Of a stretch of 64,000 bases of DNA, positions 1 through 64,000 are shown in pieces (positions within the stretch are counted from its first letter, which is position 1; the number at the start of each line of letters is the position of its first letter). The stretch is from Lota lota. Its lineage: Eukaryota; Chordata; Actinopteri; Gadiformes; Lotidae. The DNA is taken from assembly GCA_026745465.1 (NCBI GenBank), contig JACYXH010000826.1, forward strand, positions 6,804,224 through 6,868,223. The letters run 5' to 3'. Both the position numbers and the translations under genes were made by a program. Under the pieces are notes generated by a model. That model was given only the letters and a program-made list of their open reading frames with translations. It made no database searches and was not told the DNA's origin.

Positions 1-3000
1 ACCAGGAACCCATTAATCACTCTTAACGGCAGTTCCAGCAAACTGCTAACAAAAAACCTGTTCACGCACATCATTTCCACACGTGCCTCCTGAGTTGAGG
101 AGTGGTTCTTCGGCTGGCTCCAGGTCCTCAACACACCACAAAGAAACCGACATGCGTGTGAGGTGAATAGCGAAATGCTCCGGTGAAGGTTTGAACCTGC
201 CCTCTGGCCGCAGACTCTGTCCCCAGGTGCAGCTCTGTGGTGGCTTCTAGACAAGGGTTAGATGCTAATTCTTCAAGCTGTCTTCTCTTTTCCACAGATC
301 AAGTGTAGTTCAGTAGTTAAGTGTCTCTCTTTGCGCCTTCCCTAGCATACGCCCCTTCGTCTGCTCTCTTCCTCTAAGATCTAATTTAGGAAATATTATG
401 GCAACGTAACACAGCTTGATTGAAATATTGATGCAGACTCTGATGCAATTTTAACTCTGTGGGTGCCATGAAAGAGCCTTGGATTAACACCTGTGAGTTG
501 TATCCTATGGGTTGGCCGGTACAGAGGCTCAGTGAGCTGGCATTGAATCAATCTACTGGCATCAAAAAAGACTTGACTTTAAATGGTGAAAATGATGTTC
601 TATGTATCCAACCACCAACCAAAGGACACGCAGGTCAACCTGAATGTCTTAAACACAGATGAACGCATGCAATGTTAATAACAGCAATTCTTGTGCAATG
701 GACAAAAGCAGAAGTCTGCTATTCTAAAAGGCGTGACCAAATAGATAGTTACTATTGTTATAAAAACACACTTTTCAAGACCAATGTGGCATGCCCACAT
801 AACTAAAACCAACAGCCAGGAAGAAATGCTTCTGGAACTAAAACAACTGAAGAGCTGAAACCCACATAACAAACAAACTGTCTATCAAAAAACTGTCAAG
901 CTAATTTAACTGACGGGATTCATCTGTGCAGATGTCTTACTAAATTGCTGTAAATAGAACAGGTTAACAAAAAGTCTGCCTATTCCTTAATGTGCCCACG
1001 GTAGTAATAGAGTTGACCTATAGCGTGTTCCCAACTGAGTAGGTCGGTGGCCAGTAGGAGCAGATTGTGTTTGCAGCAGGAAGCTCCCGAGCGTGAATGC
1101 TAATAAATGATTAGTCGCTGCTGATAACGACCCTGGCAGCTCCAGCACGAGGTGACCATATCCTGCTGCTAAAGGTCAAGGTCATGACTGCACAAGCTGT
1201 CCGGATAAAGCATACAGAAGCCATCAGATAATGGCTTTCAAATGTCACACAATTATAGCTGTGTCAATAAATAAATTATATCAATAGTTTGAATGTGCGA
1301 CATGCCCCGACAGTTTACTGGCTAAGACTTCTGAAGATTAGGTAAGTGGATCACCATGGCAATCTAGAGAAGATAACAAGCTCAAATTAATCAAAATCGC
1401 CCCGGAAATCGTACTTGCTTCAAAGCCTTCGTCTCCTATACAGAAAGGTTAGAGACGAGCTAACTGTGTGTCCTAAAAAGCCCGCTGGGCCAGTGTTTTT
1501 TGGCAGATTGAATCTCTCTTAACTGTAACAGGGCCTAATTAGTTCTCAGTCCTTTTAGACATTAATTTAGTTCTAATGGGAGCCCATGTATTCTTGGACA
1601 GATTCCATGATGTCACCACGCAGACGAGTTGGTCCCAAATGGATTCAGCTGGTTAAATCAAAGCTTATTTAAAAAGACTGAACAAAACAAAACACAACAA
1701 GGTTGTCAAGGCAGTCTGACTGTGTGTATTCATGACATAGCCTACATTATGGTTCAAATGACTTAATGTTTATTCAATCCTTCAGTAAAACGTAGAAAAT
1801 GAAAATCTAAAAAAGTCATAATCAATAACAGTTCTTCATACGAGGCTTAATTAAAGCACGTTTTGTAATCCTTGTGGGGTTCAGAAGTCCTCTCACAGAG
1901 GAGACACCTGCACAGATCAGTAAATGACAAGCAGAGCAAAAAGGACCTGCGCCTGTTGAAAAGAACTGGTGTTTTTGTAAAGGGTAAAATCCCTTTAAAA
2001 CTACTTACCCTTCAGCTCTTCAATGTTCCAATATTTTTGACCGGGCCAAATGCACTATTTTGTGTTTTTACACTTCACTATATTGTTCAACCCACACTTC
2101 ATCACAGTAAGTTCCGCTGTTCTTCTACACTATATAATGATCCATCTGCAAACATTCAACCACTAGCAAACAACTAAAGGATCAAGGGGAACCTTTGGAA
2201 ATATGCTACTAAAGACAAGTCACAGAAAACGGTGAAATTACTTTTTCTCTTTTTAAATATTGCCTTCCTTTTTTCTACTTGGATGAGTTTGATTAATGTG
2301 ACAGCATTCTGTTCCCTCTTAATCCCATGCATTTTTGAAGAACTCAAGGAATGCAAGCTGGGAAACTCGTTTCCAACGGCTTGGGCTGTATTGTAATACG
2401 GCAAGGAGATTGTGCTGGCACGGCTCTTTGCATCGATTTAGGGCCGGGCTCTGTGAATTGTGATTCATTACAGAACGTAGCACCGCAAAACAGAAAGGTA
2501 AAAAAAACACCCTATACTGTGCTTGGCCAGTGTTGACTGTTTATAGGAACTCGCGAAAATAAATCACAAAAGAATGAAGCCTTGGTTTAGATACCAGGGG
2601 TTTCTCCGCTGCCAAAATCAACGGCACATTTCACAGCACAATAACCCTGGGTGAGGAGGAGAGAGAGCGTGTGTTAGGGGGTCTGCTGAATATTTTAGCA
2701 CCTCTGCATATTGTTTTTGCACAGAAACCGTTGTTCATCTCAAAACGCCTGTAGCGGCTTCATTCTTCAAATCTCTACTCCTCCAGTCGGGAAGAGAGAG
2801 TTTTTTTGCGGCACAGTTTTCATACGGCAATCAATGAGGTATCAAACGACTCGCAGTCACTGACTATGTCATGAATATGTTCATGTTCTCTCTACATGCG
2901 GGGGGAAAACACAGTCGGTGTGGAATGAGTCGCTACTCTCTCAGCATGGAGCGAAAAATACCTTGGATTTTTCAGCTTCAGACTTCTAGCTGGTTTCTGG

Positions 3001-3075
3001 AAAAACAGTTTGTTTTGATTCTACTGCTGCGAAAGCAATGTCATCATATCTGAGGGAAACATTTCAAGCCATCAT
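1..3075. other. Intergenic sequence, no gene seen
   Basis: The open frames here are short (101 codons or fewer), have no recognisable domain and show no consistent splice structure, so I do not call a gene. The sequence is mostly unique and AT-rich. The stretch around 1010-1210 is richer in plausible transcription-factor motifs than its surroundings and could be a conserved non-coding element, but conservation cannot be judged from one sequence. Confidence 0.6.
1173..1184 (+). promoter_or_regulatory. Direct repeat of nuclear-receptor half-site (DR0)
   Basis: Two AGGTCA half-sites lie head to tail with no spacer (AGGTCAAGGTCA). The overlapping TCAAGGTCA also matches the extended half-site used by ERR and SF-1 type orphan receptors. 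This is a motif match only; such motifs occur by chance and no linked gene is visible nearby. Confidence 0.2.
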
Positions 3076-3290
3076 CCCCCCCCCCCCCCCCCCCCACACT
3101 CACACACACACACACACACACACACAGAAACACAGATACCGACACACACACACACACACACATGCACACACGCATACACACAACCAGAAACATGCATGCA
3201 CACACACACACAAACACACAGACATACACATACACATACAGAAACAGACACAAACACAGAAACACGCACATACACAGAAACACACATATT
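3076..3290. repeat. Poly-C run followed by imperfect CA microsatellite
   Basis: Twenty consecutive C residues (3076-3095) run directly into a degenerate (CA)n tract with interspersed ACAG, ATAC and ATGC variants that reaches about 3290. The reading frames across it are low-complexity His/Thr or Cys/Val strings and are not genes. Confidence 0.95.
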
Positions 3291-3845
3291 TATCCAAATA
3301 AAAGTAGCCCACCAAGTTACTGTAGAGCTGTCCCACAGTGATTCATGTCTCTAAGTGCAGCCAGGAAGTGAATGGTTTTCCCGCTGTACCGTGCTAGGTT
3401 TCTACCTGGCATATGTTGTATTTGAGAAGAACACAGAACGAGATAAAGACACTGGGAGATAAGGGCTCAAAATATGTAAAAGGGATATTTCTTATCATGG
3501 CTCCTTGGCAAACCATATTATCTGATACATCATAGAAACTAGCACTGCAATGTATAAATAAATAAATAAACACACACACACACAAACACAGCGACCCACA
3601 CCAAATAACATCCCACCAACAGCAGAATATATACATAGATAAACATCATAATGCAAGCTATTGATTTGTGAACGAGGTGAAGAGGCCTGGTTCTGATGTA
3701 GTGCATCAAAACACTTGGAACACGAGGAAACAAAGAAAGTGAAAGCAGGAAGGAATTTACCAGAGGCTCTCCTTCAGGGCGTCCATCTTGATATTCCTGA
3801 CAGGAAAGCGTGGCTACTGACAGACAGGATGAAGAAGAAGTGGGC

Positions 3846-3966
3846 TTGTGTGTGTGTTTGTGTGTATGTGTGTGTTTGAGTATGTGTGTGTTTGAGAATG
3901 TGTGTGTTTGAGTGTGTGTGTGTGTGCGTGTCTGTGTTTGTGTGTGTCTTTGTGTGTGTATGTGTA
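3846..3966. repeat. Degenerate GT microsatellite
   Basis: A GT-rich tract contains three near copies of a higher-order unit of the form TTTGAGwATGTGTGTG. A smaller AAAT/CA tract lies nearby at 3552-3590. The minus-strand frame of 165 codons that crosses the region is repeat-driven. Confidence 0.9.
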
Positions 3967-4472
3967 GGAGGTGGTGCACATAAAGAATGGACAGCTGTGA
4001 TGGAAAGTAATGGCGGCCCTTAATGAAGTGACACAAGTGATATTAAGGGGTTGGTTGATAGCAGGATGGGGCAGAGGAGGAGTGGGTCATGGTGAGGGAG
4101 GGCCCCAGTGTGTGTGTGTGTTGCTGTAGTTCTGTAAGGACATTAGCTGTACGCCAACACAATACAATAATATGAGATACCAAGAGTTCACCGACCGCAT
4201 GTGTTGCCTGAAGGTTGTATGTGGTAATAATTTGTGAAATTAAATAAAAATGTATCTTCCTGCTAATGGAAATTGTATTGATAATAGTGTATTAGGCTGT
4301 TGCAATATTCCCATGGGCAAATGTCTTGCTCTCTCTTATCTTTCTCTTATCTCTCTCTCTCTCAAATTTTCTCAATTTGTGATATTTTCTTACAGCCACC
4401 TTATAATGGCACGTATCGCCAATAAATTAGACTCGAGTGATCTTGTAATGGCGACTGCGTTTGAAGGTACAC

Positions 4473-4494
4473 AGCCCATTACATGTAATGGGCT
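4473..4494. repeat. 22-bp perfect palindrome
   Basis: The arm AGCCCATTACA is followed immediately by its exact reverse complement TGTAATGGGCT with no spacer. The flanking bases do not continue the symmetry. The core ATTACATGTAAT resembles paired homeodomain-type sites, so it may be a dimer binding site; that is inference. Confidence 0.9.
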
Positions 4495-4813
4495 CGCAAT
4501 GCGCTGCTTTGCTGAGCCGTGTAGCAGGAAAAATGAATTATCTCACACCAGACTCTGTTCAAACTCCCCTCGTTCATATGTGTTCTGTGGCTTTAGAGAG
4601 CTGCTATTGACACCCTTAATGGAATACGCTACCATAAGCTATAGAAACAAACCGTTCAAAATCCTTGTATGTTAGAGTTTCTCATTGGCTGGATTTAGCA
4701 CCACCCTTGTGTTTTTCCTTCCCTCAGAGCAGAACTGTGGCGACGGTATCTAAGGAGGATTTTCCAGCATTTATTTTTATGCATGCAAGTTTCACAAGAA
4801 CAAAAAGTGTTGT

Positions 4814-4861
4814 CATCAGATAAACCCGGGCGTCATTCATCAGATAAACCCGGGCATCATT
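4814..4861. repeat. 24-bp tandem duplication
   Basis: Two adjacent 24-bp copies containing CAGATAAACCCGGGC differ at one position. The likely origin is a local duplication event. Confidence 0.85.
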
Positions 4862-5614
4862 CATCTCCAGGGGAAAGCTGTAGCGCGAGGGGGGAGACTT
4901 CACGGCACAAAAGTCATGCAAGCATGAATAGGCTCTGATTATAGTCTCCCCTGCTGCCTGTCACAAGTTCATTTGTAGCTAATTACTTACACTACTCACT
5001 AGTACAGACATTTGTTACAATGACACTTTGGGTTTCCAACTGCAAGTACTCTGACATTGTGCTTCCTTCTCCTTCCCATTTACAAACATTCACACTTTTC
5101 CCCCATTGAATTGTATCTTTCTTCCACATGTCCCATGGTTTTAAAATACATGAGCAGCAACTAGGACCCACGTGCTTTCTGACTCCCAGTGGGAGAGCAC
5201 AAGTCAATACAAGGGCTGGGCCGGGTAATAACTCCTGTGTCCTTTCATTAGGGGCAAATCAAACACGCTCCTGTGTACCGCGGGGTTGGGGGCCTGCAGT
5301 GTCATGCTCAAGGGCACACACACACGTTCTGTTCGACATGAGTGGAGAAGGATGCGTTTAATTGAATACTTCATCACAGATGTAGTTTTACTGTTGTTGT
5401 TTTTTCTTCTCTGAAATGCACAAAATATATATAGAAAATGACAGATGTAGCGCGACTCTACTCTTGAGTCCAACATCTTGACACCTTCCGGATATTAATC
5501 TTCTTCGCAGGGAAATCATATATTTTCATGCCGAAATGACATATATGTGAAGCGGACTCACGTTGTAACCCCTACACAACATTAAGCATTATTAAAGAGC
5601 CCCTATTATACCAG

Positions 5615-5678
5615 ATTATTATACCATTATTATATTATTATATTATTATATTATTATACCTATTATACCCTATTATAC
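5615..5678. repeat. ATT-rich microsatellite
   Basis: An imperfect (TATTAT)n tract with interspersed ATACC units. Confidence 0.85.
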
Positions 5679-5798
5679 CAGGCAGATTTTCAAACGGCTT
5701 GTGGCTAATCACACTCACACCTGGTGGTGTAATAGCCCTTTAAGCATATGGTTTTATATAAATATACATTTAAAATGGTTTATATATATATCACCTGG

Positions 5799-6096
5799 TT
5801 GGTCTCAGTATCAGTATACACTAACGAGTCACATGACACCGGGGAGGGAAAATGGCTAATTGGGCCCAATTTGGACATTTTCACTTAGGGGTGTACTCAC
5901 TTTTGTTGCCAGCGGTTTAGACATTAAAGGCTGTGTGTTGAGTTATTTTGAGGGGACAGCAAATTTACACAGTTATATAAGCTGTACACTCACTACTTTA
6001 CATTAAAGTGTCATTTCTTCAGTATTGTCACATGAGAAGATATACTCAAATATTTACATAAATGTGAGGGGTGTACTCACTTTTGTGAGATCACGT
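5799..6096. mobile_element. Tc1-like DNA transposon fragment
   Basis: The segment contains two identical 20-bp copies of AGGGGTGTACTCACTTTTGT, at 5887-5906 and 6067-6086, spaced 180 bp apart. The intervening text, including 'ggctgtgtgttgagttat' and 'cagcaaatttacac', is the sequence I know from one end of common teleost Tc1/mariner-family elements. No transposase frame remains, so this is a non-functional terminal fragment. It ends at a TA-rich tract, consistent with TA target preference, although the tract hides any target-site duplication. Confidence 0.72.
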
Positions 6097-6161
6097 GTAT
6101 ATATATATATATATATAGATATAGATATTGATATATATATATATAGATAGTGATATGTAAT

Positions 6162-6192
<31 letters not shown>

Positions 6193-6193
6193 C
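6097..6193. repeat. TA/GATA microsatellite passing into GA repeat
   Basis: (TA)n interrupted by GATA units is followed by (GA)n and three CAGAGA units. It directly abuts the Tc1-like fragment. Confidence 0.92.
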
Positions 6194-7174
6194 GGGTTGG
6201 TCAAGGCAGGGTCCTTCACATTCAAAGAAGAGAAGTGGAAGTCTTTAAAGGAGAGAAATAATACTGCCATCTTTTTAAAGGATAATTCTATTCTTTCTGT
6301 TCTTGAGTGAAGGACCTCAATAGACGGCAGCCCAGTCTGGGGGGTTGATTTAGAAACTGCGCATAGAGTAAAAACTATTCTGAGGCTAACATGAAAAGTC
6401 ATATAACACATGACGTTGATGAGTTTCCTAATGGACGTGTTAATGTGCAGTGTGGGGATGAACACACAGAGACGTGCTGCGAAATTCTTCAGGACTCTGT
6501 GGTTTCTAACGCTCCCAAAACATGAGTGTGTGTGTGACTCACGATGGATGAACAGCTTGAAAGGAAGGAATAAAACAAGAGAATGAGAGGCAGTTGACAG
6601 CAAGAAATGATGGATGCATGTCATCTTTTTTTGTTCATACCTGTTGCCAAAGACAAAGTTGAATCGGGCCACAAATAAACCAACATGCAGTCACTAAAAA
6701 AGTGAAATGTTAAGTGCGAAGCTTGACGTCAGAGAGTGGTACAAACTGCGACTTTTGAAACTGATATGGGGGAAATAATAAATAATTTGAATGTTGTACA
6801 AATTCTGGGTTTAGGAATATAATTCCAGTCTTTGAAGAAAGAGCGATCAACGATTGACCCTGAGAACATATTAGTACAGACACTAGGCTACTTAATGTAA
6901 ATGTAATACCAGAATAAAACAGATTCCCCATGAGATACAGATGTGAGAGTGGGACTTGACTTGTCATTCCCATGAAGAAAGGGAAAACCAGGAAATCATT
7001 AACAAGCTTCTTGTTTTCTCTCTCTCTCTTTTTCTCTCTCTCTCTCTCTCTTTCCATGAAGGACTCCATGGTGAGCACATTCCTCCACCCCACATACACC
7101 CCATATTAAAGACCCTCTCGCGTACTAACGCTAAAGAGGAACAAAAGGAACAGGCCTTTTCTGCTTTCATTAAT

Positions 7175-7202
7175 CCCCCCCCCCCCCCCCCCCCCCCCCC
7201 CC
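7175..7202. repeat. Run of 28 C
   Basis: An uninterrupted C homopolymer. The G-rich complementary strand could form a quadruplex. The length should be treated as approximate because such runs are hard to sequence. Confidence 0.9.
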
Positions 7203-7572
7203 GGCTCAAAGCAGACAGAGCGTAGGGCCGTTTAATGTGAAGTTAAGTGATGCTGAGGCGTCGGCGCCAATCAGAGACGAGCCCTGATGTCTGCAGAGCT
7301 AACACCGGCCGGCGCTAAAGACGAGCCATTACCGCGCTTTTAATGAAGCGTCTCCTCATGATGTCGTCTCTGCTTTTGATGTCCGCAAGATGAACGCACA
7401 CGCTTCCAGGGAAAGACCCGGAAAAAGTGTAGGAAGAAACCATCCCACTCGAAGCAGTGCGACAATGGACGGACGGTTAGCGGTGAAGCCCACGCGCGGT
7501 GAACCTAATGTACCGCTAGCACTGGGGTGGTTTAAACGCATTTGGACATTTCCTCAATTTTGGTTCCGAACG

Positions 7573-7573
<1 letters not shown>

Positions 7574-7626
<53 letters not shown>
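7574..7626. repeat. GAT trinucleotide repeat
   Basis: About 17-18 uninterrupted GAT units. It overlaps no convincing coding frame. Confidence 0.97.
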
Positions 7627-8287
7627 CGAGGAGACATTTTAAGGGAAACCTATTCCGTCTCTAACAGTAGATGTTGTGGTGCTGCCAACATTAGCAGACA
7701 CAGGATGCGAGAATGAAGGCGCACTGTGATCTAAAACTATTCTGAGTCGCCTTGGCGCTACAATTTGAAGTGCGTAAACGGATACGTTTTACATACTTCA
7801 TATGACATTAGACAGTGCTCCAACATTACATGAGCTCTTGTCGACTGGAAAGCAGGGGTTTGCTCTGAAGGAATAAAGTCACTTTTCAATAATGGGCCAT
7901 TGAAAATGACTTTATTCTCCAAACTCGAAAATGTGAAGTATGTAAAATGGCTGCATTTTTACTGCAAATAACAAATAGAGTAATGGCATGACTACATAAT
8001 CAGTGTAAATTCCACAACCCTTTTCTCGGGGGTGGCACTCAGATGGGAGATAAAAAAAAACATTTGGCAGAAGACAGAGGTCAATAGTTACATGTAATTA
8101 TGATTAATTGTTCATGTTCCAAACATTTATTTACTTTGTTTATGCATTACTACAATGGCCTGTAAGATTGTATTGCCTTTTTTAGATTTGAAGATCTGAA
8201 TCTGAGGAGACACATTTCAAGGATACGTATTCAATTGTAGCTGTATTTTAATAAATATCTCCCATGGGTATCACACATGTGCACACC

Positions 8288-8317
8288 AAACACACACACG
8301 CACACACCAACCCCCCC

Positions 8318-8348
<31 letters not shown>

Positions 8349-8374
8349 ACACACACACACCAAACACACACACA
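8288..8374. repeat. CA microsatellite interrupted by a 24-C run
   Basis: A (CA)n tract at 8288-8308, then 24 C residues at 8311-8334, then (CA)n again. The arrangement is like the C-run/CA composite at 3076. Confidence 0.95.
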
Positions 8375-8653
8375 TAATGAAGTACTATACAATAATAGAA
8401 TAGAGTCCAATAATAATATAAAACACATAATGTTCATAAGAACAAAGAGGGTTCATACAAGAGGTACTAAAAGCTAAAGCTGCCACACGTAATTAAAGTC
8501 ATTGTTCTGCATTTGGAACAAGACGTATAATCAGGACTGAACAAGGAATCAGCTTTTGTAGTTAGTTAGACTGGTATTTATGTTGATCTGTGTTTATTGG
8601 TTGCAAAATTGACTTTACAACGTTTACCTTCTTCTCTTAGGCTTCACTGAATT

Positions 8654-8748
8654 ATCTATGTGTTCAGATCCCTGTGGTATGAAAGCCAGTGGTTTGTGTA
8701 TCATCTATGTGTTCAGATCCCTGTGGTATGAAAGCCAGTTGTTTGTAT
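8654..8748. repeat. 49-bp tandem duplication
   Basis: Two adjacent copies of a 49-bp unit containing TCAGATCCCTGTGGTATGAA are nearly identical, with only a few differences. This suggests a recent duplication. No function is evident. Confidence 0.88.
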
Positions 8749-8929
8749 TACGTCTTTGACAATATTAACCAAGCAACATCTGAAAGGCTGATTTACAATA
8801 TGGTCTGTCATCGTAACTATGAACAATGCTGTTTAAGAGCTTGTCTCTCAGAGGACGGAGAGAACCGCATTTGTCTCACAGTGGGGAAAAAGAAGCAGGT
8901 TTGTGTTGTTGAAGAGCAAGGCTTTTATT

Positions 8930-9101
8930 CAGCCGAGAGAGAGGGGGACAGAGAAGGAGAGAGGGAGAGAGGGAGAGAGAGGGGAAGGGGAGGGAGAGGG
9001 GGAGATGGAGGGAGAAGGGCAGGAAGGGAGAGAGAAGGAGTGAGTGAGGGAGAGTGAGAGGGGGATGGAGGGAGGGAGAGCGAGAGAGAGAGAAAGAGCG
9101 A
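8930..9101. repeat. GA-rich low-complexity tract
   Basis: About 170 bp of purine-rich GAGA/GGAG sequence. Open frames crossing it are low-complexity Arg/Glu/Gly or Ser/Leu/Pro strings. Confidence 0.93.
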
Positions 9102-10941
<1,840 letters not shown>

Positions 10942-10982
<41 letters not shown>

Positions 10983-11037
10983 GACACACACCAAACACAC
11001 ACACTCAGACACCGAGCACACACTCACACACACTCAC

Positions 11038-11083
<46 letters not shown>

Positions 11084-11093
11084 CACACTCACA

Positions 11094-11129
<36 letters not shown>
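10942..11129. repeat. CA microsatellite cluster
   Basis: Several (CA)n blocks are separated by short variant segments (CACCAAA, CTCACA). A CACACT variant is itself tandemly amplified near 11075-11100. Confidence 0.96.
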
Positions 11130-11133
<4 letters not shown>

Positions 11134-11489
11134 ATTTAATAGGAAGTCTAGAGTGAACAAACAACTTATCAGTCACCTGAGCTTTAATTCTTCCTGTACT
11201 TCAACCGGTTCAGAAGCACCAATCCAAACATCTCAGCATCAGAAACAAAGGAGGAAAGAAATGACCCCAGCGCCGGCCTATTGTACAATGTGTTAATGAT
11301 ACTTCGTGTTCCCATTGTCAGACCCTTCAGTGTCCAACCCACACCCTCACCACTATATTACAAGGGTGTCTGGCCAAAGTCTGGTTGGAGATTAATAAAT
11401 GGGAACAATGAGGTAGGTTTTAGACAGAAAATGTATTAAGCCTCATTACATACGACATATGTATAAACGTATAAAGCAAGTAATGTAGA

Positions 11490-11600
11490 GATAGATAGAT
11501 AGATATACTTTATTTAACCCCAAGGGTAAATGTAGGATGGGAGCACATATCCTCCAGCACATATGCACGAGTGTGCGTGTGTTTCTGCCCCTACTGCATC
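11490..11600 (-). mobile_element. Short LINE 3'-end fragment with GATA tail
   Basis: A GATA microsatellite runs into TACTTTATTTAACCCCAAGG. This matches the reversed 3' terminus that many teleost L2/RTE-type retroposons show (ATACTTTATT..ATCCC..GGG). Read on the minus strand, the element would end in a (TATC)n tail. The fragment is very short and the assignment rests on this terminal motif. Confidence 0.45.
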
Positions 11601-14600
11601 CTTACATCCGTACGTATCCATGTTTCTAAATACCATCTGATGAACACATTTGATTCAATAAGGTTCCTTCTATTGGGTTGAATATAACCCAGCCCATATG
11701 GGAATGTACTGACGAGCATATTTTCTGTTTAACACAACTAATTGATAACCCCATCCCCCTACAGAAAGCATTCATGATTGATCTAATTTGGGAACGGCAG
11801 GTGAGGAGGATGCAGGCAGAGGTTGCGTTTTAAATGTCCCTCATAGGATTTGCTGAAGCAGAGCCATCTGGTTGGTAAAGTGAACCCTGAACACCCAACA
11901 TCTGTCAGGAAAACACACCAAGTGAGGAGCGCTGAGCATTACATCCTCTCTTGTTGGTTCGTTTGATTTAAGGAAATTCAATGGCTCCTTACGATGTGAT
12001 TCTACAGTAAACGTATAGAGTTAGTGTCATGCAAAATAACTAAACTATAATGAGTCGCTATAATATACAGAGAGTGTTGCACTAAAATAGTTTTTTTTAC
12101 CGTATCCTGTTTGGACTGGGTAGCACCTGCTGGCTGACGCTAGCAGAGGTAATGCATCCTTTAACAGTATTCTGAGCTATCAAGATGAAGTGTGTACCAA
12201 AAAGAAGAATACCTTCAACGGCACTCTACCTTAAAGGATCGCATTCAGGCCAATGCCTGCTATTAGTCTCCTGTTTAAAGATTCACATTTCCTCTATACA
12301 AGAACTTTATCATCAAATACAAATCTGCTGTTTGACTCTTCAACCTGACTGGTTCATCCAGCAGCCTTTCATAGTATATTGATTTCTTAAACACACCTGA
12401 GAGCAAGGTCACCACAATGTGAAGAGTAAAGTAATAAAAGTCTATCTTTGATCTGGAAACTGGAGAGACCTTGCTTTGCCTTTTCTCATCTCTTTTTGTG
12501 TCTTCTCTCCCTTTTTTTTGTTGGCTCATTTAAAAAGGAATAACCTTTCCAAACACATAAGACAATGAGTATCGGGGTAAAGTACATGTCAGTAAAAAAA
12601 TCCATGCCCACGCAAGGATTCATGAGGCAATAAAAGAGACTAGAGAGACGAAAATCCAGTCATGGTGACACCAAGAAAAACGCTACGCCTCTAAATTGAC
12701 ACACCACAGAGATCTGTCTTGCGTATTCATTTGTTCAGTATCACCTACTTAGATACATATCTATGCCTTATTTTCATCGTTTGTGCTTCCATTTTGGCCA
12801 AAGTAACGCTGATACGCCTACAGGGCATTAGCATTTCTTGTGGCATCCTCCGAACTGTGTGGTCAAAACACGAGGTAGGCTTCAGGAAGTGATCTGTACG
12901 ATTAATCAACATCCATTACATTTTTACAATATAGGGAAAGCAGTTGTATGTTGAACTATAATAAAGTGGGGATTGGCTGTAATTGATTACATGCTCGCTA
13001 CATCTGCTTAAGGTGCCCTACAATCTCGTATACGTTTATTTCTGGGTGTAGGACGGGCGGGGTGGGGTTTCGTGTTCTCAGGAGCATTTATTTTGTCTTC
13101 CCTCAAATAGAAAAAGTGCTGATGCTGCAGAGCAGAGCAGCAGAGCAGCGTCTATCTGACACCAGATGGTGATTTTAAACGTGGTTCCTGTTTTTCTCTC
13201 CAAACTTTAGAACGATTTGTCTTTCTCTTGAATCTACCTCACAACGGGACTTCCTTCACTATTCTCATCCTCCCCTCATCACTCTTTGCCTCGACGGCTG
13301 CTCAACTGTCTCCGTCGTCTGCCGTCTCTCTCTGCACTTCACTTGGTGGCAGTAGCTTCCTCCGCTGTGAGACAATGTTTGGGTGATTTGTCTCGACCTG
13401 CCACCTGCCACCACAGCATTTATCAAACTTTTAATGCCATTTCTTCGTGGAGCTGGGTGCTGGAGAGAATGAAAAAAAAAAACAGCAGATTAAAACACTG
13501 GAAAGCTTTGATGAGGTATCAAAATTATGTTTTTATATATTTTAAAATGTAATCATCATAAACTATAAAAAGGGGCTCCACTAGCCTGGACATTTTAAAT
13601 GGACAGAATTATTGTTGTTAAACATCGCTGTAAATCCTAACTGGAGGTATCTCGTAGCTAGCTTGCTGGTGTTAGCATGGATGGCATGGTTATGGATTAG
13701 GGTTAGGGATGTTTCCATTGTCCTTCCCCCCATTTCCAGAGATTTATAACAGGTAACTCCTGTTTAGACCAAAACAATTAGTAGTGTCCCCCGTCATGTT
13801 ATTGTCTTGGTGAACACAGAGACGTAATAGAGGTCAGCCAGAGGAGTAGGGAGACATTTAGCCCAAGCAACACATATATTTTATTTCACAAATCCAATAG
13901 ATGCTGGTAATAAAAATATACAACAAAACAATTCAAAGTTAATCTTGTGTAGTCTAGTTGAAAAAGGGAAAACGCAGCACATAAAACCTGGGGTGAAGGG
14001 CCTGGCCTACAGGTTAATGAGATCTTACTCCGAACGGATGGTCATAAAGCACCAGGCTTGGCCTCTGATTCTGGGATGTTACCAGAGCTGTCTCCACCAA
14101 GACTGCAGACCAGTCTCATAAAATATACCTCAGATACTTTCGACGCTCATGCAGAACAGTACGAGTTGCAGGAGTCATCTCTTCACAGTTATGGTTACCC
14201 AGATTTCCAGTCTGAGATCAGTAATGTGCATCTTATGTTATACACCTTTTTTTCTAAATCAAGTATCAGACCACAATGAAAGTCTATCACACCGAAGGGG
14301 AGGCTTGAATGTCTGCGCGGACAAGACAGACCAAAAGGAGCCTTTAATTGTGTTGTGAGGTTTAGGCAGTGAGAACAATGTTGCCTCAATTCAAATGATG
14401 CAGTGTTCCTTTAAGAAATTCTTCTGAAATGGCGACTGATACATTTTAGATTGGCACCCCCCAATCTTTTTGGGGAATACATTTCAGATGGTTTTCCCCG
14501 TGAGTCTGAGGCATTCAGCCCCACTCTTCATGACATGAGCGCTGAGAACAGAACATGTTCCAAACAGATAAATACTGGGTCTGTATTAATATTCATTAGA

Positions 14601-16142
14601 ATATATTAAAATCTAAATGTATATAACTTTTATATACATTTACATTTTTTCATACCCTCTTTTAGGCAGCACTCTTGTTGCATTGCTATTGTAAAAATAA
14701 AATAATAGATTATCTGCAAAGAGTGAAACATTGGCCGTCTGATTATTATATGGCACAGGGCTTTAACAACTCCTGGACGTCTGAATTCACCATACCATGA
14801 TACATTATACATAACGTTTCCTCTTCGTTTTATTAATGATGGACATAAGAAAGGCTGTGTGACCTTAACTACCAATGATGACTTACTTTTTATCTAATAA
14901 CTGTTAGTTTCTTTTCAGGCTTTTCTATGATCAATGTGATAAGCTATTAATAATAACATGAGGCAATCTCTGCTGAGATTTTCAGCATTTTAAAAACTGC
15001 TTTGGAATGGATCTCCTCAGCTGAACTGGAGGGAAATATTTATTACTTTAGGTTTGAGTGAAGCCATCCACATCCTCCAGCTCCCTTATATCAGAGTTTA
15101 TTACAAACGCTGTCCATAATGGTGCACTGATCCTCTGGCCCGGGCCGCAGCTATCACGCTCTAACAGGATCTAACAGAATCTCAGAAGTCTTTTAAATCC
15201 ATAGACATAATCATTACTTTCACTACTTTTCTTTTTTTTTAAGTACGCTATTTCATTAGCTATGCCAACTAGTGCAACTATTTTCTTTTTAAGCTGTGCC
15301 CAGAGATACCTCTGGTTGCAGAGATGGCCCATTAGGAAGCAGAGGTTAAGGAAGCAGAGGTTCAGGATGCTGCCGCTTCGCAGGTAGTTTTCTCTCCCAC
15401 GCAATTAATCCACACAGACAGCACACCCTCCTCTTGTTATACACACTCATTAACTATAATTACTGGACTTGGACAAAAACAGCCCTGGAAAAGAGAAAAT
15501 GAGCCGGCTCTGCTTGCATGCTAAAAAAGATTAAACTAACCATCTTGATGTTAAAAAATGAAACACGATCTCTTACACGCAAGATGTCAAAAGATGAAAC
15601 ATGATGTCTTCTACCCAAGATGTTAAAAGGTTACTGAAGAGACGAGGGGAAAACATGGAATAACAACTCTATTAATAATGATACACAACATTGCTCTGTG
15701 AATGGATCAACTCTCTAATGCATGCTTGTAGAGCATGTATGAAGCAAATATTACATATTCTACATATATGTATTACATATAATGCTTAATGCAGTTTAAT
15801 TGTTCTATTTAATTCTAATTCTATTTTTTTACCATGTATTAACTAATAAATGATCAATGTTAAAATAATAACTCTGGATTCATAATTCTCAATTAATAAA
15901 TAAAATTATCGCCCTGGCAGTCCTTTAATTTCAAAAACTTTAATTTCATGTCTTTGTTAATACAGCCACACCTCATTGGATTGCGGACCCCCCCACCCCA
16001 AGGATATTGAACACATACGGAACATGACAGAAGAAGTCAGCGAAACATCGTTCACTAAAACATGCTCTACAGAGAGAGTTAAATGGAAAAAAACAGTTTG
16101 CAGTACAGAGAAGAAAGAATCAGATACTATGTCTTCCAAAAT
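11601..16142. other. Intergenic sequence, no gene seen
   Basis: Mostly unique AT-rich DNA. No frame shows a domain or a consistent exon structure; the largest here are under 90 codons. A degenerate tandem repeat of about 50 bp is noted separately at 15548-15640. A doublet of adjacent GGAAGCAGAGGTT units occurs near 15335-15362. Confidence 0.55.
15548..15640. repeat. Degenerate tandem repeat, about 2.3 units
   Basis: Successive segments of the form GATGTyAAAArATGAAACAy repeat with diverging spacers (ATCTCTTACACGCAA and ATGTCTTCTACCCAA). Confidence 0.65.
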
Positions 16143-16388
16143 ATGAGACAGAAAGCAAGAGAGGGAGAGGAGAGAGGAGAGGGAGACAGAAGGAGGGAGA
16201 GGGAATGAGAGAGAGAGAGAAAGAGAGGGCATGGGTGTCATAGAGAAAAAGTGAGATAAAGAGAGGAGAGAGAGGGAAAGAGTAAGAGAAAGAAAGAGCG
16301 ACAGAGTGAGGGAGTGATAGGGAAAGAGTAAGAGAAAGAAAGAGCGACAAATAGAGTGAGGGAGTGAGAGGGAAAGAGGGAGAGAGGG
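16143..16388. repeat. GA-rich minisatellite
   Basis: Purine-rich sequence contains duplicated longer units such as GGGAAAGAGTAAGAGAAAGA, which occurs twice about 60 bp apart. The minus-strand frames across it are Ser/Leu-rich and repeat-driven. Confidence 0.88.
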
Positions 16389-17456
16389 TATATGTATTTC
16401 CTGTAAAGGGTCCAGATAGTTTTAGGGGGACAACATCCCCAGGGAGAGGCGATGATGAGTGGACTACTGGCCGTTGCAGAGAAGGCTTGAGAGTCGGGTT
16501 GTGAGGCTTAGGTGAGTCGCTAGGACTTGAAAAAGCAACAGATGGCAATAACTGTTAAAAGATGAAAAAGAAACAGATGAACCAGTAAACTAATTAAGCA
16601 CGGCTCAAGGCCAAGAATACTTCCCCAAATTAACAAATAGCTGAGGGAATCCACGGTTTTCCAACCAGAATAGAAAGTTTGTACTTTTCAGTTAACACCA
16701 GTTGGCAGTTACAGCCCAACCTTACTTTCCGACAAATCAGACTTATTATTCCCAGGGCTGCACTGTCTAGCCAGTCATTAATGTGTGCAAGTGAAAGGGT
16801 TTTTTTTAAGCTTAAAGCTCTCTATACTTAAAAATCTCTTTGGCATTTTCACTTGGGTCTTCATGCTAATAACTATGCATCACCTTGCTCCAACGCCCAG
16901 CGATCAGGGCCGCTTTTATCCAAACGTTTGTAGTTGCACGCTCCTCTCTGCTGATGCCATTTATGCTAACAAGCACACAATACGAGCATAATCAGGGTTA
17001 ATTAAGCCGGTAAAAGCCTCCATGTTAGAACCAGGACTTCCTGGAGTATTCACTGGGAGACGTCAATAGGCCTTGTACGATTTCCTGCAGACATGTTTTG
17101 ATTCCAAGTGAAAGCAGTTTGTAATTGCATGCAAATATGAATGACCTGTGGTTTAAGATGTGAAACAAACAAAGTTCCTCTTGTCTCAGGTCTCTGTACC
17201 GGAAATAAATACCGGGATCTCAATGCTGTGTTATTTCCCATTTGAGCCTCCTAATAAAACCAAGCTTGTGTTCACAATAACTTTTTTAAAGCCACCAAGA
17301 ACATTTTCCCGAGTCAAGACACTTCAGACTTTCACAAGTTTCACAATCCATCTTTACAGTCTTTTTTTCGTTTGCAATCCTCCCTTCCTATTACTCATTA
17401 TTTATCCGCCCTTCCAACAGGATCTCTCCCATCCTTTTGTCCCCAGTCAAGCCGGA

Positions 17457-17491
<35 letters not shown>

Positions 17492-17520
17492 GTCTCTCTC
17501 TCTGTCTCTCTCTCTCTCTC
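17457..17520. repeat. CT microsatellite with TGTC interruptions
   Basis: A (CT)n tract regularly interrupted by TGTC. Confidence 0.93.
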
Positions 17521-19825
17521 GTATTCCCCTGCCCCCTTCAGCCATCTGTCAGAGTGAAGAGCCTTGCTGCCAAGCGTCTCCTCTGAACAGATTTAAAGCT
17601 CATAGACTCTCACAGTTCACATTCTCCCTGGTAAATGAACTCTTTAGCTGATCGCTGACTGCACACCCCCTAACAACGAACATAGTGTAACGCCTCACCA
17701 AATGCAGTCAGTCTAATGGGATGGTTTGCACTTAGGAATGACCCCTTTTTTAACATTTGCATTTAAGTACCTTTTGTTTGAAAGTGCAAACACGTATACT
17801 TTATGGGGTCTGACACACAGTGACTGGAAGCCATGCATTAACAACATTAACCGTTTTTTGTTTATAATCCAAATAAATAAATAAATAAAATACATAAAGC
17901 CTTGAAATGTACGGTTTCTTTGTAGATCTGCAGATGTTATCAAACTATGAAGCGGTGTATGTATTTGCATAGATTGTCCCGTTCATCACTCAGCCAATGC
18001 ATTATAACTGAAACTATTAACTGAGGCTGGTTCAGCCATAAATATTAGGGCTCGGGGGCTTGTTATCAGGATGATGTATTGATTCTTCATGCACTCTCAA
18101 ACCACACATCTGTGCGTCTTTCTGTCACACTCTGTGAAGACTGAAAAATGATTATACAACCTTATGCGTGTAAGCAATACAGGCATGAAAACTGACATTT
18201 ATTCAACACTTCCCAGAAGATAGATAAATGCAATTCAATACAACACTTCACAAGACTGCAACTCCTTTTGAAATAACTATTAATTGGCCTATATTGTGAG
18301 CTGTGCCTTATTTTCCTTTACTCAAATGTTCTAGTCTTGCCTAGTTTTAATGAGGTCTATCTTCTTTTTTTTTACCTCTTGGGTAAAGAACAGGTGTAGG
18401 TCCACACTATTTGCCATTTACATATGATGGCCTATTTTAAACAGCTCTTTTGCTGTAATCAATTACCCATTATTAGTTAAAAGCCAATCGGTGGGAACAA
18501 CTGTGATAATAGAAGTCCCCCACATTATAATACAGTTTTAATAAAACCGTTTGATGGTAGAATTAGACCACAGCTCGAGGATGGAAAAACGTTAAAATAA
18601 GTTGTCCTTTACCCTTGCTATATAGCTTCAAGGTAAACCGTTTAATGCATTCTAATGTGTTATTGTCACACAGAAGCAAACTTCTACTTAATTAAATATT
18701 CCATTTCAATACTGTTCAATACTATCACAAGCACACCCTTTACTCCTTATCACTTTGTAGCAGTCCCTTCCATAAATATTCACCCCAGAAACTTGCGGCT
18801 GTAGAAGAATGCCAATTGTAGGCCCATGACTTAAACACTTTGAATGAGGGAATGGGAGTCATGCTGCGAGTATTGGATTAACACGGAGTAAATGAATACA
18901 GCATCCACTCTTTAATTCCCTATTTTACACCATTCAGGTTGGCTCTAATAACATGTCCCAACTGCTTTCCCATCAATGTCTTTTGGGGATACACCTCGAA
19001 TCAACAAAGTAGAAACACAATGGAGTAGAAACACATTAAGACCGGAATAAGACTTCTGTCTGACCTTGACTGCAGAGCATGTATTGAAAAGATATGAACA
19101 CACACGTACGCATACACACTGCTAGCTTTTAGGTTGATTGCAAATGTTTGCATGTATGTTATGGAAAAGCAGAGTTAGAGAAGCATGAAAAGCATTGTTT
19201 AAAATAAAGGGCCATTAAGCCATTGATACAAGCAACGTACGTTAACCACATACCGTAACTTTAAAAGTAGGATGTAAACTACATTGAAACTTGTCATGTT
19301 AGTTAATATCTGTTTTTTCTTTATTTATTGAGCAAATGCATGCATAAAAAGTCTCTGTTAAACTAAAGTACAGATTCATCCACTCTTTGAAGAAAGAGTG
19401 AAACCAATGGGTTGAAGGAAATAATCAAATGCATTATTAACACGATGAAACATTCTTACAGTCTATTCAACCATAGTTGTTAGCATTCAATTCCCTGAGC
19501 TTGGCCATATGTATTCATGTCGATTGTCTGATTCTTTTGAATATCAAAACAAAAGTTGTGTGGCTAAAAAGTCAGTATATAACAAGAAAACCCAGCTTTT
19601 AGCATCATTATACAGAATACCCTTAACAAAGCCTCAAATAGAAGCTACTTGATTAGAGCACTGTTGAGAATCCACAGAAGCACAGTCTGCTGTTACCTTG
19701 AAAGTTGGTTATTTACCTCACACAGTAAATGCTGCATTAGCTTGGCGTTATGGGTGAGATTCAACGTATATATAAAATTTAATTATGAACTTCTTTGCAG
19801 TTTGAACTAAGTTTGAACTAAGATT

Positions 19826-19856
19826 GCATCGTGCCTATAGGCTATAGGCACGATGC
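19826..19856. repeat. Perfect inverted repeat, 14-bp arms
   Basis: The arm GCATCGTGCCTATA (19826-19839) and its exact reverse complement (19843-19856) are separated by GGC. Just upstream, TTTGAACTAAG is tandemly duplicated (about 19800-19821). It could form a cruciform or hairpin. I see no flanking target duplication that would mark a MITE. Confidence 0.93.
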
Positions 19857-19929
19857 TAGGTAGATTACCAAATAGATGTACGTATAATACGTATAATAAT
19901 GCACAAGGTATTTAACGAAAATGATTCAT

Positions 19930-20045
19930 GCTCTTTGATGAGCTGGTAGGGTTTACGTATCGTGCTCAAGGACCCCTACAGGTGGACTGTGGACATTGGG
20001 GTTCGACCCCGGAACCTTTCGGCTGAACACAGCTGGGGTAGGCAA
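19930..20045. mobile_element. Possible retroposon relic with box-B-like motif
   Basis: The string TATCGTGCTCAAGGACCCCT is followed by GGGGTTCGACCCCGGAACC and then CTTTCGGCT. It resembles a dispersed teleost sequence, often written 'CTTGCTCAAGGAC..GG.TTCGAACC...CCTTTCGG'. GGTTCGACCC fits the Pol III box B pattern, but no box A or cloverleaf could be built, so it is not a tRNA gene. Assignment from memory of the pattern only. Confidence 0.4.
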
Positions 20046-22084
20046 CTTTGGAGAAACCAGCCAAAGTAATCTAGATTTTGAAAGTATCCAATCAAAAAAA
20101 TCCAACCCCTCCCTTCAGGCTTCCTTCCAAACCCACTCCCCCAAAACACGTGACTCGCTAGCTTTATCAATAGGTCTGCCTAGCCTTGTTGAAGACTCTG
20201 ATCATGTGCAATGAGTGCATGGGCAGAGGGTGCGCAGGTAGCACTCTGTCTAGGTAGGTGGCTTATTACAGGCCTGTGACAGCCATACATAACATATTTT
20301 AGTATTTTCTTTTGTCAGAGCATTGGATTTATTGATTGCAGTCAGGATGTAAGGAATGATCTACAAATATGACAAAAAATGCTACTAAAATACTGCCTAC
20401 CCTAGATTAAACCACTAGACTCCACTGTCCGGCTCCTTATTTGGTATTTGGGTGGCAAAACTTGAGAGTATGATACCCACAGCAAATATTGTGGTATAAC
20501 ATTATTATTTAAAGAGCCCTAGAGCAGATCAGTAACACTACCCGGCAACAGTAGAGCCCCGGCCATCTGGGAGAACGTTGGAGCTCATCGGTTTCTTCTC
20601 AAGCACCTCTCTGAACCCCTGACACGAGTTTTAAAAGTACTTTCTCACAATAGTGAGGGTAAAAGGACTCCCTCATCAGAAACGGGGCACTAGGGTCCCA
20701 GAGTTTTTATCTGCCCCCCCTCCCCTCCTCCTGGTGATTTAGTTACTGTGCCGCCCCTGTCAACCGCAGTGTCATCGATCACCTGGCTTGTGATTCACCA
20801 CGCTGCGCGACCCCAGACAGCAGCGGTTGCCTCCACCCATACCTTTTGTTTTATCCACGAGACGTTTCCATTTAGATTTTTGTCAAGATCCACTGGGCAC
20901 ATTATATGTATTGTTTTCAGAGTGATAGACAAGAGGTTTCTCTAAGTTTAGGATCTCCTGAGCTGACAGCCCCAGCTCCCCTCCAACGAGAGGAGAGATA
21001 CCGCAGTGAGAGAACGGTGCAACAGGTTACGTTTCCACGTTTTTTCTCATCAAAGCGGCATCTTGTGACAGGGTGTGGAGGAGTGAGTTATGCGCACGAT
21101 TGGAATTACTGTGTTGTGATCATCAGTGCCCTCTTATCTCTTTTTAGGGCTTCTTTTTGTCTTTAAGAATTGACAGATTCACATTTAAAATATATTTCAG
21201 TAGTTTCTTTGAGCAAGGTAGCAGCATATACTTTTGAGGGGTTTGCATGCATAATGAATATAGGCCTACTACCTGATGAAAGTGAATGAGGGCCTAAACT
21301 GTCTTAAATTAAGCTAAATACCACATCATGTAATATCAGTTTTTAGGTCCACACAGCATAATGATAACAATTAATTTGTGAATGTTTAAACAATTGAAGA
21401 AAATGTGTATTTGATTTTGTATTTTGTCATTTTAAACTTGTGATTTAGCTAATGTGTGCTGCAGAATCTAGATTAAAAAAATCATTGTTTAATACACAGT
21501 AGCCTATACTATTTCTTTGTGAAAGATATGATTGCTGATGTGTAGATAACGTGGCCAAACATGGTTGTGTTAACATCGTGAAAAAACTATTTCAAAATAA
21601 GATATTGTGCTTGAAATTCCCTTTGAGTACTTATTTTGAAAAAAATATACAAATTACCAAACACACTTGGATTAAACAAAAATAATACTAGGAAAACAGG
21701 TTGTTGAGGAAAAAAGCTATTTTGCCTTATCTACATAGAAATATGAAAGTAAAAAATGAGTGTCTAACTAATTTGTTTAAAACAGGCAGCGTTATCGACT
21801 GCATCTCTTCATCTATATGAGTTAACTTTGCAAAATGTATTTGCAATTTATATGGCAATAGGTCAGTATTTGTCCAATGTGCGACTCGAGTCCCAGGCCA
21901 TTAGGGGAATATATTATTTCAGCAGATAAAAGCCCCATTAGCCCTGAGAATGTTTAGAGCGGACGGTCGTTTTACTTTAAAATGTGAACCGTGTTTCAAG
22001 TGTGGTTTTGTTTTTATCCACCGTCATTGCTACTTTATTTTCCCTGCAACCATATCTGCCATACCCACACATAGCAACTAGTTG

Positions 22085-22120
22085 AAGAGATACCATATTT
22101 AACTAAATATGGTATCTCTT
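22085..22120. repeat. Perfect inverted repeat, 17-bp arms
   Basis: The arm AAGAGATACCATATTTA (22085-22101) is followed after a 2-nt spacer by its exact reverse complement (22104-22120). It is a near-continuous palindrome of 36 bp, able to form a cruciform. Confidence 0.94.
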
Positions 22121-22130
22121 TCTCTCGCTC

Positions 22131-22190
22131 CATTCCATTCCATTCAATTATATTCCATTCAGTTATATTCCATTCAATTAAATTCTGTCT
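22131..22190. repeat. ATTCC-rich tandem repeat
   Basis: Three CCATT units are followed by about three copies of a unit near 17 bp, CAATTATATTCCATT, with small differences. Confidence 0.75.
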
Positions 22191-23938
22191 CTCCATCTCT
22201 CTCTGATATTTACATTTAATGTTTATTATTTGCATTATGTATAATATATAAAGATATATAGATATACAGTTTGAAGTATAGACAAAGTAAACCAAAAAAC
22301 ATAAAGAGTAAAGTATGGAGAGCATAACGCATCCATGCAGGTGGGTAATTTAGGTCATATATAGAAATGGCCATATAGTATGAGGAAGGAAGGAGAGGAG
22401 GAGGCATTAACAAAAGCTGAATTACAGCCATCTGGAAGCTTCTGAAAGGCTCACATGATCATGTGGCTGGGAGGGGTGTCGCTCAACCTCTTTGCACATC
22501 GGTATATTTTACAAATTGAAGCAGATTGCTCTTCTCTGGGGTCCTATATGTGAAACCTTAATATGCAAGGGTGTGTTTGAAACAAAGCCAACAGCCATAG
22601 ATTTACATTTCAATACATTATGAACTGAATGCTCCCATTTAGTTGAGCTCATGTCTCTGACAGTTCAAACCTTGAGGCGTTAACCCCCTCTATCCTGTCT
22701 CAGGAGCACTGACGCGCTGGTATTTAGACTGATAGTCTTAAAAACGTTGTATCTGTCTCCAGGTTTCCCTGCCTTTTGCTTGTGGCTAACCTGGCAGTGG
22801 GTTAATGGTACAGCAACAGGCAACCGGAGGATATTTATTATCCTTAATCAGCCAGAGAGAGTGACCTTGAGATTAAATAAAAAAGGAAAAATAACTTATT
22901 CTCTCTAGGTAGTCTCCCTGCTGGCTCGTGATGAATAGGTCCAATCAGCCAATCAGCTGGGCCGTTGACTACTGAAACAGAGCAGGTAGCCTACATGCTG
23001 TAGCTTGTGTATAATCTTTCCAGAACTCCTCACAAAGAAATAGGCCTATGTATGCACTAAGCTACCTGCTTTAGTTCCATGTTGCTTTGACTTTTGTTAT
23101 TCCATTTTTAATTTACACCTGACACCCGCAGATCTGATAAGGCTTTGTTCAGTTATTAATAAGACCGGAAGCTCGTAGCTCAGAGATTCTCTCCATTGCT
23201 TTTCTCCATAAAAAAAAAAGGCATTATAGTAATAATTACAGTGTGCGGGAACAAAACAGCACTGAAGAAGCTAAACACAAAGGAGTTGGCTGCCAGTCAC
23301 CTGGCAAAAAGCAAGATGGTGATTTAATAACTTTGGACAAAGACTTCCCTTTAGCCAATCCTATCTTTAATTAGTAAACACACGATACTAGGGAACATGT
23401 TATATTATCGTAGCAACAGCTAGCAGCCCGTAATGATTGACCTCGTGAGACCGTCCACATATTCAAGTTAGCGTTTGAAAATGATAATCAACTTCCCGCC
23501 AAAAGACACATTTGAGCGCGTAAGTACACATTATTGATTTAGTGATGCAATTTGTGGAAATTAAAATGAAGAATAATGCTGAGCTGGAGCAGGTGGCTAA
23601 AGGAGGCAGAGAAGTAAACTTCATAAACAACGATATAAAAATAAATTGCGAACAGGAACGGAGCTGAAAGTTAGATGAGGGCAGCAGCCGGCTGTCTGTG
23701 TTGTGATGATTATCCGTGTCGCTGCTGTTTGATTTAGCACCGTCTAAGTGTTTATTACAATGCAGTGAATTAATCACAGCCAAGTGAATTTATCAGGAGC
23801 AAAATGTCTGCCTTAACTATCAATGACTTTCCTCCATCTCTGGCGAACATTCTGCACTTTTTCCCTAATGTTCTCACTAGCATATATTTTCACGCGCTCA
23901 CAGTATGGACGCCTCGTGTGTCATACATATTTTTGCTC

Positions 23939-23940
<2 letters not shown>

Positions 23941-24015
<75 letters not shown>

Positions 24016-24080
24016 TGTATGTGTGTGTGATGCTAAATAATGTGTGTGTGTTGTGTGTTGTGTGTGTTTGCGTGTGTGTG
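23941..24080. repeat. GT microsatellite
   Basis: A pure (TG)n tract of about 67 bp is followed by interrupted GT blocks. Confidence 0.97.
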
Positions 24081-24224
24081 GTACAATATAATGAACTCAT
24101 CTCATATCGAACATCGATTCCTTGCAATTTTTGAATTCGCAGGTACCTAATGTGCTTTTATATCGGATGAACTCAATGGATAGCCTTATCCATTATTAAC
24201 AAGCCTTATTAACCTTATCAACAA

Positions 24225-24477
24225 GGCCCGGAAACCACCATGACTCTCTCCACACCCCACCCCTGGCTCTACATGCCACTGTACTTAATCTGCTCTTGTA
24301 AATCTAAATTGTGTGTATATATTTATATATATATTTATACTTATTTTGTTTGTTCTGTTTAACCTGCAATAGAGAACATGACGTGCACCTACATCACCAA
24401 GACAAATTCCTTGTATGCTTAAAAAACGTACTTGGCAATAAAGCTTTTCTGATTCTGATTCTGATTCTGATTCTGGA
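24225..24477 (+). mobile_element. L2-like LINE 3' end with GATTCT tail
   Basis: The segment ends in ATCACCAAGACAAATTCCTT, then TTGGCAATAAAGC and four tandem GATTCT units (24451-24474). This combination is the familiar 3' terminus of teleost L2-clade non-LTR retrotransposons, with the short satellite tail used in place of poly-A. Only the 3' UTR is present; no reverse transcriptase frame. It is a typical 5'-truncated insertion in plus orientation. Confidence 0.75.
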
Positions 24478-24553
24478 TAGACTACATCCGTCACTCGGTT
24501 GTACAGAACAGCAATGCCCTCTAGTGGTTGCTTTGGATGGGTGTTAGTGTGAC

Positions 24554-24998
24554 CAGTGTTTTTCAACCTGCGCCACGCGAGGGAACTGCAGGCGTTACGT
24601 CGGATTATAGTCTTGAAATAGACAAAATGTACAATGATAGAAAAAATTACATATGTAATTGGAAATAAATATATAATAAATATTGTTCAGTAAATATAGT
24701 ATTGTCTTGATATTATTTCAACAATAGTGTTGAATTGTGCGTTCCATCATATTATATTTAGTGTTGATTTGTGTTCACTAAATTAACACACTGTGAGCAT
24801 AAGCAGCGTTGCAGACTTTTTCTTTCCACTGTTTCCCACTGGCATGGGCCTTCTTGCGTAATTATTGTGTATTAAGTGGGTGCTGGCACTCCTGCGTGTG
24901 TAATTGTCAATATTTTACCGTTAGCATTTGAGGTGGTCCGCGAAAGGTCTTCATGACAATTTAGTGGTACACGAAAAGTCAAAGGTTGGGAACCGCTG
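24554..24998. mobile_element. hAT-type non-autonomous element
   Basis: The left end CAGTGTTTTTCAACCTGCGC and the right end AAAGGTTGGGAACCGCTG are inverted versions of the hAT-family terminal sequence CAGnGGTTCCCAACC. Next to the right end, GTGGTCCGCGAAA and GTGGTACACGAAAAG match the sub-terminal text typical of Charlie-like elements. The interior has no transposase. No clear 8-bp target duplication is visible, so one or both ends may be slightly decayed. Confidence 0.7.
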
Positions 24999-25428
24999 AC
25001 CTAGGCATAGAGTGTGACCAGGACACGACTGGTTTCTGTTGTGTTTGAACACTGGTGTTTGAACCAAATGCTTTAGTTACAGTTCCCACATCAATACTTT
25101 GCTTACTGCGATTATTCACTGCGAGGATTTCTCTTTCGTGCTAGTTGATGTTTCAGTGTTTCCACCAGGGGGCTGGGGAGATTTTTAGAGGGTTAAGGTT
25201 TGCTGCCTAATCCCATTTGAATGCGGGGAGATTGCAATTGTGATAAATAGTTATAGAGCTGACTAATGGCCATCAGAAGGAACTTACTTGTGTAAAATAT
25301 TACATTTACCAAATATTTTTGACGACACAAATGTTGATCTTAAATGATTGTTTAGAATAAAGCATACCCTTATATCGTTCTTGATATGCTGTAATGGTAA
25401 AAGGAATTGGTAAAACCTAAGGCAGATT
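24999..25428. other. Unique spacer between mobile elements
   Basis: About 430 bp with no gene or repeat recognised. Confidence 0.5.
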
Positions 25429-25784
25429 GTAACACTTTACAATATGGGGACATTAAATAACCTTTAATTAACATTACTTAAAGCAATAATAAGCATTAAC
25501 CAACAGTTAACGAATGGTCTAGTAATAATTTCCTAATGGTGTTCATGTTTACCAATGGTATTCATATTAACTAAGGTAATTGTGTTCCTGTTAACTAAGG
25601 TACTAATTTATACATTATTTAACCCATTGACCCTAACCAGAGTAACTGTAACTAACAAGAACTGAACTACAATACAAAAAAACTAACCATAATCCCTATG
25701 CTAATGCTGTATAATAATGCTTATTGCTGCATTAACTAATGATAATTAATGATTAATGAATGTACCCTTATTCTAAAGTGTTAC
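25429..25784. mobile_element. 356-bp MITE with 26-bp terminal inverted repeats
   Basis: The left terminus starts GTAACACTTTACAATATGGG. The right terminus, read in reverse complement, starts GTAACACTTTAGAATAAGGG. The two agree at nearly all of about 26 positions. The internal text is AT-rich, built from TTAAC/TTAAT motifs, and non-coding. This is a common class of teleost short DNA transposon; family not assigned, and no convincing target duplication seen. It lies about 70 bp beyond the inferred paqr7 cleavage site. Confidence 0.75.
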
Positions 25785-25872
25785 CTGGTAAGACATGATT
25801 GCGAGTCACTGTAATAAAATAAAAACCCAATCCAGAAAAGGCACATACAAGAGATCCTGGAGATACTGTAAC

Positions 25873-25878
25873 TTTATT
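25873..25878 (-). terminator. paqr7: Distal polyadenylation signal of paqr7
   Basis: AATAAA on the minus strand (plus-strand TTTATT) is followed, in the minus direction, by GTTACAG at the expected cleavage distance and by a T/GT-rich stretch (TCTTGTATGTGCC). This is a good context for a mammalian-type poly-A site. Confidence 0.5.
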
Positions 25879-27124
25879 TACTTAAATACCACAGAATATT
25901 AGTACAGTAAATATCACACATTCCATTCCCTGCATGCCTACCTGTGTAGACTGAGGGCAAAGCTACGTAGCATCAGTACCATGTTAAAAACAATGTTCAA
26001 ATCAGGCAGTGCATGACGAACAAGTCCGTAGTTAGAACAGAAAATAGTAAGAGTTAGAAGACTCTTTTTTTTTTTTATTAAAGCTCATCAATCATATATT
26101 CATCAAATGTACTGTTAACATACTGTTTATGTGGGACATCATTAAATGCCATTCAGGCCTGAAATAAAAACTTTTTTTTTGATTTGTCACTAGTGCCATC
26201 ATCACAGGTTTGACAGATTCATTGGCACATATTTGTGTTGGCATGGATCATTTTAAATATGGCAGGTGCTTGCTTACTCCTCCATCCCTTATCTTTGATT
26301 TGAGACAGAAATGTAAGCTACATCATCATCAGCCACATCTGCATGAGCCAACAACATGTCATGAATCTAAAACAGAGAAGGTCTTGAACAGCAGAAATAA
26401 ATGATGCCTTCACACAAACCGTTACATTTGGAAATGGTTGCATGGCCACTTAATACAAAAACAGACTTTGAAGTAACAGTAAAATACCTACGTCTGATCA
26501 TACATGTTTTGAAATGCATGATGTATGGAGTAGTGCAACAGAGCGTAGGGACAACTAGGTGTTGCAGGAGTATGGAAGAAATGTGTACTTCTGTAACTTA
26601 AGAGAAACCAGTGCAGTGTAATGCATTCATAGACAATCACATCTGAATCACACACACCTACATCTATACAGTAAAAGACATGCGCAGAAGCCCATACTTA
26701 TCGAAAAACAAACAAACACACAAAGAGAGCAGAGAATACTGTTCCTGGACAGCTGAGTGAGTCATGTCCGAACAAGCAATGGAACAATACGCACAAAGGC
26801 ATCGACATCAGGGGGTGTGAACAAAAGCAATAGCTTGAGTTCCAGCCCTTTAAATAGAAAAGAGAGTACAGTCACAGCAACAGACACATAGTAATATTCG
26901 GTACATAAAGACACCCGTCTCCTAGCAACCAGTATTGAGTTCCAGCCTCATATCTCAACACAAATGCACTGTTTGCCACGTCACCACATAGAACGATGGT
27001 TCTTTTGGACTGGAGCTGCAGGGTTTGGTTAACAAACTCACTCCCCTAATATCCCCGGAAACATTCAAACCAATTAGTATGTTGGTAGAGTTTAAACACC
27101 CTCAAGTATTAACTAGTTAACTAG

Positions 27125-27146
27125 TTGTCCTCTCCGCTGAGGACAA
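27125..27146 (-). other. Stem-loop in paqr7 3' UTR
   Basis: TTGTCCTC and GAGGACAA form an 8-bp perfect stem around a 6-nt loop. It would be present in a long-3'-UTR paqr7 transcript. Short stems of this size arise by chance fairly often. Confidence 0.35.
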
Positions 27147-27827
27147 TGAGAACAATAGATCACCTGCAAAGTTAGCTGGTCATTGTAGAACCAAAATCTT
27201 AAAATTGTCAAAATTGTATTAGTTCAGTTTGAGTAACATATTCATAGCTGTTCCAAGTTTCATTCAAGTTAATGCTGTCCAATTTTTGGCAAGAACATTC
27301 TCCAAATAATCAGGAAACGCTTAATTACTGCATGATTAATTCACTTCATCATACCCTAACTTTGGGTTTGGTAAAAAAAAGAAAAAAAGCTTAAATAAAG
27401 TGTTGCATGTTGGAGAAAGCTGAGGTGAGGGGTGTTTGAAACATTCAAGATCATACATTTTTTAGGATGTGGACAGTCGTGGACATAATCATTGTATAAT
27501 ACATTTTTTATAAGTATTATATCCTTTTATTCAAAACCACTATTATTCCAATGATTGAAGTGCAAAGACATGTTTTCATTTGTTGTAGTGTTTAAAGGCT
27601 GTACTTCTAAAGACTATTCCCACTGTAAAGTAGGTCACAAGGACACATGTAATATCTTTTTGCACTGTCACTGTCTTCTGGCAAGCCACATATAAACAGA
27701 AATAGGGGTCACCTCCAAAAACCAACACAGTTACACAATGTGGACATGTATTCCTTCACCCCAAAGTCTCTCGGCTGTAAAATATATATGTATTTTCTAT
27801 GTATATATATAAGACGTGTTTCTTCCA

Positions 27828-28886
27828 CTACTCTCCCTTCTCATGGAGGCACGAACGCACACGCTTCCGCACGTAGAAAGCAGTGAGCGCGCTGCAGCAG
27901 GCCGTGAAGATGAAGAGAGCCACCGCGTCGTGCGCCAGGTCGCCATGGAGATTCTCGTAGAGGGGGCGCCGCTCGATGAAGTCTATGCGCAGCGCTTCGA
28001 TCTGCACCAGCGTGCACAGCACCAGGAACACGTGGAAGATCTGGTGGCCCTGGCCGAAGAAGTCGCACTTGCCGGGGAACCATCTCTCCGGGTGTGGGTA
28101 GGAGAAGAAGTAGGCACTGACCAGGAAGAACACCACCTGGTAGCGGTGGTACGCCACGGCTGGGTCGCTGCAGCCCGTCTGGTAGCAGCTGTAGATGCGG
28201 TGGAGCACGGGGCTGATGTCCAGGCAGTAGGCCAGGCCCGAGGGCACCACCTGGAAGAGCTTGTGGGCGAACTTGGGCATGCCGGGGCTGGAGTACTTCC
28301 CGTAGCAGCAGCCGAGGCAGGAGAGCCAGGCAAAGAAGGCGGCGGCGGGGAGGAAGAAGCCGCGCACCCTGCTGTGCCAGTCCCTCTCGATGGCGTAGTA
28401 GAAGTGGGCCAGGGCGCTGCCGTACTGGTACACGGCCACGCCCACGTAGTCCAGGAAGTAGAAGGTGTAGTGGGAGAGCTCGGACTTGGCGGAGAGCAGA
28501 TGGGCGAGCGCGCTGCAGGAGAGGTATGTGAAGGCGGCCAGCAGGACGATGAAGAGGGGCTGAGCGTGGGCGTCGCGCAGGAAGTCCACCGTCTCCGACA
28601 GCTCCTGCCACTTCACCAGGATGATAAGGGCAGCCAGGAGGTGCGTCCACACATTGAGGGCCTCATTGTGCCTCTGGAACAGTGTGAGGAAGTAGTAGCG
28701 CCAGCTCTGGTCGGGCTGCCGGTAGCCGTGGAGGATGTGGGGCTCCCTGAACACCCAGGGCACGTCGGAGGCCTTGACGGTGCACGGCAGGGTGGGGAAG
28801 GCCGACTCCAGCAGCTGGGGGATCTGCCTCAGCTGCTGGGCGTTGATGAACAGGCGACCGATCTGCTCCATCACCACCGTCGCCAT
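27828..28886 (-). CDS. paqr7: Membrane progestin receptor alpha (PAQR7), 352 aa
   Basis: PAQR-family (progestin and adipoQ receptor) multi-pass membrane protein. In fish, mPR-alpha is a cell-surface steroid receptor implicated in rapid progestin signalling during oocyte maturation and in sperm. The coding region is one uninterrupted exon starting MATVVMEQIG and ending CLHEKGE, the usual length for the family. Visible family marks are the N-terminal PWVFRE..I..GYR segment (about residues 43-56), S-x3-H (Ser125, His129), Asp146 in FYFLDYVGV, and GHQIFH (His281, His285). In related receptors these Ser/His/Asp residues line a metal-binding site. Hydrophobic stretches at about 80-93, 109-131, 141-164, 177-194, 212-226, 248-262, 284-298 and 321-338 fit seven to eight membrane helices. 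The frame stays open 30 codons further upstream (to 28976), but the family start and a splice acceptor directly before it favour 28886. GC-rich coding sequence in AT-rich surroundings. Fish can have a and b copies; I cannot tell which this is. Confidence 0.96.
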   Translation of the reverse strand: MATVVMEQIGRLFINAQQLRQIPQLLESAFPTLPCTVKASDVPWVFREPHILHGYRQPDQSWRYYFLTLFQRHNEALNVWTHLLAALIILVKWQELSETVDFLRDAHAQPLFIVLLAAFTYLSCSALAHLLSAKSELSHYTFYFLDYVGVAVYQYGSALAHFYYAIERDWHSRVRGFFLPAAAFFAWLSCLGCCYGKYSSPGMPKFAHKLFQVVPSGLAYCLDISPVLHRIYSCYQTGCSDPAVAYHRYQVVFFLVSAYFFSYPHPERWFPGKCDFFGQGHQIFHVFLVLCTLVQIEALRIDFIERRPLYENLHGDLAHDAVALFIFTACCSALTAFYVRKRVRSCLHEKGE

Positions 28887-28892
28887 GTCAAT

Positions 28893-30166
<1,274 letters not shown>

Positions 30167-30310
30167 CTTTCAGAAAATATAATCAATCCAAAGCCTTCAA
30201 TAGCGCCTTTGTATTATAACCCAAATGCGCTCTAACTATAAATGGCATTGTTTGTGTGGATAAATGTTGAAAGGACAATTGTTTCAGTGGAGGAGAAGCG
30301 ATCTCGGCTC
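30167..30310 (-). other. paqr7: Candidate non-coding first exon of paqr7
   Basis: The only firm support is the near-consensus minus-strand donor at its 3' end (AAAG|GTAAGACG). The 5' end is a guess, placed near the GC-richer segment GGAGGAGCCGAGGATACGCC at about 30320-30345. No start codon is needed because translation begins in the next exon. Confidence 0.35.
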
Positions 30311-30430
30311 TTAGAAGACCGAGGAGGAGCCGAGGATACGCCGAGCTTTTTGATAGGCAGATATTTTAGCCAATCAGCGAATAGCATGGTCTTTTTTTGT
30401 TCTGACCTGGACCAATAACTGCCCTATAGC
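30311..30430 (-). promoter_or_regulatory. Candidate paqr7 promoter with two CCAAT boxes
   Basis: Plus-strand GCCAATCAG (30371-30379) and ACCAATAAC (about 30410-30418) are inverted CCAAT boxes for minus-strand transcription, about 60-110 bp upstream of the inferred first exon. A short CpG-containing stretch (GACCGAGGAGGAGCCGAGG) adjoins. Motif-level inference. Confidence 0.35.
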
Positions 30431-32880
30431 CAAGCATCCCATTCTCATCAGAATGTATGACACGCAAAGGCTACACTATAAGGAATGTATGTTTCGTTTA
30501 TTAAGGTTTTTGAAAATGGGTTGTAGTAAAGAACAACGCATGACTATTATGAACTTTCATCTAGCATGCAGTATGCCTATTCGTCTCTCTGGGCTAACAT
30601 ATCTGTTTCTTACAATGGCAATGGACCCGATGATCAATTGTCTATGAAGACAGACGGAAGCTATCGGTTGGATGTGTGTGTTTATTAAACTCACTGATAA
30701 CACAACGAAGCAAGTGTGTGCCTTATCTGGTGCAGTGCATAACGGTTTGTTTCCGTCATATGTCATATTCTGATAGCAGGGCATATACATGCCTACCCAT
30801 CACAAGACAATGTGCTTATTTAGGTTGCAAAAAAGGAAAGAAACATTAACGTGTTAATGATACGTTTTGCATTAAATGCATTACATTACATTAACATAAT
30901 AAGCAATTACAACATTTGTAATTTATACAACATTTATACAAAATTATAAATTAAATTAAATTAAATATTAAATTAAATATTAAATTTAAAATAATTTTAA
31001 ATAAAAAACTACACTTGAATAGCTGTCGTGTCTTGCCTCTTCATTTAACCAGGATTAGGGTTTAAGGACCTAAACCTGTACAGGCCTGTGGCCTACTGCT
31101 GAATATATAGATTAAATACATAAAGACATAAAGACACGCAACAGGTTAAACAGGCTTAATCTCTTCAACACAGCTCGCAATAAACAACTTAACAAAGAGG
31201 TTTCTGTGCAACGCTGCAACACAGACAAATAATTCACACACTGGCCGCTATGTGCCGCTGACACCACACACATTCCTTGGCATTGTGTCATCAGCTCGGT
31301 AAAGTGGGATCAGCGAGGATTGGAATATTTTTTAATGATTAGAGACACAATCTGGCATTCGTTTGCAGTCAACTGCACAGTCAACTGTCTTAAACCCTGA
31401 CAGGGTATAAGAAGACAGTTACTAGTTGATAGGGAACGCTTAATCATTTTCTGAGCTTGGAAAATAAACTGGGTATGTCTCTTTTAGAGCGGACAATGTC
31501 CAGTTCTAACTTGTTCTAATCGAGTTTTAAAGAATCTTAACTAAACACAAAGTCCCAAACCAGATCACAAACATAATTCATATTTCTCTCAACACATCAA
31601 AAAATAGAATGCTCTTAAGTAGTAGAAGTGCATAAATAAACAATAGAACAGAATACCTGCAAATATAGTTAGTGCAATTTTCCACTTCCTTTTTTAATGA
31701 ATGTAATTATGTAATGCATTGAAATCCATTAATATGGCGGCTATGCAGCAAGTTTGCTATTCTATGGGGTAGGCTACAGGCTGAGAGTAGGCTTACATCA
31801 ATAATAAGCTCTTACATTGACTTTGGTTGGATACATATTCGGTTAAACATACTTTCATATACCTTCCTCACCAATGTGGCATACAATTGATTATTAATTC
31901 ATGCCTTGGCCTTGTTCTTTGTTCCGCTGAGGATATGAGTTTCCTTAAGGTGTTGTCCTGTTGAATAAACAGACGTTTGGGCGTGTCAAGCTTAATGTTT
32001 GTATATTATTTCCTACTGGACGGAAAGTTCATGTCAATGATGAACACAATGCTTATATGATGATTCTTCATCCTTTCTAATTGCTCTTCTCTTGGTCTAT
32101 ATGATGTGAAACTAAAGAAGTCAACACAGATACTGTGGAAAATAATGAATGGTTGAAACACCAATTTCATGTGTATTTATATTTAAATCTAGTCTGATAT
32201 ATGTCACTTTTTGTGTGATCAAAGGATGGCTATCATTTAAAATAAAGTGTAAACAAGTGTACGCGTGTAATTGTTATACTTACCACTAGAGGACCCCATT
32301 TAAATAACCATTCAGGACGTCTGAATTCAACCGTTTTTGTGTAATAATCCGTGTGTGATTATGGAATATAACATTTACTTCAAGCACTCAAGCAACCACA
32401 GCATGGAATTAAATACATTTTTGTTATTTGTATATGTGAATTAATGTTTAATGTGTTCGAATTGTATGTGTCATTGGTTTACAAACGTCATTTGTGTCTT
32501 CAAGCGTCATACCTTTTCATCATAGTACACAGTTTTCTGATACTGTAATTTTTGTTGTACATCCATTAAATTCAAAAACATCCAAAAAATTAAGATTTTG
32601 GAAAATTAAATGTTAATGATTCATAAATCTACAAATCAAAATAAATTAGAAATAATAATAATAATCAAGATAAAGGGTCATTTCGAATAGGAGCCAAATA
32701 GGCATATACACAACAATTATATAATACTATAATATGAAAGGAAGGTAAACATTCGAAAATGTTATGTGTTGCCAAGATAATGATCAGATGTCTTTCGTTA
32801 GTTGATTATTTGTAGACTTCAACCCAAATGGAAAATGTAGTTGTTCAAAAGGTTATTTTGCGGTGTTCCGACTTTTACTT
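30431..32880. other. Intergenic region between divergent paqr7 and serinc2
   Basis: About 2.5 kb of AT-rich DNA with no gene seen. It contains an AAATT-type low-complexity tract at 30941-31007. Confidence 0.6.
30941..31007. repeat. AAATT/TTAAA low-complexity tract
   Basis: Imperfect repeats of TTAAATTAAA and TAAATATTAAA. Confidence 0.85.
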
Positions 32881-32894
32881 TGAAGGAAATTAAC

Positions 32895-32970
32895 GTTTAA
32901 TGACCGGAAGTTCTTATGTCAGACAGTCATTGAGCTCGGTAAAAGTCGCAGGTGTCTTGTTATCTTCGCT
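32895..32970 (+). promoter_or_regulatory. serinc2: Candidate serinc2 core promoter with ETS site
   Basis: ACCGGAAGT at 32903-32911 is a full match to the ETS/GABP consensus often found in TATA-less vertebrate promoters, about 100 bp upstream of the serinc2 start codon. The following sequence (about 32930-32990) leads into a short 5' UTR. The start site itself is not determined. Confidence 0.4.
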
Positions 32971-33010
32971 CTCTAGTATTCTTATATTTTTTATTCTTTT
33001 ATAGAACAAC

Positions 33011-36000
33011 ATGGGCGCTTGTTTGGCGCTTTGTTCCCTGGCCAGCTGTGTAAGTACATCATTTATCCATCCATTTGTTGTATTGAGTCGGCTCTATTTG
33101 GCATATCAGCTCCCGCATTCAGTAATAATAAATAGCAATGGTTGTCGAATAAGTAAAGCATATCAACCTTAGATGATTGATTGTTAATATCATGTACAAC
33201 ACACGCATACACACGATGCAGGCTGTATTGGTTTCCAAGATGACGGTTCAAACCAAACATGTACATTTCTAAGCTAAACAACCTCAACATATAGACTCAA
33301 TCGTGTATATCGTGGTTTTAATTTAAAGCAATTGCAAATTGGTTTGAGGTGGCATATGACTCATATAACATGATGAGGCTGGGAGTTTGTGCGGTTTGAT
33401 GACTGTTCCTTGTTCCTCTTCCTGCCAGGCCTCCTGTCTGTGCGGGTCAGCGCCCTGTCTTCTGTGCGGCTGCTGCCCTTCCTCCAAAAACTCCACCATC
33501 ACACGCCTGATTTTCTCATTCTTCCTGCTCCTCGGCACCATCGTGTCTGTCATAATGATCCTCCCTGGGATGGAGGAACAGCTTCGAAAAGTGAGGCTCC
33601 TGAATGTCACACATACAACATTATCCAATCAAAGGTGTCACAAGGATTTGCAATGCTTCGCCACATTGTTTCTTGCATGTGCTTTCTGTGACATGATGTG
33701 TTCTACAAATAACAAACTGCATACATATAATTGATAGAGATCTTCTTGAAAATCTTTATTTTAAAGAAATCAGAAAAGTTTAAGCTATTGTTTGATTTCA
33801 ATTTGTTTTTCGTTTGGTAGATACCAGGGTTCTGCGTGGATGGAAACAGAATACCTGGCCTTGATAACCTAGTGGACTGTGATGTCATCCTTGGCTACAA
33901 GTCTGTGTACCGCATGTGTTTTGCCATGACCTGCTTCTTCTTCTTGTTCTCTGCTATTATGATTCAAGTCCGCAGCAGCAAAGACCCTCGTGCTGCTGTC
34001 CAAAATGGGTAAGTAACTGGTAACGACAGATGATTTGATATTTAATATGTCTTTGTTCTGTTGTATGAGAACATATACATATCCACAGCAGTTTGGTTTG
34101 GCCATGTGTGATGTTATAAAATAAAGTTATTATTTTTTGTTTCCTAGATTCTGGTTCTTCAAGTTCCTGATTCTAATTGGGATTACAGTAGGAGCCTTCT
34201 TCATCCCTGGTGGAATGTTTCATACTGGTGCGTTGTTTCTGCTTGACTGCTTCTAATTAAAATAATTGCAGAGCAGTAACGGCAATGCACTTCTGCTTGT
34301 AAAAGGCTTCTTCATCACTTGGACACAAGACACAAGAATATTCTCTACTAGAATGCCATTGTTGTGTCATTTCAGGGCTTCCACATCTATGCCAGATTGT
34401 TGAGTTAAAAATGAAATACAATAGACATGGCTGGCAGTGTTTGTTAATTGTAGCCCCTGTTTGAGCAGATAACGAGATGGGCTGTGATGAATACGTTGTC
34501 TGTTCCACAGTTTGGTTTTACTTTGGAGCAGTGGGATCGTTCATCTTCATCATCATCCAGCTCATTCTCCTCATCGACTTCGCCCATTCCTGGAACAAGG
34601 TGTGGGTGGCGAACGCTGAAGAGGGGGACAATAAGTGCTGGTTTGCAGGTACTCGATTAAAATGAGACATTTTGTGTTTTTTTGTTCTTAAATGTAATAT
34701 ATTACATTACTCTAGAATTACTCTTAGTTGTCTTTACAATTATGTGTTTGCTTGCATCGAGGATAGTGATTTATAAATGTATTTGCAAAGCAGGTAGGTG
34801 TTTAATGCATATGTTTGACCCTTCAGGCTTGCTGTCCTTCACGGTCCTCCACTATGCGCTGGCGTTCACAGCGGTGGTGCTGTTCTACGTGTACTACACC
34901 CAGCCTGACGACTGCACTGAACACAAGGTCTTCATCAGCCTCAACCTCATCTTCTGCGTCATCATCTCTGTCGTCTCCATCCTGCCCAAAGTCCAGGTAC
35001 ACTCACATTCATTCCCTGGTGGGCTTGAATAGGGCTTGAAGTCAGGATGTTTTTCGGGAGCAATAATTTAATGAGGGTCTCCAGATTTTTACTCATAGAT
35101 TTAAATAACAACAATAGTTTGGCTGTTGTTTTTTTACTTTAACAATGCAGATTTGTTTCCAGACCTGGCCTATGAGTTATGGCCCCTGGAACTATCAAGC
35201 TGAGATGTTTGCCCGGATAAGCAAATACATAGTATATATTGTGTATATATATTGCTATGTTTATGCAAAAACAAAATGGCTTCTGTTTATTGTATGCAGA
35301 AATGTATACACCAGCATGAGAGCTCCACCAAAAAGGTACCAGAGCACAAAAGCTTACTTATTTGGTAGAGGAAAAGTATCCGAATTCTTAGCGATGCAAA
35401 GTCCAAAAAGTAATTATATCTGAAAATTTATCCTAACTACTATTAACTACCAGGAAATGCAGTACATTAAAAATTTGCCTTGGACTTTTATAATTTAAAG
35501 TAAGGGAAATATGTCCTGAGTCAGTTGTAACTGAGCATCTAATGTTTTGGCAAGTCATTGTGTATGTGTGTGTGCGTGTCACTTCTCATTATGTTACAGG
35601 AAGCTCAGCCTCACTCTGGTCTACTTCAGGCATCTCTTATCTCACTCTACACCATGTATGTAACTTGGTCTGCAATGACCAACAATCTAAGTGAGTCGCT
35701 GTTTTTTGTGCTCTAATATTGCAACAACAAACAAAGGTGTTGCGTGTTAATTCTGTTTAGTTTCTGTCCGTTATTTTGTGCTGGTGAGTTCACTCCACAA
35801 AGTGTGGGTGAACAGTTGCAGTGTGTGCTAATAATTTGTATATAATGTGTGAAAAAAAGTTTTTTACTATGTTACATTTCTAGATTGATCTCATTTTTTT
35901 TTTTTACCCCTTGTAGGTCATTATTTTGAATAATATGACATAAATATGGTTAATGGTCATAGCACATAATAGCCACTAGAGAACGGTACACTTTGCACAT

Positions 36001-39000
36001 AATTTAATCTGGTGAAAGGAGTTTGCCGGTTTTCATAGACCCCCCGGTTATTGTTGATATTGTCTATGTAAAACACCCATGATTTTTGTTCAACTCACCC
36101 ACTCACTAGTGGGCACTATTAGAAAAAAACGACCAAGCCAGGGCAGTTTTGTGTGCGCTATCTTGTGGTGGACCAAACGAAGAGACAGCTATGGGAGCTG
36201 CTAAACACTAGAATGGATGTCAGTGGCTCGCCAACTGCCCAATTTCAGTGAGTTTATCAGAAATGTCAGATTTACATCTTCACATAGACACTATCAACAA
36301 CTAACCTGGGGTCTTAGGATTTTAATGCCATGTGTAAAGGCACTTTGCCCCTTCTTTTTATTCATTTTTCAAATATTGTAATTAATTTTGTGTGTTTGTG
36401 CATGTGCGCGTGTGTTCAGATCGTAACTGTAACCCCAGCCTGCTGAGTCTGGTGTCCAACGGGAGCGCTGCCCAGCTCGCCACCGGCACCAACCCAGAAC
36501 ACCTGCAGTTGTGGGACGCCCAGAGCGTGGTTGGCCTCGTCATCTTCCTGTTCTGCACGCTCTACGCTAGGTCTGCACCCGAGCCCGTCTGGGCCAGTTA
36601 TAGACAAATTGTAATGTTCACTAACCACTCTCTCCTATTAACTTATTATCTCTCCCCCCCCCCCTTCCCCCAGTATCCTCTCCTCCAGCAACACTCAGGT
36701 GAACTAGCTGATGACTAGTAGTGTTGGAACGTACCCCTAACTCCCCTCTGTCTCCCTCTCTCAGTATCTACTACTCCAGCAACACTCAGGTGAACTAGCT
36801 GATGACTAGTAGTGTTGGAACGTACCCCTAACTCCCCTCTGTCTCCCTCTCTCAGTATCCGCTCCTACAGCAACACTCAGGTGAACTACCTAGTGACTAG
36901 TAGTGTTGGAACGTACTCCTAACTCCCCTCTGTCTCCCTCTCTCAGTATCCGCTCCACCAGCAATACTCACGTGAACTAGCTGATGACTAGTAGTGTTGG
37001 AACGTACCCCTAACTCCCCTCTGTCTCCCTCTCTCAGTATCCGCTCCTCCAGCAACACTCAGGTGAACTAGCTGATGACTAGTAGTGTTGGAACGTACCC
37101 CTAACTCCCCTCTGTCTCCCTCTCTCAGTATCCGCTCCTCCAGCAACACTCAGGTGAACTACCTAGTGACTAGTAGTGTTGGAACGTACTCCTAACTCCC
37201 CTCTGTCTCCCTCTCTCAGTATCCGCTCCACCAGCAATACTCACGTGAACTAGCTGATGACTAGTAGTGTTGGAACGTACCCCTAACTCCCCTCTGTCTC
37301 CCTCTCTCAGTATCCGCTCCTCCAGCAACACTCAGGTGAACTAGCTGATGACTAGTAGTGTTGGAACGTACCCCTAACTCCCCTCTGTCTCCCTCTCTCA
37401 GTATCCGCTCCTCCAGCAACACTCAGGTGAACTACCTAGTGACTAGTAGTGTTGGAACGTACCCCTAACTCCCCTCTGTCTCCCTCTCTCAGTATCCGCT
37501 CCACCAGCAATACTCACGTGAACTAGCTGATGACTAATAGTGTTGGAACGTACTCCTAACTCCCCTCTGTCTCCCTCTCTCAGTATCCGCTCCACCAGCA
37601 ATACTCACGTGAACTAGCTGATGACTAGTAGTGTTGGAACGTACCCCTAACTCCCCTCTGTCTGCATCTCTCAGTATCCTCTCCTCCCAGCAACACTCAT
37701 GTGCACTACCTAGTGACTAGTAGTGTTGGAACATACCCCTAACTCCCCTCTGTCTCCCTCTCTCAGTATCCGCTCCTCCAGCAATACTCAGGTGAACAAG
37801 CTGATGCAGACCGAGGAGGGGGGAGGCTCCGGGGGGGAGGGTGTGGTGGGGGAGGACGGCCTCCTCAGGGCCGTGGACAATGAGGAGGAGGCGGTGTCCT
37901 ACAGCTACTCCTTCTTCCACTTTCACCTCTGCCTCGCCTCCCTCTACATCATGATGACCTTGACCAACTGGTACCAGTGAGTACTCCACCCTGACCTCTG
38001 ACCTGGAGACACCACTGGGGTCCTGACCTCTAATCTACTGGGGACCTGACCTCTGACCTACTGGAGACACTACTGGGGTCCTGACCTCTGACCTACTGGG
38101 GACACTACTGGGGTCCTGACCTCTGACCTACTGGAGACACTACAGTGGTCCTGACCTGCTTGAGACTCTAGGGCTGTCCCCGACTAAGCATTTCCTTAGT
38201 CGACTAAACGCAAACCATCCCAACTAATAGTCAACTATAGTCATATTTTTTTTTCCAGTTGTGGATTTTAATCTGAATCATTGTTCTATTTAGTTTCTAC
38301 ATTTAATTCTAATTATTCTTAAGAATGCAAGAAATACTCCAAAACTGTAAACAAATAGACGGCCCAAATCTCAATGAGGGGGGCCGACTCGTTTTGTAGG
38401 CGTTCTTTTTCAATTGGTGCACCATACAAATCGGCCATAATACCAAACAATTTACATATCGAATGTCAGTTTGAATGTGTATTTTATGCTTGGTTACACC
38501 CACACTGGAGCTTTTTTGACCGGCTTTTTACTGATGTAGAGCTAGCGGGATACGCTTTTATTTTAACGTTACATTCATTCAGGACATTTCGAAACGTGAG
38601 AAGTATCTGTTTTAATTGCGTTTCACTTTGGCTGCTGTTTGGGGCAGGGTAGTTTGTATTTCGCCTCATGTGTAGAAATATTTACCAATCGATGGTTCTA
38701 TATCAGTAACAACCATTTTTGATGTATTGCAACTCTGTAAATATTGCAAGTCTGTAAATATTGCAATACGATATTATTATTATTATTTATTTTTTTGTGC
38801 GATTTTATATTTAGTGTGGTTTAACGTTGGAGTTCTGGTTCTACAGGTCCAGCTCATTTTTATTTTTTTATGAATGTGGTCGAACAGAACATAGTTGATG
38901 GCAATTGACTATTGGCATCAACTAATGTATGAAACTTCACTCTCACTCCTTTGGATTCCACTAAGGACTCAAAATACTTGACCAAATCAGTTGTAGTTGT

Positions 39001-39187
39001 ATTAGTGGTGCCTTTCTTTCTGAGATGTTTCTCTCTGCTTGTCCCCAGGCCAGACACGAGCATCCAGAGCATGAGCAACAGCATGCCGGCTGTGTGGGTG
39101 AAGATGGCGTCCAGCTGGCTCGGCCTGGCCCTCTACCTCTGGACCCTCCTGGCACCGCTCGTCTTCCCGGACCGGGAGTTCAACTGA
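33011..39187 (+). CDS. serinc2: Serine incorporator 2 (SERINC2), 10 coding exons, 455 aa
   Basis: SERINC/TDE1-family multi-pass membrane protein. The family was named for serine incorporation into membrane lipids, and members are now described as lipid scramblases. Exons: 33011-33049, 33429-33590, 33821-34008, 34148-34227, 34511-34648, 34827-34996, 35600-35690, 36420-36570, 37767-37976, 39049-39187. Together they make 1368 nt with no internal stop; introns are GT-AG with phases 0,0,2,1,1,0,1,2,2. The start codon has good context (AACAACATGG), and [13 protein letters not shown] is the SERINC2-type N-terminus, followed by the Cys-rich [10 protein letters not shown] segment. Marks include Y97-RMCFA, NGFWFFKFL at 129-137, DFAHSWN at 179-185, an Asn-Gly-Ser sequon at 303, YSYSFFHF at 385-392 and a Gly/Glu-rich loop at 356-371. 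The usual ten or so hydrophobic helices are present, and length equals the mammalian protein. Oddities: a weak donor (GTCTGC) after exon 8, and twelve decoy copies of the exon 9 acceptor. Confidence 0.95.
34997..36419 (+). other. serinc2: serinc2 introns 6 and 7 (exon 7 at 35600-35690)
   Basis: Intron 6 (34997-35599) and intron 7 (35691-36419) are AT-rich and contain no recognised element. The smaller introns 1-5 (33050-33428, 33591-33820, 34009-34147, 34228-34510, 34649-34826) are likewise unremarkable. Each has a GT donor and a pyrimidine-AG acceptor. Confidence 0.8.
36664..37806 (+). repeat. 91-bp tandem array of duplicated 3' splice site plus exon 9 start
   Basis: Thirteen copies lie in serinc2 intron 8 and exon 9. 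The first base after the AG falls at 36674, 36765, 36856, 36947, 37038, 37129, 37220, 37311, 37402, 37493, 37584, 37675 and 37767 (the genuine exon 9). The period is exactly 91 bp, with a single 92-bp step last. Each unit has CTAAC about 25 nt before the AG (branch-point-like), a CTCCCTCTCTCAG acceptor, then TATCCGCTCC...ACTCAGGTGAAC from the exon and about 50 bp of intron-derived sequence. Most decoys read GTG AAC TAG where exon 9 reads GTG AAC AAG; the others stop slightly later. Units fall into three types (CAGGTGAACTAG, CAGGTGAACTAC, CACGTGAACTAG) that recur in order, giving a 273-bp higher-order repeat. Confidence 0.97.
37993..38158. repeat. 35-bp minisatellite in serinc2 intron 9
   Basis: About five copies of a unit beginning GACCTCTGACCTACTGGAGA and ending CTGGGGTCCT start only 17 bp after the exon 9 donor. 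The second copy is internally deleted. Confidence 0.9.
38169..38250. mobile_element. hAT-like terminal fragment
   Basis: AGGGCTGTCCCCGACTAAG and TTAGTCGACTAAACG match the terminus of a common teleost hAT-type non-autonomous element (GGGCTGTCCC..GACTAA). The opposite inverted terminus was not found before exon 10, so only one end is present. Confidence 0.55.
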
Positions 39188-40825
39188 GCTGCCCGCGCCT
39201 CTCTTTCTTCATCTGGTGGTTGTCGTCTGTCTGCTTCTATCTGCCGTAGGATGTCAAGATATATAACGGATCATATTATGGTACATAGGATGTAATTCTC
39301 CATGCTGGTTTATCGGTTTTATTGTATTTCTATTCCCTGGTTGTCTGTTTATATATTTTTTATGTTTTTGTGTCCTTATATTTGGATAATCACTGCATAA
39401 GACGAGTAGACGGGTTTTGATTTGGCAACAATATCTTTGTTAACTTGCATGCCTTGTCAAAGCTTGGCAATGGGCTGCATACTCTACGCCTCATGTTTGA
39501 GTTGGGAATTCCCTCTTCAGAACCAACCAGGCCATGACTGATTGGCCCGTTGCTGAGTCTTGCTGATTGGCTGAGTACATCAGCGCTGTGGGTTCCAGGG
39601 ACAACCCCCAGGGTGCCCCTGAGTGTGACTGTTAGATAAGGCTGGGCTGACACACCCTGACAACACGGCTCCTCTTGCCGCGAGACGCTATCAGAGCAAC
39701 GCGTGAGAGAGGGGTATTAGTTGACCTTTTCATTCGCCTAGCATGGGTTCAAAAGGGCTGTGAGGGCCCCTCTGGGTTCTGCCATGCGCCAACATCTTTG
39801 CTTATACTTTATAATAATTTGGGGCCCCCCAAAGGTGCTTCATATTTAGCGTGGCTCTAACCCGATATCTCTTGTTTACCCTGATGACTAGATGAGATCA
39901 ACTCTGGATTAAGTCCAGGCTTTACATCCTGTTAATCAAACCATGGTTGTTGTTGTTCCAAGTCTGGACTTGGTCAATGATCTTTGGTGCTTCACTACTA
40001 CTCTGAATACATCCCAGATCAGCCTGGAGTTCACCTCTCCTCTGAGTACAATACAGATCAGCCTGGACTCTGGTTGCTGAGTCAGTGGTAGAGCAACACA
40101 CACATGGGTTATTTTCATCAGTGGATGGTGTTCTGGGTCTCACAGGGGCCCTCAGTAATAATACCGTTGTGTGCTCTTCATTCAGAACCCTAGTTTGTGG
40201 TCAAGAAGACCATTTCACAGCCACGGTGCCATATACCTACGAATCACAACACAATTAAAAAGGGACATACACCATTTCAAGAACATTAAGTGGAAATTAA
40301 TGGTCCAGATCTAACTGATCGTTTGTGGGTAAAGTGATTTTATGCATAATGCATTTACCTCTTTATGAATAGTTATGCAATAGTTAAAATATTTTGTAAT
40401 TTAAAAAGAAGTTGTCAGCACAATATGAATATTATTGTTCACGTTGAGTATTTAAAAAGAAATGCTAAGATTTCAAATACTTGTTTCTCTGCTGGTGGAA
40501 GTACTGTAGATTGTTATTATCAAGAGTGATGAATTGAAAATGGGATGTTATGATGTGTCAAATACCGGTGTACGAGGGCTGCTTGCTCCATTTAATGGCG
40601 CACGAATGATTAACTTTTTTTCTATAGGGAGAACGTCCCAAAAAACGATGAAGTGCCTTGTCTGCATTTCAACATGAATTAGTTACTTTGTTTAGTTTTG
40701 AACTTGGCTTTCATATCGTGGAAAAGGCAATCGTTGCACGTCATAAGGCTAAGACCTTGCTACGTGTATAATATAGGAATTGGTCATGCACATTTAGTTC
40801 AAATAAATACCTTTCAGTCAAACCT
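39188..40825 (+). other. serinc2: Probable serinc2 3' untranslated region
   Basis: No new coding exon or promoter is evident between the stop codon and the AATAAA at 40802. The first 200 nt are T-rich and typical of a 3' UTR. Two diverged copies of a roughly 45-bp unit ending CAGATCAGCCTGGA lie at about 39998-40075. The extent is inferred. Confidence 0.45.
40802..40807 (+). terminator. serinc2: Candidate serinc2 polyadenylation signal
   Basis: AATAAA is followed within 15 nt by CAGTCA and then a T/GT-rich stretch (CTTTTTGCTTTGGTCCTTT). It is a good-looking signal, but it gives a 1.6-kb 3' UTR; an earlier non-canonical site cannot be excluded. Confidence 0.45.
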
Positions 40826-43800
40826 TTTTGCTTTGGTCCTTTCGTCAGTTTGAATCTAGCACTTTGGTTTTCCTCAGCGTTCCTACTTCTATCCACCAGG
40901 TGGAACTAGATATCTTCCAGGCACACTATATTCCTCTTGTTATACTGGAACAGTCACGTTCCTGTTGTACTGGCCTTTGATGCATTGATGCAAGCAAGTG
41001 CACCAAATGATACAATAATGGTATAATGTCAACAACAGTATAAGCCTAAGGAAAAAAAAAAAAAAAAACAAGACTCATTTGAGCTGCCCTGTACTGTTGA
41101 ATGATCTGCGTCTAAAAAAACTGCTTCAGCCCAAAAATTATATTAAGCATTTCCTTTTTGGTTATTGCTTAAGGGGGTCTCCGTTGACCGTAACCTCTCC
41201 CAGAGGAGGCTTGGGGTTAAGGATCTAGGCATGAAGGACTGCCTCTGAACGATTCGCTTCGCAAGCCGCCTCTAATCTACTGAACTCCACGGACTGACCT
41301 CAACATATTAATTGTGAAAGGTCTATGCCCTAACTTGAACTCTGACTTTATCAGTGACTAGCAATGGAATTAAAACTAGACTATGCGTCATTTTATACAT
41401 TTACATTTAAATTTAGAATGTGGCAAGGTAGGTGTTGAAAAACATTCTAAACATTATGTCCTCCTATTATAACTAAGTGACATCAGCTTTTCATGGTCAT
41501 ACATCTGTGATGTGGACACAGTAATGCGATCTGATGTGGATGTTAGTAATGCATGCATATTCAGTTGTGTAATCACATGGACCAACTTTGTCTAACGACA
41601 TTGGTGGGATAAGCGGGGTCACAGGGAATGTGTGAGCTACTTCTTGTCCCGTTTCAGGGACGGAGCACTGTGTATCACACACTTAACTGTGTGCTTTCAT
41701 CTTCATTTGACAGTGAGATGCGGCTTGTTGACTCTAGCTGCTCCAGTCACTAAATCCAGGTGGCAGTGTCTGGAAGTCTTAAGGACATACTGCCCGCTGT
41801 GGTCGTCCCCCAACCCCAGCCTCCTGCCTGCCAATCTCTGTCGCTCCCTAACGTTTTTTTCATGTGTTCTTTCTTATGTTTTGACAGCTGATCATGTGAC
41901 TCTCCTTATGGTTACAGTAGTATAAATATATACTATTGTGTATACTAAAGTTACTAAAGGAGGCATCGCTTTGGTTGAGATTTTGCCATTGTTATTATGA
42001 AGTGTTACTTATTTGTGTAACAGTAAACAGTAGTGCCGTGAAGTGTCTGCTCACACGTTAAAACAAGAGTAGGCCTACTGTCTATATTGACCTGTCAAAG
42101 TGAATGCTATAATGCAATCATGCATTTCTAATGCTAACGCTTCACCTGTTCCGGTGACTTCTTCAGTCAAACCACAGAGAGGAGGAAACATCTGTGATAC
42201 TTTGTTTGAAACTCAAACACTTCTGACAGTGTTTCAGGACGGGAAATGTCCCCCCCGTCCTCTTGTCCACTGCTCTGGTTGAGCAGATTGTGTGAGCAGA
42301 GTGGAACAGCCATCAGAGTGGAAGTCCTTCCAACATGGTAGCTTTTAGTGCACATGGCCTGACTGATACAGCCAGGTAAAAGCTACCACAAAACAACACC
42401 CAAACGCATATCTATATATCCGTATATCTTGAATAATTTGCCCTATTGTGACTTAATGTGATAGTTTTCCCTGGTCAACATTTCCTACAAACGTTGCTAG
42501 GTTCCTTATAACTAACACATTCCTGCAGCTTGTCCAAACACAACAGTCTTAGAATCCAACACAGGGTTCCTCAGTTCCAGTGATGTTTGTGTTTTTTCTC
42601 TCCTCAGTGAGATTGCTGCTTTCTTACATGCTGCTGATTTAGCTCTATGTTTTGCCTTGCAGAAAAGGATTCTCTCCCTTATCGGCCCGTTCTGCACTGT
42701 GACCATCAAATTAGCCCTTCCCAAGGCGTAACAACTCCCAACGGCGCCAGACATCCAGATACAGACTAGCTACTGCTCATAAATCCCTCTCTCATTCCTC
42801 TTCTCATCAAGCGGACAAACACACTCAAACGTTTTTCAATCCCCCTGGATGCATAGAAGATGGAATTTTGCCATCCTATATGTACACATTGCAATTAATT
42901 GTGTAGTAACATGTTATTTCCCAATGTATTTAAAAATGGATCATTATTAAAAGATGAGTTGTTTTTACTGCACGTTGACTCGGATAGTGTTTATCATAGG
43001 GATTACTGTACTGAATGAATGAGTTGAACTACATCCACAGGCCAGAGGACTAAGCAACACAGTTTTAATGTTTGCACCGCAGTTCTCATACAGATTGACT
43101 GTTAGATTAGGGCATTATTTGCAGTAGCAGTGTGTTGTGAGTACATTTTGCATCCATGACCAACTATTTGTGGAATGACTGAAAAGGCAGTCTGAGGTGT
43201 GATTGGGTTTTAAGTCTGGGATGCAGGGACACTCATTTAAACTCTGCGTGCAGAGGGGATAAAGAGTTTCGGTCCTGCTGGTGGGTTTCCACTGGAAACA
43301 TTAGCCAATATTTAGCCCTGATTCGGCTCTACGGGACAGGGAAGGTGTTACTAAGTTATAGGGGGGGAAAGGGTGTCCATGACCTGCAGGCTGACTCACA
43401 GGGCTGTCCTCAAACTATTTTGCTGAATAATAAGAAAACTATACGGCATGATGAGCACATTCCACAGAGAGGAAGGAGGCACACTCCTCCATTTAGTCTG
43501 GCGGCGCACCCTCACATTCAGTTTGTCTTTGGATGCACTGCTCTATCCTGAACCCCAAGTCTGAATACTTCATGTGTGTGTGTGTGTGTGTGTGTGCACG
43601 TGCATGTGTGCGTCTGTGATGTGTGTGTGCGCGTGTGTGTGTCCATGCCTGTGTGTGATGTGTGTGTGTGTGCACAGGGCTTCCTGTGCGCATGCTCTTC
43701 CTGTGCCTCTCTAATGCAGTTATATAACAGTAGGCAGCACAGCCGGCGTCTGCTGCTGTGAGGCGAGCGGTCTGGTTACATAAGCCTGTCAGAGCCCTAC

Positions 43801-45015
43801 TGGAGCAATAGGGAGAACGCACACACACACAGGCACACACGTACAAAGCACACACATAAACAGGTACGCGTGCACTTATACACACAGGCACTCACATACC
43901 TTTGCGCACACACACAGACACACGTATGCGTGCACACGCATGCACACACAGACACACGTACGCACGTGTGCACACACACATATGCAAACACGGCACACAC
44001 ACGTGGACACACACACATATGCAAACACCGCACACACACGTGGACACACACACAAGCATCACAGTGTGTCCTTGTGCTCCTTCTACTGTCTCCTGCTGCG
44101 TCTCACACTTCCTCCCACTCCTTCTCCCTCCCTTCTTCTCTCCCCCACCTCCTCCCCTCACACTAGTTACTTTCCTTCTATTTTCACTTCAGTTTGAGGC
44201 TGTTTTGTTAAATTAACAAGAGCCCTTAAAAATGTAGCATTCTAGCATGCCCTGCATGCAATTTACTTATGGAAGAATCAGAGTAAAGAGCTGTGTATAT
44301 ATATATATTTATACATATATAATATAATTAATATATTGTTTGGTATAAATGTATAACAAAACGATGTTGACGTTGCTTTCATATATTTCCTGAGGGAATC
44401 TTAATTTAACCTTCGACTAGCGGTGAAACCATGGCAGGAGTGTGAGTACAGTGAGGGGAGCAGAATGTGGCTAAATGTTCTGAACCAGCTGCATGCTGGC
44501 CTGTAGTCCAACCTTTGATCTCCAGGGAACCAGAGGACCTGCCTGTAATGGCCTTCCACTTTATCTTCAGCCCCTCATTGGACGTTGAGCGATGACATCA
44601 CATCAGCAGCAGGAGCCATTGGATTCTCCCCCTGGCCCCTTGATGAGCCCCCACATCCATCTACAGGGGAATTGATTTGTGTTCCAAGGTGCTGACCTCT
44701 GACCTCTGTGTGTCCTGCGTCTTCAGCCTCCATCTCGTTCTGGAGACGGGCTCGTCCTTCATGTTGTAACCGGGAGGGGAGGAGAGCAAACTACAGGGTG
44801 ATACCATGGGAACCACCCTGTCCCTGACCGAACCAGACCTCACTAGAATCAAAAGTAAAATCTGATTAACACAGGGAATAACCAAATTAGCATTCAAACT
44901 GTATTTTAAAATGTTTTTTATGTTTTGTTTAATAAATTTTAAGCAATTCGTTTTAGACCAATTGCTACTCATTGCCCACTTCGACCATCTCAAGACTATG
45001 TACCCTGCCCGCCAA
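40826..45015. other. Intergenic sequence downstream of serinc2
   Basis: No gene supported; open frames are short and without domains. It contains an A run at about 41049-41067, the GT/CA cluster at 43572-44064 and a short TA-rich stretch near 44300. Confidence 0.5.
43572..44064. repeat. GT then CA microsatellite cluster
   Basis: Interrupted (GT)n at 43572-43675, 135 bp of unique sequence, then interrupted (CA)n at 43817-44064. The CA block contains a duplicated 49-bp unit (ACACGTGGACACACACACAT). Because GT and CA are complementary, the two blocks are inverted relative to each other. Cys/Val and His/Thr frames here are repeat-driven. Confidence 0.9.
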
Positions 45016-45017
45016 GT

Positions 45018-45125
45018 GGAGCCAATGGGGGAGGAGGGGAGGAGGGAAGGGGGCGGGTCCGCCTTGAACTCTTGGTGGTGCGGAGGAGCTGACGTCATCA
45101 CGTCGTGTTGCGCTTACCAACTGAA
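45018..45125 (+). promoter_or_regulatory. CpG-rich promoter with CCAAT, GC box and CRE
   Basis: In order: GCCAATGGG (45021-45029), GGGGGCGGGTCC (GC box, about 45049-45060) and TGACGTCA (45090-45097), a perfect full cAMP-response element. Sequence from 45050 to 45250 is GC- and CpG-rich against AT-rich flanks. The order and spacing fit a vertebrate promoter firing rightwards into the exon candidate that follows. Confidence 0.6.
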
Positions 45126-45325
45126 CGCGGCGTCGCGGCGGTCCAGTTTGACGGCGATGAGCGGAGAGAGGAAGACACCTTCGCGGTGTCTCTAGAAACG
45201 GGCTGCTGCTGTTGGTTTGTCCCCGTCGATTCCACGCAACCAGCAACAGATTCCAGGAAATGCGGACTTCTGACCGTTTCGTTGTGGGATAAATGACTTC
45301 AACACCCACCACGTCGTAGAAAACG
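45126..45325 (+). other. Candidate first exon of an unidentified gene
   Basis: The CpG-rich leader contains GGCGTCGCGGCGGTCC and ends in AAACG|GTAAGC, a good 5' splice site with GT at 45326. Short frames start at 45105 (63 codons, unfamiliar product) and 45156 (12 codons); both end before the donor, so the exon looks untranslated or carries upstream ORFs. Its gene would continue to the right; I do not recognise it. Confidence 0.45.
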
Positions 45326-46928
45326 GTAAGCATTGTAACATGACTGTCTGTGTGTTGTTATATCGCTATGTGTGTGGTTATGTGGGTTATTTTGGGTGTT
45401 ACATGGCTGTGGGTGTGCACCGTGGAGACTGTAAACATCTGGTGTGAAGTTAAGGACGCTGGCGGTCAGTTTGGTCAACAAGCTCACACGAAGTTCAGAT
45501 GCCACATAAAATGTTAGAATAAATGTTAGGATATTGCAACGTGCAAAGATGCAACATCCTCAACACGTTGTCGACCGTCTCTCGTCTGGTGTTGTTGCGT
45601 TATTATTTATTATTTGAGACGTGGATCTTATTGGGAATATTTTCCGTCTCATAATTGTAGTACTTCCCTTGACATTGTTGAATGTAACAGGGACGTCTGT
45701 CAACAGAAAACAAGATGAGTTTAGGCTGTGCGCCTCGACATTTAACAACATTGATACCCCTATCTGTAAGAAGCTTTGAAAGACAGCCAACCTCTAAATA
45801 CCGTCTAAATCACGGAGCTCCGAGACATGTATTGAATGGGGAAACACCTTCACCTGCCAGATTGTTAGGGGATGACATCATCATGGTGCACTATTATTGA
45901 TACGACGCGATGTGACAGTTGGAGTAAAATGATCCAGAAGTGCGTGATGATCTGCACTAGGCTACAGCAGATATCATTTGCGTGAATTGAAACTATATCT
46001 CCATATGACTCATTGTTTATTGACCTTCCCCAGACACACTACACACATTATCAGCATGTCCTGAGTTGCAGTTTTAACATCCATCCACTGCTGCATGCCT
46101 GCTTTCCATGACAAGGGAGCTTCCAGACATTTTACTGAGTTGTAAATCACCACACTGGAACTACGTCGTCTAGGAAATAATAAAAAAAAAACAGCAACTT
46201 GGCACAAAGGAGCCGAGGAGCTGTCGAGTTAAGACGACATTTGTGGAAAAAGGAACCAACTGTCATGCAAAAACGTGGTTGTGCTGCCAACCCCGTCATG
46301 ATGTAGTGCAACTGAGTGTGTAACACTAGGGGTGGGGGGCGGGGGGTGCAGTGTCACTGCCCGTCACCGGGGGCTCCCTACTGTAAAGTACAGCACACAG
46401 AGACGCTGCAGTGCCGTGAAGTGTCAGACCTCAGCCCGATGGAGCGGACTCGAGTGGAGAGTGGCAAATATGCAATTATTTCTTATTGAATCAGCACAAA
46501 GTGGTCGTGGAGCGCCGGTCCGGGCCGAATGGAGAGCACTTGTAGTGCTGCTGACTGTAGACGGGGCCCCTACCTCAGCACCACCCACGCACATTACTGC
46601 ATTCCACACGCACGCTCACACACATCCCCAACACTGGGATCATGAAATAAGTCGACCTCTAAGCTCTGAGATTATGAGTATAGTAGTGTAGTTGGTTAAA
46701 GCTCCTGTTCTTTGGCAAATGTGTTTAGAAAATGTGGTGGCTAATTGTGTGTAATTACCATGATAGTGAAAGTGAAAGTGGTGAAGCCAATAATCTGCCA
46801 GTGGAAGGGTTTATCATCAGTTGTGTGCTTAAGTGGATTGCTTTTTGTTCATGTGAATATGTCCTGTGAGTTCGTTTGGACATGATTAAGGTTATACAGA
46901 GAGCTCTTAGCTATTTTATACACAGCAT

Positions 46929-47031
46929 CTGTGTGTTTGTGTGAGTGTGTGTGTGTGTGTCCTGCAACTCTCCCTGGCACAATGAACACTTCAGATGGGA
47001 AGGGCAATTTCCTGCCAAGACACAGAGCTGC

Positions 47032-47104
<73 letters not shown>
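46929..47104. repeat. GT and CA microsatellites flanking unique sequence
   Basis: (GT)n at 46929-46960 and (CA)n at 47034-47104 flank about 70 bp of unique sequence. The two repeats are inverted and complementary, so they could pair. Confidence 0.9.
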
Positions 47105-47107
<3 letters not shown>

Positions 47108-47526
47108 AAAGCAGCACATGCGTCTGTCATACCTATCCTTCATCCCGCTCACTGACTCAGCTAGCAGGAGGCAACATGTTGATGACGAACGCTCAGTGCA
47201 TGAAAAGCCATCGGCAGTGGTAGTGTTGGGGTGTAGCGTCGCTAGGCTTCACCCGCTCAGATAGATAGATCTCTGCTAACCCTGCTGGAGCAGGAGTTCA
47301 ACCAGTGAGGGTGGAGAATGGTTCAGCGTGTGGTTGTGTTCAATGGGGATGCATGTAAGCATGAACTCTAGTGTATGTCAACTGTTCTGTGTGGTTTATT
47401 TTGTGAAATGTTCATATATTTAAATAATGACAGAAGTGCTTTTCATTTTCTATTTAAGTAAATAGCAGCAAAGAGGAAAATTATATTTCTTCATATTCTT
47501 GCATTAGAAGAAAGGATATAAAGTCA

Positions 47527-47641
<115 letters not shown>

Positions 47642-48703
47642 CATACATTATTGTTGGTTGTAATATGAAACACAGAACCACCTTTGTACTTTGACCAATC
47701 AGCAGCATATGGAGAGCTGGATATCTAGCTGGTCAAGATGAGCATGACTCGTTGGTGACTTGTTGGTCCTATGATCACAATCTGGAGAGGAACACTACAG
47801 CATGGTTCGGTTTTAATTCAGTCACCTTTGAAATCAAGGATGTGGCAACAGAGAGTGGGAGTCTTTGTTTACCATCTACAGTCTAGCAATGAGCACGTTA
47901 TAGTTATTTTAGTCATATTCTAAACAGACATTTGCTATTATTTCATTCCAAACAACACATTTCTTTAATTATAAAAATGATCTGTTTTCTGAATGTATCA
48001 CTGCCCGAACAGAAGACATAAAAAAATTGTAGTCCCATAAAAACTTTCTTTATAGACTCCCATATAAACCTTTATAAAATATGGCACCATCCGATCGTCA
48101 ACAAAGCAGGCGGGACTACCGAGGTCCATTGAGTTTCCTACCAATCAATGAGGAGTCCCCACTACTTGGCAGAGAGACTCCTGCTCTTGCCTGAATCATT
48201 AAGTATGAGTGTGTGAGTGCATGTGTGTGAATGGGTGTGTGAGTGCATCTGTGTATAGTGAGTTTACAGTAGTGTTGTATCGCCAGTACAGTTCACTTCA
48301 GTTCTCGCCAGGATGGTGGCCATGTTGCTTACAAATCAAGAGAGCTAGCATGGTGCGGCGGTCCAGTTGCGTGGTGTGTGTGGAGGGTGTGCTTCCTACC
48401 CGTGAGCATGGCAGCGTAGCGAGCCCCTGGTTAAGTAACGCTACAGAGTACATGGCGGGTTGGACAGGAAGCCCAGATATAAGGGGCAGTTTTAATAGCT
48501 CACTGATTTTTACACTCCTGTTTAAAACGCGGTCAATCATTACCTGCCACTGTAGGCTAGTTGGAGGCCGGTGGAATGTTAGAAGGATTTTTTAGTTTTT
48601 ATTACAAGCTTCGTTCTTTAAGATAGGACGAGAGGCGTGGCAATTAAACAATATGTTCACATTTTGAATACAATGGATGTTCAATATACAAGTTTATTCA
48701 ATT

Positions 48704-48935
<232 letters not shown>

Positions 48936-49791
48936 GAGCTCCTGTGCCCCACCACAGGTATGTGTGTGGTGAGAGCCAGGCCAGCAGCTCAGAGAGACAG
49001 ATGACTCTCTGATAAAAAAAGAATGAATAAAGACTGGTGCTGGCCGTGACCAGGAAGAAATGAGTGCATTAAACCTCCCAGTGTCTTCTGACGGCCCGGC
49101 CCCACCAGAGGCGATGCCTAGCGTTTAGCAATGCCTCCCGTCCACTTTGTATCAGACACAATATCGCGTGGGCCAAGGGATTGTGGGAAGGCTTGCATGC
49201 CAGCGTGGTCTTGCGGCACGTTGAAGGATCGGGACAAAAGTTGAACTTCAGTTCACTTTATGCAAATGAGCGCGTATTGTGGTGGCAATCAAACATGTGA
49301 TTGGACAGTCGCCATTCAGTGAGTCCTGGCGGACCATACGGACTCTTGTTGAATTAAATTTCCTGGTTTTAAGCACTTCCATCGACAACGTTGTGAACTC
49401 CCACGAGCAGCAACTAGAGAGGGCACAGGGCGATTCCACGCGATGTCAAACGCGAGGCAACGCGTCTGGTGGGGCCTGGCCGTTAGCCGCTTACATAAAC
49501 AATAGATGTATGCTGAGCCTATTCACTAACTTGTGTTGCAGGCAAGGTATTGATATTTATTTCTCTCTCTCTCTATTGTCTCTATTCCTCCCTGATCCAT
49601 TCCTGGATGCTTCTGGCCCTCTACGTTTATTTTGAAGTGGTCATCGATGTTCCATTGTTTCCCTTTTCCTCTCTTGCTGTCAGTTATCTACATGTCCACA
49701 TTTCCTCTTTAATTTTGACTTGGTCCAGCAGTACTCGAAAAACCACACGTGTAGAAATGTCAGTGTAAATTGCAGTTTTGGTAGATTACTT

Positions 49792-49818
49792 CCCCCCCCC
49801 CCCCCCCCCCCCCCCCCC
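49792..49818. repeat. Run of 27 C
   Basis: A C homopolymer immediately upstream of a 21-bp minisatellite. Confidence 0.92.
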
Positions 49819-49826
49819 GTGTGTCC

Positions 49827-49957
49827 ATCAGCATCTCTCTCTCCCCGATCAGCGTCTCTCTCTCCCCGATCAGCGTCTCTCTCTCCACGATCAGCGTCTC
49901 TCTCTCGCCCCGATCAGCGTCTCTCTCTCTCCCCCATCAGCGTCTCTCTCTCCCCCA
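49827..49957. repeat. 21-bp minisatellite, six copies
   Basis: Six units of the form ATCAGCGTCTCTCTCTCCCC(G/C) with length changes in the CT part. Each contains a CT microsatellite seed. Confidence 0.92.
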
Positions 49958-50160
49958 TGCGGTGCTTCCTGCTGTAGTTCGGGGCTTCCCTTTGGTAGCC
50001 AGGCTGCTGCTGAAACAGCCAATCAGGATTAGCAGGGATTTCAGCTCTGTGAGGGCATGTGTGTGTGTGTCAGTGTGTACCCAAACCTCGGGAATCCATC
50101 CAGCTCTGCCGGAGATCTGACAAACCCGTGCAGGCAGCGGGCCGCGTTGTTCTACAATAA

Positions 50161-50183
50161 CCCCCCCCCCCCCCCCCCCCCCC
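50161..50183. repeat. Run of 23 C
   Basis: An uninterrupted C homopolymer, 340 bp from the previous one. Confidence 0.92.
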
Positions 50184-50262
50184 AATGTCCCTTCCTGATC
50201 CACAGTCTTTAATACGCTCAGAGAACACTACAGCTGGGACTGGAGTCTCCTGAGAGTGTCCC

Positions 50263-50268
50263 TGTCTA

Positions 50269-50309
<41 letters not shown>

Positions 50310-50315
50310 GTGTCT
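50263..50315. repeat. TGTC tetranucleotide repeat
   Basis: About twelve TGTC units with one CTATC and one GTG variant. Confidence 0.96.
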
Positions 50316-51863
50316 GAAGTACAGCTCAGTGTAGTGTGTGTAGCTACCCGTATCTAGCCTGCTCTCCTGTCCCTTAAGCTGTGTGGGTTCCAGGTTCCCT
50401 CTCCGATCGTCTCGGTCCTTCTGAACAGGGAAGCTACATCTTGTTTGTCTGGCACACTAGAAATAAAGGAATAATGGTTAAATGATTAGATACTACTAGT
50501 AATATGAAGAGTTGTAATAGATTTATGAGTTAAGAATTAGTGGTTGGAGCAGTTCTGTCTAGATCGACTGGTAGAGCAAGGCATTACCACAACCAGGGTT
50601 AGGGGTTAGACTCCCACTATTCTGACCCATGCTTAGAATGTATGCACTTATGGTATTCTCAGACGCATGGGACCAAAGCGCAGACCAAATGGAATATTTA
50701 ATATATAATAGTATACCTCACAGCTTCCGGTGACTTGGCAAATAATTGTGTGTTTTACTTGTGAAGGTGTGTGCGTGTATATTTGCGAGTGCATGTGCAC
50801 GCGTGCCAGTACCTTTTTGTTCCTTTACTACAGCAGTGCTGTGTTAAAGTACCTGCAGAAGTGCTGTCCCTGCACACGTTGCTGGTGTTGTCAGGTAAGG
50901 TCATGTGTTTCAGATGATGTTAATTATGCAGGATGGGGGTGAAGAGCCGTCACTACGAAAGGTCGCTTCCTCCTCACCCTGTTTTAGAGCGCAACCATTT
51001 CGAGAGTTTCAGTATGTACCAGGGACATGGTACAGGTGTGGTACACCAGCCCGGTGTAGGACCGACCCGTTAAACCCCCCGTGTATGACTTCCCCTCGGC
51101 CCGTTCCCCGCTGCACACGAGAGATTATCTCAGGATTTCGGTTTATAAGCTATTTGTGTACACTCCGTGCCGATTTAGTTTTCTATATTCTGTGGTTTTC
51201 GTCGGTGCGATGTGTATCTGCGGCCCCATGCCAAGGGGTTCTGAAGGGCTAATTGAAGGTCAATATTAGCATGAGAACATTCCACCAGACAGCTCCCCAG
51301 CTCCGTCTGTCCACACAGAGGTGGAGGAGGTACTTGTCTGCTCGTCGGCTAAGTTAGCCAAGGTGGGCTGGAGGTTATGTGTTGCCTCAACTTTATACAT
51401 ATACATGGAGTACAATGGGCAGCAGTTGAAATTCCGTGCTGACAGTCAAAGCACTCTCTCTCCAACAATACTAATGTAGTTGTGGCTGGGACCACAGTTG
51501 TGGCTGGGGCTGTTTCTATTGACCACTTTATTTATTTTTTCATTATCATGTGTCCCCAAAGTTACATTTTGTTATTGGGTGTTGACCTACAAAAAGATAT
51601 GTAGGTCTGTGAGATATGTTGAACGAGATGTCTATTGTCTATAATTGATTCTGGCCCTGGAGTCCGTAGAACAGGACCAGTAACCCCGAGCCATCGGGTC
51701 AGCTCAATACGCCAGCTAATGTGAGTGTCCAGAGCTATTAATGGAATGTGAAAACAGCAGGGTTGCGTGTAAAGGCTGTGAGTCTGCAGGGAGCGCTGAG
51801 GATGGCAGATAGAGAAGGCTAATGCAGTTCACTACTTACTTGCTTATGTTCTACACATTATGC

Positions 51864-51909
51864 CTTCTCTCTCTCTCTCTCTCTCTCGCTCGCTCGCTCG
51901 CTCGCTCGC
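51864..51909. repeat. CT then GCTC repeat
   Basis: (CT)n switching to six CGCT units. Confidence 0.94.
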
Positions 51910-52240
51910 ATTCATATTTATATACATAGATAAGCAAGCACAGTCAATTCTGAGTGGCGAACAATCTTCACTCTGATGCTGTGGGGCCAACCTGTGGACA
52001 TTTCTTTACAAACCCTATACAGACACACGCACAAACACACACACACATCTCCCTCACCCTGTCCCTAACCCGGCCCTGCTGACGCACACTGGTCCGCTGT
52101 AATTGAGGAAATAAACAGCTGATGAAAAACAGAAAGCCGTCTGTGAGGGAACCGGGACACTCAGCCAGGCACACCCGAGTGTGGAGGGGGGGAATGGTAA
52201 AGACAAACTGATCCCGGACCAGGAGAGGAGCAGGAGGGTA

Positions 52241-52262
52241 GGGGGGGGGGGGGGGGGGGGGG
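52241..52262. repeat. Run of 22 G
   Basis: A G homopolymer on the plus strand, capable of quadruplex formation. Confidence 0.92.
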
Positions 52263-52702
52263 TGAAGGCTTTGGGAACAGCTTGCTTCCTGATCACATCG
52301 GAGAACAGAGAGAGATAGTCTGACATGGTGAACGGGAGTGAATGGAGTCTGTCTCTGTGTCTCTCACAGGGTTGATGAAGTACCTGTTCTGACTTCATAG
52401 TATGTGGTGTAGTATTCTGGGGGCTTTCTGTTGTGATGTCATACTGCTGTCCCCCACAACAGTCAGTACTCCAGGTAGTCTCTCACTCATTCACTCACTC
52501 ACTCCCTCATGCTGTGCCCCCTCAGCACTCTACCGTACAGCGAGCCCAGCTTAGGCCCTCCAGACTGAGGTTGTTTCGTCTCCGCTCCTCAGCTTTTTTA
52601 CGCTTACTGGCTCCGCCCTCATCCTAGAGGGACCCTCACCTCTCCCTGGTTGATTGACAGCTGGGGGGGAGGGGGTAATGAGGGCAGGGGTCCTGTACAG
52701 AT

Positions 52703-52724
52703 GGGGGGGGGGGGGGGGGGGGGG
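52703..52724. repeat. Run of 22 G
   Basis: A second plus-strand G homopolymer, about 460 bp from the first. Confidence 0.92.
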
Positions 52725-52796
52725 TATATTTCATCCTGACACCCACACGCTGGGACAGACTGTGTCTAGTAGCAACCGTAGAGTACAATGTGTTCA

Positions 52797-53040
52797 GTTC
52801 TCTCTCTGTATCTCTCTGTCTCTCTATCTCTCTCTCTCTCTCTCTATCTCTGCCTGTCTCGCTCTCTCTGTCTCGACCTCTCTCTCTCTGCCTCTGTCTC
52901 TGTCTCTCTTTCTCCTCTTTCTGCCTTGCTGCCTCTCTATTCCTCTGTCTGCCTCTCTCTGCCTTACTCTGTCTCATAGAAAGACTCTGTCCTCTCTCTC
53001 TGTCTCTATCTCTCCCTCTTTCTTTCTGTCTCTCGGTATC
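52797..53040. repeat. CT/CTGT-rich low-complexity tract
   Basis: About 240 bp of imperfect TCTC, TGTC and TATC units. The Ser/Leu-rich plus-strand and Arg/Glu-rich minus-strand frames are repeat artefacts. Confidence 0.92.
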
Positions 53041-53345
53041 TTCCTGCATGGTAATGATGGCCTCCCATCTAGGCTCAGCCAGTGTGTGTGTGTCTGTGTG
53101 CTTGCGTGAGATTCCTGGAGAGTATAGCAGGACTGCTCACCCCCGCTGCTGTAGAGTAGTAGTGTCCATTACAGTGGGAGTACCTCAATTACAGGGAGGG
53201 GGCAGGAGAGAGAGAGGGGCAGAGAGAGATGCAGGATGAAAGTGAGAGCAGATCTTGTATGGATAAAATTGATTTGTCTTTGAAGTGAAAAGTGTAGAGA
53301 TAAAAAGACGGTTGTGGACATGGAGGTGTATTTCTGCAGGGGAAG

Positions 53346-53470
53346 ACAGACACATACACACATGAGCACGCACATACACACACATACGAGCACACACATC
53401 ACATGTGTACACACACACACACACAAATATGAGCATGCATATGTGTACATACACGCACAAATAAACTTTA

Positions 53471-53505
<35 letters not shown>

Positions 53506-53756
53506 TGTAAATAGCTTTAGGCTCATCTGTCATGCTCTGACTGCTTTATGGTTTCTGCATATTCAGCTTCATAACACACTCATGCATACACTTGTGTGTG
53601 CGTCTGTGCGTGCATGTTTGTGTGTGTATGTGCGTGTGTGCAGGTGAGGTCTAATAGGAGACCCTGAAGCCACCAGGGCTGTGTTGAGTGTGTGTGCGTC
53701 TGTGTGTCCGTGCGTCTGTGTGTCCGTGCGTCTGTGCGTGTGTGTGTGTGTGGGTG
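53346..53756. repeat. CA then GT microsatellite pair
   Basis: Interrupted (CA)n at 53346-53502 and interrupted (GT)n at 53593-53756 are inverted relative to each other. The GT block includes three copies of a GTGTGTCCGTGCGTCT unit. Confidence 0.9.
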
Positions 53757-54404
53757 TGACCCTGAGAAGGACCAGGAGATGAGCTTGGATGAAGGGTGGT
53801 TGTCGGTTGTCTCTATGGCGTCTCTGACGACTACACACGCATATGGTTGAGGCAACATTCTGGTGGAAACAGTTTGTGCTATTTTAGTCACAACTTAATG
53901 CGTTGATTTAGCCAAATAAAACACATTTTGCTTTGACGAGATGAAGCCATTTGCACAACCTTGAATAAGAAGTAATTAACAAGTAATAATAGTGTTGAGG
54001 TTCTATTACCAACAAAAATAATCCGCTAGTAAAAATCCACTATATTGGGTCTATGGAGATTGACCTTATGTCTGCATTTTAGTTCCCAGTGTTAACATTC
54101 ACACAGAAAATAGTGAAAACACCCCATCGTCAATAGTTTCCTGAAACTCTGCGTCAGCATCCAGAGTTCTACAGAGTTTGGTGTAATCACAACCTTCTTC
54201 TATCATCTGACCGAGAGGGTAGGCTGGCTGTTCCTGTAGAGATTCACGTTGTTTGCTTTGACTGCGGTGCATTTCATATTGCTACTGCCAGCTTTCATTA
54301 GTTGAGAACAGAGAACGGCTCGATCTGGTGCTGCTCATTTATTGGTTTTTCACCCCCCAGATCTGTTATTGCATCCTGTTGGCTAATCATTTTTTTATTC
54401 AATC

Positions 54405-54600
54405 ATTTTTTTATCAGGAGGTCTCAGTGAGATCGAAATCTCTTTTGCTAGAGAGCCCTGCGACAATTACATATACATAAAACATCGCAAACGACAATTA
54501 AAGAGACATCGACACATCCATCAAAATATTCAGCAATTTGTTAGCCATAAGGTTATTCACTCTATGATCATCTATACAGGGTTACCTTTGTATCTGTTTC
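54405..54600. mobile_element. Possible dispersed-repeat relic
   Basis: GAGATCGAAATCTCTTTTGC followed by AGAGAGCCCTG resembles a dispersed teleost sequence ('attgagatc.aaatctcttttgcaaggGAGACCTGG'). The element class is not known to me, and only this motif supports it. Confidence 0.35.
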
Positions 54601-54901
54601 TAAGCCTGAAGGTGTAAATAGCCTATTGCTACAACAGGATTGTCCAGCAGCTGTGCTTCCTGTTTACATGATCATCTATCCAGTAGGCCGCCATACAGTA
54701 CGTTTTAGTAGGTTCCAACAGGGAACCTTCCAGAGGGTGATTCCATACAGCAGGCTCCTCTGTTGTTAGCCTGTATAGGGTGACACACCGGCGGTACGCG
54801 ACCGGGCAAGATCTAACAGGAAATCAATGTAGCTAACCACCTGTTCTGCTTAAATACAATATCTCACTTGAACATACACGAAGCTGTCTCTATGTCTGAA
54901 T

Positions 54902-54914
54902 TATCTCTTCTTCC

Positions 54915-54955
<41 letters not shown>

Positions 54956-55024
54956 TTCTTCTTCTTCTTCTTCTTCTTCTTCTTCTTTTTCTTCTTCTCC
55001 TCCTTCTTCCCTCTCTCTCTCTCT
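54902..55024. repeat. CTT trinucleotide repeat
   Basis: (CTTCTTCCT)n passes into about 22 pure CTT units and then a short CT tract. The poly-Leu and poly-Lys frames across it are artefacts. Confidence 0.96.
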
Positions 55025-55129
55025 TTGCTCTGGATCCGCCTCACTGGCTTTCTAAACATGAAAATGCAGACCGCCTTCTCTTCTTTTGTGTCAGAACAAG
55101 GTGCCCCTCCAGCTGCAGCTCTCCGGGTG

Positions 55130-55215
55130 AGTGAGTAGCTGAGGTGGGTGGGTAGGTAGCTGGGTGGGTGGGTGGGTGAGTGAGTATCTGAGCTGGGTGG
55201 GTGGGTGAGTTGCCA
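55130..55215. repeat. GGGT/GAGT minisatellite
   Basis: Imperfect repeats of GGTGGGTGGGTGAGTGAGTA. It is G-rich with G-triplet spacing compatible with quadruplex formation. Confidence 0.85.
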
Positions 55216-56070
55216 GGTCGCTGACAGATGGAGGGCCGGGTTGAGGAGCCCCATGTCTTCGGTCTCGTTTCTTCATGATGTGATGACAGCTGGAGGGATC
55301 CACCGCTCACGTGACCCACGGCTCAGTTACTGTATTATGAGACCTGTGTGTGTGTTAAACATGGTTGATATGGTTGAATTTAAGTGTGAATGGCGCAGGA
55401 ATGTGTGTGTGTTACTGTACACCAGTGGGCGCAGATGGGTGTCTGTGTGTGGCATTCCCCTGAGGATAAACACATCTGCTGGGTACCAGAAGGGACACAT
55501 TGTGTCTGTCTGGTAGACGAAGTGGGTCAGTTAGATTACAGCATGAGACTTCAAGAGGCGGCCTCCATAGCCAGTCAGCTTCCAGGAGGACCTCTCCGAG
55601 GCCCATCTGACTGATTTCAAGCAGACCCATTGGATGCTTGAACTATCTCCACTTAGTTAGTTGTTGTTGCTGTCGTTGTCCTTGTTTCGGGTGCCCTAAG
55701 CTGTAGGCAGCCACGGGAGATCATCCAGATATTCACGTTAAGGTTTCGCAATGAAGCGGAACCCAATCGTCAGGCAGCAATCAACTTCCAAACATGGGCG
55801 CAGTTTTACGTTGTTCAAAAGACTTCAGCCAATCAGAGTGACACTCTTTGCTCTTGCCAAATCCGGTTGGAATTAAAGCAAAAACATATTATATTCTGAG
55901 GAAAACCTTCCGTGCACATTTATGTTAACCTTTTAACGGCATTATTCAGTGTATTTTAGACAGTTTTGATAGCTCTGTAGATTGCTGCATTTTCTCCGGG
56001 CGCCACCTTTGTTTTTTTTTATTCGGCAGGCTGCGGCACTTGTTCATCATGAATGGAAACTCCCTCGCCC

Positions 56071-56306
56071 GACCGCTGATTGGTCCCATCATACCTCCAC
56101 CTAGTGCTGATTTGTCCTATGATAACTCCCCCCCAGAGCTGATTGGTCCTATCAAACCTCCCCCTAGAGCTGATTGGTCCTATCATAAATCCCCCTAGAG
56201 CTGATTGGTCCTATCATACCTCCCCCTTGTGCTGATTGGGCCTATAATACCTCCCGCTAGCTGATTGGTCCCATCATACCTCCCTCTAGAGCTGATTGGT
56301 CCTAGC
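56071..56306. repeat. 30-bp minisatellite carrying CCAAT boxes
   Basis: Eight units of the form GAGCTGATTGGTCCTATCAT + ACCTCCCCCTA. Seven of the eight keep CTGATTGG, the reverse complement of CCAATCAG, which is the high-affinity NF-Y site; the second unit has ATTTG instead. The spacing of about 30 bp is close to three helical turns. Confidence 0.9.
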
Positions 56307-56835
56307 ATTTTAACATTTTTGGAAAAGGCTTTCAAATGGATCTTTGGTAAAGACAAATTGCCAGATATCATCAGAATGTGAGCTCAGAGATCCGGCTGGT
56401 CTCACCAGACTAAGCCGGAGGTACTGAGAGATTGACGTCATACTTTTACATTTTAACATTCATAGTTTCTTGGCAAGCGCAGCAGAACACAATCCAAAGA
56501 AGACCGCTCATGATGAATGTACGCGGTAGATAAACTGTAGTGTAAAATCTATTTTGTGGGGCTGCCTGTGTGCTTACGCGCGCACACACGCACAGGCGCA
56601 CACGCACATTCTCCCACACATCCATACAAACTTCTCCCTCACCAGGAAACTGTTTTAGCTGAGCTTGATTGCTGTGAGTGATTGATGACATGTCTCATTC
56701 AGCCTGGAGCTGCACTTCCTACACACACATTTACTCCAAATACCATTCTCCTGCTCCACTGCTGGATAGCTCATAGAGTAGCTAGAGACCTGGGGTACTG
56801 TGACTGCTGTTGGAGAAAGACCACATGCCAGAGTG

Positions 56836-56995
<160 letters not shown>

Positions 56996-57101
56996 TCTTC
57001 ATGAGAAGTCATTCAATTATACACACACACACAGACATGCACACAAACATACAGATATACACACCCACACCAAACAAGATCACCATGCAGTAATTGCACA
57101 C

Positions 57102-57268
57102 GGCCATTGGGCCACTAGTATTGGACCACTAGCCCTGGCCCACTAGTCATTGGCTACTAGCCCTGGGCCACTAGCCCTGGGCCACCAGCCCTGGACGACT
57201 AGCCCTGAACCACCAGCCCTGGACCACTAGCCATGGGCCACTATCCCTCGGCCACTTGCCCTGGGCAT
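57102..57268. repeat. 16-bp minisatellite, about ten copies
   Basis: Units of the form GGCCACTAGCCCTG diverge mainly at the GGCC/GGAC position. Confidence 0.9.
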
Positions 57269-57544
57269 GAGCGACAGCGTATGGCAGGAATGTGAAGCGA
57301 ACGCGGCTTGGTACTGAATGGAGGTGTTGTTGCTGTCGGCAGCAGTTTTCTGGGACAGCCCAGGAATGAGTGAAATCCTTTTTCCACAGGGTATCCCTCT
57401 CTGCGTGGTGGGGAGAGATGAGGCGTACACGAGTGGTCACGGTGGTTAGTGTGGGTGTTTGTGTGTGGTGTAGCTGTGTTTCTGCGGGGCGGTGGAACAC
57501 ACTTAGACAGAGCTTCCACCTGTTGATGCTCCCTGGAGCTGCTT

Positions 57545-57594
57545 TGTGTGTGTGTGTGTGTGTGTGCGCGTGTGTGTCTGTGTGTGTATGTGTT
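57545..57594. repeat. GT microsatellite
   Basis: An interrupted (GT)n tract. Confidence 0.9.
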
Positions 57595-59241
57595 CCACTG
57601 CTACTAAAGCACCAGCAGCACAAACCCTACAACCCAAATCAGCAAGGTTCTGGTTTAACACACCAGCCGGCCCGGCACTGTGTCTCTTCCTGGTGCCGGC
57701 GGCGGCAGTCGCTCCTTAAGCAGCTTCTGTAAACTGTATGTGTGTGTGTGCTTAAACTCTCATCAGTTTATAAAGACCGCTTTATAGCCTTTCTGGTTCT
57801 CACAACCCCAGGGGAAGAAATTGCAGAAAACTCAAAATGTTGCGGTTTCTAGAATCTTTCCAACCTCAGCTGGCCTCGAAAAAAAACTAAACTTGGACTG
57901 ACCGTAGATTCACCAGTAGCTTAACTTCTTTTAAACACTGAGATGTCTTTCTATTGTAACTGTATAGTTGTGTTCATGAATAAGTCAAAGCCTATTTGCT
58001 TAAGCCTTTCTCCTCACTGTGGCTGACTTGATGTGATAGCTTCATACCTGAAGCCAAATCTCATTCCGCTTGAGTGAGCAAATATAAAGTAGCCCGTTGT
58101 GCTAGGAAGGTGTGGTAGACAGCATTGCTGATCATTTGCATCATGCTGGTTCTGCAGTTTGGACCCCCACCTTTCCATCCACCCTCCCATCCATCTACGC
58201 ACCCAGCCACCCGCTGAAACCTGTTTTTATTTCTTCTTTTTTTCTCAAAAGGCCACTTCCTCTTTCTATTTTTGAACACTCTTCTGTTTCCACGCACTTT
58301 GTCACTCTCTGCCCCCTTCTGTACCACATCGCTGGTTCTCTCCTGCGGCCCCACCACTGCAGCGACGGTGTTTACGAAGACACATCGGTGACCTAGACAG
58401 ACTGGAGAGTCTGGTTCTCTTTGGCCTACGAAGACCTGCAGGCTTGTTTGTGCGTCCCCCGTGGTTCTCGTTTGACTGGTTTTATGACTCTAAACCGTGC
58501 TGTTGAGTGTTTCGCTTTAAGTGAATAAAAATGTATTTTGGACGCATTAGAAGTCTTTTAACCCCTGTGGCTAAATGTGCTCTCATTGGTAAGTAAACGC
58601 TGTGTCACTGAGGGGTTTCCCTTTCGAAGCGTGTGAGGTTGCATGTTAAAACCAAGAGAAAGAGAAGCTTGAATGTGGGCGTGAAGAAGCAGGGGGGCTG
58701 ACGACGGTTTGCACTCAGGCTAGTCCCTGTCGTGACTAGCGTTCTCCTGTGTGATGCTAGTCACGGCGCCGTGAGACGTGTTATCAGATTTGGCAATCTC
58801 GATCAACCGTCTGGGAACTCTACTCTCCTCGGTTACCTTGCCGGTAGCGTGGTAAGTAGTGCACATTGTTAGAAAATATTTGAACTGCTGCATAATCTCG
58901 CCTTTTTCAGTCTGGTTACACAAACATGGCCGACATGGTCATTGTACACATTGTACACTTACCGCAGGTGTTTTCTATGGCAGTTTGATACACAGTGATA
59001 AGAAGTGTAGAAAAAGTAATGTTTGTAAAACCAGGCAGAACCTAGAACCTAGGAAGAATCGAGTAACTTGTGATGTTTCTTAAACAGTGTTTCTCTCGGG
59101 TTAAAAGAAAATAGTTTAAGGATCTCACAAAATTCATCAGATTGAACATTTTGGTTGCACACATGAAAAAAAAAAAAGTGGACACATGCCATAATTCTTG
59201 AATGGATGCTAAAATGGAGCCAAAACAAACGTTGTTTTAAT

Positions 59242-59260
59242 GGGGGGGGGGGGGGGGGGG
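59242..59260. repeat. Run of 19 G
   Basis: A plus-strand G homopolymer. Confidence 0.92.
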
Positions 59261-60900
59261 AGTTTATTGTGGACATTATAACCCCAGTACTAGCTCCATA
59301 ATGGCTTTCTACAGTAAAAGCTTGGACCTGGTTTCTTGGTTGTCCTGTGTGCTAACATGAATCCAGTTCCTTGTGATACTGAGACCCTTAGGGTAGAGAG
59401 GTAGAAAGAGGCGAGCGATGAGCAATGAGAGGCAGGCGGGGGTTAGTCTGTCAGTGTTTTAGGATCATATGTCAGATCTGCCGATTTAAAGATCGATCGC
59501 ATTAACTAGAGAGTGCCGTGCAGGACTCCATTAGCTGGCTGCCTGACCGCTTAAACAATAACGATTAAATGTGTGTGTGTGTGTGTGTGTATTTGCCATC
59601 TTTTTGTGTTTTTTCTTGTCTGTCTATCAGCAGTGTGTGCTTTCTCTTTGTTCGGAGCACGCCCAGTCACGGCCTTCCCTGAATAAGAACTCGTCAAAGG
59701 TGGCTCAGAGCGATACTAACATCAGCCTCCATCACAGAAAACCCTTGTGTTTCACTTTTGCTAAACCACAGAACTTTTAATGTCTAATGCCGAGGTGGGT
59801 GGAATCCATTAATGCAGAGCTGGAGAGTTTCGGGGGTTTGGGGTGAAAACAAAGCAACGACATCATGGTTCGTTATTTTTTCACGCATTTGTGCCCACAG
59901 GAAGCCCTTAGGCAAGGATGTTCTCCCACGTATGCAAACGCACGGACCCACACGTGTGTTACGTTTGTGTTTGCTCCCCCCACTCCTCTCACACACAAAC
60001 AGGGGTGAGATATTGAGTCACAGTGGTCTTTCTGAGCCGATTCTTTAAATAGCTCTCGTTTCTATCGTAACACCGCAGTCATATGCAGAGAGGGGGTCAG
60101 TTTACTGGCAGACCACACGTCTGAAATAAACAACGTCTCTGACCTCAGAACAGAGGGAGCCTCTCAGAATACTCCGGGTCTGCCTGTTTTACTGCCAGCG
60201 CCAGCACTTTATGGCACAGAGGTCCAGAAATATGTCACTTATATGCTTTTCTCTAAATTTGCAGGCCACTCATTTAGCCTCCAAATTATAGTCTAAGATT
60301 GTCCGAAAACAACACGGCTTTTCCTGTAAACTGTTTACTTTTAGGTGATGCTTCTGTATCTATACACACACTGTGCCTTGCAGTCATCTCAACTAATTTA
60401 GGAGCCAATAATCTGGATATAGGTAGCAATAGTATTATTCATCATTCATCATTCAGACCACAGCGGTGTCAACACACGAGCAACCTGGAGCTTGGTTCTG
60501 TTGGCTCTCTCAGGAGAAGCAGCCTTCTGAGGCCAGCCCTCAGGCCGCGGTATCCACGGGCCGGCGGGAGGAGCGCAGTGAAATCCCTGCAGCCAGGCTT
60601 TCAGCCGAGCGACGGCGAGAGCAAGCGTGCGTGTGTACGAGCACACGCATGTGAGGGTGCAGTAAGGGGCGGCGCCAGCCTGAAAGCACCCGGGCGTTAT
60701 CATGGTGTCTCCGTGTGGAGCAGCTTCTGTCAATCGGCCCCACAGAGGAAGGTTCTGTCCTGGCCCGTCCGGCCCAGAGCCGAGGAACAGAACAGAGGAC
60801 AAGAGGACAAAAGGATGACGGATGGTGGACAGCATAGGAGGTGCCCGCTACAGACGCTCACAATGAGCACATTCACACTGAGACACAATACAACCCAAGA

Positions 60901-60945
60901 CCCCCCCCCCCCACCCCCACCCCCACCTCCACCTCGCCCCCCCGA
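60901..60945. repeat. C-rich CCACC tract
   Basis: A C run followed by CCCCCA and CCACCT units. The complementary strand is G-rich with regular single-base interruptions. Confidence 0.88.
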
Positions 60946-61019
60946 GCAGTGCATGTGTCAACGGCAAATCAGGCTAGCTCAGATCCAGTGGTAGCCTCAC
61001 TGCTGTCTTAGCAAATGAA

Positions 61020-61130
61020 GTATATATACACAGTGTATGTATGCATGTATGTATATGTGTGTGTATATATATATTATATATATATATATAGTTAGAGTTA
61101 TATAGTTTTATATATATATATAGTTATCAT
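61020..61130. repeat. TA-rich microsatellite
   Basis: Interrupted (TA)n and ATGTATGT units. Confidence 0.9.
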
Positions 61131-61529
61131 ATTATTGTTATCCTTTTGTCCCTATTCCTAGATGTTGTAAGGTTTGGGTATATATATATAAACATGGATC
61201 TTTGTGTATGCGATTAAGAATCGCAGTTAAACACACTGGATGTTAATGCTGTGAATGCTGTTTCCAGTCCATGAATATTTCTGAATGGCTAAGCAGCTGG
61301 TTGGATCAAACAGGTTGAAGTGCTGCAGTCTGAGCCTCCTCTTCCTCCTCCTCCTCCTCTGGCCTCCTGCAGGAGGTGACACCGGGTCACCGCCCGGTTC
61401 TGACCCATGTGGAGGAGTGTTCCCCAATGTCTGCTACCTGATCAGTAGCTCTACTGTGTCTGTGTCTGTTTATTTTGGAGGGTGACTCACTTCCTGTGCT
61501 CTGCCAGTGAGATCTTCTGGAAAAGCATA

Positions 61530-61856
<327 letters not shown>

Positions 61857-62306
61857 TTGCACCATGGAACGGCATAGCTTCACCCACTGCAGGGACATGA
61901 ATGGAAGTGACGGTGGAAAAGTGCTTCACGCCGTCTCACAGAATCAACAACATTAAAATATTCCATCCATCCCTTCAGCGCTGACCTGGCTGCCCGTCTG
62001 GAGGGGTGTGCGAGTGTGTGTTTGTGCGTGTGTGTTCTTAATCCGTCGCTACAATAGGGCTAACTGCGGCGCTAAGCAGGTGCTAATTACCGTGTGGGTC
62101 CAGTGAAGCCCCAGGTCCGACCCGTTTGTAACCCGATCAGCCGGTCCTCTGCCACCTCCTCCCCGTGGGCCCATTGGAGAAGCGGCAAAATGTTTATTGT
62201 TCATGTTTGTCGTCACAAAAGAGCTGGTTGCCACCTTCCCTGGAATATCATGTACCTTTTATTGTCTCGGTCATCTGAGATTAAAACATTTCTAATGGTA
62301 AAAAAG

Positions 62307-62359
62307 TGTGTGTGTATGTGTCTTAAGGTCTGTGTGTGTGTGTATGTGTATGTGTCTTA

Positions 62360-62430
<71 letters not shown>
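62307..62430. repeat. GT microsatellite with repeated TCTTAAGGT motif
   Basis: Three blocks of (GT)n are each followed by GTCTTAAGGTCTGTG or a near variant, indicating duplication of a composite unit. Confidence 0.93.
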
Positions 62431-62563
62431 TTAAGGTCTGTGTCTGTTGAGCTTGATCTCAAGTCTCTCCCCAGTTCTCCTTTTTACAACATTTTAATGT
62501 AGTGTAAATAAAATGTTTGCTTACGTTTTATTCCTTTCGGTCTCCATCACACCCACCTCCCAG

Positions 62564-62689
62564 TAACCAACAGACCTCCATCAGCGCCACACTCCCACTG
62601 AGCATCACACCCACTCAGACGAGCAGGATCCACCCAGCTCTCTGCTCCTCTCTCCTGCTTGTCTCACTTTAAGCCAGGCCTCTCTGTGG
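62564..62689 (+). other. Possible non-coding internal exon
   Basis: An acceptor ACACCCACCTCCCAG| and a donor CTGTGG|GTAAGC bracket 126 bp. The segment has stops in forward frames, so if real it would be a 5' UTR exon, conceivably of the gene starting near 45.1 kb. Such splice-site pairs also occur by chance. Confidence 0.2.
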
Positions 62690-63054
62690 GTAAGCCACAA
62701 TTCTCTCAGGTACACTGTCTCTCTGTCTCTGTCTCTTTTTTGTCTCTTTTCTCTCTCTCTGTCTCTCTGAAGCTCGGTCTCTCTCTATCTGGTTCTGTAT
62801 CTTCTGTGTAGTTTCTTAATGCTGATCATTCCATTTCTTCTGTGTTTCTCTGGTGTTTTCCGTATCAGCCCTATGTCTTAGCGCTGGCCCACACAGGGAA
62901 TGAATGGGCGGGTTTCACTGAGTTTAGTCATGTTGAGTTACTATGTGTTGCGTTATGTTGGCTATTTAAAACGCTGAATGGTTTTTGTGATATAAATTGA
63001 CTATCGCTGCTTTCTCTTATTTTTTATGGCTTTTCTTCTGCACCTAAATGGGTT
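62690..63054. other. Unique sequence with CT-rich start
   Basis: A CT/TCTG-rich stretch at about 62710-62790, then unique sequence. No gene seen. Confidence 0.5.
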
Positions 63055-63725
63055 TGCTGTTAGTAAGGAGACGTGTTTAGTGTTAAGTATGCTGTTGGGA
63101 GACTTGTTTAGTGTTAAGTACGCTGTTAGGAGACGTGTTTAGTGTTAAGTACGCTGTTAGGAGACGTGTTTAGTGTTAAGTACGCTGTTAGGAGACGTAT
63201 TTAGTGTTAAGTACGCTGTTAGGAGACGTGTTTAGTGTTAAGTACGCTGTTAGGAGACGTGTTTAGTGTTAAGTACGCTGTTAGGAGACGTGTTTAGTGT
63301 TAAGTACGCTGTTAGGAGACGTGTTTAGTGTTAAGTACGCTGTTAGGAGACGTGTTTAGTGTTAAGTACGCTGTTAGGAGACGTGTTTAGTGTTAAGTAC
63401 GCTGTTAGGAGACGTGTTTAGTGTTAAGTATACTGTTAGCTAGGAGACTTGTTTAGTGTTAAGTATACTGTTAGCTAGGAGACGTGTTTAGTGTTAAGTA
63501 TACTGTTAGCTATGAGACATGTTTAGTGTTAAGTATGCTGTAAGTTAGAAGTGTTTAGTGGGCTGTTGGTTAGGAGATGTGTTTTGTGTGCTTAGTTAGG
63601 AGATGTGTTTAGTGTGCTTAGTTAGGGTTGTGCTTAGACAGGAGGTGTGTTTAGTGTGCTGTTAGATGTGTTTCATATGCTTAGTTAGGATGTGTCTTTA
63701 ATGTGTTTAGTGTGCTGTGAGTTAG
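63055..63725. repeat. 31-bp minisatellite, about 15 regular copies plus decayed edge
   Basis: Units of GTTAGGAGACGTGTTTAGTG + TTAAGTACGCT are nearly identical between about 63110 and 63420. They then diverge (TATACTG, GCTAGGAG insertions) and break down to scattered TTTAGTGTGCT fragments by about 63725. The centre is homogeneous and the right edge decayed, the usual picture for an expanding array. Confidence 0.94.
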
Positions 63726-64000
63726 CGTCTGTGTTTAGCTAGTGAGTGTAAATACAACTGAAACAACACAAATTAAGTGAGGACACCAAGGGGACAGCAA
63801 GCTCTTTGTAAAAAACGAGCACAGTTAAGTTGGTTGACCAGAGATGATTGACATTTGTGGCCCAGTAAAACGAAGTACAACCAAAAAAGGAAAACGGTCA
63901 CCTATAACAGCGTTCTGTGCAGCCTCCTCTGTTTGTTGCGTTAATTAAGTTACCAGAAGTACTCATTTTATTTTCCGGCCCATGCCACAACATTTAACCC
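63726..64000. other. Unique sequence at window edge
   Basis: Nothing recognisable. Confidence 0.5.

Follow-up and report, generated by a model that had tools for sequence, protein, structure and literature searches.

Poison exons and other forms of unproductive splicing lead, through the choice of a splice site, to a stop codon and predicted decay of the transcript. They are usually conserved single cassettes with known regulators, unlike the repeat array described here. Splice sites can also lie within minisatellites, and the units of the one in the IFI6 (6-16) gene are reportedly 12 bp long. The IFI6 minisatellite provides multiple alternative splice sites for one transcript, and its donor-type units give rise to protein isoforms (Turri 1995, via PMC4526556). 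The VNTR in intron 18 of ABCA7 includes a real splice site, in this case with a 25-bp unit that repeats a donor; the array opens with the two bases of the exon 18 donor. A unit may stay in the transcript, which shifts the frame with decay predicted, and the array is a human length polymorphism of about 12 to about 427 units with measured splicing effects (PMC5954066). In the potato RdRp gene an intron/exon junction was tandemly duplicated once, and the copied segment included the branch site, the pyrimidine tract and the 3' splice site. The 5' site came from a cryptic donor within the exon part, and the intron that resulted was confirmed by 106 RNA reads (PMC4974935).

In a stretch of 64,000 nt of Lota lota DNA (the window), we found a 91-bp minisatellite across the boundary of intron 8 and exon 9 of a Serinc-family gene. 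Like the ABCA7 array it includes the real splice site, but it repeats a whole acceptor and is known from one assembly. Like the IFI6 minisatellite it offers multiple alternative splice sites for one transcript, with the difference that its units are acceptors leading to predicted stops. It resembles the potato gene in the duplicated elements and in a donor-like motif in the exon part, but there are twelve extra acceptors, intron gain is a candidate only, and all twelve would give stops if the latent donor were unused. No acceptor minisatellite of this kind was found among the open-licence papers listed by our literature search, judged by titles and the beginnings of abstracts. As far as this search goes, the repetition of a whole acceptor twelve times in near identity, within a unit that might be an intron-gain cassette, appears to be new.

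The gene and its repeat array

The gene (33011..39187; it and all its features given below lie on the plus strand) has 10 coding exons and 455 codons. It is called serinc2 here, a putative name that comes from the first-pass annotation and from familiar sequence features; the family itself is assigned by Pfam. In a profile search exons 8-9 matched PF03348 (Serinc) with an E-value of 4.5e-22 and 79 bits, above the cut-off of 24, and they also matched the solved Serine incorporator 3 (E 1.6e-25). The reading frame is intact, with no internal stop over the 10 coding exons, when 37767 is used as the exon 9 acceptor. Exon 8 (36420..36570) ends in the donor TAG/gtctgc, the true exon 9 (37767..37976) comprises 210 nt in frame with a purine-rich body, and exon 10 (39049..39187) is the last coding exon with the normal stop. 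Intron 8 is 1196 nt long up to the true site and intron 9 is 1072 nt long. Skipping of exon 9 would keep the frame with a loss of 70 codons.

Tandem Repeats Finder reported the array at 36671..37806 with a period of 91, 12.5 copies, 93% matches and a score of 1976, the highest among its 93 rows for the window. Its head-to-tail units fall within the 10-100 bp given for minisatellites in PMC5241972. The array holds 13 acceptors of the form CAG/TATC, located at 36674, 36765, 36856, 36947, 37038, 37129, 37220, 37311, 37402, 37493, 37584, 37675 and 37767, with a spacing of 91 bp throughout except for a final gap of 92. With twelve successive copies in register at 91 bp, the array is not due to chance. 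The real site at 37767 sits inside it as the last copy, the first 40 nt of true exon 9 being the 13th repeat copy, and is the sole acceptor of the 13 that keeps the frame. The repeat across this boundary with 13 acceptors 91 bp apart, as described in the first-pass annotation, is real in the assembly.

Counted from the acceptor, the unit opens with 40 nt that are homologous to the beginning of exon 9 and continues with an intron-like tail of 51 nt, which ends in CCCCTAACTCCCCTCTGTCTCCCTCTCTCAG. A branch-like A precedes the exon start by 25 nt, and no AG follows it other than that of the CAG. A CTAAC, a pyrimidine tract and a CAG had been claimed for every copy; 12 of the 13 intron tails do carry this branch-like site, tract and AG, but the tail before decoy 1 is unrelated. 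Because the unit holds a branch-like site, a pyrimidine tract, CAG and the first 40 exon nt, each round of expansion would have added a complete 3' splice site. The repetition of a complete predicted 3' splice site is established at the level of the assembly.

The unique left part of intron 8 (36571..36673) has its own poly-C tract before decoy acceptor 1. The decoy 1 tail differs from the true tail at 29 of 50 positions, and 95% of 2000 shuffles of the flank scored at least as well in alignment to the unit tail. The idea that the left flank is a worn copy of the unit tail was therefore rejected, which means that the array starts with the CAG of decoy 1. One simple duplication fails to account for the 47-nt spacer between the exon-like parts or for the apparent junction at decoy 1. 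A search with 72 bases across this spacer gave 12 matches among the best candidates scored, all within the array.

Units three apart differed on average by 2.2 positions, compared with 5.6 for neighbours and 6.1 for units two apart. Copies 4 and 7 are identical, as are copies 5 and 8, leaving 10 distinct units among the 12 (copy 12 being compared without its inserted base). The minimum at lag 3 together with the identical copies points to a recent duplication of three-unit blocks. In the difference matrix copy 12 was the most different from the others and copy 1 among the least different. Degeneration towards the edges was considered as a sign of age and dropped, as there was no clean gradient and copy 1 was unremarkable.

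With the whole array as query, one place was matched in the 575-Mb assembly among the best candidates scored; the search skips simple repeats and covers an assembly of 575.3 Mb. We further read three paralogues in which the start of exon 9 was found (L004, L005 and L006), the weaker matches L008 and L009 stopping short of the exon start. No array was present in the 420-520 nt upstream of exon 9 in these three. The closest paralogue, L004, is 68% identical and has the exon 8 donor CAG/gtatgc.

Possible competition between decoys and the true acceptor

The twelve acceptors had been described as near-identical to the productive one. This holds for decoy units 2-11 (36765..37674), whose types tend to recur with a period of three, but not for decoys 1 and 12. 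Over the 29 or 33 nt that precede the exon, units 2-11 equal the true site, so that 10 of 12 decoys share at least 29 nt with it. Decoy unit 1 (36674..36764) has branch-like sites of its own, a CTAAC 50 nt and a TTAAC 33 nt from its exon start, and decoy unit 12 (37675..37766, 92 nt) has two purine changes in the tract and a 1-nt insertion, a C, in the exon part. Between positions -20 and -4 there are 16 pyrimidines out of 17 in decoys 2-11 and the true site, 17 in decoy 1 and 14 in decoy 12, compared with 9-15 in the gene's eight other acceptors. Since the upstream sequence is the same, local upstream sequence cannot separate ten of the decoys from the true site, and it is mainly position and downstream context that differ. 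The locus is a natural test of how a choice is made among equal 3' sites, i.e. whether the one nearest across the intron, the one nearest across the exon or an enhancer-driven one is used.

If exon 9 were extended to a decoy, it would be 302-1303 nt long instead of 210 nt, and each of the 12 predicted readings ends in a stop, after 350 residues in eight decoys, 354 in one and 361 in three. In the eight decoys the stop is an in-frame TAG where the true exon has AAG. Copies 3, 6 and 9 have TAC at that codon, and the frame is ended by the TAA within CTAAC; in decoy 12 the frame is shifted by the inserted base. All 12 stops precede the exon 9/10 junction by 256-1269 nt; as a rule, decay is expected where a stop lies over about 50 nt ahead of the final exon junction. 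Both the stop within or soon after codon 350 and the predicted nonsense-mediated decay geometry, as put forward in the first-pass annotation, are borne out by these readings.

Used from the exon 8 donor, decoy 1 would give an intron of 103 nt and decoy 2 one of 194 nt. In the 210 nt after each site we counted purine-rich enhancer-like hexamers from a general-knowledge list; there were 10 after the true site, 5 after decoy 12, where the 210 nt run into the true exon, and none after decoys 1-11, where most or all of the stretch is array sequence. Where 3' sites compete, the upstream one is preferred overall and strongly so in short introns; with long flanking introns this preference is significantly reduced, the 3' data showing a reduction rather than a reversal, and the authors conclude that exon definition favours whichever 3' site lies closest across the exon (PMC9225289). 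According to the same report, 3' sites separated by more than 12-20 nt are typically chosen when they are first recognized, each with its own tract and branch point. A spliceosome scanning past the decoys had been proposed before, but a simple 5'-to-3' scan is not expected on these grounds for sites 91 nt apart.

We favour, with a probability of roughly 0.6, the explanation that the array is a young minisatellite formed by tandem duplication, in which the true site is mostly favoured by exon definition and some unproductive splicing occurs that is not evolved control. The minisatellite would have arisen where intron 8 of this Serinc gene borders exon 9, in a repeat-rich fish genome. The true site would probably still be chosen in most transcripts, as no other acceptor yields an exon that is short, is followed by a donor and has a purine-rich body. 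Some transcripts might be diverted to stops and decay by decoys, especially by decoy 1 near the exon 8 donor. The net result would be a leak of unproductive splicing that is tolerated and probably varies with copy number. Taking the published rule, the intron and exon lengths and the hexamer counts together, decoy 1 and the true site are expected to be the main contestants. Decoy 1 is likely the most serious competitor; given its 103-nt intron and its 17/17 pyrimidine tract it may win often, which counts against our explanation. We expect the true site to prevail in enough transcripts to keep the gene intact.

An RNA hairpin that hides the decoys was also considered after an inverted match (CAACACT and AGTGTTG) was seen by eye. 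It was rejected, as folding showed nothing, with z-scores from -0.93 to 0.89 for eight of the 12 decoy units and -0.65 for the 91 nt from the true site.

Latent donors and rival readings

Within the exon-like part of the decoys we found a latent donor motif that was absent from the first-pass annotation. It reads CAG/GTGAAC in 7 of the 12 decoys, CAC/GTGAAC in 4 and CAT/GTGCAC in decoy 12, at 12 positions starting with 36698, 36789 and 36880 and ending with 37700. Counted over the nine places of the donor consensus MAG/GTRAGT, CAGGTGAAC matches at seven, compared with five for the real exon 8 donor at 36570, which is the lowest among the gene's 9 donors. Seven of nine is the best match of the candidate donor, which lacks a G at +5. 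CAG/GTGAAC encodes the codons Q-V-N in the exon part; CAGGTG is found in all three paralogous exons, and GTGAAC in L004 and L006, where the examined stretch reaches it.

With the latent donor each unit becomes a potential exon of 25 nt (26 nt in copy 12) followed by a 66-nt intron; in decoy unit 1, for example, the mini-exon would end at CAG/GTGAAC and the mini-intron would extend to decoy acceptor 2. Among the 220 possible sets of three such mini-exons, 165 stay open to the normal stop, namely all those without copy 12, and the 55 that include copy 12 are out of frame by length. Among pairs, 11 of 66 stay open, those including copy 12. When copy 1 is used alone the stop would lie 93 nt before the junction, and with copies 1 and 2 together 181 nt before it.

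These counts, along with the donor-like motif itself, would be consistent with a chain of mini-exons, i.e. intron gain in which splicing turns the units into exons of 25 nt and introns of 66 nt, with multiple-of-three sets in frame and the rest going to decay. An exon of 25 nt is not easily defined, an intron of 66 nt is short by vertebrate standards, and the missing G at +5 also speaks against use of the latent donor. A precedent is the potato gene, which gained a spliced intron through such a duplication with a cryptic exonic donor (PMC4974935). On balance we regard such a chain as unlikely. A dosage rheostat, in which the array is kept because decoy use and decay set the level of Serinc protein and copy number tunes it, seems improbable to a similar degree. 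It would fit the location of all 12 decoy-extended stops 256-1269 nt ahead of the last junction, and an exon 8 donor at 5/9 of the consensus could make the choice sensitive. The acceptor tails also vary less than the exon-like parts, with variable columns at 5 of 50 positions compared with 12 of 40 (Fisher p 0.028), which points only weakly in this direction as p is 0.072 for copies 3-11 and 0.23 when changes are merged by eye into events. We do not claim selection on the acceptors, although the fewer variable columns in the tails could hint at constraint. Much of the sameness is explained without selection by the duplication of three-unit blocks, and the three paralogues do without an array in the 420-520 nt read before exon 9. 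A combination of both ideas is conceivable, in which expansions of an acceptor ladder each add a 25-nt exon and a 66-nt intron and array length heritably tunes the amount and form of the protein; we consider this rather unlikely. The same doubt applies to its detail that multiple-of-three sets insert in frame at the join of exons 8 and 9 and other sets lead to decay.

The splice sites of the array might instead interact unproductively with the two ends of intron 8 and so keep the intron retained, in the manner of decoy exons. Each unit does combine an acceptor with a donor-like site, all within one intron. Retention does not follow automatically from such an arrangement, as VWF exon 44 gave no retention in the short reporters of a published study, and we judge this outcome very improbable. 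It is also quite doubtful that the array is an artefact in the sense that the copy number in the animal is lower or higher than in the assembly. Tandem repeats are reported to mislead assembly (PMC6868369), and the two pairs of identical copies three units apart are what a mis-assembled duplication would leave. On the other hand, 10 distinct unit sequences occur among the 12, the window is free of N, and the array is located within a 9.4-Mb contig.

Repeats in the genomic setting

Tandem repeats make up 10.7% of the window. In a 200-kb sample (20 stretches of 10 kb from two contigs, 6072 N included) their share is 7.6%. In Atlantic cod, tandem repeats are described as about three times as dense as in other vertebrates (PMC5241972), and the density measured here would fit a codfish. 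Gadiformes are also reported to have lost MHC class II (PMC5894186). The locus is also a natural test of the ways in which genomes with many repeats put up with those that fall on splice sites, or turn them to use.

An acceptor-like unit was recognized in 2 of 17 minisatellite rows listed (units of at least 25 bp, at least 4 copies, some rows overlapping, acceptor-like being judged by a rough rule). These were the serinc array and a CT-rich 79-bp minisatellite of 6.1 copies at 7359-7840 of L018 on contig C826. Scans of the window with Rfam at the gathering threshold and for tRNA genes gave no match.

About 4 kb upstream of the Serinc gene, on the minus strand, an open frame of 335 residues (27831-28835; part of a stop-to-stop frame of 437 residues) matches Pfam HlyIII with 208.5 bits. 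We presume that it belongs to a PAQR-type receptor gene. A second tandem repeat was found at 37990-38157, with rows of periods 12, 23, 35 and 58; it starts about 14 nt into intron 9, so that repeats flank exon 9 on both sides. Further downstream the window holds a 31-bp minisatellite at 63066-63560, with 15.5 copies and 92% matches.
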